Shown in pieces: positions 1 to 48,840 of a stretch of 48,840 nt of DNA. A program made the position numbers and the translations under genes. The notes below the pieces were generated by a model. The model did no database searches, had not been told where the DNA came from, and saw only the letters and a list, made by a program, of their open reading frames with translations. Origin of the DNA: Burkholderiaceae bacterium (GTDB lineage: Bacteria > Pseudomonadota > Gammaproteobacteria > Burkholderiales > Burkholderiaceae_C); the NCBI GenBank assembly GCA_016790175.1, contig JAEUPI010000138.1:1-48840 (forward strand), read 5' to 3'. Within the stretch, counting starts at the first letter, position 1. The number at the start of each line of letters is the position of its first letter.

Positions 1-398
1 TCGCGCTCGGCCATGTACTCGGCCAATGCGTCCCAGAGCGCCAGGATCACACCGCCATCGCGAAAGCGCGCATCGATGCAGGCCCGCCCGAGCTCGGCCA
101 TGCGCGGGCGGATCGGGGCGAGCGCGCTCAGATCGAACTCCTGGTCGCTGTAAAGCCCACCGGCCGCGAGGGCCTGGTCGGGCATCAGCACACGGTAGGT
201 CCCGATCACCGGCCCGTCGCGCCCGTCGCGCACGAGCAGGTGATCGCACAAGGCGTCGAACTCGTCGGCATCCAGGCCATGACGTCCGTTCAGTGTGCGG
301 GCGCCCATCTCGAGCGCGAACACACGGTAGCGCAGGCGTTGCGCTTCGCGGACCTCGGCCCAGGTACTGGCCCAGGCCACCTGCAGCTTCTCACCCAT
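1..398 (-). CDS. OlsB-like GNAT N-acyltransferase, 3' end outside window
   Basis: The reading frame is open from an ATG at 398 to the window edge (132 codons). It begins MGEKLQVAWAST and carries RLRYRVFALEMG near residue 22 and MAELGRACIDARFRDGG near residues 98-114. These are the N-terminal half and the ELGR-C-I/V core of the acyltransferase family that includes OlsB (ornithine lipid synthesis, acyl-ACP dependent) and hemolysin-like acyltransferases. The start is supported by a good ribosome site, AAGGAG, about 6 nt upstream. It is divergent from pstS. Ornithine lipids replace phospholipids under phosphate limitation in many proteobacteria, so a position back to back with the Pho-regulated pst operon is suggestive, but the substrate is inferred from family resemblance. 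The C-terminus is missing. Confidence 0.72.
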   Translation of the reverse strand, partial: MGEKLQVAWASTWAEVREAQRLRYRVFALEMGARTLNGRHGLDADEFDALCDHLLVRDGRDGPVIGTYRVLMPDQALAAGGLYSDQEFDLSALAPIRPRMAELGRACIDARFRDGGVILALWDALAEYMAER

Positions 399-510
399 GC
401 ACTCTCCTTCGGCTCCCGGCGCGACAGACCGGTCGCACACGAATGTGCGTGCCCGAGGTGACAGGGCGATGGCAGCGGCACGACAGCGGCGTGACTGCGG
501 CCGGCGCAAG

Positions 511-566
511 CTGTCATCGATGAGTCGCCGGACTGTCACGAAACCGTCATGGTCCACCCCTACAGT
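511..566 (+). promoter_or_regulatory. Tandem PHO boxes and -10 of the pst-pho operon
   Basis: Four heptamers recur every 11 bp: CTGTCAT (511), GAGTCGC (522, degenerate), CTGTCAC (533) and CCGTCAT (544). Positions 533-550 form a classical 18-bp PHO box, and 511-528 a weaker one. Ten bases after the box is TACAGT (561-566), the spacing at which PhoB-P replaces the -35 contact. PhoB is encoded at 5140, so the operon should be autoregulated. The 36 nt between the -10 and the pstS start hold a Shine-Dalgarno at 590-595. Confidence 0.88.
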
Positions 567-601
567 GCCTCAAACCCACTGTGAACGCGAAAGGAACGCA
601 A

Positions 602-1612
602 ATGACGCACTCCTACCATCCGATGCGCCGCGCTGTTGGCATCGCCGTGACGCTGGCCCTGGCCGGTGCCGCGATGTCGGTCCAGGCACAGGTGGTCAAG
701 ATCGACGGCTCGTCGACGGTCTATCCGGTCACCGAAGGCGTGGCCGAGGATTTCCAGAAGCTGAAGAAGGGTGCCGTGAAGGTCACCGTCGGCATCTCGG
801 GCACGGGTGGCGGCTTCAAGAAGTTCTGCCGCGGCGAGACGGACATCTCCAACGCGTCGCGGCCGATCCTCGAGAAGGAAATGGCCGACTGCCGGGCGGC
901 AGGCATCGAGTATTTCGAGTTGCCGGTGGCCTTCGACGCGCTGACGGTGGTGATGAATCCGAAGAACACCTTCCTGAAGCAGATCACCGTCGAGGAGCTC
1001 AAGAAGATCTGGGAACCCTCCGCGCAGGGCAAGATCACGCGCTGGAACCAGGTCAACGCCGCATGGCCCGATGCACCGATCAAGCTGTTCGGCGCCGGCT
1101 CGGACTCAGGCACGTTCGACTACTTCACCGAAGCCGTGACCGGCAAGGCGAAATCCAGCCGTGGCGACTACACCGCCAGCGAAGACGACAACGTGCTGGT
1201 GCAGGGCGTCTCGCAGGACGTGAACGCGATCGGCTATTTCGGCTATGCCTACTACGCCGAGAACCAGGCCAAGCTCAAGTCCGTGCCGGTGGTCGAGAAG
1301 GCGGGCAAGCCGGCCGTCGCGCCCAGCGAGAAGACAGTGCTCGACGGCAGCTACCAACCGCTGTCGCGCCCGATCTTCATCTATGTCAACACCAAGTCGC
1401 TGGCCAAGCCGGAGGTCAAGGAGTTCGTCGACTTCTACATGAAGGAAGGCGCGCGCCTGGCCAAGGAAGTGAAGTACGTGCCGCTGCCGGCCAAGGCCTA
1501 TCAGATGAACCAGGAACACCTGGCCAAAGGCAAGAAGGGCACGGTGTTCGGCGGCGTGGCCGAGGTCGGCGTGACCATCGAGGCGCTGCTGGCTCGCGAA
1601 GCCAAGCTCTGA
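602..1612 (+). CDS. pstS: Phosphate ABC transporter, periplasmic phosphate-binding protein
   Basis: 336 residues. It binds periplasmic phosphate and delivers it to PstCA. A Sec signal peptide covers residues 1-29 (RR pair, hydrophobic stretch, cleavage after VQA). Phosphate-site motifs follow: IDGSSTVYPVTEG at about 33-45, GISGTGGGFKKF, and FGAGSDSGTFDYF. I chose ATG 602 because AAAGGA lies at 590-595; an in-frame GTG at 581 would overlap that ribosome site. It is the first gene of the operon, directly behind the PHO boxes. A 74-nt gap with a small hairpin separates it from pstC, a usual arrangement that lets pstS mRNA outlive the distal message. Confidence 0.95.
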   Translation: MTHSYHPMRRAVGIAVTLALAGAAMSVQAQVVKIDGSSTVYPVTEGVAEDFQKLKKGAVKVTVGISGTGGGFKKFCRGETDISNASRPILEKEMADCRAAGIEYFELPVAFDALTVVMNPKNTFLKQITVEELKKIWEPSAQGKITRWNQVNAAWPDAPIKLFGAGSDSGTFDYFTEAVTGKAKSSRGDYTASEDDNVLVQGVSQDVNAIGYFGYAYYAENQAKLKSVPVVEKAGKPAVAPSEKTVLDGSYQPLSRPIFIYVNTKSLAKPEVKEFVDFYMKEGARLAKEVKYVPLPAKAYQMNQEHLAKGKKGTVFGGVAEVGVTIEALLAREAKL

Positions 1613-1641
1613 ACGGTGGCGGGGGGTCGGTGCCGCGCGAT

Positions 1642-1655
1642 GCGGCTCCGGCCGC
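1642..1655 (+). other. Intercistronic hairpin between pstS and pstC
   Basis: GCGGC (1642-1646) pairs with GCCGC (1651-1655) around a TCCG loop, and GGGTC (1624-1628) can pair with GACCC (1661-1665) outside it. There is no T-tract, so a role in stabilising the pstS 3' end is more likely than full termination. This is inferred from base pairing only. Confidence 0.4.
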
Positions 1656-1686
1656 GCCGAGACCCGGGCGCAACGGGGATCCTAGA

Positions 1687-2652
1687 ATGACCATAACGAC
1701 GACCACCGACGCTCCCGTGCAGGTCACAGCCACCGACGCGGCCGCGCGACTGGCCGACTATGCGAAGCTCAAGCGACAGCGAAAGCTCCGCGAACGACTC
1801 ATCGAAACCGTGCTGCTGGCGGCAGCCTGCGTCTCGGTGGTCACGACCATCGGCATCGTCTACATCCTGGTCAAGGAGTCGGTGCTGTTCTTCTCGCATG
1901 TGTCGGTTTGGACCTTCCTGACCGACCGGCAGTGGACGCCGTTGTTCGACGACGCGCACTTCGGCATCATGGTCCTGCTCGCCGGCACGGTGAGCAGTTC
2001 ACTGGTGGCGCTATCGATCGCGATTCCGCTGGGCACGATCATCGCGATCTACCTGTCGGAGTTCGCCGGCCACAAGACGCGCGAAACGATGAAGCCGCTG
2101 CTGGAACTGCTGTCCGGCGTGCCGACCATCATCTACGGCTACTTCGCGCTGCTCTTCGTGACGCCCCTGCTGCAGAAGCTGATTCCCGAACTGCCGGGCT
2201 TCAATGTGCTCGCGGCGGGCATCGTGATGGGCATCATGATCATCCCGTACGTGTCGTCACTGGCCGAGGACGCCATGCGCTCGGTACCGATGAGCCTGCG
2301 CGAAGGCTCGTATGCGATGGGCGCCACCCGGCTGCAGACGGCGCTGAAAGTGGTGGTGCCGGCGGCGCTGTCGGGCATCGCGGCGGCCTATATCCTGGGC
2401 ATCTCGAGGGCGGTGGGTGAAACGATGATTCTGGCGGTCGCGGCCGGCATGCAGCCCAACCTGACGCTGAACCCGCTGGAGCCGGCGGCGACCATCACCA
2501 GCTACATCGTGCAAGTGGCCCTCGGTGACCTGCCGCACGGCAGCGTGGGCTACCAGACCATTTTCGCCGCCGGTCTGATGCTGATGCTGCTGACGCTGTT
2601 GTTCAACCTGATCGGCTATTGGATGCGCCGGCGCTTCCGCGAGGCCTACTGA
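1687..2652 (+). CDS. pstC: Phosphate ABC transporter permease PstC
   Basis: 321 residues with about six membrane spans, forming with PstA the channel for phosphate. The permease coupling loop is clear: SLREGSYAMGATRLQTALKVVVPAALSGI, followed by ISRAVGETM typical of PstC/PstA. The frame is open far upstream, but only the ATG at 1687 fits: everything before it overlaps pstS in another frame, and the protein beginning MTITTTTDA has the family length. There is no strong Shine-Dalgarno. Its stop overlaps the pstA start (ATGA at 2652). Confidence 0.95.
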   Translation: MTITTTTDAPVQVTATDAAARLADYAKLKRQRKLRERLIETVLLAAACVSVVTTIGIVYILVKESVLFFSHVSVWTFLTDRQWTPLFDDAHFGIMVLLAGTVSSSLVALSIAIPLGTIIAIYLSEFAGHKTRETMKPLLELLSGVPTIIYGYFALLFVTPLLQKLIPELPGFNVLAAGIVMGIMIIPYVSSLAEDAMRSVPMSLREGSYAMGATRLQTALKVVVPAALSGIAAAYILGISRAVGETMILAVAAGMQPNLTLNPLEPAATITSYIVQVALGDLPHGSVGYQTIFAAGLMLMLLTLLFNLIGYWMRRRFREAY

Positions 2653-3587
2653 TGAACACCGAGACTGTCGCAGCCAAGCGGGACTCGCTGCGTGCGCTGA
2701 TCCGAAGCCACAAGCGCTGGGACGCGACCTTCGGGGTGCTCGGCCTGCTGGCGATGATGGTGGGCGTGCTGACGCTGGCGGCGCTCTTCACCGGCATGGC
2801 CATCGACGGCATTCCGCGCCTGTCGGCGGAGTTCTTCACGAGCTTTCCGTCGCGCCGGGCGTCGCAGGCCGGGATCCTCTCGGCCTGGATCGGCTCGGCG
2901 CTGGTGATGCTCGTCACTGCCTTCTTCGCCGTGCCGGTCGGCATCGCCGGTGCGGTGTACCTGGAAGAGTATGCGAAGAAGAACTGGTTGACCGACGTCA
3001 TCGAGATCAACATCACGAACCTGGCCGGCGTGCCGTCGATCGTCTATGGCCTGCTGGCGCTCGGGCTGTTCGTCTACAGCTTCGGGTTCGGCCAGAGCAT
3101 TCTCACGGCCGGCCTGACGCTGGCGCTGCTGATTCTTCCGATCGTGATCGTCACCACGCGCGAAGCGCTGCGCGCGATTCCGCAGCATGTGCGCGAGGGC
3201 GCCTATGCCTGCGGTGCCACGCAGTGGCAGGTGGTGCAGCATCACCTGCTGCCGTACAGCACGCCCGGCATTCTGACTGGCGTGATCATCGCGTTGTCGC
3301 GGGCGATCGGAGAAACGGCGCCGATCATCACCATCGGCGCGCTCACCTTCATCGCCTTCCTGCCGCCGGTGCCTTTCGCCGGCGAGCCGGCCGCCGGGGC
3401 GTTCGACTGGTTGTTCTCGCCGTTCACCGTGATGCCGATCCAGATCTTCAACTGGACCTCGCGGCCCGATCCGGCCTTTCACCAGAACGCCGCGGCCGCG
3501 AGCTTCGTGCTGGTGTTCATGACCTTGGGCATGAACGCGCTGGCGATCTGGCTTCGTTACCGCATGCGCAAGAACATCAAGTGGTAG
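2652..3587 (+). CDS. pstA: Phosphate ABC transporter permease PstA
   Basis: 311 residues, the second membrane subunit of the phosphate importer. About six hydrophobic spans are seen. The coupling motif is [20 protein letters not shown], and [12 protein letters not shown] matches the PstA signature. The start at 2652 shares its A with the pstC stop codon, indicating translational coupling. An in-frame ATG at 2619 lies inside pstC and would add 11 unconserved residues, so it was not used. Confidence 0.95.
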
Positions 3588-3609
3588 CCGCCACCATGGG
3601 ACACATCGA

Positions 3610-4404
3610 ATGACTTCGACGATCACGCTGCCGGCGAAGGCGCCGGCGATGAAGGCCGAATCGAAGGATCTGGACTTCTACTACGGCGACTTCAAGGCGC
3701 TGACGGCCGTGACGATGCCGGTGTACGAGCACAAGGTCACGGCGCTCATCGGGCCCAGCGGCTGCGGCAAGAGCACGTTCCTGCGCTGTTTCAACCGGAT
3801 GCATGACCTCTATCCGGGCCATCGGTACGATGGCAGCATCCACCTGCATCCGGACCAGGTGGACGTGCTTCACCACTCGGTCGATCCGATCGAGGTGCGC
3901 ATGCGCGTGTCGATGGTGTTCCAGAAGCCCAATCCGTTTCCGAAGTCGATCTTCGAGAACGTGGTCTACGGCCTGCGGGTGCGAGGCGAACGCTCGCGCA
4001 GCTATCTGCAGGACAAGTGCGAAGCGGCCCTCAAGGGCGCGGCACTCTGGCTCGAGGTGAAGGACAGACTGGACGAGGTGGCGGTCAACCTCTCGGGCGG
4101 CCAACAGCAGCGACTGTGCATCGCACGCGCGCTCGCCACCGACCCCGAGATCCTGCTGTTCGACGAGCCGACCTCGGCGCTGGATCCGATCGCCACCGGC
4201 AGCATCGAGGAGCTGATCGGCGCCATCAAGGACAAGGTGACCATCCTGATCGTCACGCACAACATGCAGCAGGCGGCGCGGGTGTCGGACTTCGTGGCCT
4301 ACATGTACCTCGGCGAGCTGATCGAGTTCGGCGAGACGCGGGAGATCTTCATGAAGCCCAAGCGCCGGGAGACCGAGGACTACATCACCGGGCGCTTCGG
4401 TTGA
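3610..4404 (+). CDS. pstB: Phosphate ABC transporter ATP-binding protein
   Basis: 264 residues, the cytoplasmic ATPase of the transporter. Seen directly: Walker [10 protein letters not shown] (48-56, Lys54), the PstB-specific CFNRMHDL just after it, signature LSGGQQQR (161-168), Walker [13 protein letters not shown] with Asp185 and Glu186, and the switch His in IVTHNM. Length and motifs are standard. It follows pstA by 22 nt and precedes phoU by 13 nt. Confidence 0.97.
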
Positions 4405-4417
4405 ACGGGAGTAGCCC

Positions 4418-5125
4418 ATGAGCGACAAGCACATCTCCACGCAGTTCGACGCCGAGCTGAGCGACATCTGCACCCGCGTGCTCGAGATGGGGGGCATGGC
4501 CGAGGCGCAGGTCGCGCAGGCGGTCTATGCACTCACCAACTTCAGCGGCGAGACGGCAAGCCAGGTGCTGTCGCGCGAGGAGCAGCTCAACCAGCTCGAG
4601 GTGCAGATCGACCGCGAGCTGTCGACCATCATCGCGCGGCGCCAGCCGACCGCGCGCGATCTGCGCCTGCTGCTGGCCGTGTCGAAGACCATCGCCAATC
4701 TCGAGCGGGTGGGCGACGAGGCCGCCCGTATCGCGCGTACGGTTCAGCGGCTGCTGAATGCTGGGGTGTCCAGCCGCATGCGGCTGCCGGTGGGCGATCT
4801 GGCGTTCGAGACCGACATGGCGGTGCGTCAGCTGCGCAAGGTGCTGGACGCGTTTGCGCGGCTCGATGTCGAGTCGGCGGTCGATGTGCTCAAGCACGAT
4901 GACCAGATCGACCGCGAGTTCGAGGGCCTGATGCGCAAGCTGATCACCTACATGATGGAAGATCCGCGCACGATCTCGGCGAGCATCGATCTCGTGTTCG
5001 TCGCCAAGGCGATCGAACGGGTCGGTGACCATGCCAAGAACGTCGCCGAGGGCATCATCTACATCGTCAAGGGGACCGACGTGCGCCACAATCCGCCCGA
5101 CGCCGTGGCGTCACTGGTTCGCTGA
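4418..5125 (+). CDS. phoU: PhoU, phosphate signalling adaptor
   Basis: 235 residues, all-helical, with two PhoU repeats: residues about 15-100 (motif LERVGDEAARIAR) and 115-220 (motif IERVGDHAKNVAEG). The paired E-R-V-G-D-x-A sequences bind metal in the family. PhoU links transporter state to the PhoR kinase and keeps the regulon off when phosphate is plentiful. It lies between pstB and phoB, so the whole sensing circuit is in one transcript. The ribosome site upstream (GGGAG) is good. Confidence 0.95.
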   Translation: MSDKHISTQFDAELSDICTRVLEMGGMAEAQVAQAVYALTNFSGETASQVLSREEQLNQLEVQIDRELSTIIARRQPTARDLRLLLAVSKTIANLERVGDEAARIARTVQRLLNAGVSSRMRLPVGDLAFETDMAVRQLRKVLDAFARLDVESAVDVLKHDDQIDREFEGLMRKLITYMMEDPRTISASIDLVFVAKAIERVGDHAKNVAEGIIYIVKGTDVRHNPPDAVASLVR

Positions 5126-5139
5126 GGGCCGATCACCCG

Positions 5140-5841
5140 ATGAGTCGCGTTCTGATCGTCGAAGACGAGGTGGCGATCGCCGAGCTGGTCGCAATCAACT
5201 TGCGCCATGCAGGACACGATGTCGTGTTGGCCAGCTCCGCCGAGCAGGCACAGGCCGAGGTGGATGCCGTGTTGCCAGACCTCGTGGTGCTCGACTGGAT
5301 GCTGCCGGGGCAGTCCGGGCTGGCTTTGGCGCGCCGCTGGCGTGCCGACGCCCGCACCAAGGCGCTTCCGGTGATCATGCTGACGGCACGCGGGGAAGAG
5401 GTCGATCGCATTGCCGGCCTGGACGCCGGCGCCGACGACTATCTCGTGAAGCCGTTCTCGACGCAGGAACTGCTGGCGCGCATTCGCGCGGTGCTTCGGC
5501 GAAAGGCGCCGGAGGCGTTGGAGCAGACCGTGCAGATCGCGGGCCTTCGCGTGGAGCCGGACACTCGACGCGTTCTGGCAGACCAGCAGGAGCTGAAGTT
5601 GGGGCCGACGGAATTCAAGCTGCTGCATTTCCTGATGACGCACCCCGAGCGTGTGCACAGCCGAAAACAGCTGCTCGACCGCGTCTGGGGCGACCATGTG
5701 TTCATCGAGGAACGCACGGTCGACGTGCACGTCAAGCGCTTGCGCGACGCGCTGGCGCCGGCCGGGTGTTCCGGACTCATCGAGACCGTGCGTGGCGTGG
5801 GCTATCGGCTGGCGCGACAGCCCGCGGCGATGCCCGCCTGA
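5140..5841 (+). CDS. phoB: Phosphate regulon response regulator PhoB
   Basis: 233 residues. The receiver domain (1-120) has acidic residues EDE near the N-terminus, phospho-acceptor Asp52 in VVLDWMLPG, Thr in MLTARGEE and Lys in DDYLVKPFS. A winged-helix OmpR/PhoB output domain follows (about 130-228), with TEFKLLHFLMTHPERVHSR and VDVHVKRLRDAL. It binds PHO boxes such as those at 511-550. Placing phoB-phoR directly behind pstSCAB-phoU is common in betaproteobacteria, whereas E. coli has them elsewhere. Confidence 0.96.
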   Translation: MSRVLIVEDEVAIAELVAINLRHAGHDVVLASSAEQAQAEVDAVLPDLVVLDWMLPGQSGLALARRWRADARTKALPVIMLTARGEEVDRIAGLDAGADDYLVKPFSTQELLARIRAVLRRKAPEALEQTVQIAGLRVEPDTRRVLADQQELKLGPTEFKLLHFLMTHPERVHSRKQLLDRVWGDHVFIEERTVDVHVKRLRDALAPAGCSGLIETVRGVGYRLARQPAAMPA

Positions 5842-5856
5842 GTCCGCTCGCGGACG

Positions 5857-7161
5857 ATGCACTGGCTCCTGCCACGGATCTTGCTGACTCTGATGGCCGG
5901 TGCCGTGGGCGCCGGCCTGGGCTTGGCGCTGGCCAACTGGACCGACCTGCGCAGCCTCGGCATGCTGCTCGGCGCGGCGACCGGTATCGGGTTGATCGTG
6001 GCCGTGGATGTGCTGCGGGCGCGCCGGCTGTTGAGCTGGCTTCGCGAAGCCCGGACCGATCGCGCCCCGCATCACACGGGATTCTGGGGCGAGATGGGTT
6101 ACCGCGTGGAGCGGGCGCTCCAGGCGCGTGACAAGGATCTGCAAGCGGCAAGGCAGCGCATCGAACAGTTCCTGTCAGCGATCGAGGCATCGCCCAACGG
6201 CGTCGTCATGCTCGATGCGCAGGGACAGCTGTTGTGGTGCAACTCGACGGCGGCAGACCATCTGGGACTCGATCCACTGCGCGATCTGCAGCAACCGATC
6301 ACGAATCTCGTCCGAGCGCCGGAGTTCGTTGCGCATCTTCATGCCGGCACGCCCGAAGAGCCGGTGCAGTTTTCGATTCCGGGGCGGCCCGGGACGCTGT
6401 CGATCATCGTGCGGCCGTACGGCGACGGTCAGCGTCTGCTGCTCACACAGGACGTGACCGAGCGGTTGCGTGTCGACGGCATGCGACGCGACTTTGTGGC
6501 CAACGTTTCACATGAGATCCGCACGCCGCTGACCGTGGTCAGCGGCTTCATAGAAACGATGAGTCAGCTGGAGCCGACCGCCGCCGAACGCAAACGCATG
6601 CTGGAGCTGGTGGCCGAGCAGACACAGCGCATGCGCACGCTCGTCGACGATTTGCTGAGCCTGGCCCAACTCGAGGGCAGCCCTCGGCCATCGGGTGATA
6701 CCTGGGTCGACGTGCATGCATTGATGCAGCGGGTGCTCGCCGATGGCCGGGCGCTGTCGGCGGGACGCCATCGGATCGAGGTCGACGAAGGGCCTGGAGG
6801 TGCCATCGCCGGCAACGAGGCCGAACTGCTCAGCGCATTCGGCAACCTGATGAGCAATGCCGTGCGCTACACGCCGCAAGGCGGGCGGATTGAAATCCTT
6901 TGGCAACGTCGCGGCAACGGCAGCGGCGCATTCGAGGTGCGTGATACCGGTCCCGGCATCTCGGCGGACCATTTGCCTCGGCTCGGCGAACGTTTCTACC
7001 GCGTCGACAGCGGCCGCTCGCGCGCGAGCGGCGGCACCGGGCTCGGCCTGGCCATAACCAAGCATGCCGTGATGCGTCACGGCGGCGAAATGCAGGTGGA
7101 GAGCGTTCTCGGCGAAGGCTCAACCTTCCGCCTTGTGTTTCCTCCAGCGCGCGTGCGATGA
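5857..7161 (+). CDS. phoR: Phosphate regulon sensor histidine kinase PhoR
   Basis: 434 residues. Two N-terminal membrane spans (about 4-24 and 33-50) have almost no periplasmic loop, as in E. coli PhoR, which senses PstSCAB/PhoU rather than phosphate itself. A PAS domain lies at about 105-200. The H-box FVANVSHEIRTPLT has phospho-acceptor His219. The ATPase domain has NLMSNAVRYTPQGG (N box), VRDTGPGIS (G1) and GGTGLGLAI (G2). It phosphorylates PhoB. Its stop is only 7 nt from the convergent gene ending at 7169, with no obvious terminator between them. Confidence 0.95.
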   Translation: MHWLLPRILLTLMAGAVGAGLGLALANWTDLRSLGMLLGAATGIGLIVAVDVLRARRLLSWLREARTDRAPHHTGFWGEMGYRVERALQARDKDLQAARQRIEQFLSAIEASPNGVVMLDAQGQLLWCNSTAADHLGLDPLRDLQQPITNLVRAPEFVAHLHAGTPEEPVQFSIPGRPGTLSIIVRPYGDGQRLLLTQDVTERLRVDGMRRDFVANVSHEIRTPLTVVSGFIETMSQLEPTAAERKRMLELVAEQTQRMRTLVDDLLSLAQLEGSPRPSGDTWVDVHALMQRVLADGRALSAGRHRIEVDEGPGGAIAGNEAELLSAFGNLMSNAVRYTPQGGRIEILWQRRGNGSGAFEVRDTGPGISADHLPRLGERFYRVDSGRSRASGGTGLGLAITKHAVMRHGGEMQVESVLGEGSTFRLVFPPARVR

Positions 7162-7168
7162 GTCCGAC

Positions 7169-8827
7169 TCAGCGGCGGCGATAGACCAGCGTCACGTCGT
7201 CGCGGTCGGTCGGCCGGGCTTCGCTCGCCACCAGGGTCCAGCCTGGCAGCGTCGGGGGACGCGCCACGCGTTTGGTGCTGACCAGCAGCACCTGGCAGGG
7301 GCCGCGTGACGCGCCGTCGGTTGCGTCGACGGTCCATCGGCCGTGCACCTCGAGGGCTGCCACCAGGGCGCGATGCATGCCGGGCGCGGCGACACAACCG
7401 CTTTGGCCCACATGCTTAGCCAGTTGGATCACATGGGCGCGATAGCTGCGGGCGTAGTCGAGCACCGGCAGCCACAGCGTCATCAGCAAGGTCCAGGCCA
7501 GCACCACACCGCCGGCCGGCAGCACCAGGCTGCGCCACAGTGCCGCGCGCTGTCGAGACGTGCGCCAGCGCACCAGCCACAGCCATGCCGCGCTGGCCGT
7601 CACGGCGGCCGTGAGCGCCAACAGTGAAAACTGAGAGACGTACCCCGGCGCGAGCTTCGCAACGTTGGCTGCGGGCTTGGCCGGCACCCCGGTGTGCAGC
7701 GACAGGTAGATCACCCAGATCGCGATCGCTCCCACGGTGAAGAAGAACACCGAGAACCAGTCGATCGCCGAGCTGGTGCTTCGCTGCAAGGTCGGTAGTG
7801 CGAATGCCGCGAGCACCGCGATGCCGGGAATACCGAGCATGAGCGCGCGATCGGATCCGCCCATGGTGACGTTGGCTGCGAGCGCGGTCACGAGAATCGT
7901 CAGCGGCACCGCGATATGGCGCCGCAGCAGCTGAAATCGCCAACGCCACAGCGTCCACAGCGCCAGCGGCCAGGCGGGCCAGAGGAACCACAGCCATTGA
8001 CGCGCAATGGACCCCAATGTGGAAGCATCGAGCGAGTGCGCTGCGCGCCAGGTCCAGGCACCGATCAGTCCGGCAGCCGCGGCGGCCAGCGCCGTCGCAC
8101 CCAGCACCCAGGGCGCGAAACGCCGCACGGGCTCGAAGCTGGACTGACGGCAGATCAATGCGCCGACCAAGCCGATCACGGCGGCCATCGTGGGTGCGCC
8201 GCTGCAGGCCAGCGCCGGCAGCGCGACCAGTATGGCCAACCGCACTCGCAGGCGCCGGTAGGGCGCCGCTGCCAGCGCCCATTGCGCAAGCGCCACCGAC
8301 GCGAGTTGCGCAAGCTCCGGAGTGGTTTCATGTCCGAGTTGAAGCAGGCCCAATGTGGCCACCACCGCCAGGACCGACGCATCGGCCATCGCCCTTGCAT
8401 AGTCCACCGTGCCGGCACCGCCGCCGAAGGCGAACTCCAGCGGTTGCGCCGCTTCGGTGCGGGCGAGCGCGAAGCACGCATACCAGAGGGCTGACAGGGT
8501 CAGCACGAGCAGCAGCGCAAATGCAACGCGTGCTGCGAGCGCCGGATCGAGCCACGGGCTCGTCAGCCAGATGGCTGCGGCGCCCAGCCAGTGCGGCAGC
8601 AATGCCGGGTCTGCCGGCACACCGCCCAGCGTAGGTGTCCACCACGACGACCGGCCTTCGGCCATGGCCAGCATCTGACCAAACGCCGTGAGGTCGGCGT
8701 TCTTCCAGGGATCGCGGCCGAACAGGCCGGGCAGCACATAGGCGGCACACAGCAACAGCAAGGCCTGGCGTGGCAGCGCGCGTGCCGCGTCCTGGGTCAC
8801 CAGTGCAGGGATGGGTGTGACGGTCAC
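7169..8827 (-). CDS. Putative GT-C (ArnT/PMT-like) membrane glycosyltransferase
   Basis: 552 residues, very hydrophobic, with roughly ten to twelve membrane spans and a soluble C-terminal tail of about 100 residues. After the first span it has GLFGRDPWKNADLTAFGQM, the place where GT-C enzymes such as ArnT and PMT carry an acidic catalytic pair in a first periplasmic loop. Here one Asp precedes PWKN and another follows it. By family analogy it would move a sugar from a polyprenyl-phosphate donor to an envelope acceptor, but no substrate can be read from the sequence. The start is a GTG at 8827. It is on the same strand as rpmE2 but separated from it by a terminator, and convergent with phoR. 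Confidence 0.6.
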   Translation of the reverse strand: MTVTPIPALVTQDAARALPRQALLLLCAAYVLPGLFGRDPWKNADLTAFGQMLAMAEGRSSWWTPTLGGVPADPALLPHWLGAAAIWLTSPWLDPALAARVAFALLLVLTLSALWYACFALARTEAAQPLEFAFGGGAGTVDYARAMADASVLAVVATLGLLQLGHETTPELAQLASVALAQWALAAAPYRRLRVRLAILVALPALACSGAPTMAAVIGLVGALICRQSSFEPVRRFAPWVLGATALAAAAAGLIGAWTWRAAHSLDASTLGSIARQWLWFLWPAWPLALWTLWRWRFQLLRRHIAVPLTILVTALAANVTMGGSDRALMLGIPGIAVLAAFALPTLQRSTSSAIDWFSVFFFTVGAIAIWVIYLSLHTGVPAKPAANVAKLAPGYVSQFSLLALTAAVTASAAWLWLVRWRTSRQRAALWRSLVLPAGGVVLAWTLLMTLWLPVLDYARSYRAHVIQLAKHVGQSGCVAAPGMHRALVAALEVHGRWTVDATDGASRGPCQVLLVSTKRVARPPTLPGWTLVASEARPTDRDDVTLVYRRR

Positions 8828-8865
8828 AGGTGGGCAATGATGCCGCAGTGCGCGGGGGGCACGAA

Positions 8866-8889
8866 AAAGGGCAGCCGAAGCTGCCCTTT
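8866..8889 (-). terminator. Intrinsic terminator after rpmE2
   Basis: A perfect 10-bp stem AAAGGGCAGC / GCTGCCCTTT encloses a 4-nt loop. Read on the minus strand the loop is UUCG and the stem runs into five U residues. It starts 19 nt after the rpmE2 stop. Confidence 0.85.
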
Positions 8890-8907
8890 CGTTCGCTATG
8901 CGGCCTG

Positions 8908-9168
8908 CTACTTCTTGAGTCCGACGCGGGCGAACTTGTTGCGGAACTTCTCGACGCGGCCGCCCAGGCTGTCGACGCTCTTTTGCGTGCCGGTATAGAA
9001 CGGGTGCGATTCGCTGGTGGTCTCGAGCTTCACGAGCGGGAGCTCACGACCGTCGTCCATCTTCACGGTCTCCTTGGTTTGCACGCAGGAGCGGGTCACG
9101 AACTTGAAACCGTTGGACAGGTCCACGAAGCAGACTTCGCGGTAGCCGGGGTGAATGCCTTCTTTCAT
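8908..9168 (-). CDS. rpmE2: 50S ribosomal protein L31 type B
   Basis: 86 residues beginning [20 protein letters not shown], the type B L31 signature. It has two lone cysteines but no paired CxxC zinc sites, so it is the zinc-independent paralogue, which in many bacteria replaces zinc-binding L31 when zinc is short. ATG 9168 is preferred to the in-frame upstream start at 9195, because the conserved protein starts here and GAGG lies just upstream. It follows rho on the same strand, a common neighbourhood for L31 genes. No Zur-type operator could be recognised upstream. Confidence 0.93.
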
Positions 9169-9237
9169 GGGTGCCTCGTTGGGGTGGGTAGCCACGCCTC
9201 GTGGATCGGGCGCACTTGCCGGGGAGGGTAAACGCGA

Positions 9238-9243
9238 ATTCTA
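9238..9243 (-). promoter_or_regulatory. Probable -10 of an rpmE2 promoter
   Basis: TAGAAT on the minus strand, 18 nt beyond the rho stop codon and about 65 nt before rpmE2. No convincing -35 is present. It suggests rpmE2 can be transcribed independently of rho. Confidence 0.4.
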
Positions 9244-9260
9244 GCCGATCGACACGCTGC

Positions 9261-10523
9261 CTACCCGCCCCGTCGCATCATGTCGAAGAAGTCGAGGTTG
9301 TTCTTGCTGGACTTCATCTTGTCAAGGATGAAATCCATGGCCTCGATCTCGTCCATCGGGTAGAGCAGTTTGCGCAGGATCCAGGTCTTCTGCAGGATCT
9401 CGGGTTTGAGCAGCAGCTCCTCACGCCGGGTGCCGCTCTTGTTGATCAGGATCGACGGGTAGACGCGCTTCTCGGCCATGCGGCGATCCAGGTGGATCTC
9501 GCAATTTCCGGTGCCCTTGAATTCCTCGTAGATCACCTCGTCCATCTTCGAGCCGGTGTCGATCAACGCCGTGCCGATGATGGTCAGCGAGCCGCCTTCC
9601 TCGATGTTGCGCGCCGCGCCGAAGAAGCGCTTGGGTCGCTGCAGTGCGTTGGCGTCGACGCCGCCGGTCAGCACCTTGCCGGAGGAGGGCAGCACGTTGT
9701 TGTAGGCGCGCGCGAGGCGGGTGATCGAGTCGAGCAGGATCACGACGTCCTTCCGCAATTCGACCAGACGCTTGGCACGTTCGATCACCATCTCGGCCAC
9801 CTGCACATGGCGCGCTGCGGGTTCATCGAAGGTGGAGCTGATCACTTCGCCGCGCACGGTGCGCACCATCTCGGTCACTTCTTCCGGCCGCTCGTCGACC
9901 AGCAGCACGATCAGGTGCACGTCGGGATGATTCGCCACCAGCGCGTGGGCCAACTGCTGCATCATCACCGTCTTGCCCGTCTTGGGCTGCGCGACCAGCA
10001 GCGCCCGTTGGCCTTTGCCGATCGGTGCGATCAGGTCGATGATGCGGCTCGTGATGTTCTCTTCGGTCTTGATGTCGCGTTCGAGCTTGAACGGCTCCTT
10101 GGGGAACAAGGGCGTCAGGTTCTCGAACATGATCTTGTGCTTGCTCTCCTCGGGCGTCAGGCCGTTGACCTTGTCGACCTTCACCAGCGCGAAGTAGCGT
10201 TCACCGTCCTTGGGCACCCGCACCTCGCCCTCGACCATGTCGCCGGTATGCAGGTTGAAGCGGCGGACCTGGCTCGGCGACAGGTAGATGTCGTCGGTGC
10301 TAGCCATGTAGCTGGTGTCGATCGAGCGCAGGAAGCCGAAGCCGTCGGGCAGGACCTCGAGCACGCCGTCGCCGAACACCTGCTCGCCGCCCTTGGCGCG
10401 CTTCTTCATGATCGCGAACATCAGCTCCTGCTTGCGCATGCGAGCGACGTTCTCGATCTCCAGCGCCTCGCCCATCTTGATGAGCTCCGAGACGTGAATC
10501 GCCTTCAGTTCCGACAGATGCAT
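9261..10523 (-). CDS. rho: Transcription termination factor Rho
   Basis: 420 residues, the hexameric RNA helicase that ends transcription. The N-terminal Rho domain begins [14 protein letters not shown]. The RNA-binding cold-shock fold includes DGFGFLRS and [13 protein letters not shown]. The ATPase carries [21 protein letters not shown] (Walker A), [18 protein letters not shown] (Walker B) and [15 protein letters not shown] with the Q/R loops. Length is normal. It is transcribed from its own promoter at the end of trxA with an mRNA leader of roughly 200 nt, a place where Rho autoregulation by attenuation is known in E. coli. Confidence 0.97.
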
Positions 10524-10739
10524 GGTGGGGTACGAACGTGGAAGGCTGCGCCCTTGCCAGCGGGCTGCAACCGTTGGTCCGGCCAGTGTCCGGGGTTCGC
10601 GGACCCGGCATCGGGTCGAGCACCGGTGCCGGTCAGGTCACTAGGGTAGGGGCCGGAGCCGCGCGCCGCTGAGGCGTGCGCGGTGGCATTTTCTTCAGCG
10701 AACCGGTTGCCTCCTGGGCCCCGATTCGCAATGGGACGG

Positions 10740-10770
10740 ATTATAGATGACCGTCGAGGAAGGCCGTCAA
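10740..10770 (-). promoter_or_regulatory. rho promoter overlapping the trxA stop codon
   Basis: On the minus strand TTGACG (10765-10770) and a perfect TATAAT (10740-10745) are separated by 19 bp. The -10 contains the last bases of trxA including its TAA stop (10741-10743). This would start an mRNA about 210 nt upstream of rho. Confidence 0.7.
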
Positions 10771-11070
10771 TTGCGATTTCGACATCGCTCCGACCTTGGT
10801 GGCGGCCAGCTGGCCATCCTTGAACAGCATCAGTGTCGGAATGCCGCGGATACCGAACTTGGCAGGCACGGCCTGGTTTTCGTCGACATTCATCTTCGCG
10901 ATCTGCAGTCGATCGCCATAGTCCTTGGCGGCCTCGTCGAGGATCGGTGCGATCATCTTGCAGGGACCGCACCATTCGGCCCAGTAGTCCACGAGCACCG
11001 GCTTGCCGGAATTGAGCACATCGTTGTCGAACGACGCGTCGGTCACATGTTTGATCAGATCGCTGCTCAT
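10741..11070 (-). CDS. trxA: Thioredoxin
   Basis: 109 residues with the redox site WCGPCK (Cys34, Cys37) and the cis-proline loop [11 protein letters not shown]. It reduces cytoplasmic disulfides using electrons from thioredoxin reductase. ATG 11070 gives the family length, and GAGGA sits 5-9 nt upstream; the longer in-frame start at 11142 would run back past the likely promoter. It lies upstream of rho, as in most proteobacteria, and is divergent from addB. Confidence 0.97.
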
Positions 11071-11132
11071 CGAATGTCCTCGCACGGGCTCCCTGGCTTG
11101 CGCCGTCTGCCGCGCTGCACCAAGGCACAATG

Positions 11133-11138
11133 ATTCTG
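11133..11138 (-). promoter_or_regulatory. Probable extended -10 of trxA
   Basis: CAGAAT on the minus strand, preceded by TGT as in extended -10 promoters, about 60 nt before the trxA ATG. No good -35 is seen. Confidence 0.4.
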
Positions 11139-11184
11139 ACACAAAGCCCCCAATGGCGCCGGTTGCGGCATCGGCGCTCTACCT

Positions 11185-13812
11185 ATGCCCGTGATCGAGC
11201 GCGTGGCCCTGTTCGACACCGGCAACGGTGTTTGGGACCGGTTCGTGAGTCGGGTGACCGAGTGGGCTTCGACTCGCGGCGTGATGTTGCGCGATGCCAT
11301 CGTGCTGGTGCCGTCCGCCGCCGCGCTGACGCCGGCCCGCGCCGGTTTTGCTCGGCGCGGGGGCTGGCAACCTCGCATCGAAACCACGCGAACGCTCGCG
11401 GCATCGCTGGGGCCAGCCCTCGTTCCGCAAGCCCCTCAGCTGAGCTTCGACGCGGCCACCGACCGGCTGTCGGCCACGCAGATCCTGCGCGGACATGCGA
11501 TCGGTCGGTCTCTGGCGCGGAGCGATCCGCGGCGTCTTGAACATGTCGTCACGGCCGTGGTCGAGACCGCTCACGCGCTGGCGCGCGCGGCTCAGTGTCA
11601 TGCACCCGCGCGGCGCGACGTGTACTGGGCCGATGCGCGCTCTCGGTTGACGCCGACGACCGGCCCCGGCGCACAACAGCGCTGGTTGGCACGCATCGCA
11701 CTCGAATGGGCGGCGCTGGCGCCCGAGCCGGCAACAGACCGGCTGTTCTCGGTTCAACCGGCGGCATGGGTGTCGTTCCAGGCCGGTGGGGTCGATCCGC
11801 TGGTCGACGCACTTTTCGACGCCGCGACCGACGCGACGCGATGCCTCGTGGTGGACGCCGACGCCGACGCCGACGTCTGGCCGTCGGACCGCGTGGTACC
11901 CACGTTCGCCTGCTGCAACGACTTCGAGCACGAGGCGCAAGCGGCTGCCGCACAGGTGTTGTGGCACCTCGATCGCGACGAGTCGCCGGTGGCACTGGTC
12001 AGCCTGGACCGTCAGCTGGTACGTCGAGTCCGCGCATTGCTCGAACGACAGCACGTGCCGATCGCCGACGAGACCGGCTGGACGTTGTCGACCACCCGGG
12101 CGGCGGCATCGGTGATGGCGCTGTTGCGCAGCGCATCGGCCCATGCCCGAACCGACTCGCTGTTCGACTGGCTCAAGGGTGTGCCGGCATGGCCGGATCT
12201 GCCGCAGGCCGGCGAACGACTGGTGGAACTGGAGCGCATATGCAGGCGCAGGGCCATCGGGCGTGTCGAACAGCTCATCGCGCTCGATCTCGGGCCGGGT
12301 CTGAGCGACCTCGTCGATCGGATCCAGCGCGCGCTGGCCGGGCTGCGCGTGCCTCGTATGAGCACCGGCGAGTGGTTGGCGGCCCTGCGCCACGCCCTGC
12401 GCGCATGTGGCGGCTGGAACGTCTTGGTCAATGACGAGGCGGGCCAGGCGGTGCTGCGCGCGCTTCACCTGGAGATCGATGAGGATCGTGTGCCCGCAGG
12501 GAGCGGCCCGGACGCCTCGGTGGTGCTTGGCCTCGAAGGCTTCGTCGCCTGGGTGGATGCGGCGCTGGCTGCGGCCTACTACACGCCGGCCGCGCCCGCG
12601 GCCGAGGCGGTGCGGGTGGTGATCACACCGTTGGGGCGCGTGATGTGCCGGCCCTTTGCGGCCGTTGTCTGCCCTGGAGCCGACGACCGTCACCTCGGCG
12701 CTCCGCCGTCGGCACAGACGCTTCTGTCGGACGCCGATCAGGTCGCGCTCGGTCTCGGGGGCCGTGCCGCACAGCTGCGCCGCGATGGGCTTGCGTTCGC
12801 GCACGCGCTCGCCTTGCCTCGCGTGACGCTGTTGCGTCGTCAGATCGACGCCAGCGGCGAACCCCTGGCCGAGAGCGCGCTGCTTCAGCGTCTGGTGCTG
12901 GACCTGGCGCAACAGGGGCGCGCCCCGTCCGCGTGGACGGACCCGCGCACGGTGCGGCGCATGCCGGTCCACCCGCTGGCTCGACCGTTGCCCAGTGCTC
13001 CGAACGCGTTGCCGACCCACGTGTCGGCCAGCGCCGTCGAGGCCTTGCGCGATTGCCCTTACCGCTTCTTCGCACGCCATGTGCTCGGCCTGCGCGAGGA
13101 CGACGAACTCGACACCGAACTGGAGAAGCGCGACTACGGCGTGTGGCTGCATCACGTGCTGCTGGACTTTCATCGGCGGCGCGACGCCTCTGCCGGCCCG
13201 GGCGCGGACCTCCATCTGCTCGAGCACGTGGCGCAACAGCAGCAGATGGCACTCGGTATCGGCGATGACGAGTTCCTGCCTTTCGCCGCCAGCTTTGCCC
13301 GTATGGCACCCGCGTATCTCGCGTGGCTGCATGCGCGTGACCTTGAAGGCATCCGCTGGCTGGACGGCGAACGCGAGATCCGTCTGCAGCCGGCGCCGCT
13401 CGGCGGCGTCGAACTGCACGGGGTGATCGATCGCATCGACCGCATCGCGCCCGGCGGAGCGCTCGAGCTGATCGACTACAAGACCTCGGCGATCCAGCGT
13501 CTCAAGGACAAGGTGAAGCAACCGCTCGAGGACACGCAGCTGGCGTTCTATGCTGCGCTGCTTGCGCCGGAAGTCCAGGAACCGCTGCGTGCCTGCTACC
13601 TTCCGCTCGATCAGGCCGACGGCATCAAGCCCGTTGTGCACGAGCAGGTGCTGCACAGCGCCGAAGTGCTGGTGCGAGAGCTGGCGGGCGAGTTCGGGCG
13701 CCTGCGCGCGGGTGCGCCGATGCCGGCGCTGGGCGAAGGCGAGGTCTGCGAAACCTGCGAAGCGCGGGGCCTGTGCCGGCGCGACCATTGGCCAGACGGA
13801 GCCGGCGCATGA
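11185..13812 (+). CDS. addB: AddB-like PD-(D/E)XK nuclease subunit of DNA repair complex
   Basis: 875 residues. The N-terminal two-thirds is a degenerate helicase-like region (VPSAAALTPARAGF near residue 43 stands in for a Walker A). The C-terminal third is a RecB-type nuclease, with ELIDYKTS at about 761-768 giving catalytic Asp764 and Lys766. Four cysteines match the AddB iron-sulfur pattern: Cys624 in RDCPYRFF, then Cys855, Cys858 and Cys864 (C-x2-C-x5-C). With AddA it processes double-strand ends for RecA loading. It is divergent from trxA and followed by addA after 58 nt. A (GACGCC)3 repeat at 11854-11871 encodes DADADAD. Family identity is firm; the symbol rests on the Fe-S cysteines and the partner gene. 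Confidence 0.85.
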   Translation: MPVIERVALFDTGNGVWDRFVSRVTEWASTRGVMLRDAIVLVPSAAALTPARAGFARRGGWQPRIETTRTLAASLGPALVPQAPQLSFDAATDRLSATQILRGHAIGRSLARSDPRRLEHVVTAVVETAHALARAAQCHAPARRDVYWADARSRLTPTTGPGAQQRWLARIALEWAALAPEPATDRLFSVQPAAWVSFQAGGVDPLVDALFDAATDATRCLVVDADADADVWPSDRVVPTFACCNDFEHEAQAAAAQVLWHLDRDESPVALVSLDRQLVRRVRALLERQHVPIADETGWTLSTTRAAASVMALLRSASAHARTDSLFDWLKGVPAWPDLPQAGERLVELERICRRRAIGRVEQLIALDLGPGLSDLVDRIQRALAGLRVPRMSTGEWLAALRHALRACGGWNVLVNDEAGQAVLRALHLEIDEDRVPAGSGPDASVVLGLEGFVAWVDAALAAAYYTPAAPAAEAVRVVITPLGRVMCRPFAAVVCPGADDRHLGAPPSAQTLLSDADQVALGLGGRAAQLRRDGLAFAHALALPRVTLLRRQIDASGEPLAESALLQRLVLDLAQQGRAPSAWTDPRTVRRMPVHPLARPLPSAPNALPTHVSASAVEALRDCPYRFFARHVLGLREDDELDTELEKRDYGVWLHHVLLDFHRRRDASAGPGADLHLLEHVAQQQQMALGIGDDEFLPFAASFARMAPAYLAWLHARDLEGIRWLDGEREIRLQPAPLGGVELHGVIDRIDRIAPGGALELIDYKTSAIQRLKDKVKQPLEDTQLAFYAALLAPEVQEPLRACYLPLDQADGIKPVVHEQVLHSAEVLVRELAGEFGRLRAGAPMPALGEGEVCETCEARGLCRRDHWPDGAGA

Positions 13813-13870
13813 GCGAGCCGGGACGCTCTCAGGCGCGAACCCCGCAGCGCGCGCCGCTGAGGGTAGTCCA

Positions 13871-16800
13871 GTGAGTCATCAACCGGCCTTTCGCGCCGAC
13901 GGGCAGCGCGTGTCGCGGTCCGCGTTCTATGCGATGGCCTGCGATCCCGGCCGCAGCGTCGTCGTCGAGGCCTGCGCCGGCGCAGGCAAGACCTGGATGC
14001 TGGTCTCGCGCATCGTGCGAGCCCTTCTGGACGGTGCGCTGCCGCATGAAATCCTGGCCATCACGTTCACGCGCAAGGCGGCCGCCGAGATGCGTGAGCG
14101 ACTCGACGCCTGGCTGCGTGCGTTTGCCGCGCCGACGGCGAGCGCTGAGCAGCGGATGGACGAGCTGGTCCAGCGAGGCGTGCCGCCCGACGTCGCGCCG
14201 GCCTGGGCCGACGCGCTCGCCGGATTGCAGCGCCGCGTGCTGGACAGTGGACGAGCCGTGGAAGTACGCACCTTCCACGCCTGGTTCGCCCAGCTGTTGC
14301 GCGCTGCGCCGTTCGAATTGCTCGACGAGCTCGGCCTCGACCCGGAGGCCGAACTGCTTCAGGACATCGAGGACCATCGAGCCGAACTGATGCGGCGGTT
14401 TCACGCCGCGTTGCTGCAGGATGGAGCACGACGGTCGGACTACGAGGCCTTGATTGCCCAGCGCGGCCGCAGCCAGGCGACCAAGTGGTTCGAGCAGGTG
14501 CTGTCGCGTCGCATCGAGATGGAACTCGCAGACCGCGCCGGCACCCTCGAAGGCAGTGTTGCAGCCGTCGTGGTCGAAGGCGCCGCGGCGCCGCGCGAAA
14601 TCGTGGCGTCCCCAGATTGGATGGCCGAGCTCGGAGCACTGGCCGAGGCCCTGCGCAGGAGCGGTGCCCGGGCCGCCCGGCAAGGCGATCTGCTGGCCCA
14701 GGCCATCGGCATCGCGGAGGTCGGCGAGCTCTATTCCGCAGTGCGGGACGCCTTGTTCACCAAGCAGGACGAGCCGCGCAAGCTCGGTGACGTCGCCGGT
14801 CTGGCTGACCTACAGCGGCGATTGCAGGACATAGCCGTCCGGCAACACCGGCACGAATGTCGCCTCGAGCACCTGCGCATGGTGCGCGTCGCACGTGTGC
14901 TGCTCACCGAGTATGCCGATTTCAAGCGCGCGCACGGCCTGCTCGACATGAACGATCTCGAGCTCGGTGCGCTGCACCTGCTGCGCGACGCGACCCTGAC
15001 CGGCTGGGTGCAAGAGCGCCTCGACATGCGTGTTCGACACGTGTTGATCGATGAATTCCAGGACACCAGCCCCCTGCAGTGGCACGCACTGCATGCCTGG
15101 TTGTCGGCCTATGCCGGTGCCGGTGGCGGTACCAGCGGCCGGCGGCCGCCGTCGGTGTTCGTGGTGGGAGACCCGAAACAGAGCATCTACCGGTTCCGCC
15201 GGGCGGAGCCGCGAGTTTTCGCCGCGATGCGCGAGTTCGTGGTCGAGGCGCTCGACGGTTCCGTCCTCGAGTGCGATCACACACGCCGGAACGCCGGCCC
15301 CGTGATCGAGGCGATCAACGCGGTGTTCGAGCCGGCGCAGCAGACAGGGCTGTTCGAGGGATTCCGGGTTCACACCACCGAGGCGGCAGCAGACCCGGCT
15401 CCCGGGCTGCGCACGCTGCCGCGTGTCGCACGACCGCTCAGGAAGGACAGTCCGGCTACGGACGTCGAACCGCGCTGGCGCGACAGCCTCACCGAGCCGC
15501 GTCGGGAGCCGGAGGCCGCGCGCCGCGAAGCCGAGGCGCAGGCGGTGGCCGACGAGATCGCGCGGCAGCTGTCGGCGGGCAGCGCGCCACGAGAGATCAT
15601 GGTGCTGGCACGAAAGCGCGCGCCTTTGCGTTCCCTGGCGCAGGCCTTGCTCCACCGGCATGTGCCGTTCGTGGCGGTGGACGATGCCACGCTGGTCGAG
15701 GCGCCCGAGGCGCAGGACCTTCTGGCCGTGCTCGACGCGCTGGTCTCGCCGCAGCATCGCCTGTCGCTCGCGCGTGCATTGCGCAGCCCGTTGTTCGGCG
15801 TGTCGGATGCCGATCTGCTGGCGCTGGCACGCCGCGCCGAGCCCTCCGGCGACTGGTGGGCAGCGCTGATGGCATGGGACGGGGCGAGCGATCCCTTGGC
15901 TCGCGCACGTCGTTGGTTGGCGTTGTGGCAACACGACGCGAAGCGCCTGCCGCCGCACGACCTGCTCGACCGCATCGTGTCGCAGGGTGTATTGCGCGAA
16001 CGCCTGGCGTCGTGCGTGCCGGCGGCGCGACGGACGATCGCGCTGGCCATGGTGGATGCGGTGCTGGTCCAGGCGCTCGCGCTCGATGGTGGCCGATACG
16101 CCACCCCCTACGGTTTCGTGCGCGCATTGCGCCGGCGCACGATCAACGTACCGGCACCAGACCTCGGCGGTGCTGTGCGTCTGCTCACGATGCACGGCGC
16201 CAAGGGTCTCGAGGCCGACGTCGTGTTCGTGATGGATGCCGACCCCGAGCGAACCCAGACCGACACCGCCACACTGCTCGTGGACTGGCCCGTGGGCAAC
16301 AGTGCGCCGCGTCGATGTGCCTTCGTCTATAGCGAGGGACAGGTGCCGTCCGATCTGGCCGACCTGATGGCCGACGAACAGCGCGCACGGGACCGCGAGG
16401 AGCTCAATGGGCTCTATGTGGCGATGACGCGTGCTCGCCGCGCACTGGTCTTCAGCGCCACCGAGCCGCACCGGCCAGGCGAGCGCGAGAGTTGGTGGCA
16501 ACGCGTGGTGCCGTGCGCAGCGGTGCCTGTACCGCCCGACGACGCTCCGGCTCGGCCAGTCCTCGAACCGGAGCCCCAGGTCCTCGCACTTCCGCGCTGG
16601 GGCGGCGCGCCAGCCGAGCCGGTCATGCCGCCCGGGGCGGGCGAAGACACTGCGGCCGCCCGCCTCGGGCGAGCGGTGCACCGCGTGCTGGAGTGGTATT
16701 CCGGTACAGGTGGTGATCTGCCGGCTCTTGCCGCAGGCACGGTCGCCGAGTTCGGCGCCCCGGCCGACGAGGTGGCCCGACTGGCCGGACGTATCGTGCA

Positions 16801-17095
16801 CAGCGCGCAGGGCGCCGCCTTCTTCGATCGCGCCGCGCTGTGCTGGGCCGGCAACGAAGTGCCGGTGGCACTCGACGGTGAGGTGTTGCGGATCGACCGC
16901 CTGGTATGCCTCGGACCGCCGGAGGCGCCTTGCTGGTGGGTGCTGGACTACAAGCTCCAGGGCCAGGCGGCCGCCGACCCCAACGTGCGAGAGCAACTGC
17001 AACGCTATTGCCGCGCGGTGGCACCACTGGCTGCCGGCGCGCCCGTCCGCGCCGCCGTGATCACGGGCAACGGCGATCTTCAGGTCGTGATCTGA
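13871..17095 (+). CDS. addA: AddA-like UvrD-family helicase/nuclease
   Basis: 1074 residues from the GTG at 13871. Superfamily 1A helicase motifs: Walker A EACAGAGKTWML (Lys40), motif Ia ITFTRKAAAEMRER, motif II LIDEFQDTSP (Asp394, Glu395), motif III VVGDPKQSIYRFRRAE, motif V LLTMHGAKGLEADVVFV, motif VI VAMTRARRALV. The C-terminal RecB-like nuclease has RLGRAVHRVLEWY and VLDYKLQ (Asp1026, Lys1028). It unwinds and cuts duplex ends with AddB. The start is uncertain: the frame is open further upstream without a better start, while the conserved Q-motif region (AFRADGQRVS) begins just after this GTG, which has GAGGG upstream. Confidence 0.88.
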   Translation: MSHQPAFRADGQRVSRSAFYAMACDPGRSVVVEACAGAGKTWMLVSRIVRALLDGALPHEILAITFTRKAAAEMRERLDAWLRAFAAPTASAEQRMDELVQRGVPPDVAPAWADALAGLQRRVLDSGRAVEVRTFHAWFAQLLRAAPFELLDELGLDPEAELLQDIEDHRAELMRRFHAALLQDGARRSDYEALIAQRGRSQATKWFEQVLSRRIEMELADRAGTLEGSVAAVVVEGAAAPREIVASPDWMAELGALAEALRRSGARAARQGDLLAQAIGIAEVGELYSAVRDALFTKQDEPRKLGDVAGLADLQRRLQDIAVRQHRHECRLEHLRMVRVARVLLTEYADFKRAHGLLDMNDLELGALHLLRDATLTGWVQERLDMRVRHVLIDEFQDTSPLQWHALHAWLSAYAGAGGGTSGRRPPSVFVVGDPKQSIYRFRRAEPRVFAAMREFVVEALDGSVLECDHTRRNAGPVIEAINAVFEPAQQTGLFEGFRVHTTEAAADPAPGLRTLPRVARPLRKDSPATDVEPRWRDSLTEPRREPEAARREAEAQAVADEIARQLSAGSAPREIMVLARKRAPLRSLAQALLHRHVPFVAVDDATLVEAPEAQDLLAVLDALVSPQHRLSLARALRSPLFGVSDADLLALARRAEPSGDWWAALMAWDGASDPLARARRWLALWQHDAKRLPPHDLLDRIVSQGVLRERLASCVPAARRTIALAMVDAVLVQALALDGGRYATPYGFVRALRRRTINVPAPDLGGAVRLLTMHGAKGLEADVVFVMDADPERTQTDTATLLVDWPVGNSAPRRCAFVYSEGQVPSDLADLMADEQRARDREELNGLYVAMTRARRALVFSATEPHRPGERESWWQRVVPCAAVPVPPDDAPARPVLEPEPQVLALPRWGGAPAEPVMPPGAGEDTAAARLGRAVHRVLEWYSGTGGDLPALAAGTVAEFGAPADEVARLAGRIVHSAQGAAFFDRAALCWAGNEVPVALDGEVLRIDRLVCLGPPEAPCWWVLDYKLQGQAAADPNVREQLQRYCRAVAPLAAGAPVRAAVITGNGDLQVVI

Positions 17096-17202
17096 GCCGC
17101 CAACGCCCGCTTGTTCGGCGTTTCGGGTCTTCCGCACTTCGCTCCAATCGGTTCGTGACCGCCTGCGCGCCAGGCGCGGCGGCCCATGCGAACCCTCGAT
17201 CC

Positions 17203-19008
17203 ATGCAATCGGCGGACCCTCATCGCGAAGACCGATCCGGTGCCGGCGCGGCGCCGGTGTTTGGTCGTTTTCAGCTGCTGCGCCTGGTCGGCAAGAGCGG
17301 TCGGACGCTGGTCTGGTTCGCCATGGATTCGCGCGGCGATGTGGAATGCATGCTTGTCATGCCGCGCGCCCAGGCGGCGAGCCGCGTCGAACTCGAGCAT
17401 CAGCTGCATGCCGCGCGGCGTGCGATGCGCGTATCACATCCGGGGCTTGCTGTCCCGCTGGAGGTAGGTGAGCAGGACCGATGGCCCTATGCCGTCTATG
17501 CGCGCGGCGAAGCCGTCACCCTGGCCGAGCGCGCAGGCACCAAAGGGCTGACGGCGCAGGAGTCCGCGCTGGCATGCATGCAGGTGCTCGATGCGCTGGC
17601 CTTTGCGCACGAAGCAGGACTCGCACATCGCGACATCCAGTCCTCGATGGTTCTGCTGGACGAGCGCCACGGCGCGCGCCTGATCGGGCTGGAGCTGGCG
17701 CATGTGGCTGCCGAGCGGGCCACGGCCTATGGTGACCAGGCCTTGGGCGCGGCCGCACTGCAGGCGCTGCGCCACGAGGCCGAGCGCGACGTGCTCGGCG
17801 TCGGCCTGCTGTTGCACTACGCGCTGACCGGGCAGTACCCGCTCGATCGAACCGATCTGTCGGCTGTCATCGACACGATGCCTCCGGCCGGCCGCGAGAT
17901 CGTTCGGCTGCCATGGAACAGCGGTCGCACCATCCCCGAGCCGTTGCGGGTGATCGCCAACCGCGCGACCGACCGCCAGCCCCGTCAGCGATACCACAGT
18001 GCGCGCACGCTGGCGCGGGCGCTGGAGGGCTGGTTCCATGCCGATGCGAGCACAGACAGCGGCCCGATCGCACTGCTCCTCGATCGCATGCGGCGAAACG
18101 GTCCGTTGCCGTCGCTGCCCGGTGCCTCGCGCCGCGCGGCGCGTCTGGCCTTGATGGAGCGGGAACGAACCAGCGAGCTCGCCGAAACCGTGCTGCAGGA
18201 TCCTGCCCTCGCGTTCGAGCTGCTGCGCATGATCAACACGGCGCAGACGCGCGGTGCCATGGGTGCGGGCAGCGGCCCGGTGATCACCGTGCGGCGCGCC
18301 ATCGCGCTGCTCGGCCTGGAGGGCGTGCGCCGGGCGGCGCTGTCGCTGCGCGACTGGCCGGGCCCGCTTGACGAAGCGCAGGCTCAGCAGATGCAGCAGG
18401 CCATCGCGCGAGCGCAGCGGGCGGGTCGCATCGCGCAGCTGTTGCGCCCGCCGGGGTACGACGCCGAGGTTGTGCATTTGGTGGCGCTGCTTCAGAACCT
18501 CGGCCGACTCGTGGCCCGCTATCACTTTCCGGACGAGACCGCGCAGGTCTGGCGCCTGATGCAGCAGCACCCGTCCGACGAAGCGGGACAGCCGGACGAG
18601 CCCGGCATGACCGAGGACACGGCCGCGTTCGCCGTCTTCGGCGTGGACATCGAACAGATGGGCACGGCAGTGGCGAGACACTGGGGACTCGACGACAGCG
18701 TGCTGCACATGATCCATCGTTGTTCGCCGTCGGCGCCGGTGCGTGCGCCGGAGACCGACGACGACCAGCTGCGCGTGACCGCCAGCTGCGCCAACGAAGT
18801 CGTCGACGCGATCACGCTGGCGCAGGGGCAGGGCGTGCAGGCGTTGCAGCGCGTGGCCCATCGTTATGCGCGTGCGCTCGGACTCACGCTGCGCGACCTG
18901 CAACAGGTCGCGCAAGGGCAGGCACCGCAGATCTCCGATGACGAAGCGGCGGGGCGCAACGACGCCTCGGACACCGGCGACGCCGACAGCGCGCGGCGCG
19001 TCGCATGA
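17203..19008 (+). CDS. Pseudokinase-HDOD domain protein
   Basis: 601 residues. Residues about 20-275 fold-match a Hanks-type Ser/Thr kinase but lack key residues. The ATP-binding Lys strand reads VECMLVMPR (47-55) with no Lys; the catalytic loop is HRDIQSSM (142-149), where Lys becomes Gln146 and the Mg-binding Asn becomes Met149; DFG becomes Gly-Leu-Glu (162-164). Residues about 300-500 form an HDOD domain whose HD pair reads QN in ALLQNLGRLVA, so no phosphohydrolase activity is expected. The last 4 nt overlap the next gene, which has the same architecture with an intact kinase. I infer a regulatory partner or substrate of that kinase. ATG 17203 has a weak ribosome site; GTG 17155 is an alternative. 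Confidence 0.8.
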   Translation: MQSADPHREDRSGAGAAPVFGRFQLLRLVGKSGRTLVWFAMDSRGDVECMLVMPRAQAASRVELEHQLHAARRAMRVSHPGLAVPLEVGEQDRWPYAVYARGEAVTLAERAGTKGLTAQESALACMQVLDALAFAHEAGLAHRDIQSSMVLLDERHGARLIGLELAHVAAERATAYGDQALGAAALQALRHEAERDVLGVGLLLHYALTGQYPLDRTDLSAVIDTMPPAGREIVRLPWNSGRTIPEPLRVIANRATDRQPRQRYHSARTLARALEGWFHADASTDSGPIALLLDRMRRNGPLPSLPGASRRAARLALMERERTSELAETVLQDPALAFELLRMINTAQTRGAMGAGSGPVITVRRAIALLGLEGVRRAALSLRDWPGPLDEAQAQQMQQAIARAQRAGRIAQLLRPPGYDAEVVHLVALLQNLGRLVARYHFPDETAQVWRLMQQHPSDEAGQPDEPGMTEDTAAFAVFGVDIEQMGTAVARHWGLDDSVLHMIHRCSPSAPVRAPETDDDQLRVTASCANEVVDAITLAQGQGVQALQRVAHRYARALGLTLRDLQQVAQGQAPQISDDEAAGRNDASDTGDADSARRVA

Positions 19009-21380
19009 ACGGCGAGCGCATTGGCCGCTTCATGCTGCGCGAGGTGCTCGGTCGCGGGGCACAAGCGGTGGTGTGGCTCGCGCACGACGAGCGTCTCGAA
19101 CGCGACGTGGCGCTCAAATTGCTATCGCCCGGCGCCACGTCGGACGCCGTGGCCCAGTGGCTGCAGGAGGCGCGAGCGGTCGGTCGCCTGTCGCATCCGA
19201 ACATCGTGCCGGTTTTCGAGGCGGATGCGATCGACGACCGCGCGTACCTGGTGTTCGAGCTCGTGCGCGGTCAGACCCTGGCCGAGGCGCTGCGCCGCGG
19301 CGGCGCGATGTCGCCGCGCCATGCAGTGGAACTGATGCTGGCGGTTCTGGAAGGTCTGCGGACCGCGCATGCCGAAGGCATCGTCCATCGTGACCTGAAG
19401 CCATCGAACATCCTGCTCGACCTCAACGACCGACCGCGGGTGATGGACTTCGGCATCGCGGCCAGGGTCAACGATGCCGAAGCGGGTCGCATCTGCGGCA
19501 CGCCGGGCTACATGTCGCCGGAGGCGGCTCGTGGCGAGACGCCGGCACCGTCGATGGACCTGTTCGCTGCCGGCATGATCCTGGCCGAGCTGCTGACCGG
19601 CACTCGACTGCTGCGCGAACGCGATCCCTTCGTCGCATTGCGCCGCGTCATCGACGAGGACATGCGGCTGCCCGACAGCGCCGAGGTCGACGACGCGCTG
19701 CGTTCGATCGTGCATCGCGCGCTGGCGCGCGAGCCGGGGCAACGGTTTGCCGACGTCGGCAGCATGATCGAGGCCCTGCAGGGCTGGCTCGGAGCAGGCG
19801 AAACATCCACGCAGGCTGCGGCTGGCGACGCGACGCTCGAGTTCCTGCTGCGCCGCATGCGGCAGCGCAGCGACTTCCCGGCGCTGTCGGACGCGGTGCT
19901 GCGCATCCAGCGGGTCGCGAGCTCGGAGAGCGAGAACCTCAACAGCCTGGCCGGCGAGATCCTGAAGGACGTGGCGCTGACGAACAAGCTGCTGCGCCTG
20001 GTGAACAGCGCGCAGTTCCGCCATGCCGGTGGCGGCACGATCTCCACCGTGTCGCGGGCCATTGCGCTGGTGGGTTTCGCCGGCGTGCGAAACCAGGCCT
20101 TGTCGCTCGTTCTGCTCGAACACATGCAGGACAAGCAGCACGCGGCGCAGCTGAAGGAACGGTACCTCTGCGCCTTGCTGGCCGGGCAGGTGGCGAGCGA
20201 CATGGCCCTGGCCACGCGCGAAAGCGAAGAAGCCTATCTGGGCGCGATGATGCACAACCTCGGTCGGATGCTCACCGAGTTCTACCTGCCCGACGATGCC
20301 CGGGCCATCCGCGACGAGATGCGCCCTCACGCCGCCAGGGGCACATCGGCGATCACGGCCGAGCAAGCCTCCATGCGCGTTCTGGGCATCGGATTCCAGG
20401 AGTTGGGGATCGGCGCCGCGAAGGCCTGGGGCTTGCCTGAATCGCTGCAGCGCACGATGCGCGCACCGGAGGGGGAGCCACCCGGCCGCCGCGTCGAGCA
20501 GACCGCCGAGCGCCTGCGTTGGGTCGCCAGGGTGGCCAACGAGGTGGCCGAATCCGTCCTGTCCACCGACCCGCAGATGCTCGAGACCCGCCTCGGGCAG
20601 ATCGAGCAGCGATTCGGCGCGGCGCTCGGTCTGAGCACCGGTGAGCTCAAGAAGGCGGTCGATGGTGCGCGCCTCAAACTCGGCGAGTTCACCCGCGCCA
20701 CGGGGCTGGTGCTGCCGCGCGGGTCCGAGGCCGAGCGGCTCGTGAAGACGTTGGCCTCGGTGCCCGTCGAATCCGCCAAGCTCCTGGATCTGTCGCTGCC
20801 CACTCTGCCGGGTTCGTCGGCCCGAATCCACGTTGCGCCGGCAATGAACGCCCAGGCCGGCGAGCTCCTGACGGCCGGCATCCAGGACATCACGAACACG
20901 CTGGCCGAGGAGTCGTTCAAGCTGAACGAGGTGTTGCGCATGGTGCTGGAGACGATGTTTCGCGCGCTGGCCTTCCGCCGCATCGTGCTGTGTCTTCGCG
21001 ACGCGCGTGCCCAGACGCTTACCGGTCGATTCGGGCTGGGCGAGCAGGTCGAGGCCTTCGCACGCCAGTTCTGCATTCCCGTGGGTTCGCATGCCCAGGG
21101 CACACCCGACTTGCTTGCCGCCGTCTGTCAGAAGGGCGCCGACATGCAGGTCGTCGATGCCGGTGCACAGAACGTCGTGCCGCGCTTGCCTGCCTGGCTG
21201 AGGCCGCAGGCAGCCGGGCTGTCGTTCCTGCTGCTGCCGCTCACGATGAAGCGTGCGCCTTTCGGGCTGATCTATGCCGATTGCGAGCGGGGTGGCGGAC
21301 TGCCCATCGGGGAGCGAGAGCTGTCGCTGCTGCGCACGCTGCGGAACCAGGCCGTGATGGCCTTCCGCGCCGCGGGTTGA
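19005..21380 (+). CDS. Ser/Thr protein kinase with HDOD and GAF domains
   Basis: 791 residues. The N-terminal Hanks kinase (about 8-265) is complete: Gly loop GRGAQAVVWLA, Lys38 in VALKLL, HRDLKPSN (128-135), DFG from Asp148, and activation segment end GTPGYMSPE. An HDOD domain follows (about 280-480), containing MMHNLGRMLTEFYLP where HD has become HN. A C-terminal GAF domain spans about 620-790 (RALAFRRIVLCLRDAR to LLPLTMKRAPFGLIYADCE). No membrane span is seen, so it should be a cytoplasmic sensor-kinase. The start ATG overlaps the previous stop (ATGA at 19005). GAF ligand and kinase targets cannot be read from sequence; the adjacent pseudokinase is the obvious candidate partner. Confidence 0.85.
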   Translation: MNGERIGRFMLREVLGRGAQAVVWLAHDERLERDVALKLLSPGATSDAVAQWLQEARAVGRLSHPNIVPVFEADAIDDRAYLVFELVRGQTLAEALRRGGAMSPRHAVELMLAVLEGLRTAHAEGIVHRDLKPSNILLDLNDRPRVMDFGIAARVNDAEAGRICGTPGYMSPEAARGETPAPSMDLFAAGMILAELLTGTRLLRERDPFVALRRVIDEDMRLPDSAEVDDALRSIVHRALAREPGQRFADVGSMIEALQGWLGAGETSTQAAAGDATLEFLLRRMRQRSDFPALSDAVLRIQRVASSESENLNSLAGEILKDVALTNKLLRLVNSAQFRHAGGGTISTVSRAIALVGFAGVRNQALSLVLLEHMQDKQHAAQLKERYLCALLAGQVASDMALATRESEEAYLGAMMHNLGRMLTEFYLPDDARAIRDEMRPHAARGTSAITAEQASMRVLGIGFQELGIGAAKAWGLPESLQRTMRAPEGEPPGRRVEQTAERLRWVARVANEVAESVLSTDPQMLETRLGQIEQRFGAALGLSTGELKKAVDGARLKLGEFTRATGLVLPRGSEAERLVKTLASVPVESAKLLDLSLPTLPGSSARIHVAPAMNAQAGELLTAGIQDITNTLAEESFKLNEVLRMVLETMFRALAFRRIVLCLRDARAQTLTGRFGLGEQVEAFARQFCIPVGSHAQGTPDLLAAVCQKGADMQVVDAGAQNVVPRLPAWLRPQAAGLSFLLLPLTMKRAPFGLIYADCERGGGLPIGERELSLLRTLRNQAVMAFRAAG

Positions 21381-21408
21381 CGGCGGCAATCGCCGCGACG
21401 TTCAAGGA

Positions 21409-21436
21409 CGAACGGCTGCCCTGGGGCAGCCGTTCG
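21409..21436. terminator. Strong hairpin between convergent genes
   Basis: A perfect 12-bp stem CGAACGGCTGCC / GGCAGCCGTTCG has a CTGG loop. It lies 28 nt after the kinase gene and 35 nt from the 3' end of the minus-strand repeat protein. There is no T-tract on either side, so it may act as a bidirectional RNA 3' end or with Rho. Confidence 0.55.
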
Positions 21437-21471
21437 GGCGGGCCAAGCGCGCCGATGCGGCGCGCCCGACG

Positions 21472-21840
21472 TCACTTCTTGGGAGCGGCTTCGCCGGCGG
21501 GCAGCGTGGTGCCTTCCTTCACAGCCTTCTTGGTGTCGGCCTTGACGTCGGCACGGGCCTTCTCGCCCTTGGGCGCCTTCTCGGCGGGCTTGCCTTCGCC
21601 GGCCTTGGTTTCGCCGGCCTTGACAGCCGTCTTGGTCTCGGCCTTGACGTCGGCGCGGGCCTTTTCGGACTTCGCCGCGGGCGCGGTCGGGGAACCCTCG
21701 CCAGCCTTGGTCTGACCGGCCTTGACGGCGGCCTTGGTTTCTTCCTTCACTTCAGCGCGCGACTTGTCTTGCGCGAACGCGCCTTGCGACAGCATGGCGA
21801 CGGCGGCAGCGACCAGCGAGAGAGCGATCTTCGTCTTCAT
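21472..21840 (-). CDS. Small secreted Lys/Ala/Glu-rich repeat protein
   Basis: 122 residues. A clear Sec signal peptide (1-23, cleavage after AFA) is followed by a 99-residue mature part made of three imperfect repeats of about 30-34 residues built on KARADVKAETKTAVKAGETK. The mature part has no Cys, His or aromatic residues and is strongly charged, so it is probably a disordered or single-helix periplasmic or extracellular protein. The ribosome site AGGAG at 21847-21851 fits the ATG. No family was recognised with confidence; short alanine/lysine-rich secreted proteins of this kind are frequent in Burkholderiales. It stands alone on its strand, with no clear promoter hexamers upstream. Confidence 0.75.
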   Translation of the reverse strand: MKTKIALSLVAAAVAMLSQGAFAQDKSRAEVKEETKAAVKAGQTKAGEGSPTAPAAKSEKARADVKAETKTAVKAGETKAGEGKPAEKAPKGEKARADVKADTKKAVKEGTTLPAGEAAPKK

Positions 21841-22068
21841 ATAGGACTCCTAGGTGGATACGAGGGAACGGACACTACGCGATGGAGCCACTACGCTCGG
21901 ACCATGAACCCTCATCTGGTCTAAACGCCTTCGTGGCAGATCCGCCGAAGGGAGCGAGGCCTCAATCAGGCATCTTAACGTTGCACTCCGGGCGGCGTTG
22001 ACCTCCGGACGATGGCGCGGCTGTCGGCTGGTGTCAAAGCGTTGCGCCGACGCCGCATTCGAACACAG
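21841..22068. other. Non-coding stretch between repeat protein and 4.5S RNA
   Basis: These 228 bases carry the leader of the minus-strand repeat protein gene and the downstream side of ffs. TTGACA is present on the minus strand (22032-22037) but without a matching -10 at normal spacing. I see no other gene. Confidence 0.5.
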
Positions 22069-22167
22069 GTGACGAGCCTTGCCCTCGGCACTGGTCGAAA
22101 CGGTTAGGGCTGCTTGGTTCCCCACCTGACCCGGTTGGCCGCGCTTCCATGCGAGGAGGCCCGTCAC
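22069..22167 (-). ncRNA. ffs: 4.5S RNA of the signal recognition particle
   Basis: On the minus strand the domain IV core reads GGGTCAGGTGGGGAACC followed by AAGCAGCC, matching the universal SRP core (symmetric loop, GGAA tetraloop, AGCAGCC). The closing pairs are GG/CC where E. coli has CC/GG, a compensated swap. The ends pair: 5' GTGACG (22162-22167) with 3' CGTCAC (22069-22074), continued by GCC with GGC. The hairpin is 99 nt, normal for betaproteobacteria. With Ffh it targets nascent membrane proteins. The ends were set by pairing and are accurate to a few bases. Confidence 0.93.
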
Positions 22168-22172
22168 GGCGC

Positions 22173-22178
22173 ATTGTA
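22173..22178 (-). promoter_or_regulatory. -10 of the ffs promoter
   Basis: TACAAT on the minus strand ends 5 nt before the predicted 5' end of the 4.5S RNA, the correct distance for a transcription start at 22167. A -35 is not obvious. Confidence 0.6.
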
Positions 22179-22209
22179 GGCTGGGGTTTACGCTGATCGG
22201 ACTGGGGGG

Positions 22210-23337
22210 TCAGCGCAGGTCCAGGTCGGCGCCGGAGAAGCCGAGGCGCAGGGGGTCGACGACCAGTCGCTTGGCCCCGGGCAGGACCTCGCCGGCGAGC
22301 GTGGCGCCGTATCCGAGCCGACGGGCACATGCGACCGCGGTTCCCGCGGCGTTCGCGGGCAGGTACAGAGCGAAGCCGGCGCCCATGTTCAGCGTGCCGT
22401 AGGCGTCGCGGTCATCCATGCCGGCATGTTGCTGGATGAAGCGCAGCACGGGCGGGACCGGTGGCAGCGTGTGGATCCTGTACGTCAGCTCACGAGGGTG
22501 CCGCATCAGCTTGCGCCAGCCGTGACCCGTGATGTTGGCGCAGTAGTGCGGCACGATGCCCTCCTGCCAGAGCCCCTGCAGCAGCGGGCTGTACAAGGGA
22601 GTCGGCGCGAGCAGGGCCGCGCCGTAGCTCAGGCCGGGTGCCACTTCGGTCAGCCATCCCTGAGGGAGTCGTTCGACGAGTTTGCGGGCCAGGCTCAGGC
22701 CATTGGCGTGGATACCGCTGGCATGCAAAAGCACGATGGCATCACCGGGAGCCAGGCGCTCGCCAAGCGACAGCCTCTCCTTGGGCTGGACGATGCCTGT
22801 GCAGGCGGCCGCCAGATCGACGCGGCCGGCCTCCACGATGCCTGCCAACGCCGGCGTCTCGCCACCACCCCAGGCGACGCCACAGGTCTCGCAGGCGCGA
22901 CGCCATCCCTGGACCAGGGCTTGCGAGCGTGCCGCGTCGGCAAACCAATCGGAACCCCCCGCCGCCCAGTAAGCCTGGACGACCAGTGGCGTCGCGCCGA
23001 CCGTGATGAGATCGTTGACCGCCATGGCGATGGTGTCCTGCGCGATCGCGTCGTACCAGCTGCGCCCCGTGAGGCGCGCCATCTCGTCGGCGACCAGGGC
23101 CTTGGAGCCCAGGCATTCGACAATGCTGGCCAGGTAAAACGGCCCGACGTCCACCACGTAGGCCGATTCGCCGCGCGAGGCCGCGACCTCTGCGAAGCCG
23201 TGCGCAGCGAGCTGCCCGGCCGTGGCCGCTGCCGCGCGCTGTGCGCTGATCTTCAAGGGGTCGATCTGCGCATAGTCGACGCCGGCCTGCTCATAGCTGA
23301 GAGAGCCCGGCGTGCGATCGGGATGGGCGGCATGCAT
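22210..23337 (-). CDS. PurM-family (AIR synthase-related) protein
   Basis: 375 residues. It has the two-domain PurM/SelD/ThiL layout: an N-terminal SLSYEQAGVDYAQIDP similar to PurM, VNDLITVGATPL (PurM has VNDxxxxGAEPL), GGETPALAGIV (ATP-site GGET), and a C-terminal half with HANGLSLARKL and NITGHGWRKLMR. The Gly-rich TDGVGTK loop of true PurM is replaced by SIVECLGSKAL, so it is a paralogue rather than the purine enzyme, and the reaction is unknown. ATG 23337 begins MHAAHPDRTPGS; a longer frame upstream overlaps dnaX and was rejected. It is divergent from dnaX by 61 bp and ends 43 nt upstream of ffs. Confidence 0.75.
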   Translation of the reverse strand: MHAAHPDRTPGSLSYEQAGVDYAQIDPLKISAQRAAAATAGQLAAHGFAEVAASRGESAYVVDVGPFYLASIVECLGSKALVADEMARLTGRSWYDAIAQDTIAMAVNDLITVGATPLVVQAYWAAGGSDWFADAARSQALVQGWRRACETCGVAWGGGETPALAGIVEAGRVDLAAACTGIVQPKERLSLGERLAPGDAIVLLHASGIHANGLSLARKLVERLPQGWLTEVAPGLSYGAALLAPTPLYSPLLQGLWQEGIVPHYCANITGHGWRKLMRHPRELTYRIHTLPPVPPVLRFIQQHAGMDDRDAYGTLNMGAGFALYLPANAAGTAVACARRLGYGATLAGEVLPGAKRLVVDPLRLGFSGADLDLR

Positions 23338-23385
23338 GCCGCGATTATCCCGGAGCAGGTTCTCGGGTCCGAAGAGGGGGCCCCG

Positions 23386-23391
23386 TAGAAT
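23386..23391 (+). promoter_or_regulatory. -10-like hexamer immediately before dnaX
   Basis: TAGAAT ends 7 nt before the dnaX ATG, placing the expected transcription start at or next to the A of the start codon. No -35 or near Shine-Dalgarno is visible. A leaderless dnaX mRNA would fit. Confidence 0.4.
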
Positions 23392-23398
23392 CGTCTGC

Positions 23399-25120
23399 AT
23401 GGTTGATGTGGTTCTGGCGCGCAAGTACCGTCCGCGCCGATTCGACGAGATGGTCGGGCAGGAGCATGTGGTGCGCGCGCTGACCAACGCGCTGTCGACC
23501 GGGCGGCTGCATCATGCCTACCTGTTCACCGGCACCCGTGGGATCGGCAAGACCACGGTCTCACGCATCCTGGCCAAGAGCCTCAACTGCACCGGAGCCG
23601 ACGGCCAGGGCGGCGTGACGGCCACGCCTTGCGGCCGCTGTCAGGCCTGCATGGAAATCGACGCCGACCGTTTCATCGACTACATCGAGCTCGATGCCGC
23701 ATCCAATCGGGGCATCGACGAAGCGCGCGAACTGATCGAACGTGCGGCCTACAAGCCGAGTGTTGGCCGCTACAAGGTGTTCATGATCGACGAGGCACAC
23801 CAGCTGACCAAGGATGCGTTCAGCGCGCTGCTGAAGACCCTGGAGGAGCCGCCGGAATACCTGAAGTTCGTGTTGGCAACCACCGATCCCGAGAAGATGC
23901 TGCCGACAGTGCTGAGCCGCTGTCTCCAGTTCAATCTGCGGCCGATGGCACCAGACACCGTGCATGAGTATCTCGAGCATGTGCTCGATGCCGAGCAGGT
24001 GGCACACGACGCTGGCGCGGTAAGACTGCTCGCGCGAGCGGCACGCGGCTCGATGCGCGATGCCTTGTCGCTGGCCGACCAGGCCATTGCCTTCGGCGGC
24101 GGACGCCTCGACGAGGCGGGCGTGCGGGCCATGCTCGGCAGCGTCGACGCACGCCATGCTGCCGCGCTGGTGCGCTCGCTCGCGGTGCGGGATGGTGCGG
24201 CCGTGATGGCGACCGTGGATGAGCTTCGTCGGCACGGTCTTTCGGCGTCGGGCGCGCTCGAGTCGATGGCCATGCTGTTGCAGCGGATGGCGGTGGTTCA
24301 GGCAGTGCCCGGCGCATTCGACGCCAATGATCCCGACACCGCCGAGACGGCCGCGCTGGCCGTTGTCTTGCCGGCCGACGAGACGCAACTGCTGTACAGC
24401 ATCGCGCTGCACGGTCGCGCCGAACTGGCCCTGATGTCCGACGAGTATGCGGCGCTCACGATGGTGCTGCTGCGCCTGTTGGCCTTTCCGCCAGCGGGGG
24501 GGCCGGTGCAGGCGCGCGCCGAGCAAACGTCGGGGCCGGCGGTGCCGAGATCGTCATCCGACGCGGCGTCGGCGCAGCGAACCGCCGCTGCGGCGCCGCC
24601 CGAACCGACGGTGTCCGCGTCATGGGTCGACGCGGTGCCTTCGGAAGGCGAATTGCGCGCCCCGCCGAAAGCGCTGCCGACCGCCGCGACGTTCCAGCCG
24701 ACAGAGCTCGGCGCACGATGGGCCGAGCAGGTGGCGCGCATGCAGCGCGACGGGCTCGTCGCGGCTTTGGTGCGCGAGCTGGCGATGCAGGCTGAATGCC
24801 TGGCCTGCGAGCACAACGATAGGCACACGCGCTGGCGCTTCCGGGTCGAACGCGATTCGCTGCGAGTGCCGGCTTTGCGCGACAAGCTGCAGGCCGCACT
24901 GGCCGCTGCCGACGGTGGGTCGCACGAAGTCGAACTCGAGGCGGGCTCCGCGGGCGATTCGCCTGCGTTGCGCGAGGCGGCCGCAAAGGCCCGTGCCATG
25001 CAGGCCGCCGAGCAGGCAATCCAGGCCGATCCCGTGGTGCAGGAGTTGATGGCACAGTTCAAGACAGCGCGCATCGTGCCCGGATCGATCAAACCGACTT
25101 CCAGGAACCCCACACCATGA
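23399..25120 (+). CDS. dnaX: DNA polymerase III subunits tau/gamma
   Basis: 573 residues, the clamp-loader ATPase. It begins [18 protein letters not shown], with Walker [10 protein letters not shown] (Lys51), zinc cysteines Cys64, Cys78, Cys81 and Cys84, Walker [11 protein letters not shown], and the sensor TVLSRC. The middle (about 375-435) is a Pro/Ala-rich linker and the C-terminus is the tau region that contacts polymerase. I see no A-rich slippery heptamer of the kind that makes gamma in E. coli, so gamma may not be made by frameshifting. ATG 23399 is set by conservation. The stop overlaps the ybaB start. Confidence 0.95.
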
Positions 25121-25443
25121 TGAAGAACCAGCTCGCCGGCCTGATGAAGCAGGCCCAGGCCATGCAGGAGAACCTGCGCAAGGCGCAGGAGGAACTCGCC
25201 ACCATCGAGGTCGAGGGCCAGTCCGGTGCCGGCCTGGTGAAGGTGACGATGACCTGCAAGCACGACGTGAAGCGCGTGGTCATCGATCCCAGTCTGCTCG
25301 GCGAGGACAAGGACATGCTCGAAGACCTGGTGGCTGCCGCGTTCAACGACGGTGTGCGCCGGGCCGAAGAGACCTCGCAGGCCAAGATGGGCAAGCTCAC
25401 CGCCGGCATGCCGCAGATTCCGGGCATGAAGTTCCCGTTCTGA
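25117..25443 (+). CDS. ybaB: YbaB/EbfC nucleoid-associated protein
   Basis: 108 residues, a dimeric DNA-binding protein of the YbaB/EbfC family. Recognised from [24 protein letters not shown] at the N-terminus, split here as a helix, then [16 protein letters not shown], and a C-terminal [13 protein letters not shown]. Two consecutive ATGs (25117 and 25120) are possible starts, and the first overlaps the dnaX stop. dnaX-ybaB-recR is a widely conserved operon. Confidence 0.95.
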
Positions 25444-25459
25444 AGCTCGGGCGCCCGTC

Positions 25460-26047
25460 GTGGCCGAAGCTGCGCTCGAGCGCCTGATCGAGGCGCTGCG
25501 TCGCCTGCCTGGCGTCGGCGCCAAGTCGGCTCAACGCATGGCGTGGCATCTGCTGCAGCACGAACGGGCGGCCGCGGGGGAGCTGGCCCAGGCTCTGCTG
25601 GCGGCGGTGGCACGCATCGGCCACTGCCGTCGTTGCCACACGTTCAGCGAGTCCCCGGTGTGCGCCACCTGCATGGATCCGCGCCGCGACGCGAGCCAGC
25701 TGGCAGTCGTCGAGACGCCGGCCGATCAGGCCGCTCTCGAGCGCAGCGGCAGTTACCGGGGTCTCTATTTCGTGCTGATGGGCCGCATGCGGCCGCTCGA
25801 TGGCGTCGGCCTGCAAGACCTGGGCGCGGCCGAATTGCTCGACCGCGTGGCCGACGGTGCAGTCAAGGAGGTGATCCTGGCCACGAGCTTTACCGCCGAG
25901 GGCGAAGCCACCGCACACCTGCTGGCGCAGGCTCTCGGTGCACGGGGCATCAAGGTCACCCGACTGGCCCGTGGCGTGCCGGTGGGCAGCGAGCTGGAGT
26001 ACGTGGATCTGTCCACGCTGGCGCAGGCACTGAGCGACCGGCGCTGA
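25460..26047 (+). CDS. recR: Recombination mediator protein RecR
   Basis: 195 residues from a GTG at 25460. An N-terminal helix-hairpin-helix ([20 protein letters not shown]), a C4 zinc finger (Cys56, Cys59, Cys68, Cys71), and a Toprim domain (about 80-170) with [15 protein letters not shown] and [16 protein letters not shown] follow in order. It works with RecO and RecF in gap repair. The start has no clear ribosome site and lies 16 nt after ybaB, so it probably depends on upstream translation. Confidence 0.95.
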
Positions 26048-26063
26048 CCGCGGACCTTTGCCA

Positions 26064-26093
26064 GCCCGCGCGCGTGAAATCGCGCGCTCGGGC
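26064..26093 (+). terminator. Candidate terminator hairpin after recR
   Basis: GCCCG-CGCGCG (26064-26074) pairs with CGCGCG-CGGGC (26081-26093, 2-nt bulge) around the loop TGAAAT, 17 nt after recR. No T-tract follows. A second small hairpin, CCGGAC/GTCCGG, lies at 26117-26134. Confidence 0.5.
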
Positions 26094-26136
26094 CTTCAGC
26101 AGGCGCGCAAGGCCTACCGGACTTGCACGTCCGGCC

Positions 26137-27705
26137 TCAGGGTTGGGGCTGATGTGTGGCCGCGGTCTTCGTGCCCGTGCGTGCTGCCGGGGCCGCGCGG
26201 GACTTGACCGGTACCATCACGATGATGTTCTGCCGCGGGCGGAATGCCGCGTCCACCGAGACCCCGTTCCAGTGCGCCACCTGCTCGGCGCTGACACGAT
26301 AGCGCCGCGCGACGGCGGCCACGGAATCGCCGCGCCGTCCGGCACGAAACGTCACGCGTCGCATCGTTCCGTCGGGCGCCAGCGAGAGCCGACCCTGGGT
26401 GGCCAGCTTGACCGAGACGTCGTGTTCGCGATCCTCGGGGCGTGGCACCAGGAGCGTGGAACCCGATTGGATCAGCATGTTCGGCGGAATGCCGTTCACA
26501 TCGCGCAGTTCGGCCTCGCTCATGCCCACGAGCTCCGCGGCAACGGAGGGTTTGAGCGTGCGCGGCGCGACCCAGACTGTCCAGGAGGCCAGCGGCCCGT
26601 CGTGTTGCGGCAGCTTGCGGACGAAGGCGTTCGCGCCGTCATACGGCAGCAGAATCTGCGGTGTCAGTGCGGCGAGAACGACCGGCTTGTTCAGCTGCGG
26701 GTTGAGGTACTGGAACTCCTCGAGCGACACGCCGGCCAGGCTCGCAGCGAGTTCGGCGTCGATGTCGCGCGAGATCGACACGCTGAGGAAGTAGGGGTGG
26801 TTCTGCAGCGGCGGCAGCGTGACGCCGAAATCCTGCGGTCTCGCGACGATGTTCTTGATGGCCTGGAACTTCGGCACGTAGTTGCGCGTCTCCGCCGGCA
26901 TGCGCTGGAGACTGAGGTAAGGCGTCGCCGCACGCCGATCGCGTTTGCGCGCCAGGCCGCGTTTGACATTGCCTTCGCCCCAGTTGTAGGCCGCCAGCGC
27001 AAGTTGCCAATCACCATTGAACATCTGGTGAAGGCGTTGCAGGTAGTCAAGGGCCGCACGTGTGGAGGCCAGCACGTCGCGCCGATCGTCGCGGAACATG
27101 TTCTGGTGCAGGTCGTACACGCGTCCGGTGGACGGCATGAACTGCCACATGCCCGCCGCCCGCGCGACCGACGTGGCTTGCGGATTGAACGCGCTCTCGA
27201 TGAACGGCAGCAGCGCCAGGTCGAGCGGCATGTCGCGCTTGCGCAGTTCCTCGACCACATGGAAGAGGTAGCGTCCGCCGCGTTCATTCATGCGCGCCAC
27301 GTAGTCGGGCCGCTCGGCGTAGTAGCGTTCCCATTTGCGAACCAGCGAGTTGTTGACGTCGGCCACGCCGTAGCCGCCGCGGATGTGCGACCACAGATCG
27401 ACCCGCGCGCCCGGGTCGTCGAAGTCGACCCGCGCCTCCGGGCGCAGGGTATCGACTGCCTCGGCCGCCGCGGGGGCCCTTTCTTCACTCTGCGCCTCCA
27501 GCGTGGCGGCCGTGGGCGGAGGCAGCAACAGGGCCGATCTCGGCTGTGCCTCCGGGATCGTTGGTGTCGGCGACTCGGTGTCACTGGACGCGGCGTCGGC
27601 GATCCCTGGCGTTGCGCGATCGACGGGCACCGTCGTGCATGCGCCCAGCGCAAGGCCGAGAGCAAGGGCGGTGACACTGAATCGGATCTGACGCGAACAG
27701 TTCAT
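26137..27705 (-). CDS. mltD: Membrane-bound lytic murein transglycosylase D
   Basis: 522 residues. A lipoprotein signal peptide ends in LGAC (Cys23). The SLT domain (about 155-300) has catalytic Glu170 in LLPFIESAFNPQ, followed by AAGMWQFMPSTGR and LALAAYNWGEGNVKRG. A C-terminal LysM domain (about 440-490) reads RRGDSVAAVARRYRVSAEQV. It cleaves peptidoglycan strands from the outer membrane. ATG 27705 was chosen because it begins the signal peptide. In many relatives gloB lies between mltD and the divergent methyltransferase; here there is no gloB. Confidence 0.93.
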   Translation of the reverse strand: MNCSRQIRFSVTALALGLALGACTTVPVDRATPGIADAASSDTESPTPTIPEAQPRSALLLPPPTAATLEAQSEERAPAAAEAVDTLRPEARVDFDDPGARVDLWSHIRGGYGVADVNNSLVRKWERYYAERPDYVARMNERGGRYLFHVVEELRKRDMPLDLALLPFIESAFNPQATSVARAAGMWQFMPSTGRVYDLHQNMFRDDRRDVLASTRAALDYLQRLHQMFNGDWQLALAAYNWGEGNVKRGLARKRDRRAATPYLSLQRMPAETRNYVPKFQAIKNIVARPQDFGVTLPPLQNHPYFLSVSISRDIDAELAASLAGVSLEEFQYLNPQLNKPVVLAALTPQILLPYDGANAFVRKLPQHDGPLASWTVWVAPRTLKPSVAAELVGMSEAELRDVNGIPPNMLIQSGSTLLVPRPEDREHDVSVKLATQGRLSLAPDGTMRRVTFRAGRRGDSVAAVARRYRVSAEQVAHWNGVSVDAAFRPRQNIIVMVPVKSRAAPAARTGTKTAATHQPQP

Positions 27706-28006
27706 CGAGTGGCGCCTTCGCGGTGCCGTGCGGCACCGTGGTGGCAGCGTACGCGCGCGGCGACGCGTGCGGCCGCGTGCGTCACAACTTCGCGCGAGCG
27801 CCTGGGCAAGGATGTTGCATCGTTCACGGTTGCGTGGCAGGTCTCTAGAATGCGATGCTGGCCATGGTGCTGCGTCATGCGGAGCATGAAGGCCCGACGG
27901 CTCCGGTTGATGTGATCGCAGTCGGCACGACAACGCCGCGATCTTCGATGCCGCCAGCTGGCGGCATTTGGCGCCCGATATCCGTGCAGGCCCGTATAAC
28001 CCGCCC
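27706..28006. promoter_or_regulatory. Divergent intergenic region mltD / methyltransferase
   Basis: 301 bp with no gene. On the plus strand TTCACG (27823-27828), 17 bp, TAGAAT (27846-27851) is a plausible promoter giving a leader of about 150 nt, and TATAAC (27995-28000) lies 6 nt before the methyltransferase ATG. On the mltD side a perfect 7-bp hairpin (27721-27738, CGGTGCC/GGCACCG) sits in the likely mltD leader. Confidence 0.5.
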
Positions 28007-28843
28007 ATGACACCGCGAGAGGCCGCGATTATAGAGTTCGGACAGTGGCTGCAGAGTCCGGCCGGTGCCTATGTGCTGGCCTGGGAGCAGGCGCAGCTGG
28101 ACCGCTGCGTGTCCGACATCTTCGGGTTTCACGCGGTTCAGCTGGGCCTGCCGCAGATCGACGCGTTGCGGGCCAATCGCATGCCGCATCGCTGGGCCGC
28201 GCACGATAGCCTGTTGGTGCCTGCAGCGCTCGATCTGCCGTTGCCGGCCGAAGGCATCAGTACCCAGGCGTCCGACGCCCGTGTGGCGCTGCATTGCGAT
28301 TTCGACGCGCTGCCGTTCCCGAGTCAGAGTATTGATCTGATGGTGCTGCCCCATGTGCTCGAGCTGGCGCGGGATCCTCACGAAACGCTGCGCGAGGTCG
28401 AACGCGTGCTGGTTCCCGAGGGCCGGGTCGTGATCGCGGGCTTCAATCCGGCCAGCTTGTGGGGCCTGCGCCAGAGGGCGGGTCACTTGCGGCGGAACCT
28501 GCGCATGTCGGGGCGCCCGCTCTATCTGCCGGCGGCGGGGGAGTTCGTGGGGTACTGGCGTCTGCGCGACTGGTTGCGATTGCTGAGCTTCGAGGTGGAA
28601 CACGCACGATTCGGCTGCTGGCGGCCACCTTTGCGATCGCAGCGATGGCTCGACCGGTATCAATGGATCGAACCGATCGCCGAGCGCTGGTGGCCCGTGC
28701 TCGGTGCGCTGTACTTCTTGGTGGCCGTGAAGCGCGTGCGGGGCATGCGCCTCGTCGGGCTCGCGCGCCGCGAGCGGCTCCAGCCCCAGGCGGCCCCGGC
28801 CGTGGTGGCGCACAGTCGGCGCGAACCTGCGGAGGTGGAGTGA
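28007..28843 (+). CDS. Class I SAM-dependent methyltransferase, YafS-like
   Basis: 278 residues. The methyltransferase-11 core is visible: CDFDALPFPSQSIDLMVLPH (motif II/post-I), LREVERVLVPEGRVVIAGFNP (motif III). The usual N-terminal GxGxG motif is not evident. Synteny with mltD on one side and rnhA on the other matches E. coli yafS, whose substrate is not established. ATG 28007 fits; an upstream in-frame start at 27968 would add 13 residues across the TATAAC element and was rejected. Confidence 0.8.
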   Translation: MTPREAAIIEFGQWLQSPAGAYVLAWEQAQLDRCVSDIFGFHAVQLGLPQIDALRANRMPHRWAAHDSLLVPAALDLPLPAEGISTQASDARVALHCDFDALPFPSQSIDLMVLPHVLELARDPHETLREVERVLVPEGRVVIAGFNPASLWGLRQRAGHLRRNLRMSGRPLYLPAAGEFVGYWRLRDWLRLLSFEVEHARFGCWRPPLRSQRWLDRYQWIEPIAERWWPVLGALYFLVAVKRVRGMRLVGLARRERLQPQAAPAVVAHSRREPAEVE

Positions 28844-28916
28844 GCCGTTGCCGGGTCGTTCCGAGAACACCCGTTCCGCCCCGGCGGTGCGGGCGTGAAG
28901 TGGCGGAAGGGGTCCA

Positions 28917-29369
28917 GTGAGCGACACCGTGGTGATCTACACCGACGGTGCCTGCAAGGGCAATCCCGGCCCCGGCGGGTGGGGGGCATGGCTGCGCTGG
29001 GGCACGCACGAGCGAGAGCTCTTCGGCGGCGAGGCGCAGACGACAAACAACCGCATGGAGCTGACGGCGGTGATCCAGGCGCTGGCCGCGCTCAAGCGGG
29101 GCTGTCGCGTGGCGATCTACACCGACAGCGCCTATGTGCGCAATGGCATCACGAGCTGGATCCACGCCTGGAAGCAGCGTGGTTGGCGCACAGCCGACAA
29201 GAAGCCGGTGAAGAACGTGGAACTTTGGCAACGGCTCGACGAACTGAACGGCATGCACGACGTGCAATGGCATTGGGTCAAGGGTCATGACGGCGATCCG
29301 GGCAACGAGCGCGCCGATGAACTCGCCAACCGGGGGGTCACCACGGTGACAACCCCGCGGACGCGGTGA
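28917..29369 (+). CDS. rnhA: Ribonuclease HI
   Basis: 150 residues. It cuts RNA in RNA-DNA hybrids. All catalytic residues fall at the E. coli numbers: Asp10 ([12 protein letters not shown]), Glu48 (NNRMELTAV), Asp70 (YTDSAYV), His124 ([10 protein letters not shown]) and Asp134 (ERADELA). The start is a GTG at 28917 with a strong GGAAGGGG upstream. dnaQ, often the next gene in relatives, is absent; an RND efflux pair follows instead. Confidence 0.96.
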
Positions 29370-29439
29370 TGCCTGACCTGGCAGACCCAGGCGAATGCCG
29401 AGGCGCGCATTCCGTCAATGCGCGTAGAGTAGCCTTTGG

Positions 29440-30660
29440 ATGAAAGCACTTCACACCAGCTTGGCCGTGCTCGGTCTCGGCGCCGCTTTCGTGTTGGCCT
29501 GGTGGCTGCAGAACCGGCCAGCCAATGCGCCGGCTGCCCAATCGGCCCAGGCCGCGGTGCCGCCGCCGGGCCGGATCAGTGCGGGCGCGGCAGGCGGCGC
29601 GCCACAAGGGCCCGCCGGGCCGGTGGCCGTCGAGGCCGGCCGCGTGGAGGCCATGCGCATCGAGGACGACACCCAGGCGGTCGGCACGCTGCGCTCACGA
29701 CAGGGCGTGATGCTGCGACCGGAGGTCAGCGGCCGCATTGCGCGCCTCGCGTTTACTGACGGCCAGCAGGTACGCAAGGGTCAGCTCCTGGTGCAGCTCG
29801 ACGACACGCTGCAACTGGCCCAGCTCAGGCAGGCCGAAGCGCAGGCCGGCATCGCACGCACGAACCTGCAGCGCAACCGCGAGCTCGTGGGCCAGAACTT
29901 CATCAGCCAGAGTGCAGTCGACCAGAGCGTGGCGAACCTGCAGGTGGCAGAGGCTCAGGTCGCGCTGGCCCAGGCTCAGCTTGCTCGCATGAGGATCGTG
30001 GCGCCGTTCGACGGCGTCGTCGGCATCCGCAGCGTCAACGTCGGCGACTACGTGAAGGACGGTGCCGATCTGGTCAACCTGGAGGATCTGTCGTCGGTGT
30101 GGGTCGACTTCCGGCTGCCCGAGCGCTACATGGCCCGTCTGCGTTCCGGCCAGGGCGTCGAGGTGACCCTCGATGCGCTGCCCGGCAAGAGCTTCACCGG
30201 ACGCATCGAAGCGCTGGATTCGCAGCTCGACGCCAACGGTCGATCGGTCCTGGTGCGTGCGCGTCTGGCAAATGCAGGCGGCCAGCTGCGTGCGGGCATG
30301 TACGCGCGCTCGCGCGTCGTGTTCGCCGTTCGCGAGCGCGCGCTCGTGGTGCCCGAGGAGGCGCTGGTGCCGATGGGGGACAAGCAGTTCGTCTTCAGGA
30401 TCGTCGATGACGGCGCGGGCAACAAGACCGCCCACCGCATCGAGGCCCGAATCGGGCAACGGGTGTCGGGCAAGGTCGAACTGCTCGATGGTGTCCAGGC
30501 CGGTGACGTGGTGGTCGTCGCCGGTCAGGCTCGCCTGGCCAGGGGCGATGCACAACCCGTGCGCATCGTCGATCTCAACCGGCCGCAGGACGCTCGGCCG
30601 GGATCTGCCCCGGCCTCGCGCGCCAGTGGCGGTGCGAAGGCGGCGTCGGCGGCCGTCTGA
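29440..30660 (+). CDS. RND efflux periplasmic adaptor
   Basis: 406 residues, a membrane-fusion protein of the AcrA/MexA-like HlyD family. One N-terminal membrane anchor (about 6-25, no lipobox) precedes a lipoyl half (PEVSGRIARLAFTDGQQVRKGQLLVQLD), an alpha-hairpin (about 130-185), the second lipoyl half (IVAPFDGVVGIRSVNVGDYV), and a beta-barrel and membrane-proximal domain. It couples the pump encoded 43 nt downstream to an outer-membrane channel, which is not in this window. TAGAGT lies 9 nt before the ATG, with no Shine-Dalgarno. Confidence 0.9.
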   Translation: MKALHTSLAVLGLGAAFVLAWWLQNRPANAPAAQSAQAAVPPPGRISAGAAGGAPQGPAGPVAVEAGRVEAMRIEDDTQAVGTLRSRQGVMLRPEVSGRIARLAFTDGQQVRKGQLLVQLDDTLQLAQLRQAEAQAGIARTNLQRNRELVGQNFISQSAVDQSVANLQVAEAQVALAQAQLARMRIVAPFDGVVGIRSVNVGDYVKDGADLVNLEDLSSVWVDFRLPERYMARLRSGQGVEVTLDALPGKSFTGRIEALDSQLDANGRSVLVRARLANAGGQLRAGMYARSRVVFAVRERALVVPEEALVPMGDKQFVFRIVDDGAGNKTAHRIEARIGQRVSGKVELLDGVQAGDVVVVAGQARLARGDAQPVRIVDLNRPQDARPGSAPASRASGGAKAASAAV

Positions 30661-30703
30661 GGCCCGCTGCACCGAGCGCACAGGCAGCCGCAGGAGCGCG
30701 CAC

Positions 30704-33700
30704 ATGAAGATGTCCGAGACCTCGGTGCGCCGCCCGGTGTTCGCGTCGGTGCTGTCGCTGATGATCATGCTCGTCGGTGCGGTGTCGTACAACAAGCTGT
30801 CCGTTCGCGAGTACCCGCGCATCGATGAGCCGGTGGTGACGGTGAACACGCGGCTGATCGGGGCTTCGGCCGAGGTCATCGAGTCACAGGTCACCAAACC
30901 GCTCGAGGACTCGATCGCCGGCATCGACGGGGTGGATATCCTGACCTCGATCTCGCGCTCCGAACAGAGCCTGATCAGCGCCCGCTTCAAGCTCGAGAAG
31001 AGCCCGGACGACGCCGCGGCGGACGTGCGCGACCGCGTCTCGCGCATTCGCGGCCGCCTGCCCGACGCCATTGACGAGCCCATCATCGCCAAAGTGGAGG
31101 CCGATGCCTTCCCGGTGATCTGGCTCGCCTTCAGCAGCGACTCGCTGAATCCGCTCCAGATCACCGACGTCATCAACCGCATCGTCAAGCCGCGGCTGCA
31201 GACCGTGCCCGGTGTGGCCGACGTGCAGATCAACGGGGACCGCAAGTACTCGATGCGGATCTGGCTCGATCCGGATCGACTGGCATCGTACCGGTTGACG
31301 ACCCAGGACGTCGAAGATGCGCTTCGGCGCCAGAACCTCGAGGTGCCGGCCGGGCGCATCGAGAGCCAGCAGCGCGAGTTCAACGTGACGGCGCGCACCG
31401 ATCTGAATACCGAGTTGCAGTTCGGCGAGGTGGCGTTGAAGACGGCCGCCGGCCACACGGTGCGACTGAAGGACGTGTCGCGCATCGAGCAGGCGGCGTT
31501 TTCCGAGCGCTCGAGCGTGCGTCTGAACGGCGTGCCTGCGGTGTCGGTCGGCGTGATCCGTAATGCCACGGCCAACCCGCTGGACATCTCGGCGGGCGTG
31601 CGCGAGGTGATGCCCAAGATCCAGCAGGATCTTCCGGCCGGCTTGCGCGTCCAGGTGGCCAACGACAACTCGCTGTTCATCGACCGCTCGGTGAAGTCCG
31701 TGTACCGGACGGTGACCGAGGCGACGGTGCTCGTGGCGCTCGTGGTCTTCGTGTTTCTGCGCACGCTGCGCGCGTCGATCATTCCGCTGGTCACCATACC
31801 GGTCAGCCTGATCGGCTCGTTCGCGCTGATGGCGCTGGCCGGCTTCACGATCAACACGCTCACGCTGCTGTCGCTGGTGCTGGCCATCGGCCTTGTGGTC
31901 GACGATGCCATCGTCGTGCTGGAGAACGTCTATCGCCACATCGAAGAGGGGTTGCCGCCGTTCCAGGCCGCGCTGAAGGGCGTGCGCGAGATCTCGTTCG
32001 CCGTGGTCGCCATGACACTCACCTTGGCAGCGGTCTTTGCGCCGCTCGCTTTCACCCCGGGGCGCACGGGCCGGTTGTTCGTCGAATTCGCGCTCACCCT
32101 GGCGGGCGCGGTGATCGTCTCCGGTTTCGTGGCGCTGACGCTGTCACCGATGCTGTGCAGCAAACTGCTGCGGCACAACCCGAAGCCCAATGCCTTCGAT
32201 CGCCTGGTTGAGTCCGCGCTGACCGGGCTGACCGATGCTTACGGCGGAATTCTGCGCCGGGTGCTCGACCGGCGCTGGATCGTGCTGGCGATCATGCTGG
32301 GCAGCGGCGTCGTCAGCTGGTGGCTGTTTTCGACAGCCAAGCGCGAACTGGCTCCGCTGGAAGACCGCGGCGTGATCATGGCCACGGTGAGTTCGCCCGA
32401 TGGTGCGACCCTCGACTACACGGCGAAGTACCTGCGAGCGATTGAACGCATCGGCATGAACTACAAGGAGTTCGACCGGGTCTTCGTCGTGGCCGGCAAC
32501 CCCACCGTGTCGCAGGGCGTGTCGTTCCTGCGCGCGGTGGACTGGGAGCAGCGCCAGAAGACCACGCTGCAGATCGCGCGCGAGTTGCAACCTCAGTTGT
32601 CGGGGCTGCCCGGCGTGACGGCCTTTCCGGTCACGCCGCCGAGCCTGGGACAGGGCTTTCGCGAACGCCCGATCAACTTCGTGATCGTCACCAGCGACAG
32701 CTACGACAATCTGGCACGCACCACTCAGCAGTTCCTGGCCGAAATGGCCAGGAACCCCGGATTCGTCGCGGCGGATTCCGACCTCCGCCTGAACAAGCCC
32801 GAAATCCTGTTAGAAGTGGACCGCGACCGCGCCGCCGACGCCGGGGTGAGCGTCGACCAGGTGGCGCGCACCGTCGAGACCATGCTGGGCGGTCGCGCCG
32901 TCACCCGCTACAAGCGCGACGCCGAGCAGTACGACGTGGTGGTTCAGACCACGCTAAGGGGGCGCACGACGCCCGAGGACATCGACAAGCTTTTCGTGCG
33001 CGGCCGCGGCGACGCGATGGTGCCGCTGTCGTCGCTGGTGCGCATTCGCGAGTCGGTGAGCCCGCGCGAGCTGAATCACTTCAACCAGCGACGATCGGTG
33101 TCGATCACGGCCAACCTGGCGCCGAACTACTCGCTCGGCGAGGCGCTGCAGTTCATGGACGCCACCGCAGGCAAGCTTTTGCAGCCCGGCTACGCCACCG
33201 AACTCAACGGCGTTTCGCGGGAGTTCCGCGCGTCCAGTGGTGCGCTGGGCCTGGTGTTCGTGCTGGCGCTGCTGTTCATCTTTCTCGTGCTGGCGGCACA
33301 ATTCGAGAGCTTCGTGGATCCGTTCGTCATTCTGCTGTCGGTGCCGTTGTCGATCGTCGGCGCGCTCGGTGCCATGCATTTGAGCGGCGGCACGCTGAAT
33401 GTGTATTCACAGATCGGAATGATCACGCTGGTCGGCCTGATCACGAAGCACGGCATCCTGATCGTCGAGTTCTCCAACCAGTTGCGCCAGCGTGGTCGTG
33501 CCGTGCGCGATGCGGTGATCGAGGCGGCCAGCCTGCGACTGCGCCCGATCCTTATGACCACCGGCGCCATGGTGCTGGGTGCCCTGCCGCTGGCGCTGGC
33601 CGAAGGCGCCGGCGCCGAGAGTCGGCGTCAGATCGGTTGGGTCATCGTGGGCGGAATGACGCTGGGCACGCTGCTCACCGTCTTCGTGGTGCCGACGATG

Positions 33701-33784
33701 TATACGCTGTTTGCGCGCAAGGGCGTTCCGGGCGAGATCCGTACGCCGGAAGCGGCGGATGCGAAAGACGTGGCGCACGCGTAG
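30704..33784 (+). CDS. RND efflux pump inner-membrane transporter
   Basis: 1026 residues, AcrB/HAE-1-like proton-driven pump. It begins MSETSVRRPVFASVLSLMIML (first span) and has the proton-relay pair in GLVVDDAIVVLENVYRHIEEG (span 4), GFVALTLSPMLCSKLL, and a repeated second half with FIFLVLAAQFESFVDP and ITKHGILIVEFSNQLR. AGGAG about 8 nt upstream supports ATG 30704. Sequence style (VREYPRIDEPVV, DAIDEPIIAKVEADA) is closer to the MexF/MdtB-like multidrug branch than to heavy-metal pumps. Substrates are unknown, and no regulator is adjacent. Confidence 0.93.
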   Translation: MKMSETSVRRPVFASVLSLMIMLVGAVSYNKLSVREYPRIDEPVVTVNTRLIGASAEVIESQVTKPLEDSIAGIDGVDILTSISRSEQSLISARFKLEKSPDDAAADVRDRVSRIRGRLPDAIDEPIIAKVEADAFPVIWLAFSSDSLNPLQITDVINRIVKPRLQTVPGVADVQINGDRKYSMRIWLDPDRLASYRLTTQDVEDALRRQNLEVPAGRIESQQREFNVTARTDLNTELQFGEVALKTAAGHTVRLKDVSRIEQAAFSERSSVRLNGVPAVSVGVIRNATANPLDISAGVREVMPKIQQDLPAGLRVQVANDNSLFIDRSVKSVYRTVTEATVLVALVVFVFLRTLRASIIPLVTIPVSLIGSFALMALAGFTINTLTLLSLVLAIGLVVDDAIVVLENVYRHIEEGLPPFQAALKGVREISFAVVAMTLTLAAVFAPLAFTPGRTGRLFVEFALTLAGAVIVSGFVALTLSPMLCSKLLRHNPKPNAFDRLVESALTGLTDAYGGILRRVLDRRWIVLAIMLGSGVVSWWLFSTAKRELAPLEDRGVIMATVSSPDGATLDYTAKYLRAIERIGMNYKEFDRVFVVAGNPTVSQGVSFLRAVDWEQRQKTTLQIARELQPQLSGLPGVTAFPVTPPSLGQGFRERPINFVIVTSDSYDNLARTTQQFLAEMARNPGFVAADSDLRLNKPEILLEVDRDRAADAGVSVDQVARTVETMLGGRAVTRYKRDAEQYDVVVQTTLRGRTTPEDIDKLFVRGRGDAMVPLSSLVRIRESVSPRELNHFNQRRSVSITANLAPNYSLGEALQFMDATAGKLLQPGYATELNGVSREFRASSGALGLVFVLALLFIFLVLAAQFESFVDPFVILLSVPLSIVGALGAMHLSGGTLNVYSQIGMITLVGLITKHGILIVEFSNQLRQRGRAVRDAVIEAASLRLRPILMTTGAMVLGALPLALAEGAGAESRRQIGWVIVGGMTLGTLLTVFVVPTMYTLFARKGVPGEIRTPEAADAKDVAHA

Positions 33785-33811
33785 GCATCGCCGCGGGCGT
33801 CAGCCGCAGCT

Positions 33812-34927
33812 TCAGCCGCCGATGTAGTGCATCTCGACCCGGCGTTCGCCGCCTGGCTCTGCGTGGTCGGCCTGGCTGCGTAGTTCTGAGTAGCGGTCGG
33901 CGCGCTCAGACCATATGGGTGCCAGCGCCGCGGCGATTTCGTCGTCGCTGTGGCCACTGCGCAAGAGGGCACGCAGGTCGTGCCCCCGCGTGGCGAACAG
34001 GCAGGTGAACAGCTTGCCCTCGGTCGACAGGCGTGCGCGGTTGCAGTCGCGGCAGAACGCCTGGGTCACGCTCGAGATCAGCCCGATCTCGCCGGCGCCG
34101 TCGGCGTAGCGCCAACGCTCGGCCGTTTCACCCATGGTGGTGGCTTCCAGTGGGTCGAGCGCCCAGCGTTCGCGCAACCGCGCCAGCACCTGTGCCGAAG
34201 GCAGCACCTCGTCCATGCGCCAACCGTTGGTGGCGCCGACGTCCATGTATTCGATGAACCGGAGGACGACTCCGCTGCCGCGAAAGTGTTTCGCCATCGG
34301 CACGATCTCGTGGTCATTGGTGCCCCGCTTGACGACCATGTTCACCTTGATCGGCCCGAAGCCCGCGTGCTGCGCCGCGCGGATGCCCTCGAGCACGTCG
34401 GCGACGGGGAAGTCCACGTCGTTCATGCGGCGAAACACCGCGTCGTCCATCGCGTCGAGACTGACTGTCACACGCTTCAGCCCGGCCTCGCGCAGGGCCT
34501 GTGCCTTGCGTGCCAGCAGCGAGCCATTCGTGGTGAGCGTGAGGTCGAGCGCTTGTCCGTCGGCGCCGCGCAATTCGGCCAGCATGCGAACCAGATCCTC
34601 CAGGCCCTTTCGCAACAGCGGTTCGCCGCCGGTGAGCCGCAGCTTGGTCACGCCATGGGCCACGAACGCGCGCGCAAGACGCGTGATCTCCTCGAACGTC
34701 AACAGCGAGGTCTGGGGCAGGAATCGGTAGTCGCGATCGAAGACCTCCTTGGGCATGCAATAGCTGCAGCGGAAGTTGCAGCGATCGGTCACCGAGATCC
34801 GCAGGTCGCGCAAGGGCCGATGGAGTCGGTCGGCCAGGTGCCCCGACGGCGCGCTCCACGTGGGCGGCACCTGGGGGACCGGCGCGGCATAACGCAGATC
34901 GGCCAAAGCAATGATGGTCTCGCCCAT
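33812..34927 (-). CDS. moaA: GTP 3',8-cyclase (molybdenum cofactor)
   Basis: 371 residues. This radical SAM enzyme makes the first Moco intermediate from GTP with MoaC. The first cluster is [11 protein letters not shown]-site [11 protein letters not shown] follows; the C-terminal cluster is in [19 protein letters not shown]; the protein ends in the conserved Gly-Gly. The N-terminal approximately 35 residues before [17 protein letters not shown] are an extension common in Burkholderiales. moeA, moaD and moaE lie about 10 kb away in this window; moaC and moaB do not. Confidence 0.95.
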
Positions 34928-34977
34928 GTGCAGGATTGTGCCGGCGCGTCCGGGCCGGCGGCGGCCACTGTCGCTCT

Positions 34978-35532
34978 TTAGGGGCTTTGCGTCAGAGCGG
35001 TGTGCCGGCGGGCGCCGGTAAAACGCCTCGCCCAGTAGCTGATCGCCATCTGCTCGACCCTGACCTGCGCGCCCTGGCGAGGCGCATGCACGAAGCGGCC
35101 CTCGCCAAGGTAGATCCCGACGTGCGAGTAGGTGCGGCGAAGGGTGTTGAAGAACACCAGATCTCCGGGGCGAAGCTCGTCGCGACGCACGTTCAGAAGG
35201 CCGGCCGCAAGCGCCTGGTCGTCGGCCTGGCGCGGCAAGTTGACCCCCAGCGACTGCGCATACACCTCCCGCGTGAATCCGCTGCAGTCGAAGCCGGCGG
35301 TCGCCGACTGGCCACCGGAGCGGTAGGGCGTATCGAGGTAGGTCAGCGCCGTCAGCACCACGTCGCCCGCACGCGATCGCGGTGCGCCTGCACGCCAGGC
35401 GTTGACGTCGGCCTGCGGAATCGGATCGACCTCCGCCGGCACGTTCAGGGGCGCCAACGGCGGGCCGGCGCAGCCCACCAGCACGGCGCTGGCGCAAGCC
35501 AACACCATGAGCAGGCAAACCGATCGTCGCAT
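34978..35532 (-). CDS. NlpC/P60 peptidoglycan hydrolase lipoprotein
   Basis: 184 residues. The signal peptide has a lipobox LVGC (Cys21). The NlpC/P60 fold (about 60-175) has the catalytic triad Cys83 ([11 protein letters not shown]), His137 (YSHVGIYLG) and His149 (FVHAP). It would hydrolyse cell-wall peptide bonds from the outer membrane. ATG 35532 begins the signal peptide, and longer in-frame starts lack support. It lies 50 nt upstream of moaA on the same strand. Confidence 0.9.
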
Positions 35533-35768
35533 GGCTGGCGAGCCTATCAGATCCCTTGGATGCGTCAACGCATTCCTATTTGTTTGCAATGGTTTACGTT
35601 AATTATCTAAAGTGTTTTGTCGCTTCTGGCGGAGCCTGTCGCCGTCCCTCGGGCAGCCGCCGAATCGCGGATCCGCGTCAGGGTGCTGCAAGTGCCGGCG
35701 CGAGAATCCGGGAACCGGCTGCACCGACGAACGTTGGGAAGCCCCCCAGTCGAAACGAGGAGACATTG
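35533..35768. promoter_or_regulatory. Divergent control region NlpC gene / prpE
   Basis: 236 bp. About 35571-35620 is conspicuously A+T-rich for this genome. A perfect inverted repeat ATGCGT-CA-ACGCAT lies at 35560-35573 and overlaps TTGACG (35563-35568, minus), a possible -35 for the NlpC gene. The prpE Shine-Dalgarno GAGGAG is at 35757-35762. No gene is seen. Confidence 0.45.
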
Positions 35769-37664
35769 ATGCGATTCCAGGACTTCCACAGACAGTCCAT
35801 CGAACAGCCGGACATCTTCTGGGCCGAACAGGCCAAGCTGATCGACTGGGAACGACCGTTCGACAAGGTGTGCGACTACAGCAAACCACCGTTCGCGAAC
35901 TGGTTCGTCGGCGGACGCACGAACCTGTGCCACAACGCGGTGGACCGACACCTCAAGGCGCGCGCCGACCAGAACGCGCTGATCTTCGTGTCCACCGAAG
36001 TCGACCGTGAGCAGGTCTACACCTTCGCACAGTTGCATGCCGAAGTGCAGCGCATGGCTGCCAGCCTGCAGGCCCTCGGCGTCAAGCAGGGCGACCGTGT
36101 GCTCGTCTACATGCCGATGATCCCGGAGGCCGCCTTCGCGATGCTGGCCTGCACGCGCATCGGCGCACTGCATTCGGTGGTGTTCGGCGGATTTGCCAGC
36201 GTGAGCCTGGCCAGTCGCATCGACGATGCCCAGCCCACCGTGATCGTGAGTGCGGACGCAGGCAGCCGGGGCGGCAAGGTCGTGCCGTACAAGGGGCTGC
36301 TCGACGAGGCGATCCGCCTGTCGAGCCACAAACCGGCCAAGGTGCTGATGGTCAACCGCGGCCTCGCCGACATGCCGATGACGCCGGGGCGGGATGTGGA
36401 CTACTCGGCGCTGCGCGAGCAGCACCTGAACACGACCGTGCCGTGCGTATGGGTCGATTCCACGCACCCGAGCTACACGCTGTACACGAGCGGTACCACC
36501 GGCAAACCCAAGGGCGTTCAACGCGATACGGGCGGCTACGCGGTGGCGCTCGCTGCGAGCATCAAGCACATCTTCCTGGGTAAACCCGGCGAAACCTATT
36601 TCTCCACCAGCGACATCGGCTGGGTGGTCGGCCACAGCTACATCATCTACGGGCCGCTGATCGCCGGCATGGCCACCATCATGTACGAGGGCCTGCCGAT
36701 CCGACCCGATGCGGCCGTCTGGTGGAGCCTGGTCGAGAAGTACAAGGTCACCTCGATGTTCAGCGCGCCCACTGCCGTGCGGGTGCTGAAGAAGCAGGAT
36801 CCCGCCGCGCTGAAGAAGCACGACCTGTCCAGCCTGCGCGCACTGTTCCTGGCCGGCGAGCCGCTCGACGAGCCGACGGCCAAATGGATCGCCGATGCGC
36901 TGGGCCGGCCGATCATCGACAACTACTGGCAGACCGAGACCGGCTGGCCGATCCTGACGATCTGCAACGGCATCGAGCAGGCGCCGAGCAAGTTCGGTTC
37001 ACCCGGCAAGGCGGTGTACGGCTACGACGTCAAGCTGCTCGACGAGAGCACCGGTGAGGAGCTCAAGGGCGCCAACCAGAAAGGCGTCGTGGCGATCGAA
37101 GGGCCACTGCCGCCCGGCTGCATGCAGACGGTGTGGCGCGACGACGAGCGCTTCGTGAAGACCTACTGGAAGAGCATTCCCGGCAAGCTGGTCTACAGCA
37201 CTTTCGACTGGGGCATTCGCGACGACGACGGCTATTTCTTCATACTCGGCCGCACTGATGACGTGATCAACGTGGCCGGGCACCGACTGGGCACGCGCGA
37301 GATCGAGGAGAGCATTTCCAGCCATCCGAACGTGGCTGAGGTCGCCGTGGTGGGCGTGGCCGACCAGCTGAAAGGTCAGGTGGCCATGGCATTCGCCGTG
37401 TTGAAGGACACATCGAAGGCGGCCACACCGGAAGCGGCACTGAAGCTCGAGGGCGAGATCATGAAGGTCGTCGACGAGCAACTCGGTGCCGTGGCGCGGC
37501 CAGCGCGCGTGCGCTTCGTGACGGTGCTGCCCAAGACGCGTTCGGGCAAGCTGTTGCGGCGCGCGATCCAGGCCGTCTGCGAGGCAAGGGATCCAGGCGA
37601 CCTGACCACGATCGAAGATCCGACAGCACTGCAGCAGATCAAGGACCTGGTCGCCGGAAGGTAG
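35769..37664 (+). CDS. prpE: Propionyl-CoA synthetase
   Basis: 631 residues, an acyl-adenylate-forming enzyme that activates propionate (and possibly acetate) to the CoA thioester. Motifs: YTSGTTGKPKGVQRDTGGYAVAL, in which the GVQRDxGG part is typical of PrpE; DNYWQTETGWP; and the C-terminal KTRSGKLLRRAI with the acetylatable Lys. The N-terminal DIFWAEQAKLIDWERPFDKV is also PrpE-like. GAGGAG 6 nt upstream fixes ATG 35769. The prpBCD genes are not adjacent, so the enzyme may serve general propionate or acetate uptake. Confidence 0.9.
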   Translation: MRFQDFHRQSIEQPDIFWAEQAKLIDWERPFDKVCDYSKPPFANWFVGGRTNLCHNAVDRHLKARADQNALIFVSTEVDREQVYTFAQLHAEVQRMAASLQALGVKQGDRVLVYMPMIPEAAFAMLACTRIGALHSVVFGGFASVSLASRIDDAQPTVIVSADAGSRGGKVVPYKGLLDEAIRLSSHKPAKVLMVNRGLADMPMTPGRDVDYSALREQHLNTTVPCVWVDSTHPSYTLYTSGTTGKPKGVQRDTGGYAVALAASIKHIFLGKPGETYFSTSDIGWVVGHSYIIYGPLIAGMATIMYEGLPIRPDAAVWWSLVEKYKVTSMFSAPTAVRVLKKQDPAALKKHDLSSLRALFLAGEPLDEPTAKWIADALGRPIIDNYWQTETGWPILTICNGIEQAPSKFGSPGKAVYGYDVKLLDESTGEELKGANQKGVVAIEGPLPPGCMQTVWRDDERFVKTYWKSIPGKLVYSTFDWGIRDDDGYFFILGRTDDVINVAGHRLGTREIEESISSHPNVAEVAVVGVADQLKGQVAMAFAVLKDTSKAATPEAALKLEGEIMKVVDEQLGAVARPARVRFVTVLPKTRSGKLLRRAIQAVCEARDPGDLTTIEDPTALQQIKDLVAGR

Positions 37665-37692
37665 TGGGCGCAAGAAGGCCGCGGCGTCGCCG

Positions 37693-39318
37693 CTACAGCA
37701 CTTCGCTGGCGAAGTCGGCCAATCTCGAGCGCTCGCCGCGCGCGAGCGTGACGTGGCCCGAATGCGGCCATCCCTTGAAGCGGTCAACGGCAAAGGTCAG
37801 CCCCGAGCTGCCTTCGCTGAGGTAGGGCGTGTCGATCTGCGCCAAGTTGCCGAGGCACACGATCTTGGTGCCCGGACCGGCCCGCGTGATCAGCGTCTTC
37901 ATCTGCTTGGGTGTCAAGTTCTGCGCCTCGTCGATCAGCACGAACTTGTTCAGGAACGTGCGTCCGCGCATGAAGTTGAGGCTCTTGATGCGGATCTTGC
38001 TGCGCACGAGATCCTGCGTCGCGGCCCGTCCCCAGTCGCCGGCCGACCCATCGCCGCGGGCCAACACCTCGAGGTTGTCGTCGAGGGCACCCATCCACGG
38101 CCCCATCTTCTCTTCCTCGGTGCCGGGCAGGAAGCCGATGTCCTCGCCCAGCGGCACCGTCACGCGAGTGACGATGATCTCGCTGTAGCGACGGTCGTCC
38201 AGCACCTGCGACAGCCCGGCTGCCAGTGTCATCAGGGTCTTGCCCGTGCCGGCGGTGCCGGTGAGGGTGATGAAGTCGACTTCGGGATCCATCAGCAGAT
38301 TCAGCGCGAAGTTCTGCTCGCGGTTGCGTGCGGTGACGCCCCAGACCGCATTCTTCGCGTGGGTGTAGTCCTTCAGCGTCTTCAGCACGGCCGTCTTGCC
38401 CGTGATCTCGCTGACCCGCGCGTACAGCGGCGTTGCTCCCGGCGTTTCAAGGTAGACGAACTGATTGATCAGGAGCACCGGCACCATCGGGCCGGCGATG
38501 CGGTAGTAGGTGTGTCCGCCCTGACTCCAGCTTTCCATGGTCTTGCCATGGCGCTCCCAGAAATCGGACGGCAGCGGCAACACGCCTGTGTAGAGCAGAT
38601 CGCCGTCTTCGAGCGTCTTGTCGTTGAAGTAGTCCTCTGCCGGAAGACCCAACGCGCGCGCTTTGACGCGCATGTTGATGTCCTTCGACACCAGGACCAC
38701 GTTTCGATCGGGGAACTGCTGCTGCAGCGACTGCACAACGCCCAGGATCTGGTTGTCGGCCTTGCCCTGGGGAAGGCCGTCGGGCAGCTTCACGTCGAAA
38801 TGCGTGGTCTGGAAGTAGAGCTTCCCGAGCGCCTCGCGCTTGCCGGTCTTGGCCAGCGGTATGCCGGCCTTTGGATCCAGCGTGGCATCGCTGGCCAGGG
38901 CGTCGAGTTCCCGACTGGCCTGCCGCGCATTGCGCGCGACCTCGCTCATGCCCTTCTTGTGGTTGTCGAGTTCCTCCAGCGTCACCATCGGCAGGTAGAC
39001 GTCGTGCTCATCGAACCGGAACAGGCTCAGCGGGTCGTGCATCAGTACATTGGTGTCGAGCACGAACAGCCGCGCCGGTCCGGTGCCTCGAGGAGTGCGC
39101 ACGCGCGTCTTCGGGCCGGGTGAGGCCGAACTGGCCTTGAGCGGCGCGTCCACGCGGGGTGCGGCGACCGCCGCGGCGTCGTCGAACAGATCCAGAGGCG
39201 CCTTGGCTTCAACGGGCGCCTGCAGCGAGCGTTTCACGGTGCGCGCAGCCGCCTGTGTGTCGTAGTCGGTGGCTGCGAGCAGCGCAGCCTTGGAGGCAGG
39301 GGGCTTTGGCAGAGGCAT
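37693..39318 (-). CDS. PIN-PhoH ATPase (YlaK-like)
   Basis: 541 residues. About 80 low-complexity N-terminal residues precede a PIN nuclease domain (about 80-225; LFVLDTNVLMHDP gives the first acidic residue, MVTLEELDNHK the next). The PhoH ATPase (about 300-535) has Walker A TGTAGTGKTLM and Walker B VLIDEAQNLTPKQMKTLI. PIN-PhoH proteins act on RNA in the few cases studied; despite the name, no PHO box is present. An intrinsic terminator on the same strand ends only 17 nt before the ATG, and no ribosome site is visible. Confidence 0.9.
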   Translation of the reverse strand: MPLPKPPASKAALLAATDYDTQAAARTVKRSLQAPVEAKAPLDLFDDAAAVAAPRVDAPLKASSASPGPKTRVRTPRGTGPARLFVLDTNVLMHDPLSLFRFDEHDVYLPMVTLEELDNHKKGMSEVARNARQASRELDALASDATLDPKAGIPLAKTGKREALGKLYFQTTHFDVKLPDGLPQGKADNQILGVVQSLQQQFPDRNVVLVSKDINMRVKARALGLPAEDYFNDKTLEDGDLLYTGVLPLPSDFWERHGKTMESWSQGGHTYYRIAGPMVPVLLINQFVYLETPGATPLYARVSEITGKTAVLKTLKDYTHAKNAVWGVTARNREQNFALNLLMDPEVDFITLTGTAGTGKTLMTLAAGLSQVLDDRRYSEIIVTRVTVPLGEDIGFLPGTEEEKMGPWMGALDDNLEVLARGDGSAGDWGRAATQDLVRSKIRIKSLNFMRGRTFLNKFVLIDEAQNLTPKQMKTLITRAGPGTKIVCLGNLAQIDTPYLSEGSSGLTFAVDRFKGWPHSGHVTLARGERSRLADFASEVL

Positions 39319-39335
39319 GTGTGGCTGGCGTCAAC

Positions 39336-39366
39336 AAAAAAGCCGCACAGTCGTCTGTGCGGCTTT
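39336..39366 (-). terminator. Intrinsic terminator ahead of phoH
   Basis: A perfect 12-bp stem AAAGCCGCACAG / CTGTGCGGCTTT with a 4-nt loop runs on the minus strand into six consecutive T residues (39336-39341). It lies 73 nt after the peroxiredoxin stop and 17 nt before the phoH ATG, so it could be the peroxiredoxin terminator, a phoH leader attenuator, or both. Confidence 0.85.
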
Positions 39367-39439
39367 CGGTGAGAAAGTGAAACGCGCGGGGCGACTCACG
39401 GTCATGCGGACGATTATGCCCCAGCGCTTCCGGGGCACT

Positions 39440-39916
39440 TCAGCCGGTCTTCTTCAACTCCTTCACGGCCTTGAGCACGTCGTCGACGTGTCCGGCGACC
39501 TTGATGCCGCGCCACTCGGCGCGCAGCACGCCCTTGGCGTCGATCAGGAACGTGCTTCGCTCGATGCCCTTGACCTTCTTGCCGTACATGATCTTGTTCT
39601 TCACGACCCCGAACATGTGGCAGAGCTTTTCTTCGGTGTCGGCAATCAGGTCGAACGGCAAATCCAGGTTCTGGCGGAACTTCTCGTGCGAGGCCATGTT
39701 GTCACGCGACACGCCGAACACCACGGCACCGGCCTTCAGGAAGTCCTTGTGGCGATCGCGGAACTGCATGGCCTCGGTGGTGCAGCCGGGTGTGTGGTCC
39801 TTCGGATAGAAATACAAGACCACCGTCTTGCCCTCGAACGCCTGTGGCGTGAACTTCACACCGCTGGTGGCGAAGGCCTCGAACTCGGGCAACGGTTTGT
39901 TCAGCACGGGCGTCAT
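39440..39916 (-). CDS. bcp: Thioredoxin-dependent peroxiredoxin, Bcp/PrxQ type
   Basis: 158 residues. It reduces hydroperoxides. The peroxidatic site is PKDHTPGCTTEAMQFRD with Cys45; the resolving Cys50 of E. coli Bcp is replaced by Met50, while Cys99 is kept, so the resolving mechanism differs. ATG 39916 is preferred over the upstream start at 39967 because the latter lies inside the likely -10 (TATAAT at 39966-39971). A 6-bp hairpin (TGCCCC/GGGGCA, 39417-39437) follows the stop directly. Confidence 0.93.
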   Translation of the reverse strand: MTPVLNKPLPEFEAFATSGVKFTPQAFEGKTVVLYFYPKDHTPGCTTEAMQFRDRHKDFLKAGAVVFGVSRDNMASHEKFRQNLDLPFDLIADTEEKLCHMFGVVKNKIMYGKKVKGIERSTFLIDAKGVLRAEWRGIKVAGHVDDVLKAVKELKKTG

Positions 39917-39965
39917 GACGGCGGCGTTGTCGTTGGTGTGCGTGCCCGACGAGGCACAGCCGGGC

Positions 39966-39971
39966 ATTATA
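39966..39971 (-). promoter_or_regulatory. -10 of the peroxiredoxin promoter
   Basis: A perfect TATAAT on the minus strand, 49 nt before the ATG at 39916. No good -35 is visible. Confidence 0.55.
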
Positions 39972-40036
39972 AAGTTCCGGCGCGCAGGTCCCGATGATGG
40001 GGTGATCGGCGCACACCCAGGGGTCGCCGGCCTGCC

Positions 40037-40420
40037 TCAGCGCTTCGTTGCGTCGAGCAGCAGTGCGGCGATCACCGATCGACCTTCGTTGACCAACACG
40101 TTGAACGTACGGCACGCCGCGGCGTTGTCCATGGTTTCGAAGCCGATGCGCCTCTCGATCAGACCCGCCAATAGCGCTGGCGCGGGAAAGCGCAGGCGTG
40201 AGCCGCTGCCGAAGATCACGAGTTCCGGTCCGAGCGCGGCAAGCGCATGAAAATGCAGAGGCGCAAGCGAATCGAAATCCGGCGCGGACCAGGCCGACGG
40301 GCTTCCCGTCCAGGGGACGATCACCGAGCCCGTGTACTGTCGCCCGGCGGCCCAGATGCTGGTGCCGTCGTGGCGCGCGATGGTGTTCACGCCATCGAGG
40401 TGATCCGGTTGGAATTTCAC
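40037..40420 (-). CDS. Mth938-like domain (DUF498) protein
   Basis: 127 residues beginning MKFQPDHLDGVNTIARHDG and containing GSVIVPWTG and PELVIFGSGSRLRFP. This is the Mth938/NDUFAF3-type fold, related to mitochondrial complex I assembly factors; its bacterial role is not established. The start is a GTG at 40420 with a weak ribosome site. It is divergent from the aminotransferase gene and lies upstream of the peroxiredoxin on the same strand, though the peroxiredoxin has its own -10. Confidence 0.8.
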   Translation of the reverse strand: MKFQPDHLDGVNTIARHDGTSIWAAGRQYTGSVIVPWTGSPSAWSAPDFDSLAPLHFHALAALGPELVIFGSGSRLRFPAPALLAGLIERRIGFETMDNAAACRTFNVLVNEGRSVIAALLLDATKR

Positions 40421-40504
40421 GCGTCGGGCGCTCGGTTTGCTGCCGCCTAACGAGATAAAGGGACAACGGCTGCTATGGTTAAATTATAAGTTTTGCGGCG
40501 CAGC

Positions 40505-41770
40505 ATGCGTCCGCATCGGTTCGATGGTCCAGGAGTGCGCGCTTTGAAGCCGATCGCCAAGTCCAGCAAGCTCGCGAATGTCGCGTACGACATACGTGGC
40601 CCTGTGCTCGACAAGGCGCGCCAGATGGAGGAAGAGGGCCACAAGATCATCAAGCTGAACATCGGCAATCTCGCCGTGTTCGGGCTCGAACCGCCCGACG
40701 AGATCGTGCAGGACATGATCCGCAACCTGCCGTCGAGCGCGGGCTACACCGACAGCAAGGGACTGTTCGCGCCGCGCAAGGCGGTGGTGCACTACACGCA
40801 GGAGAAGGCGATTGCCGGCGTCACGGTCGACGACGTCTACCTGGGCAACGGCGCCTCGGAGTTGATCGCGTTCAGCCTCAACGCGCTGCTCGATGACGGC
40901 GACGAGGTGCTGGTGCCGGCGCCCGACTATCCATTGTGGACGGCCGTGGTGGGCCTTTCGGGCGGCCGGCCTGTGCACTACCTGTGCGACGAGAGCAGTG
41001 GCTGGCTGCCCGATCTGGGCGATCTGAGACGGAAGATCACGCCGCGCACCAAGGCGATGGTCGTGATCAACCCAAACAACCCGACCGGCGCGCTCTATCC
41101 GGTCGAGTTGCTGCGCGAGCTGGTGGAGGTGGCCCGGCTGTACCAGCTGATCGTCTTTGCCGACGAGATCTACGACAAGACGCTCTACGACGGGAACACG
41201 CACACCAGCATCGCGTCGCTCGCCGACGACGTGCTGTTCGTGACCTTCAACGGCCTGTCGAAGAACTACCGGTCGTGCGGTTACCGCGCGGGCTGGATGG
41301 TCGTCTCGGGCAACAAGCGCGACGCCCGCGACTACATCGAAGGCCTGAACATGCTGGCGTCGTTGCGTCTGTGCTCAAACACTCCCGGCCAGCTGGCCAT
41401 TCAGACCGCCCTGGGCGGCTACCAGAGCATCAAGGACCTGGTCGCACCCGGTGGCCGCCTGTGCAAGCAGCGCGACCTGGCCCATCAGCTTCTCACGCAG
41501 ATACCCGGCGTCAGCGTGGTCAAGCCCAAGGCGGCGCTGTACATGTTCCCGCGGCTGGACCCGAAGATCTACCCGATCACCGACGACCAGCAGTTCGCAT
41601 ACGACCTGCTGGCCGAGGAGAAGGTGCTGATCGTGCAGGGCACAGGCTTCAACTGGCCGCAACCGGATCACTTCCGGATCGTCTTCCTGCCCAACGCCGA
41701 TGATCTGACCGAGGCCATCGGCCGTATCGACCGATTCCTTTCGCACCTGCGCAAGAGGCACAGCACATGA
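40505..41770 (+). CDS. Alanine-type PLP aminotransferase (AlaA/AlaC family)
   Basis: 421 residues, class I aminotransferase. KSSKLANVAYDIRGPVLDKA and KIIKLNIGNLAVFG at the N-terminus are typical of AlaA (YfbQ)-like glutamate-pyruvate aminotransferases. INPNNPTGALYP and the PLP Lys253 in FNGLSKNYRSCGYRAGW are present. ATG 40505 was chosen; a TTG at 40493 is possible. An A+T-rich stretch (TTAAATTATAAG, 40479-40490) supplies the likely -10. It is coupled to hom: the ATGA overlap starts at 41767. Placement with hom-thrC suggests coordinated amino-acid supply. Confidence 0.9.
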   Translation: MRPHRFDGPGVRALKPIAKSSKLANVAYDIRGPVLDKARQMEEEGHKIIKLNIGNLAVFGLEPPDEIVQDMIRNLPSSAGYTDSKGLFAPRKAVVHYTQEKAIAGVTVDDVYLGNGASELIAFSLNALLDDGDEVLVPAPDYPLWTAVVGLSGGRPVHYLCDESSGWLPDLGDLRRKITPRTKAMVVINPNNPTGALYPVELLRELVEVARLYQLIVFADEIYDKTLYDGNTHTSIASLADDVLFVTFNGLSKNYRSCGYRAGWMVVSGNKRDARDYIEGLNMLASLRLCSNTPGQLAIQTALGGYQSIKDLVAPGGRLCKQRDLAHQLLTQIPGVSVVKPKAALYMFPRLDPKIYPITDDQQFAYDLLAEEKVLIVQGTGFNWPQPDHFRIVFLPNADDLTEAIGRIDRFLSHLRKRHST

Positions 41771-43134
41771 CTCCAGGAAGCCTCGTTGCACGGACCGACG
41801 CCACGCAGCGATCCGAGGGCGATGGCAAGCCCATCCAGGTTGGCCTGCTGGGCATCGGCACGGTCGGCAGCGGCACGTTCAAGGTGCTGCGGCGCAATCA
41901 GGAGGAGATCCGGCGCCGGGCGGGCCGCGGAATCGAGATCTCGGTGGTGGCCGATCTCGACGTGACACGCGCGAGGGCCGTCGTCGGCGACGGCGTTCGG
42001 GTCGTTGGCGACGCGCGCGAGGTGATCAACGATCCGACGATCGACATCGTGATCGAGCTGATCGGCGGTTACGGCGTGGCGCGCGAATTGGTGATGGCCG
42101 CGATCGCTGCCGGCAAGCATGTCGTCACCGCCAACAAGGCGCTGCTCGCGGTGCACGGCAACGAGATCTTTGCCGCGGCGCACGCCAAAGGCGTGATCGT
42201 CGCGTTCGAAGCCGCCGTGGCTGGCGGCATTCCGATCATCAAGGCCTTGCGCGAAGGCCTGACGGCCAACCGCATCGAATGGGTGGCCGGCATCATCAAT
42301 GGCACGACCAACTTCATCCTGAGCGAAATGCGCGACAAGGGGCTGGATTTCCAGACCGTGCTCAAGGAGGCGCAGCGCCTGGGATACGCCGAGGCGGATC
42401 CCACGTTCGACATCGAGGGCATCGATGCAGCGCACAAGGCGACGATCATGTGCGCGATCGCCTTCGGTGTGCCGATGCAGTTCGAGCGAGCGCATGTCGA
42501 AGGCATCAACGGGTTGCAGGCGGCCGACATCCGGTATGCAGAGCAGCTCGGCTACCGCATCAAGCTGCTGGGCATCACCAAGCGTACCGCGCAGGGGTTG
42601 GAGCTGCGCGTTCACCCGACGCTGATACCGTCCAAGCGGCTGATCGCCAATGTGGAAGGCGCGATGAATGCCGTCGTGGTGCAGGGCGACGCCGTCGGCA
42701 CGACGCTGTACTACGGCAAGGGGGCGGGGTCGGAGCCCACCGCTTCTGCCGTGGTGGCCGACCTGGTCGACATCACCCGGCTGCACACCGCAGACCCCGA
42801 TCACCGCGTGCCGCATCTGGCTTTCCAGCCCGACGCGCTGGCCAGCACGCCGATCCTCCCGGTCGACGAGGTGGTCACCGCGTTCTACCTTCGCCTGCGT
42901 GTGGCCGATCAGACGGGCGTGCTCTCACGCATCACGACGATCCTGGCCGAGCATGACATCTCGATCGACGCGATGCTCCAGCGTGAGTCGGCGGAGGGTG
43001 AAAGGCAGACCGATCTGATCATCCTCACGCACGACACGCAGGAAGGGCGCATGAACCAGGCGCTGTCCCGCATGCAGGCGTTGCCGACTGTGCTCGGACC
43101 CATCGTGCGTATCCGCAAGGAAGAGCTCAACTGA
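41767..43134 (+). CDS. hom: Homoserine dehydrogenase
   Basis: 455 residues. It converts aspartate semialdehyde to homoserine using NAD(P)H. The Rossmann motif is GLLGIGTVGSGTF (about 27-39), with VVTANKALLAVHG and the catalytic-domain signature AAVAGGIPIIKALREGLTANRI. A C-terminal ACT domain (about 375-450; LRVADQTGVLSRITTILAEHDIS) implies threonine feedback. The approximately 20 residues before KPIQVGLLG are an extension; the overlapping ATGA start at 41767 is consistent with coupling. Confidence 0.96.
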   Translation: MTPGSLVARTDATQRSEGDGKPIQVGLLGIGTVGSGTFKVLRRNQEEIRRRAGRGIEISVVADLDVTRARAVVGDGVRVVGDAREVINDPTIDIVIELIGGYGVARELVMAAIAAGKHVVTANKALLAVHGNEIFAAAHAKGVIVAFEAAVAGGIPIIKALREGLTANRIEWVAGIINGTTNFILSEMRDKGLDFQTVLKEAQRLGYAEADPTFDIEGIDAAHKATIMCAIAFGVPMQFERAHVEGINGLQAADIRYAEQLGYRIKLLGITKRTAQGLELRVHPTLIPSKRLIANVEGAMNAVVVQGDAVGTTLYYGKGAGSEPTASAVVADLVDITRLHTADPDHRVPHLAFQPDALASTPILPVDEVVTAFYLRLRVADQTGVLSRITTILAEHDISIDAMLQRESAEGERQTDLIILTHDTQEGRMNQALSRMQALPTVLGPIVRIRKEELN

Positions 43135-44546
43135 TGCGCTACCTGAGCACGCGAGGCGATCCGACGCCGCGGCGCTTCTGCGAGATCCTGCTCGAGGGCC
43201 TGGCTCCCGACGGTGGGCTGTTCCTGCCCGAACGCTATCCGCGAGTGGATGCCACCCGGCTCGAGCAATGGCGCAAGCTGGGTTATGCCGAGCTCGCCTA
43301 CGAGATTCTGTCGCTCTACATCGACGACATTCCGTTGCCTGACCTGCGCCGGCTTTGCGACGAGACCTATACCGCCGGCCGTTTCGGCTCGCGGGCGATC
43401 GTGCCGTTGCGCGCGCTCGAACAGGGCCTGTGGGTCGAGGCCCTGTCCAACGGGCCCACGCTGGCCTTCAAGGACATGGCGATGCAGTTGCTGGGCGCCT
43501 TGTTCGAGTACGAGCTCGGCCGGCGTGGCGAACGGCTCAACATCCTCGGCGCCACATCGGGCGACACCGGCAGCGCCGCGGAGTACGCCATGCGCGGCAA
43601 GGCCGGCGTCCAGGTGTTCATGCTGTCGCCGCATGGGCGCATGAGCCCGTTCCAGCAGGCGCAGATGTACAGCCTGCAGGACGCAAACATCCACAACATC
43701 GCCATCGAGGGCGTGTTCGACGACTGCCAGGACATCGTCAAGGCCGTCAGCGGCGATCTGGCCTTCAAGCGCCGTCACCGCATCGGCAGCGTCAACTCGA
43801 TCAACTGGGCCCGTCTGCTCGCGCAGGTGGTCTACTATTTCTCCGGCTGGCTGCAGGCCACGACGAGCAGCGAGGAGCGCATCAGCTTCGCCGTGCCTTC
43901 GGGCAACTTCGGCAACGTGTGTGCCGGGCATATCGCGCGGATGATGGGCCTGCCGATCGACCGCCTGATCGTTGCCACCAACGAGAACGACGTGCTCGAC
44001 GAGTTCTTCCGCACCGGCCGCTACCGGGTGCGAGGCGCTGCCGAGACGCATGAAACCTCGAGCCCGTCGATGGATATCAGCAAGGCGTCGAACTTCGAAC
44101 GTTTCGTCTTCGACCTGCTGGGGCGCGACGCCGCACGCACCCGCGAGCTGTTCGACACGCAGATCGCGCGTGATGGCGGCTTCAGCGTCGATGCGACAGC
44201 GCTGGTGCGCTGCCGCGAGTTCGGTTTCGTCTCCGGCCGGAGCACGCATGCGGACCGGCTCGCCACGATTCGCGATACGCAGGAGCGCTTCGGCACGCTC
44301 GTGGATCCGCACACCGCCGACGGCCTGAAGGTCGCGCGTGATCTGCGGCGCCCCGGCGAGCGGGTGATCGTGCTCGAAACGGCGCTGCCGGTGAAGTTCG
44401 CCGACACCATCGTCGAGGCCATCGGCCGCGCACCGGATCGCCCGGAAGTGCTCAAGGGAATCGAGCAACTGCCTCGTCGCTGCCAGGTGCTACCGCCGGA
44501 CGTCGAGCGGGTCAAGGCATTCATATCGGCACGCGACGTGCTCTGA
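43134..44546 (+). CDS. thrC: Threonine synthase
   Basis: 470 residues, PLP enzyme making threonine from O-phosphohomoserine, of the long E. coli-like type (MRYLSTRGDPTPRRFCEILLEGLAPDGGLFLPE). PLP Lys113 is in GPTLAFKDMAMQ, and the phosphate-binding loop is GATSGDTGSAAEYA. The start overlaps the hom stop (TGATG at 43132). Homoserine kinase (thrB) is not in the window. Confidence 0.96.
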   Translation: MRYLSTRGDPTPRRFCEILLEGLAPDGGLFLPERYPRVDATRLEQWRKLGYAELAYEILSLYIDDIPLPDLRRLCDETYTAGRFGSRAIVPLRALEQGLWVEALSNGPTLAFKDMAMQLLGALFEYELGRRGERLNILGATSGDTGSAAEYAMRGKAGVQVFMLSPHGRMSPFQQAQMYSLQDANIHNIAIEGVFDDCQDIVKAVSGDLAFKRRHRIGSVNSINWARLLAQVVYYFSGWLQATTSSEERISFAVPSGNFGNVCAGHIARMMGLPIDRLIVATNENDVLDEFFRTGRYRVRGAAETHETSSPSMDISKASNFERFVFDLLGRDAARTRELFDTQIARDGGFSVDATALVRCREFGFVSGRSTHADRLATIRDTQERFGTLVDPHTADGLKVARDLRRPGERVIVLETALPVKFADTIVEAIGRAPDRPEVLKGIEQLPRRCQVLPPDVERVKAFISARDVL

Positions 44547-44583
44547 CGCAGCCCAGGCATTCGCACCATGTGCTCCCTTTGCC

Positions 44584-45855
44584 ATGACCACCGTGCAGCC
44601 TAGCGGCGGTGCACGCGCGCCGATGATCAGTCTCGACGAGGCTGTGCAGCGGCTGGTCGAGGCAGGCACCGCGCATTGCATTTCCGAAGTCGAAACGGTC
44701 TCGACCTTCGATGCGCTGGGCCGCGTACTGGCCGCCGACGTGCGGTCGGAGCTCGACGTGCCGCCGCGGGACAACAGCTCGATGGATGGTTACGCGCTGC
44801 GCCTGGCTGACCTCGGCCCCGACGGTGGTGAACTCGAAGTGGCCCAGCGCATCCCCGCCGGCGCGGTGGGCCAGGCACTGGTACCCGGCACGGCGGCGCG
44901 AATCTTCACTGGCGCCCAGGTTCCGCCGGGTGCGGACGCGGTGGTGATGCAGGAGGCGTGCGAGGCCGTGCCCGCTGTCGACCGCGGCTTGGGGCGCGTG
45001 CGCATCCGCCAGCGGCCGGCGCTCGGCGAATGGATCCGCCGCCGCGGCGAGGACGTGCAGCAAGGAGCCGTCGTGCTGGCTGCCGGCACGAGGTTGACCG
45101 CCCAGGCGATGGGGCTTGCGGCCTCGGTGGGTGCGGGACGGCTGGTGGTGCGACGCCGCCCGCGGGTGGCGCTGTTTTCCACCGGCGACGAACTCGCGAT
45201 GCCGGGTGAGCCGCTGCGTCCCGGTGCCATCTACAACTCCAACCGCTTCACGCTGCGTGGCCTGTTGCAGGCCTGCGGCTGCGAGACGATCGATCTCGGC
45301 ATCGTGGCGGACCGACTGGACGCCACGCGCGAGGCGCTCCGGCGGGCCGCGGCAGCGGCCGATCTGGTGATCACCAGCGGCGGCGTCTCGGTCGGCGAGG
45401 AAGATCACCTGAAGCCCGCGGTTCAGGCCGAAGGTCGGCTCGACCTCTGGCAGGTGGCCATCAAACCAGGCAAGCCGCTGGCCTTCGGCGAAGTGCGTCG
45501 CCCCGTCGGCGGCGAGGCCTTGTTCGTCGGGCTGCCCGGCAATCCGGTGTCGGCTGCCGTGACGACCATGATCGCCGTCGTGCCGCTGCTGCGGGCATTG
45601 ACGGGCGAGCCGTCGGTTGTGCCTCGGGCGATCACGATGAAGGCGGGTTTCGATTGGCCCCGTCCCGACAAACGCCGCGAGTTCTTGCGTGTTCGCGTGG
45701 CGGAGGACGGATCGCTGGTCCTGTTTCCCAACCAGAGTTCGGGTGTGCTGACCTCGGTGGTCTGGGCCGACGGCCTCCTGGACAACCCCCCGGGCAAGCC
45801 GATCGCCCGAGGTGACGCAGTGCGCTTCCTGCCGTTCGCAAATCTGCTCGGATGA
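44584..45855 (+). CDS. moeA: Molybdopterin molybdotransferase MoeA
   Basis: 423 residues. It inserts molybdate into molybdopterin-AMP. Motifs: VPPRDNSSMDGYALR near residue 58, IFTGAQVPPGADAVVMQE, the GTD/MoCF-domain VALFSTGDEL, the TSGGVSVGEEDHLK substrate site, and VGLPGNPVSA. Domains II-III-I-IV are complete. It lies 37 nt after thrC and overlaps moaD by 4 nt. Pairing with hom-thrC is a common betaproteobacterial arrangement without a known metabolic link. Confidence 0.95.
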   Translation: MTTVQPSGGARAPMISLDEAVQRLVEAGTAHCISEVETVSTFDALGRVLAADVRSELDVPPRDNSSMDGYALRLADLGPDGGELEVAQRIPAGAVGQALVPGTAARIFTGAQVPPGADAVVMQEACEAVPAVDRGLGRVRIRQRPALGEWIRRRGEDVQQGAVVLAAGTRLTAQAMGLAASVGAGRLVVRRRPRVALFSTGDELAMPGEPLRPGAIYNSNRFTLRGLLQACGCETIDLGIVADRLDATREALRRAAAAADLVITSGGVSVGEEDHLKPAVQAEGRLDLWQVAIKPGKPLAFGEVRRPVGGEALFVGLPGNPVSAAVTTMIAVVPLLRALTGEPSVVPRAITMKAGFDWPRPDKRREFLRVRVAEDGSLVLFPNQSSGVLTSVVWADGLLDNPPGKPIARGDAVRFLPFANLLG

Positions 45856-46115
45856 ATGCCTTGCTGACCGTGCGCGTACGTTATTTCGCGGCCTTGCGCG
45901 AGGCGCTGGGCACCGAAGAGCAGGTGCAGATGCCTTCGAACAGCACGCTCGGAGAATTGCGCGATCAGCTGATCGGTCGCGGGGGCGAGCACGCCCGGCT
46001 ACTGGCACGCGGGCGAGCATTGCGCTGTGCGCTTGACCAGGTGATGGCCGACGAATCGGCCGGCTTGCGCGACGGTGCCGAGGTGGCGTTCTTTCCGCCC
46101 GTCACCGGCGGCTGA
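45852..46115 (+). CDS. moaD: Molybdopterin synthase sulfur carrier MoaD
   Basis: 87 residues, ubiquitin-like (VRVRYFAALREALGTEEQV), ending in FFPPVTGG. The C-terminal Gly-Gly is adenylated and thiocarboxylated to deliver sulfur to MoaE. The start ATG overlaps the moeA stop (ATGA at 45852). Confidence 0.94.
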   Translation: MNALLTVRVRYFAALREALGTEEQVQMPSNSTLGELRDQLIGRGGEHARLLARGRALRCALDQVMADESAGLRDGAEVAFFPPVTGG

Positions 46116-46141
46116 GCCGGCATGAGCGATCCCCTGCCGCC

Positions 46142-46169
46142 GTGACAGGCGCTGCGCGCGTGCCAGAAT
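46142..46169 (+). promoter_or_regulatory. Promoter immediately upstream of moaE
   Basis: GTGACA (46142-46147), 16 bp, CAGAAT (46164-46169). The -10 ends 7 nt before the moaE GTG at 46177, so transcription should start at or next to the start codon. No Shine-Dalgarno is visible for this GTG, consistent with a leaderless message. Confidence 0.5.
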
Positions 46170-46176
46170 CTTCGCC

Positions 46177-46656
46177 GTGCGCCCAGCCCGCGTGACGATC
46201 CAACAAGCCGACTTCGATCTCGGAGCCGAAGTGCGCGCCCTGCGTGAAGGTGACGCGAGTGTCGGTGCGGTGACGGCGTTCATCGGCACCGTGCGCGACC
46301 GCGGCGACGCGGGTGTGGTGCGGTCGATGGAGCTGGAGCACTACCCCGGAATGACCGAGCGCGCCATCGAGGCGATGATCGACGAGACTCGGCGGCGCTT
46401 CGACATCCGCGACGTGCGCGTGATCCATCGGGTGGGGCCGCTCACGCTGACGGATCAGATCGTGCTCGTCGCCGTGAGTTCGGCGCATCGCCAGGCGGCG
46501 TTCCAGGCCTGTGAGTTCCTGATGGACTATCTGAAGACCCAGGCACCTTTCTGGAAGAAGGAAGCCACGGCCGGCGGTTCGAAATGGGTCGATGCGCGCG
46601 CCGCCGACGATGGTGCGCTCGAGCGCTGGGGCATCTCATCGGGCAACGCTTCGTGA
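46177..46656 (+). CDS. moaE: Molybdopterin synthase catalytic subunit MoaE
   Basis: 159 residues. It adds two sulfurs from MoaD to precursor Z. Motifs: GAVTAFIGTVRD, MELEHYPGMTERAIEAM, VIHRVGPLTLTD, and APFWKKEATAGGSKWVDA containing the active-site lysines. Two in-frame GTG starts exist, 46177 and 46192; the first is used because of the promoter spacing, but the second (VTIQQADFDL) is equally near the conserved start. The stop overlaps the crcB GTG. Confidence 0.93.
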   Translation: MRPARVTIQQADFDLGAEVRALREGDASVGAVTAFIGTVRDRGDAGVVRSMELEHYPGMTERAIEAMIDETRRRFDIRDVRVIHRVGPLTLTDQIVLVAVSSAHRQAAFQACEFLMDYLKTQAPFWKKEATAGGSKWVDARAADDGALERWGISSGNAS

Positions 46657-47045
46657 CGGGCGCGAGTCTCGTCACGGCCGGCGCGGCGGTGGCCGTCGGG
46701 GCTGCCATCGGCGCGTTGCTGCGCTGGGCGGCAGGGCTGTGGTTGAACCCGCTGTGGCAGGGCTTCCCGCTGGGCACCTTGGCCGTGAATGCAGTGGGCG
46801 GCTTGCTCATCGGCGCGGCGCTCGTGTGGCTGGAGGCCCGGCCAAACGAAGTGATGCGTCTATTCGCGATCGTCGGCGTGCTGGGGGGCTTCACCACCTT
46901 CTCGGCATTCTCGGCCGAGTCACTCGTGCTGTTGCAGCGCGAGCAGTACGGCATGGCGCTGCTCCACGGCCTCGCGCACGTGCTCGGCTCGTTGGGCTGC
47001 GCGGTGCTGGGGTTCGTGGTGGGCCGGCATTGGGTGCACGGATGA
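46653..47045 (+). CDS. crcB: Fluoride channel CrcB/Fluc
   Basis: 130 residues with four membrane spans. GALLRWAAG, the NAVGGLLIG motif (channel Asn) and GFTTFSAFSAE (conserved Phe/Ser lining the fluoride path) identify the family. It exports fluoride as a dual-topology dimer. The start is GTG 46653, overlapping the moaE stop (GTGA); upstream in-frame starts lie inside moaE. No fluoride riboswitch is possible in this overlapping context, so expression follows moaE. Confidence 0.92.
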   Translation: MTGASLVTAGAAVAVGAAIGALLRWAAGLWLNPLWQGFPLGTLAVNAVGGLLIGAALVWLEARPNEVMRLFAIVGVLGGFTTFSAFSAESLVLLQREQYGMALLHGLAHVLGSLGCAVLGFVVGRHWVHG

Positions 47046-47545
47046 GTCGTGGCCCGTTCGACGGTTCGTCGGCCTCGTCGGCACTTCGCTCGGCACTGGG
47101 GCGCTTTGCGACCGGCGTGACGATCGTGACCTGCTCCGACGCGGCCGGCTCGCCGGTGGGCCTGACGGTCAACTCCTTCAGCGCACTTTCGCTGGAGCCG
47201 CCCCTCGTGAGTTGGGCTTTGAGGGTGGAAAGTCCGAGCCTGGCCCCGTTCGAATCCGCCAGGCACTTCGCCGTCAACGTGCTGACCGAGTCACAGCTGG
47301 AGCTCTCGAAGCAGTTCGCAGCCCATGCGCCGGACAAGTTCAGCCTCGGGCGCTGGAGCGCCGGGCGCCATGGCGCGCCGGTGCTGGCCGGCGCGCTGGC
47401 GGTGTTCGAGTGTTCGACCGCCTCGACGCTGCGGCAAGGCGACCATGTGCTCTTCGTCGGCAGCGTGCTGCACAGCGTGGCGCACGCGGGGGCCCCGCTG
47501 GTCTTCCAGGCCGGGCGCTATCGCCGCCTGGGCGAGACGCTGTAG
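47042..47545 (+). CDS. Flavin reductase-like NAD(P)H:FMN oxidoreductase
   Basis: 167 residues of the FMN-binding split-barrel flavin reductase family: ALGRFATGVTIVTC, VGLTVNSFSALSLEPPLVSW and FAVNVLTESQ. It would supply reduced FMN to a partner monooxygenase, but no such partner is nearby. The ATG overlaps the crcB stop (ATGA at 47042), so it is the last gene of the coupled moaE-crcB-reductase set. Confidence 0.88.
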   Translation: MSRGPFDGSSASSALRSALGRFATGVTIVTCSDAAGSPVGLTVNSFSALSLEPPLVSWALRVESPSLAPFESARHFAVNVLTESQLELSKQFAAHAPDKFSLGRWSAGRHGAPVLAGALAVFECSTASTLRQGDHVLFVGSVLHSVAHAGAPLVFQAGRYRRLGETL

Positions 47546-47593
47546 CCTTTCACGGCAGCCCCTTGACGCGGCGCAATCGACGTGCGGCCGGGG

Positions 47594-47621
47594 TTGAAAT
47601 CGCGGCCGCCTGCCCCTAAGT
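47594..47621 (+). promoter_or_regulatory. Sigma-32 (heat-shock) promoter of clpB
   Basis: TTGAAA (47594-47599), 13 bp, CCCCTAAGT (47613-47621) closely matches the RpoH consensus (CTTGAAA and CCCCATNT). The predicted start near 47628 gives a leader of about 20 nt containing AAAGGA before the clpB ATG. Confidence 0.8.
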
Positions 47622-47646
47622 CGACCGCAAGCGAAAGGACCTCTCG

Positions 47647-48840
<1,194 letters not shown>

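Follow-up and report, generated by a model that had tools for sequence, protein, structure and literature searches.

What does a kinase that seems to have lost its catalytic residues do beside a paralogue that has kept them? The question is raised by two genes in the window (the whole stretch of DNA analysed, 48,840 nucleotides from a Burkholderiaceae bacterium), which encode a pseudokinase-HDOD protein, P1, and a kinase-HDOD-GAF protein, P2 (Table 1). An apparently dead kinase next to an apparently live paralogue occurs in many culturable Burkholderiales, e.g., Rubrivivax gelatinosus DSM 1709 (L154), and related species keep the dead copy only, as do Aquincola tertiaricarbonis (L170) and Ideonella oryzae (L179). 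Paired and dead-only species together make it possible to test whether the pseudokinase is there to regulate its twin or performs an independent role. If a pseudokinase has indeed outlived its kinase here, these species would constitute a natural series of partner-loss experiments. According to a 2025 review, bacterial pseudokinases are largely unexplored experimentally (PMC12599244).

Residues and folds of the two proteins

Both reading frames are open at the coordinates of Table 1. A sequence-only reading of the locus had described two overlapping genes of like architecture, and this description holds: the genes overlap by 4 bp, and the products share a kinase fold and an HDOD domain at 31% identity over 569 columns of a pairwise alignment.

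Table 1. Positions of both genes and of their domains within the window
Feature	Position	Strand	Basis
P1, pseudokinase-HDOD protein	17203..19008	+	601 aa; translation, Pfam, homologues, AlphaFold2 model
P2, kinase-HDOD-GAF protein	19005..21380	+	791 aa; translation, Pfam, AlphaFold2 model
ATGA overlap, P1 stop/P2 start	19005..19008	+	read from sequence
P1 pseudokinase domain, residues ~20-280	17260..18042	+	residue losses; fold matches Hanks kinases and Rv3910 pseudokinase domain
P1 HDOD domain, residues ~288-572	18064..18918	+	
P2 protein kinase domain, residues ~7-262	19023..19790	+	Pfam, residues; best solved sequence match PknB
P2 HDOD domain, residues ~275-560	19827..20684	+	Pfam match 292-487
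P2 GAF-like domain, residues ~614-790	20844..21374	+	marginal Pfam match 640-786; alpha/beta fold in AlphaFold2 model

In P1, the VAIK Lys is replaced by V52, the HRD+5 Asn by M149 and the DFG motif by G162-L163-E164, all as previously listed from the sequence, and H142-x-D144 and Q146 are retained. Pfam recognizes HDOD at 67.8 bits (cut-off 22.9) and, weakly, Pkinase at 35.0 bits (cut-off 31.7). The same losses characterize the relatives of P1, which were retrieved with an alignment query (A1); a search for related loci with the single P1 sequence gave no match. Among the named homologues, a sample biased to close relatives as it comprises the best 80 of 300, the VAIK Lys, HRD+5 Asn and DFG Asp each occur in 0/80, H142 and D144 in 80/80, and Q146 in 77/80. 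Across 61 loci, Lys and DFG Asp are missing from 49/49 unbroken P1 rows, two pieces of a broken P1 having been left out of this set (locus L087 of genome G077, the one broken P1 encountered). Neither sample contained a P1-class protein with intact kinase residues, which the sequence-only reading had named as evidence against a dedicated pair; a possible exception is the P1 of G391 (L289), with an Asp at the DFG position in a poorly aligned LDAGSA stretch.

Structure prediction of the single proteins, a check already proposed from the sequence, gave AlphaFold2 models with a mean pLDDT of 87.9 (pTM 0.64) for P1 and 81.5 (pTM 0.43) for P2. The pseudokinase domain of P1 is modelled mostly with pLDDT >90, and P1 is confidently predicted to fold as kinase plus HDOD; in structure comparison it resembles both Hanks kinases and the pseudokinase domain of Rv3910. 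P1 thus combines a kinase fold with loss of the ATP, catalytic and metal motifs, as bacterial pseudokinases do, and lacks the VAIK Lys, HRD+5 Asn and DFG Asp of active Hanks-type kinases. Judged from its sequence, it is a conserved pseudokinase and presumably catalytically inactive. Invariant positions of the pseudokinase domain include W38, R76, H79-P80, H136, H142 and D144 (alignment A3). We also considered P1 as a decaying pseudogene and rejected this on account of the open frames, these invariant positions of its own and the confident fold.

The retained H-x-D and Gln could alternatively mark P1 as an enzyme of another kind, which would use them for unusual nucleotide binding or transfer, as proposed for DLHK pseudokinases and shown for SelO and SidJ. 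Their near-complete conservation among the 80 named P1 is consistent with this, as is the statement of the review that some bacterial pseudokinases have acquired other activities (PMC12599244). However, the metal-binding Asp/Asn and the beta-3 Lys are absent from all 80 named P1, the H-x-D is gone in the most divergent lone P1 (genomes G102 and G205), and the P1 of L074 has Ser in place of the catalytic-loop Asp, and we regard such an activity as very improbable.

P2 retains the full catalytic set (K38, E55, H128-R129-D130, N135 and D148-F149-G150), with Pfam scores of 162.5 bits for Pkinase, 108.5 for HDOD (cut-off 22.9) and a marginal 24.2 for GAF (cut-off 22.4). The VAIK Lys, alpha-C Glu, HRD Asp, Asn and DFG Asp are all present in 64/64 long P2 homologues (frames >700 aa; 9 shorter ones were dropped). 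P2 accordingly keeps every catalytic residue and a GAF domain, as had been claimed, though the GAF match is marginal, and by its residues it is predicted to be an active Hanks-type kinase.

Both proteins belong to the HDOD family (PF08668; Pfam, above cut-off). Their HD pairs are Q431-N432 in P1 and H417-N418 in P2, and neither QN nor HN constitutes the HD metal dyad, the sole feature tested for an HD-type phosphohydrolase. Q431 occurs in 80/80 named P1 (best 80 of 300), and at the first HD position of P2 His is the minority state, with H in 6 and Q in 43 of 64. The sequence-only reading had named these residues correctly. As a clue, the degenerate pairs were rejected and carry no weight, since HDOD domains commonly show such degeneracy and only a minority of P2 have the His.

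Origin and distribution

All P1 rows form one clade (SH-aLRT 100), which falls together with P2 of the family itself and separately from 46 rows belonging to other families (support 100). Outside the family, 33/33 P2-type rows have intact catalytic residues. By this grouping P1 arose once, inside the family's own P2 lineage, which bears out the suggested duplication with one copy turned pseudokinase. A sister relation of P1 to intact GAF-less kinase-HDOD proteins of other families was rejected, as those 12 rows group apart. In viral contigs, the P1 alignment query yielded 50 pattern matches, 0 of them confirmed; on plasmids, 43 records matched, none over >80% of the query.

We found P1 in 136 of 399 genomes of the family: 101 carry both genes (including G409, where a contig end carries the beginning of P2), 35 P1 only, 38 full P2 only and 225 neither, and the P1 counts may be low because weak matches were checked one by one only in part. 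The odds ratio for co-occurrence is 17.6; it and the significance test rest on the tally before a small correction (100 both, 34 P1 only, 38 P2 only, 227 neither). The P1-only genomes are at least 95% complete in 26 of 35 cases, and in the window's own genus P1 stands alone at the addA-dnaX locus in three genomes. The two genes are thus associated without being obligate partners. The 35 P1 genomes without a full P2 indicate that P2 is not the sole partner of P1, and the 38 with P2 alone that P2 does not need P1; occurrence of the two genes apart, which the sequence-only reading had itself named as an argument against a dedicated pair if common, is seen in both of these groups.

The reading we favour, a little short of an even call, is a division of labour: P2 would supply catalysis and the GAF sensor, and P1 would be a non-catalytic HDOD adaptor with its kinase fold as docking module, best read as docking usually, though not exclusively, with P2. 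In this model, a kinase-HDOD-GAF gene of Burkholderiales would have duplicated in the family's ancestor; P2 would have kept the kinase residues and GAF sensor, and P1 would have lost the GAF domain and the phosphotransfer residues, its kinase fold remaining for protein docking. A signal would act on the GAF domain of P2, leading to autophosphorylation of P2, which would then phosphorylate either P1 itself or a client bound to it. The HDOD domain of P1 would pass this to an output, perhaps motility or c-di-GMP control, a suggestion that comes from analogy with other HDOD proteins only. Since many genomes retain P1 in the absence of a full P2, the model requires that P1 can also serve other kinases or clients. 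In its favour we count the opposite residue patterns of P1 and P2, the confident fold and single origin of P1, the coupling and co-occurrence of the genes, the contrasting conservation of their domains and the PknB-type interface positions (see below); the lone P1 and the loss of H-x-D in G102 and G205 weigh against it. With somewhat greater reserve we extend the proposal to a family-wide pseudokinase-HDOD lineage of single origin from a kinase-HDOD-GAF gene, in which the live copy may sense and phosphorylate and the dead copy may serve as an HDOD output adaptor, re-usable by other kinases after loss of its twin. The sequences themselves attest the lost and conserved residues, the single origin of P1, the coupling and co-occurrence of the genes and the survival of lone P1; the inactivity of P1, its physical contact with P2, the direction of signalling and the output are inferred.

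Constraint on P1 with and without P2

The sequence-only reading had cast P1 as the pseudokinase partner in a dedicated pair, of the kind that allosterically switches an active kinase. In such a model, comparable to STRAD with LKB1 or HER3 with its partners, the kinase fold of P1 would bind the kinase domain of P2 and activate or silence it. Operon-like coupling agrees with this (52/67 measured P1-P2 pairs overlap or lie ≤30 nt apart, 17/67 with a 4-nt overlap), as does the co-occurrence. So does the PknB-type back-to-back interface: R8, L31 and E/D72 of P2, equivalent to PknB R10, L33 and D76, are found in 64/64, and P1 keeps two of the three positions (R22 in 76/80, E/D87 in 79/80; best 80 of 300), but its central Leu is lost. 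The catalytic-loop Gln, absent from 8/19 lone vs 2/30 paired P1, would likewise point to a relation with P2; however, all eight of these lone P1, together with one of the two paired P1 lacking it, fall in a single weakly supported group of nine rows and are not independent. Moreover, P1 without P2 has arisen or reverted in at least nine changes on 49 rows, 38 genomes hold P2 without P1, and the pseudokinase/HDOD divergence ratio is alike in lone and paired P1 (1.016 vs 1.024, p 0.88). The P1 pseudokinase domain is not selectively relaxed after loss of P2. We therefore consider a dedicated switch unlikely: the coupling and co-occurrence stand, but P1 is often alone and remains constrained when it is.

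Faster evolution of lone P1 was not upheld either: comparison of 28 lone with 39 paired genomes gave a mean residual of -2.4 (p 0.26), after exclusion of G285, which has no DnaX match, and of five genomes in which stretches are partial. A faster rate is seen in genera g69, g75 and g77 but not in the others. The P1 and P2 distance matrices have a partial correlation on dnaX of 0.49 (0/2000 permutations), but in a mirror-tree comparison of 17 loci the P1-P2 partial r of 0.51 is no better than the 0.50 of the dnaX-recR control, and consequently we make no claim of coevolution.

Alternatively, P1 could act as an HDOD regulator in its own right, with a stable but passive remnant for a kinase domain and a proximity to P2 that results from tandem duplication only. 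P1 does survive alone, and in the 64 genomes with both genes its HDOD domain is better conserved than its pseudokinase domain (0.627 vs 0.556), the reverse of P2 (kinase 0.638, HDOD 0.565), with position-bootstrap intervals excluding zero. In addition, at least 14 of the P2-class frames retrieved have a damaged or missing kinase domain but retain HDOD-GAF (the second copies at L100 and L101, L113, L119, L274-L281, L284 and L292), so that HDOD seems to be the family's indispensable part. Yet several P2-class relatives dropped the whole kinase domain and the P1 rows seen did not; the P1 pseudokinase domain has invariant positions of its own and a confidently modelled fold, and in lone P1 it is constrained as strongly as HDOD. 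A passive remnant is thus quite doubtful, more so than the allosteric switch.

Relation to known systems

In the literature searched, we found nothing at odds with the earlier description of the locus as an undescribed module. The pseudokinase domain of Mycobacterium tuberculosis MviN (Rv3910; family ActPs3) matches the P1 model in fold, but its catalytic loop is replaced (Lsidhpsr; Table 1 of PMC12599244), a replacement not shared by P1, which has H-x-D in 80/80 named homologues. Proteobacterial DLHK pseudokinases (Pseudomonas aeruginosa Q9I0B5) are described in the same review as having lost the ATP and DFG motifs, as keeping the catalytic-loop Asp and the Asn at the loop's end, and as mostly linked to a DEAD-like helicase or DNA2 (PMC12599244). 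P1 resembles them in its catalytic-loop Asp (80/80) and differs in lacking the Asn at HRD+5 (0/80) and in its link to HDOD. The COG3899 ATPase domain linked to CP1 pseudokinases did not appear in the Pfam scan of P1, which gives only Pkinase and HDOD above cut-off.

PknB-type Hanks kinases are the best solved match of the P2 kinase domain (E 7e-63) and a weaker one of P1 (1e-27); in contrast to such kinases, Pfam recognizes neither a transmembrane nor a PASTA region in P1 and P2, but HDOD in both and GAF in P2. MmoQ, SadB, GsmR and PSPTO_4229 have the HDOD fold or Pfam match in common with P1 and P2 but, in the portions of their descriptions available, no kinase fold. Eukaryotic STRAD and LKB1 are paralogous dead and live kinases, as P1 and P2 are by their sequences, and differ in that P1 is often retained without P2; the STRAD structures 2wtk_B and 8vsu_B are among the Foldseek matches.

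The gene pair and its catalytic residues

P1, the gene of the pseudokinase-HDOD protein, and P2, that of the kinase-HDOD-GAF protein, encode products that share 31% identity over 569 columns. Pfam assigns HDOD and a weak kinase match to P1, and kinase, HDOD and marginal GAF domains to P2. P1 is the weakest of the 11 Pkinase matches in the source genome (82.3% complete, 283 contigs), which also holds four PP2C phosphatase matches and six HDOD matches, five of them above the cut-off.

Features of the gene pair and the adjoining part of the window
Feature	Position	Strand	Remarks
P1	17203-19008	+	Open frame, overlaps P2
P2	19005-21380	+	Open frame, overlaps P1
Small Lys/Ala-rich protein	21472-21840	-	Just downstream of P2; signal-like start, repeated KARADVKAETK-type units
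Small bacterial SRP RNA	22068-22165	-	RF00169, 66.4 bits; between the P1-P2 pair and dnaX

The sequence-only reading had named residue changes in the pair, including loss from P1 of the ATP-binding Lys, the HRD+5 Asn and DFG, and these were confirmed on translations and on alignments of homologues. Across 61 loci (the window and 60 fetched stretches, with class set by the better match, P1 or P2), the VAIK Lys and the DFG Asp are missing from 49/49 unbroken P1-class rows. Among the best 80 of 300 relatives, a named-locus set spanning Rubrivivax, Ideonella, Aquabacterium, Rhizobacter, Piscinibacter, Aquincola and further Burkholderiales, P1 lacks the Lys, the HRD+5 Asn and the DFG Asp in 80/80 each, keeps the catalytic-loop residues H142 and D144 in 80/80 and Q146 in 77/80, and has Glu in the alpha-C Glu column in 4/80. 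At individual loci the catalytic Asp of P1 is replaced by Ser (L074) or an Asp aligns with the DFG position (L289), and H-x-D is gone from the divergent P1 of two genomes without a full P2 (G102 and G205). The catalytic residues of P2 are complete in 64/64 frames longer than 700 aa, nine frames of at most 700 aa having been dropped from this count. On this sequence evidence, P1 is a real, conserved pseudokinase-HDOD paralogue next to an active-looking twin.

The P1 copies without H-x-D, at L290 and L291 of genus g98, are the most divergent and stand alone. At L087, in the single-contig genome G077, P1 is split across two frames (3524-7717 and 3927-5513) with P2 adjoining.

Origin of P1 and kinase loss in related proteins

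In a tree of 92 rows the 49 P1 form one clade (SH-aLRT 100), and in a second tree of 80 rows P1, the P2 of this family (Burkholderiaceae_C) and two degenerate copies from genus g145 (34 rows) split from 46 Burkholderiales rows of other families with support of 100; a quick, non-bootstrapped search produced both trees. Other families' P2-type rows (33) and the 12 kinase-HDOD rows retain the Lys, catalytic Asp, Asn and DFG Asp. Together, the two trees and the intact residues in other families place the origin of P1 in a single duplication inside the P2 lineage of this family; the stem branch that comes after it is long, at 1.11 changes per column in the 80-row tree. A duplication had been proposed from the window alone, and both topologies uphold it. 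The degenerate g145 copies cluster with P1 (support 95) on long branches, and because of these the grouping may be an artefact.

Damage to the kinase domain, or its loss, recurs in this protein family with HDOD-GAF left in place, as in second copies at L100 and L101 and at L113, L119, L274-L281, L284 (HRD to HRN only) and L292. Among the kinase-damaged copies seen, only P1 forms a broad conserved clade. In g145 the degenerate kinase-HDOD-GAF copy (L100:6606-8921 and L101:1979-4306) follows an intact P2, and judged by its residues this is another live-dead tandem, with the dead copy downstream. A tandem from another family has HGD and NFG in its second copy (L232:3336-5132), which we read as an early stage of kinase loss. 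Other Burkholderiales families have tandem kinase-HDOD-GAF genes with residues intact in both copies (L106, L230, L231).

Co-occurrence, linkage and constraint

With P1 called by best E value and P2 by E values up to 1e-160, the 399 family genomes comprise 101 with both genes, 35 with P1 only, 38 with P2 only and 225 with neither, after re-checks with up to 28 or 33 candidates scored in each genome. The tally before re-checks (100, 34, 38 and 227, respectively) gives an odds ratio of 17.6, and admission of P2 relatives down to 1e-90 gives 104, 30, 53 and 212; all are raw genome counts, not corrected for relatedness. Given the P1-only and P2-only genomes, the earlier proposal of an exclusive pair, in which P1 acts as dedicated allosteric partner of P2, is not established. 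Listed completeness reaches 95% or more for 26 of the 35 P1-only genomes. Five of the 35, each from genus g50, carry an HDOD-GAF protein closely related to P2 (45-58% identity) in which the match starts after the kinase domain; L280 was read directly as one example. At least nine changes are needed to explain which of the 49 P1 rows are paired and which are lone.

Spacing was measured, from script-picked gene starts, in 67 pairs of the named loci (69 had both genes; two with a split P2 were excluded). The genes overlap in 18 pairs, by 4 nt in 17 of these, and are separated by 0-30 nt in 34, by 31-100 nt in 12 and by more than 100 nt in three. At least one of addA, addB, dnaX and recR was recognised next to P1 or P2 in 29/55 in-family fetched stretches and 58/80 named stretches. 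Three genomes of the window's own genus (G001, G004, G005) have addA, P1 and dnaX without P2.

Were P2 binding the sole role of the pseudokinase domain, this domain would be expected to drift faster than HDOD after loss of P2. Such drift was not found: the pseudokinase/HDOD divergence ratio is 1.024 in 30 paired vs. 1.016 in 19 lone P1 (p = 0.88). The catalytic-loop Gln, however, points the other way, being absent from 8/19 lone and 2/30 paired rows, but these eight lone rows and L103 make up one 9-row group in the 92-row tree. Relative to the rate expected from DnaX, lone P1 evolve faster in genera g69, g75 and g77 but not in others.

Possible function, possible dimer interface and proposed division of labour

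No report of HDOD combined with a pseudokinase or a protein kinase was found in the open-licence papers searched. HDOD is absent from the parts examined of the bacterial pseudokinase review by O'Boyle and others (PMC12599244), and no such protein is described in the portions consulted of open-licence papers on HDOD with threonine or on an HD-related output domain with kinase. HDOD proteins have been linked to motility and c-di-GMP: SadB is reported to bind c-di-GMP (PMC6543031), PSPTO_4229 to affect swimming (PMC11813219) and I2285 to affect motility (PMC9040570).

The PknB dimer is described as back-to-back, with a proposed allosteric action (PMC6333020). P2 keeps the positions matching PknB R10, L33 and D76 in 64/64, and P1 keeps the two charged positions (76/80 and 79/80 among the best 80 of 300 relatives), not the Leu. 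Conservation of these interface positions suggests that P2 could form homodimers and leaves a mixed P1-P2 dimer possible, no more. In the 64 genomes with both genes, conservation in P1 is higher for HDOD (0.627) than for the pseudokinase domain (0.556), and in P2 it is higher for the kinase domain (0.638) than for HDOD (0.565) and GAF (0.503), with bootstrap intervals over positions of 0.024-0.117 for the HDOD-pseudokinase difference in P1 and 0.022-0.123 for the kinase-HDOD difference in P2.
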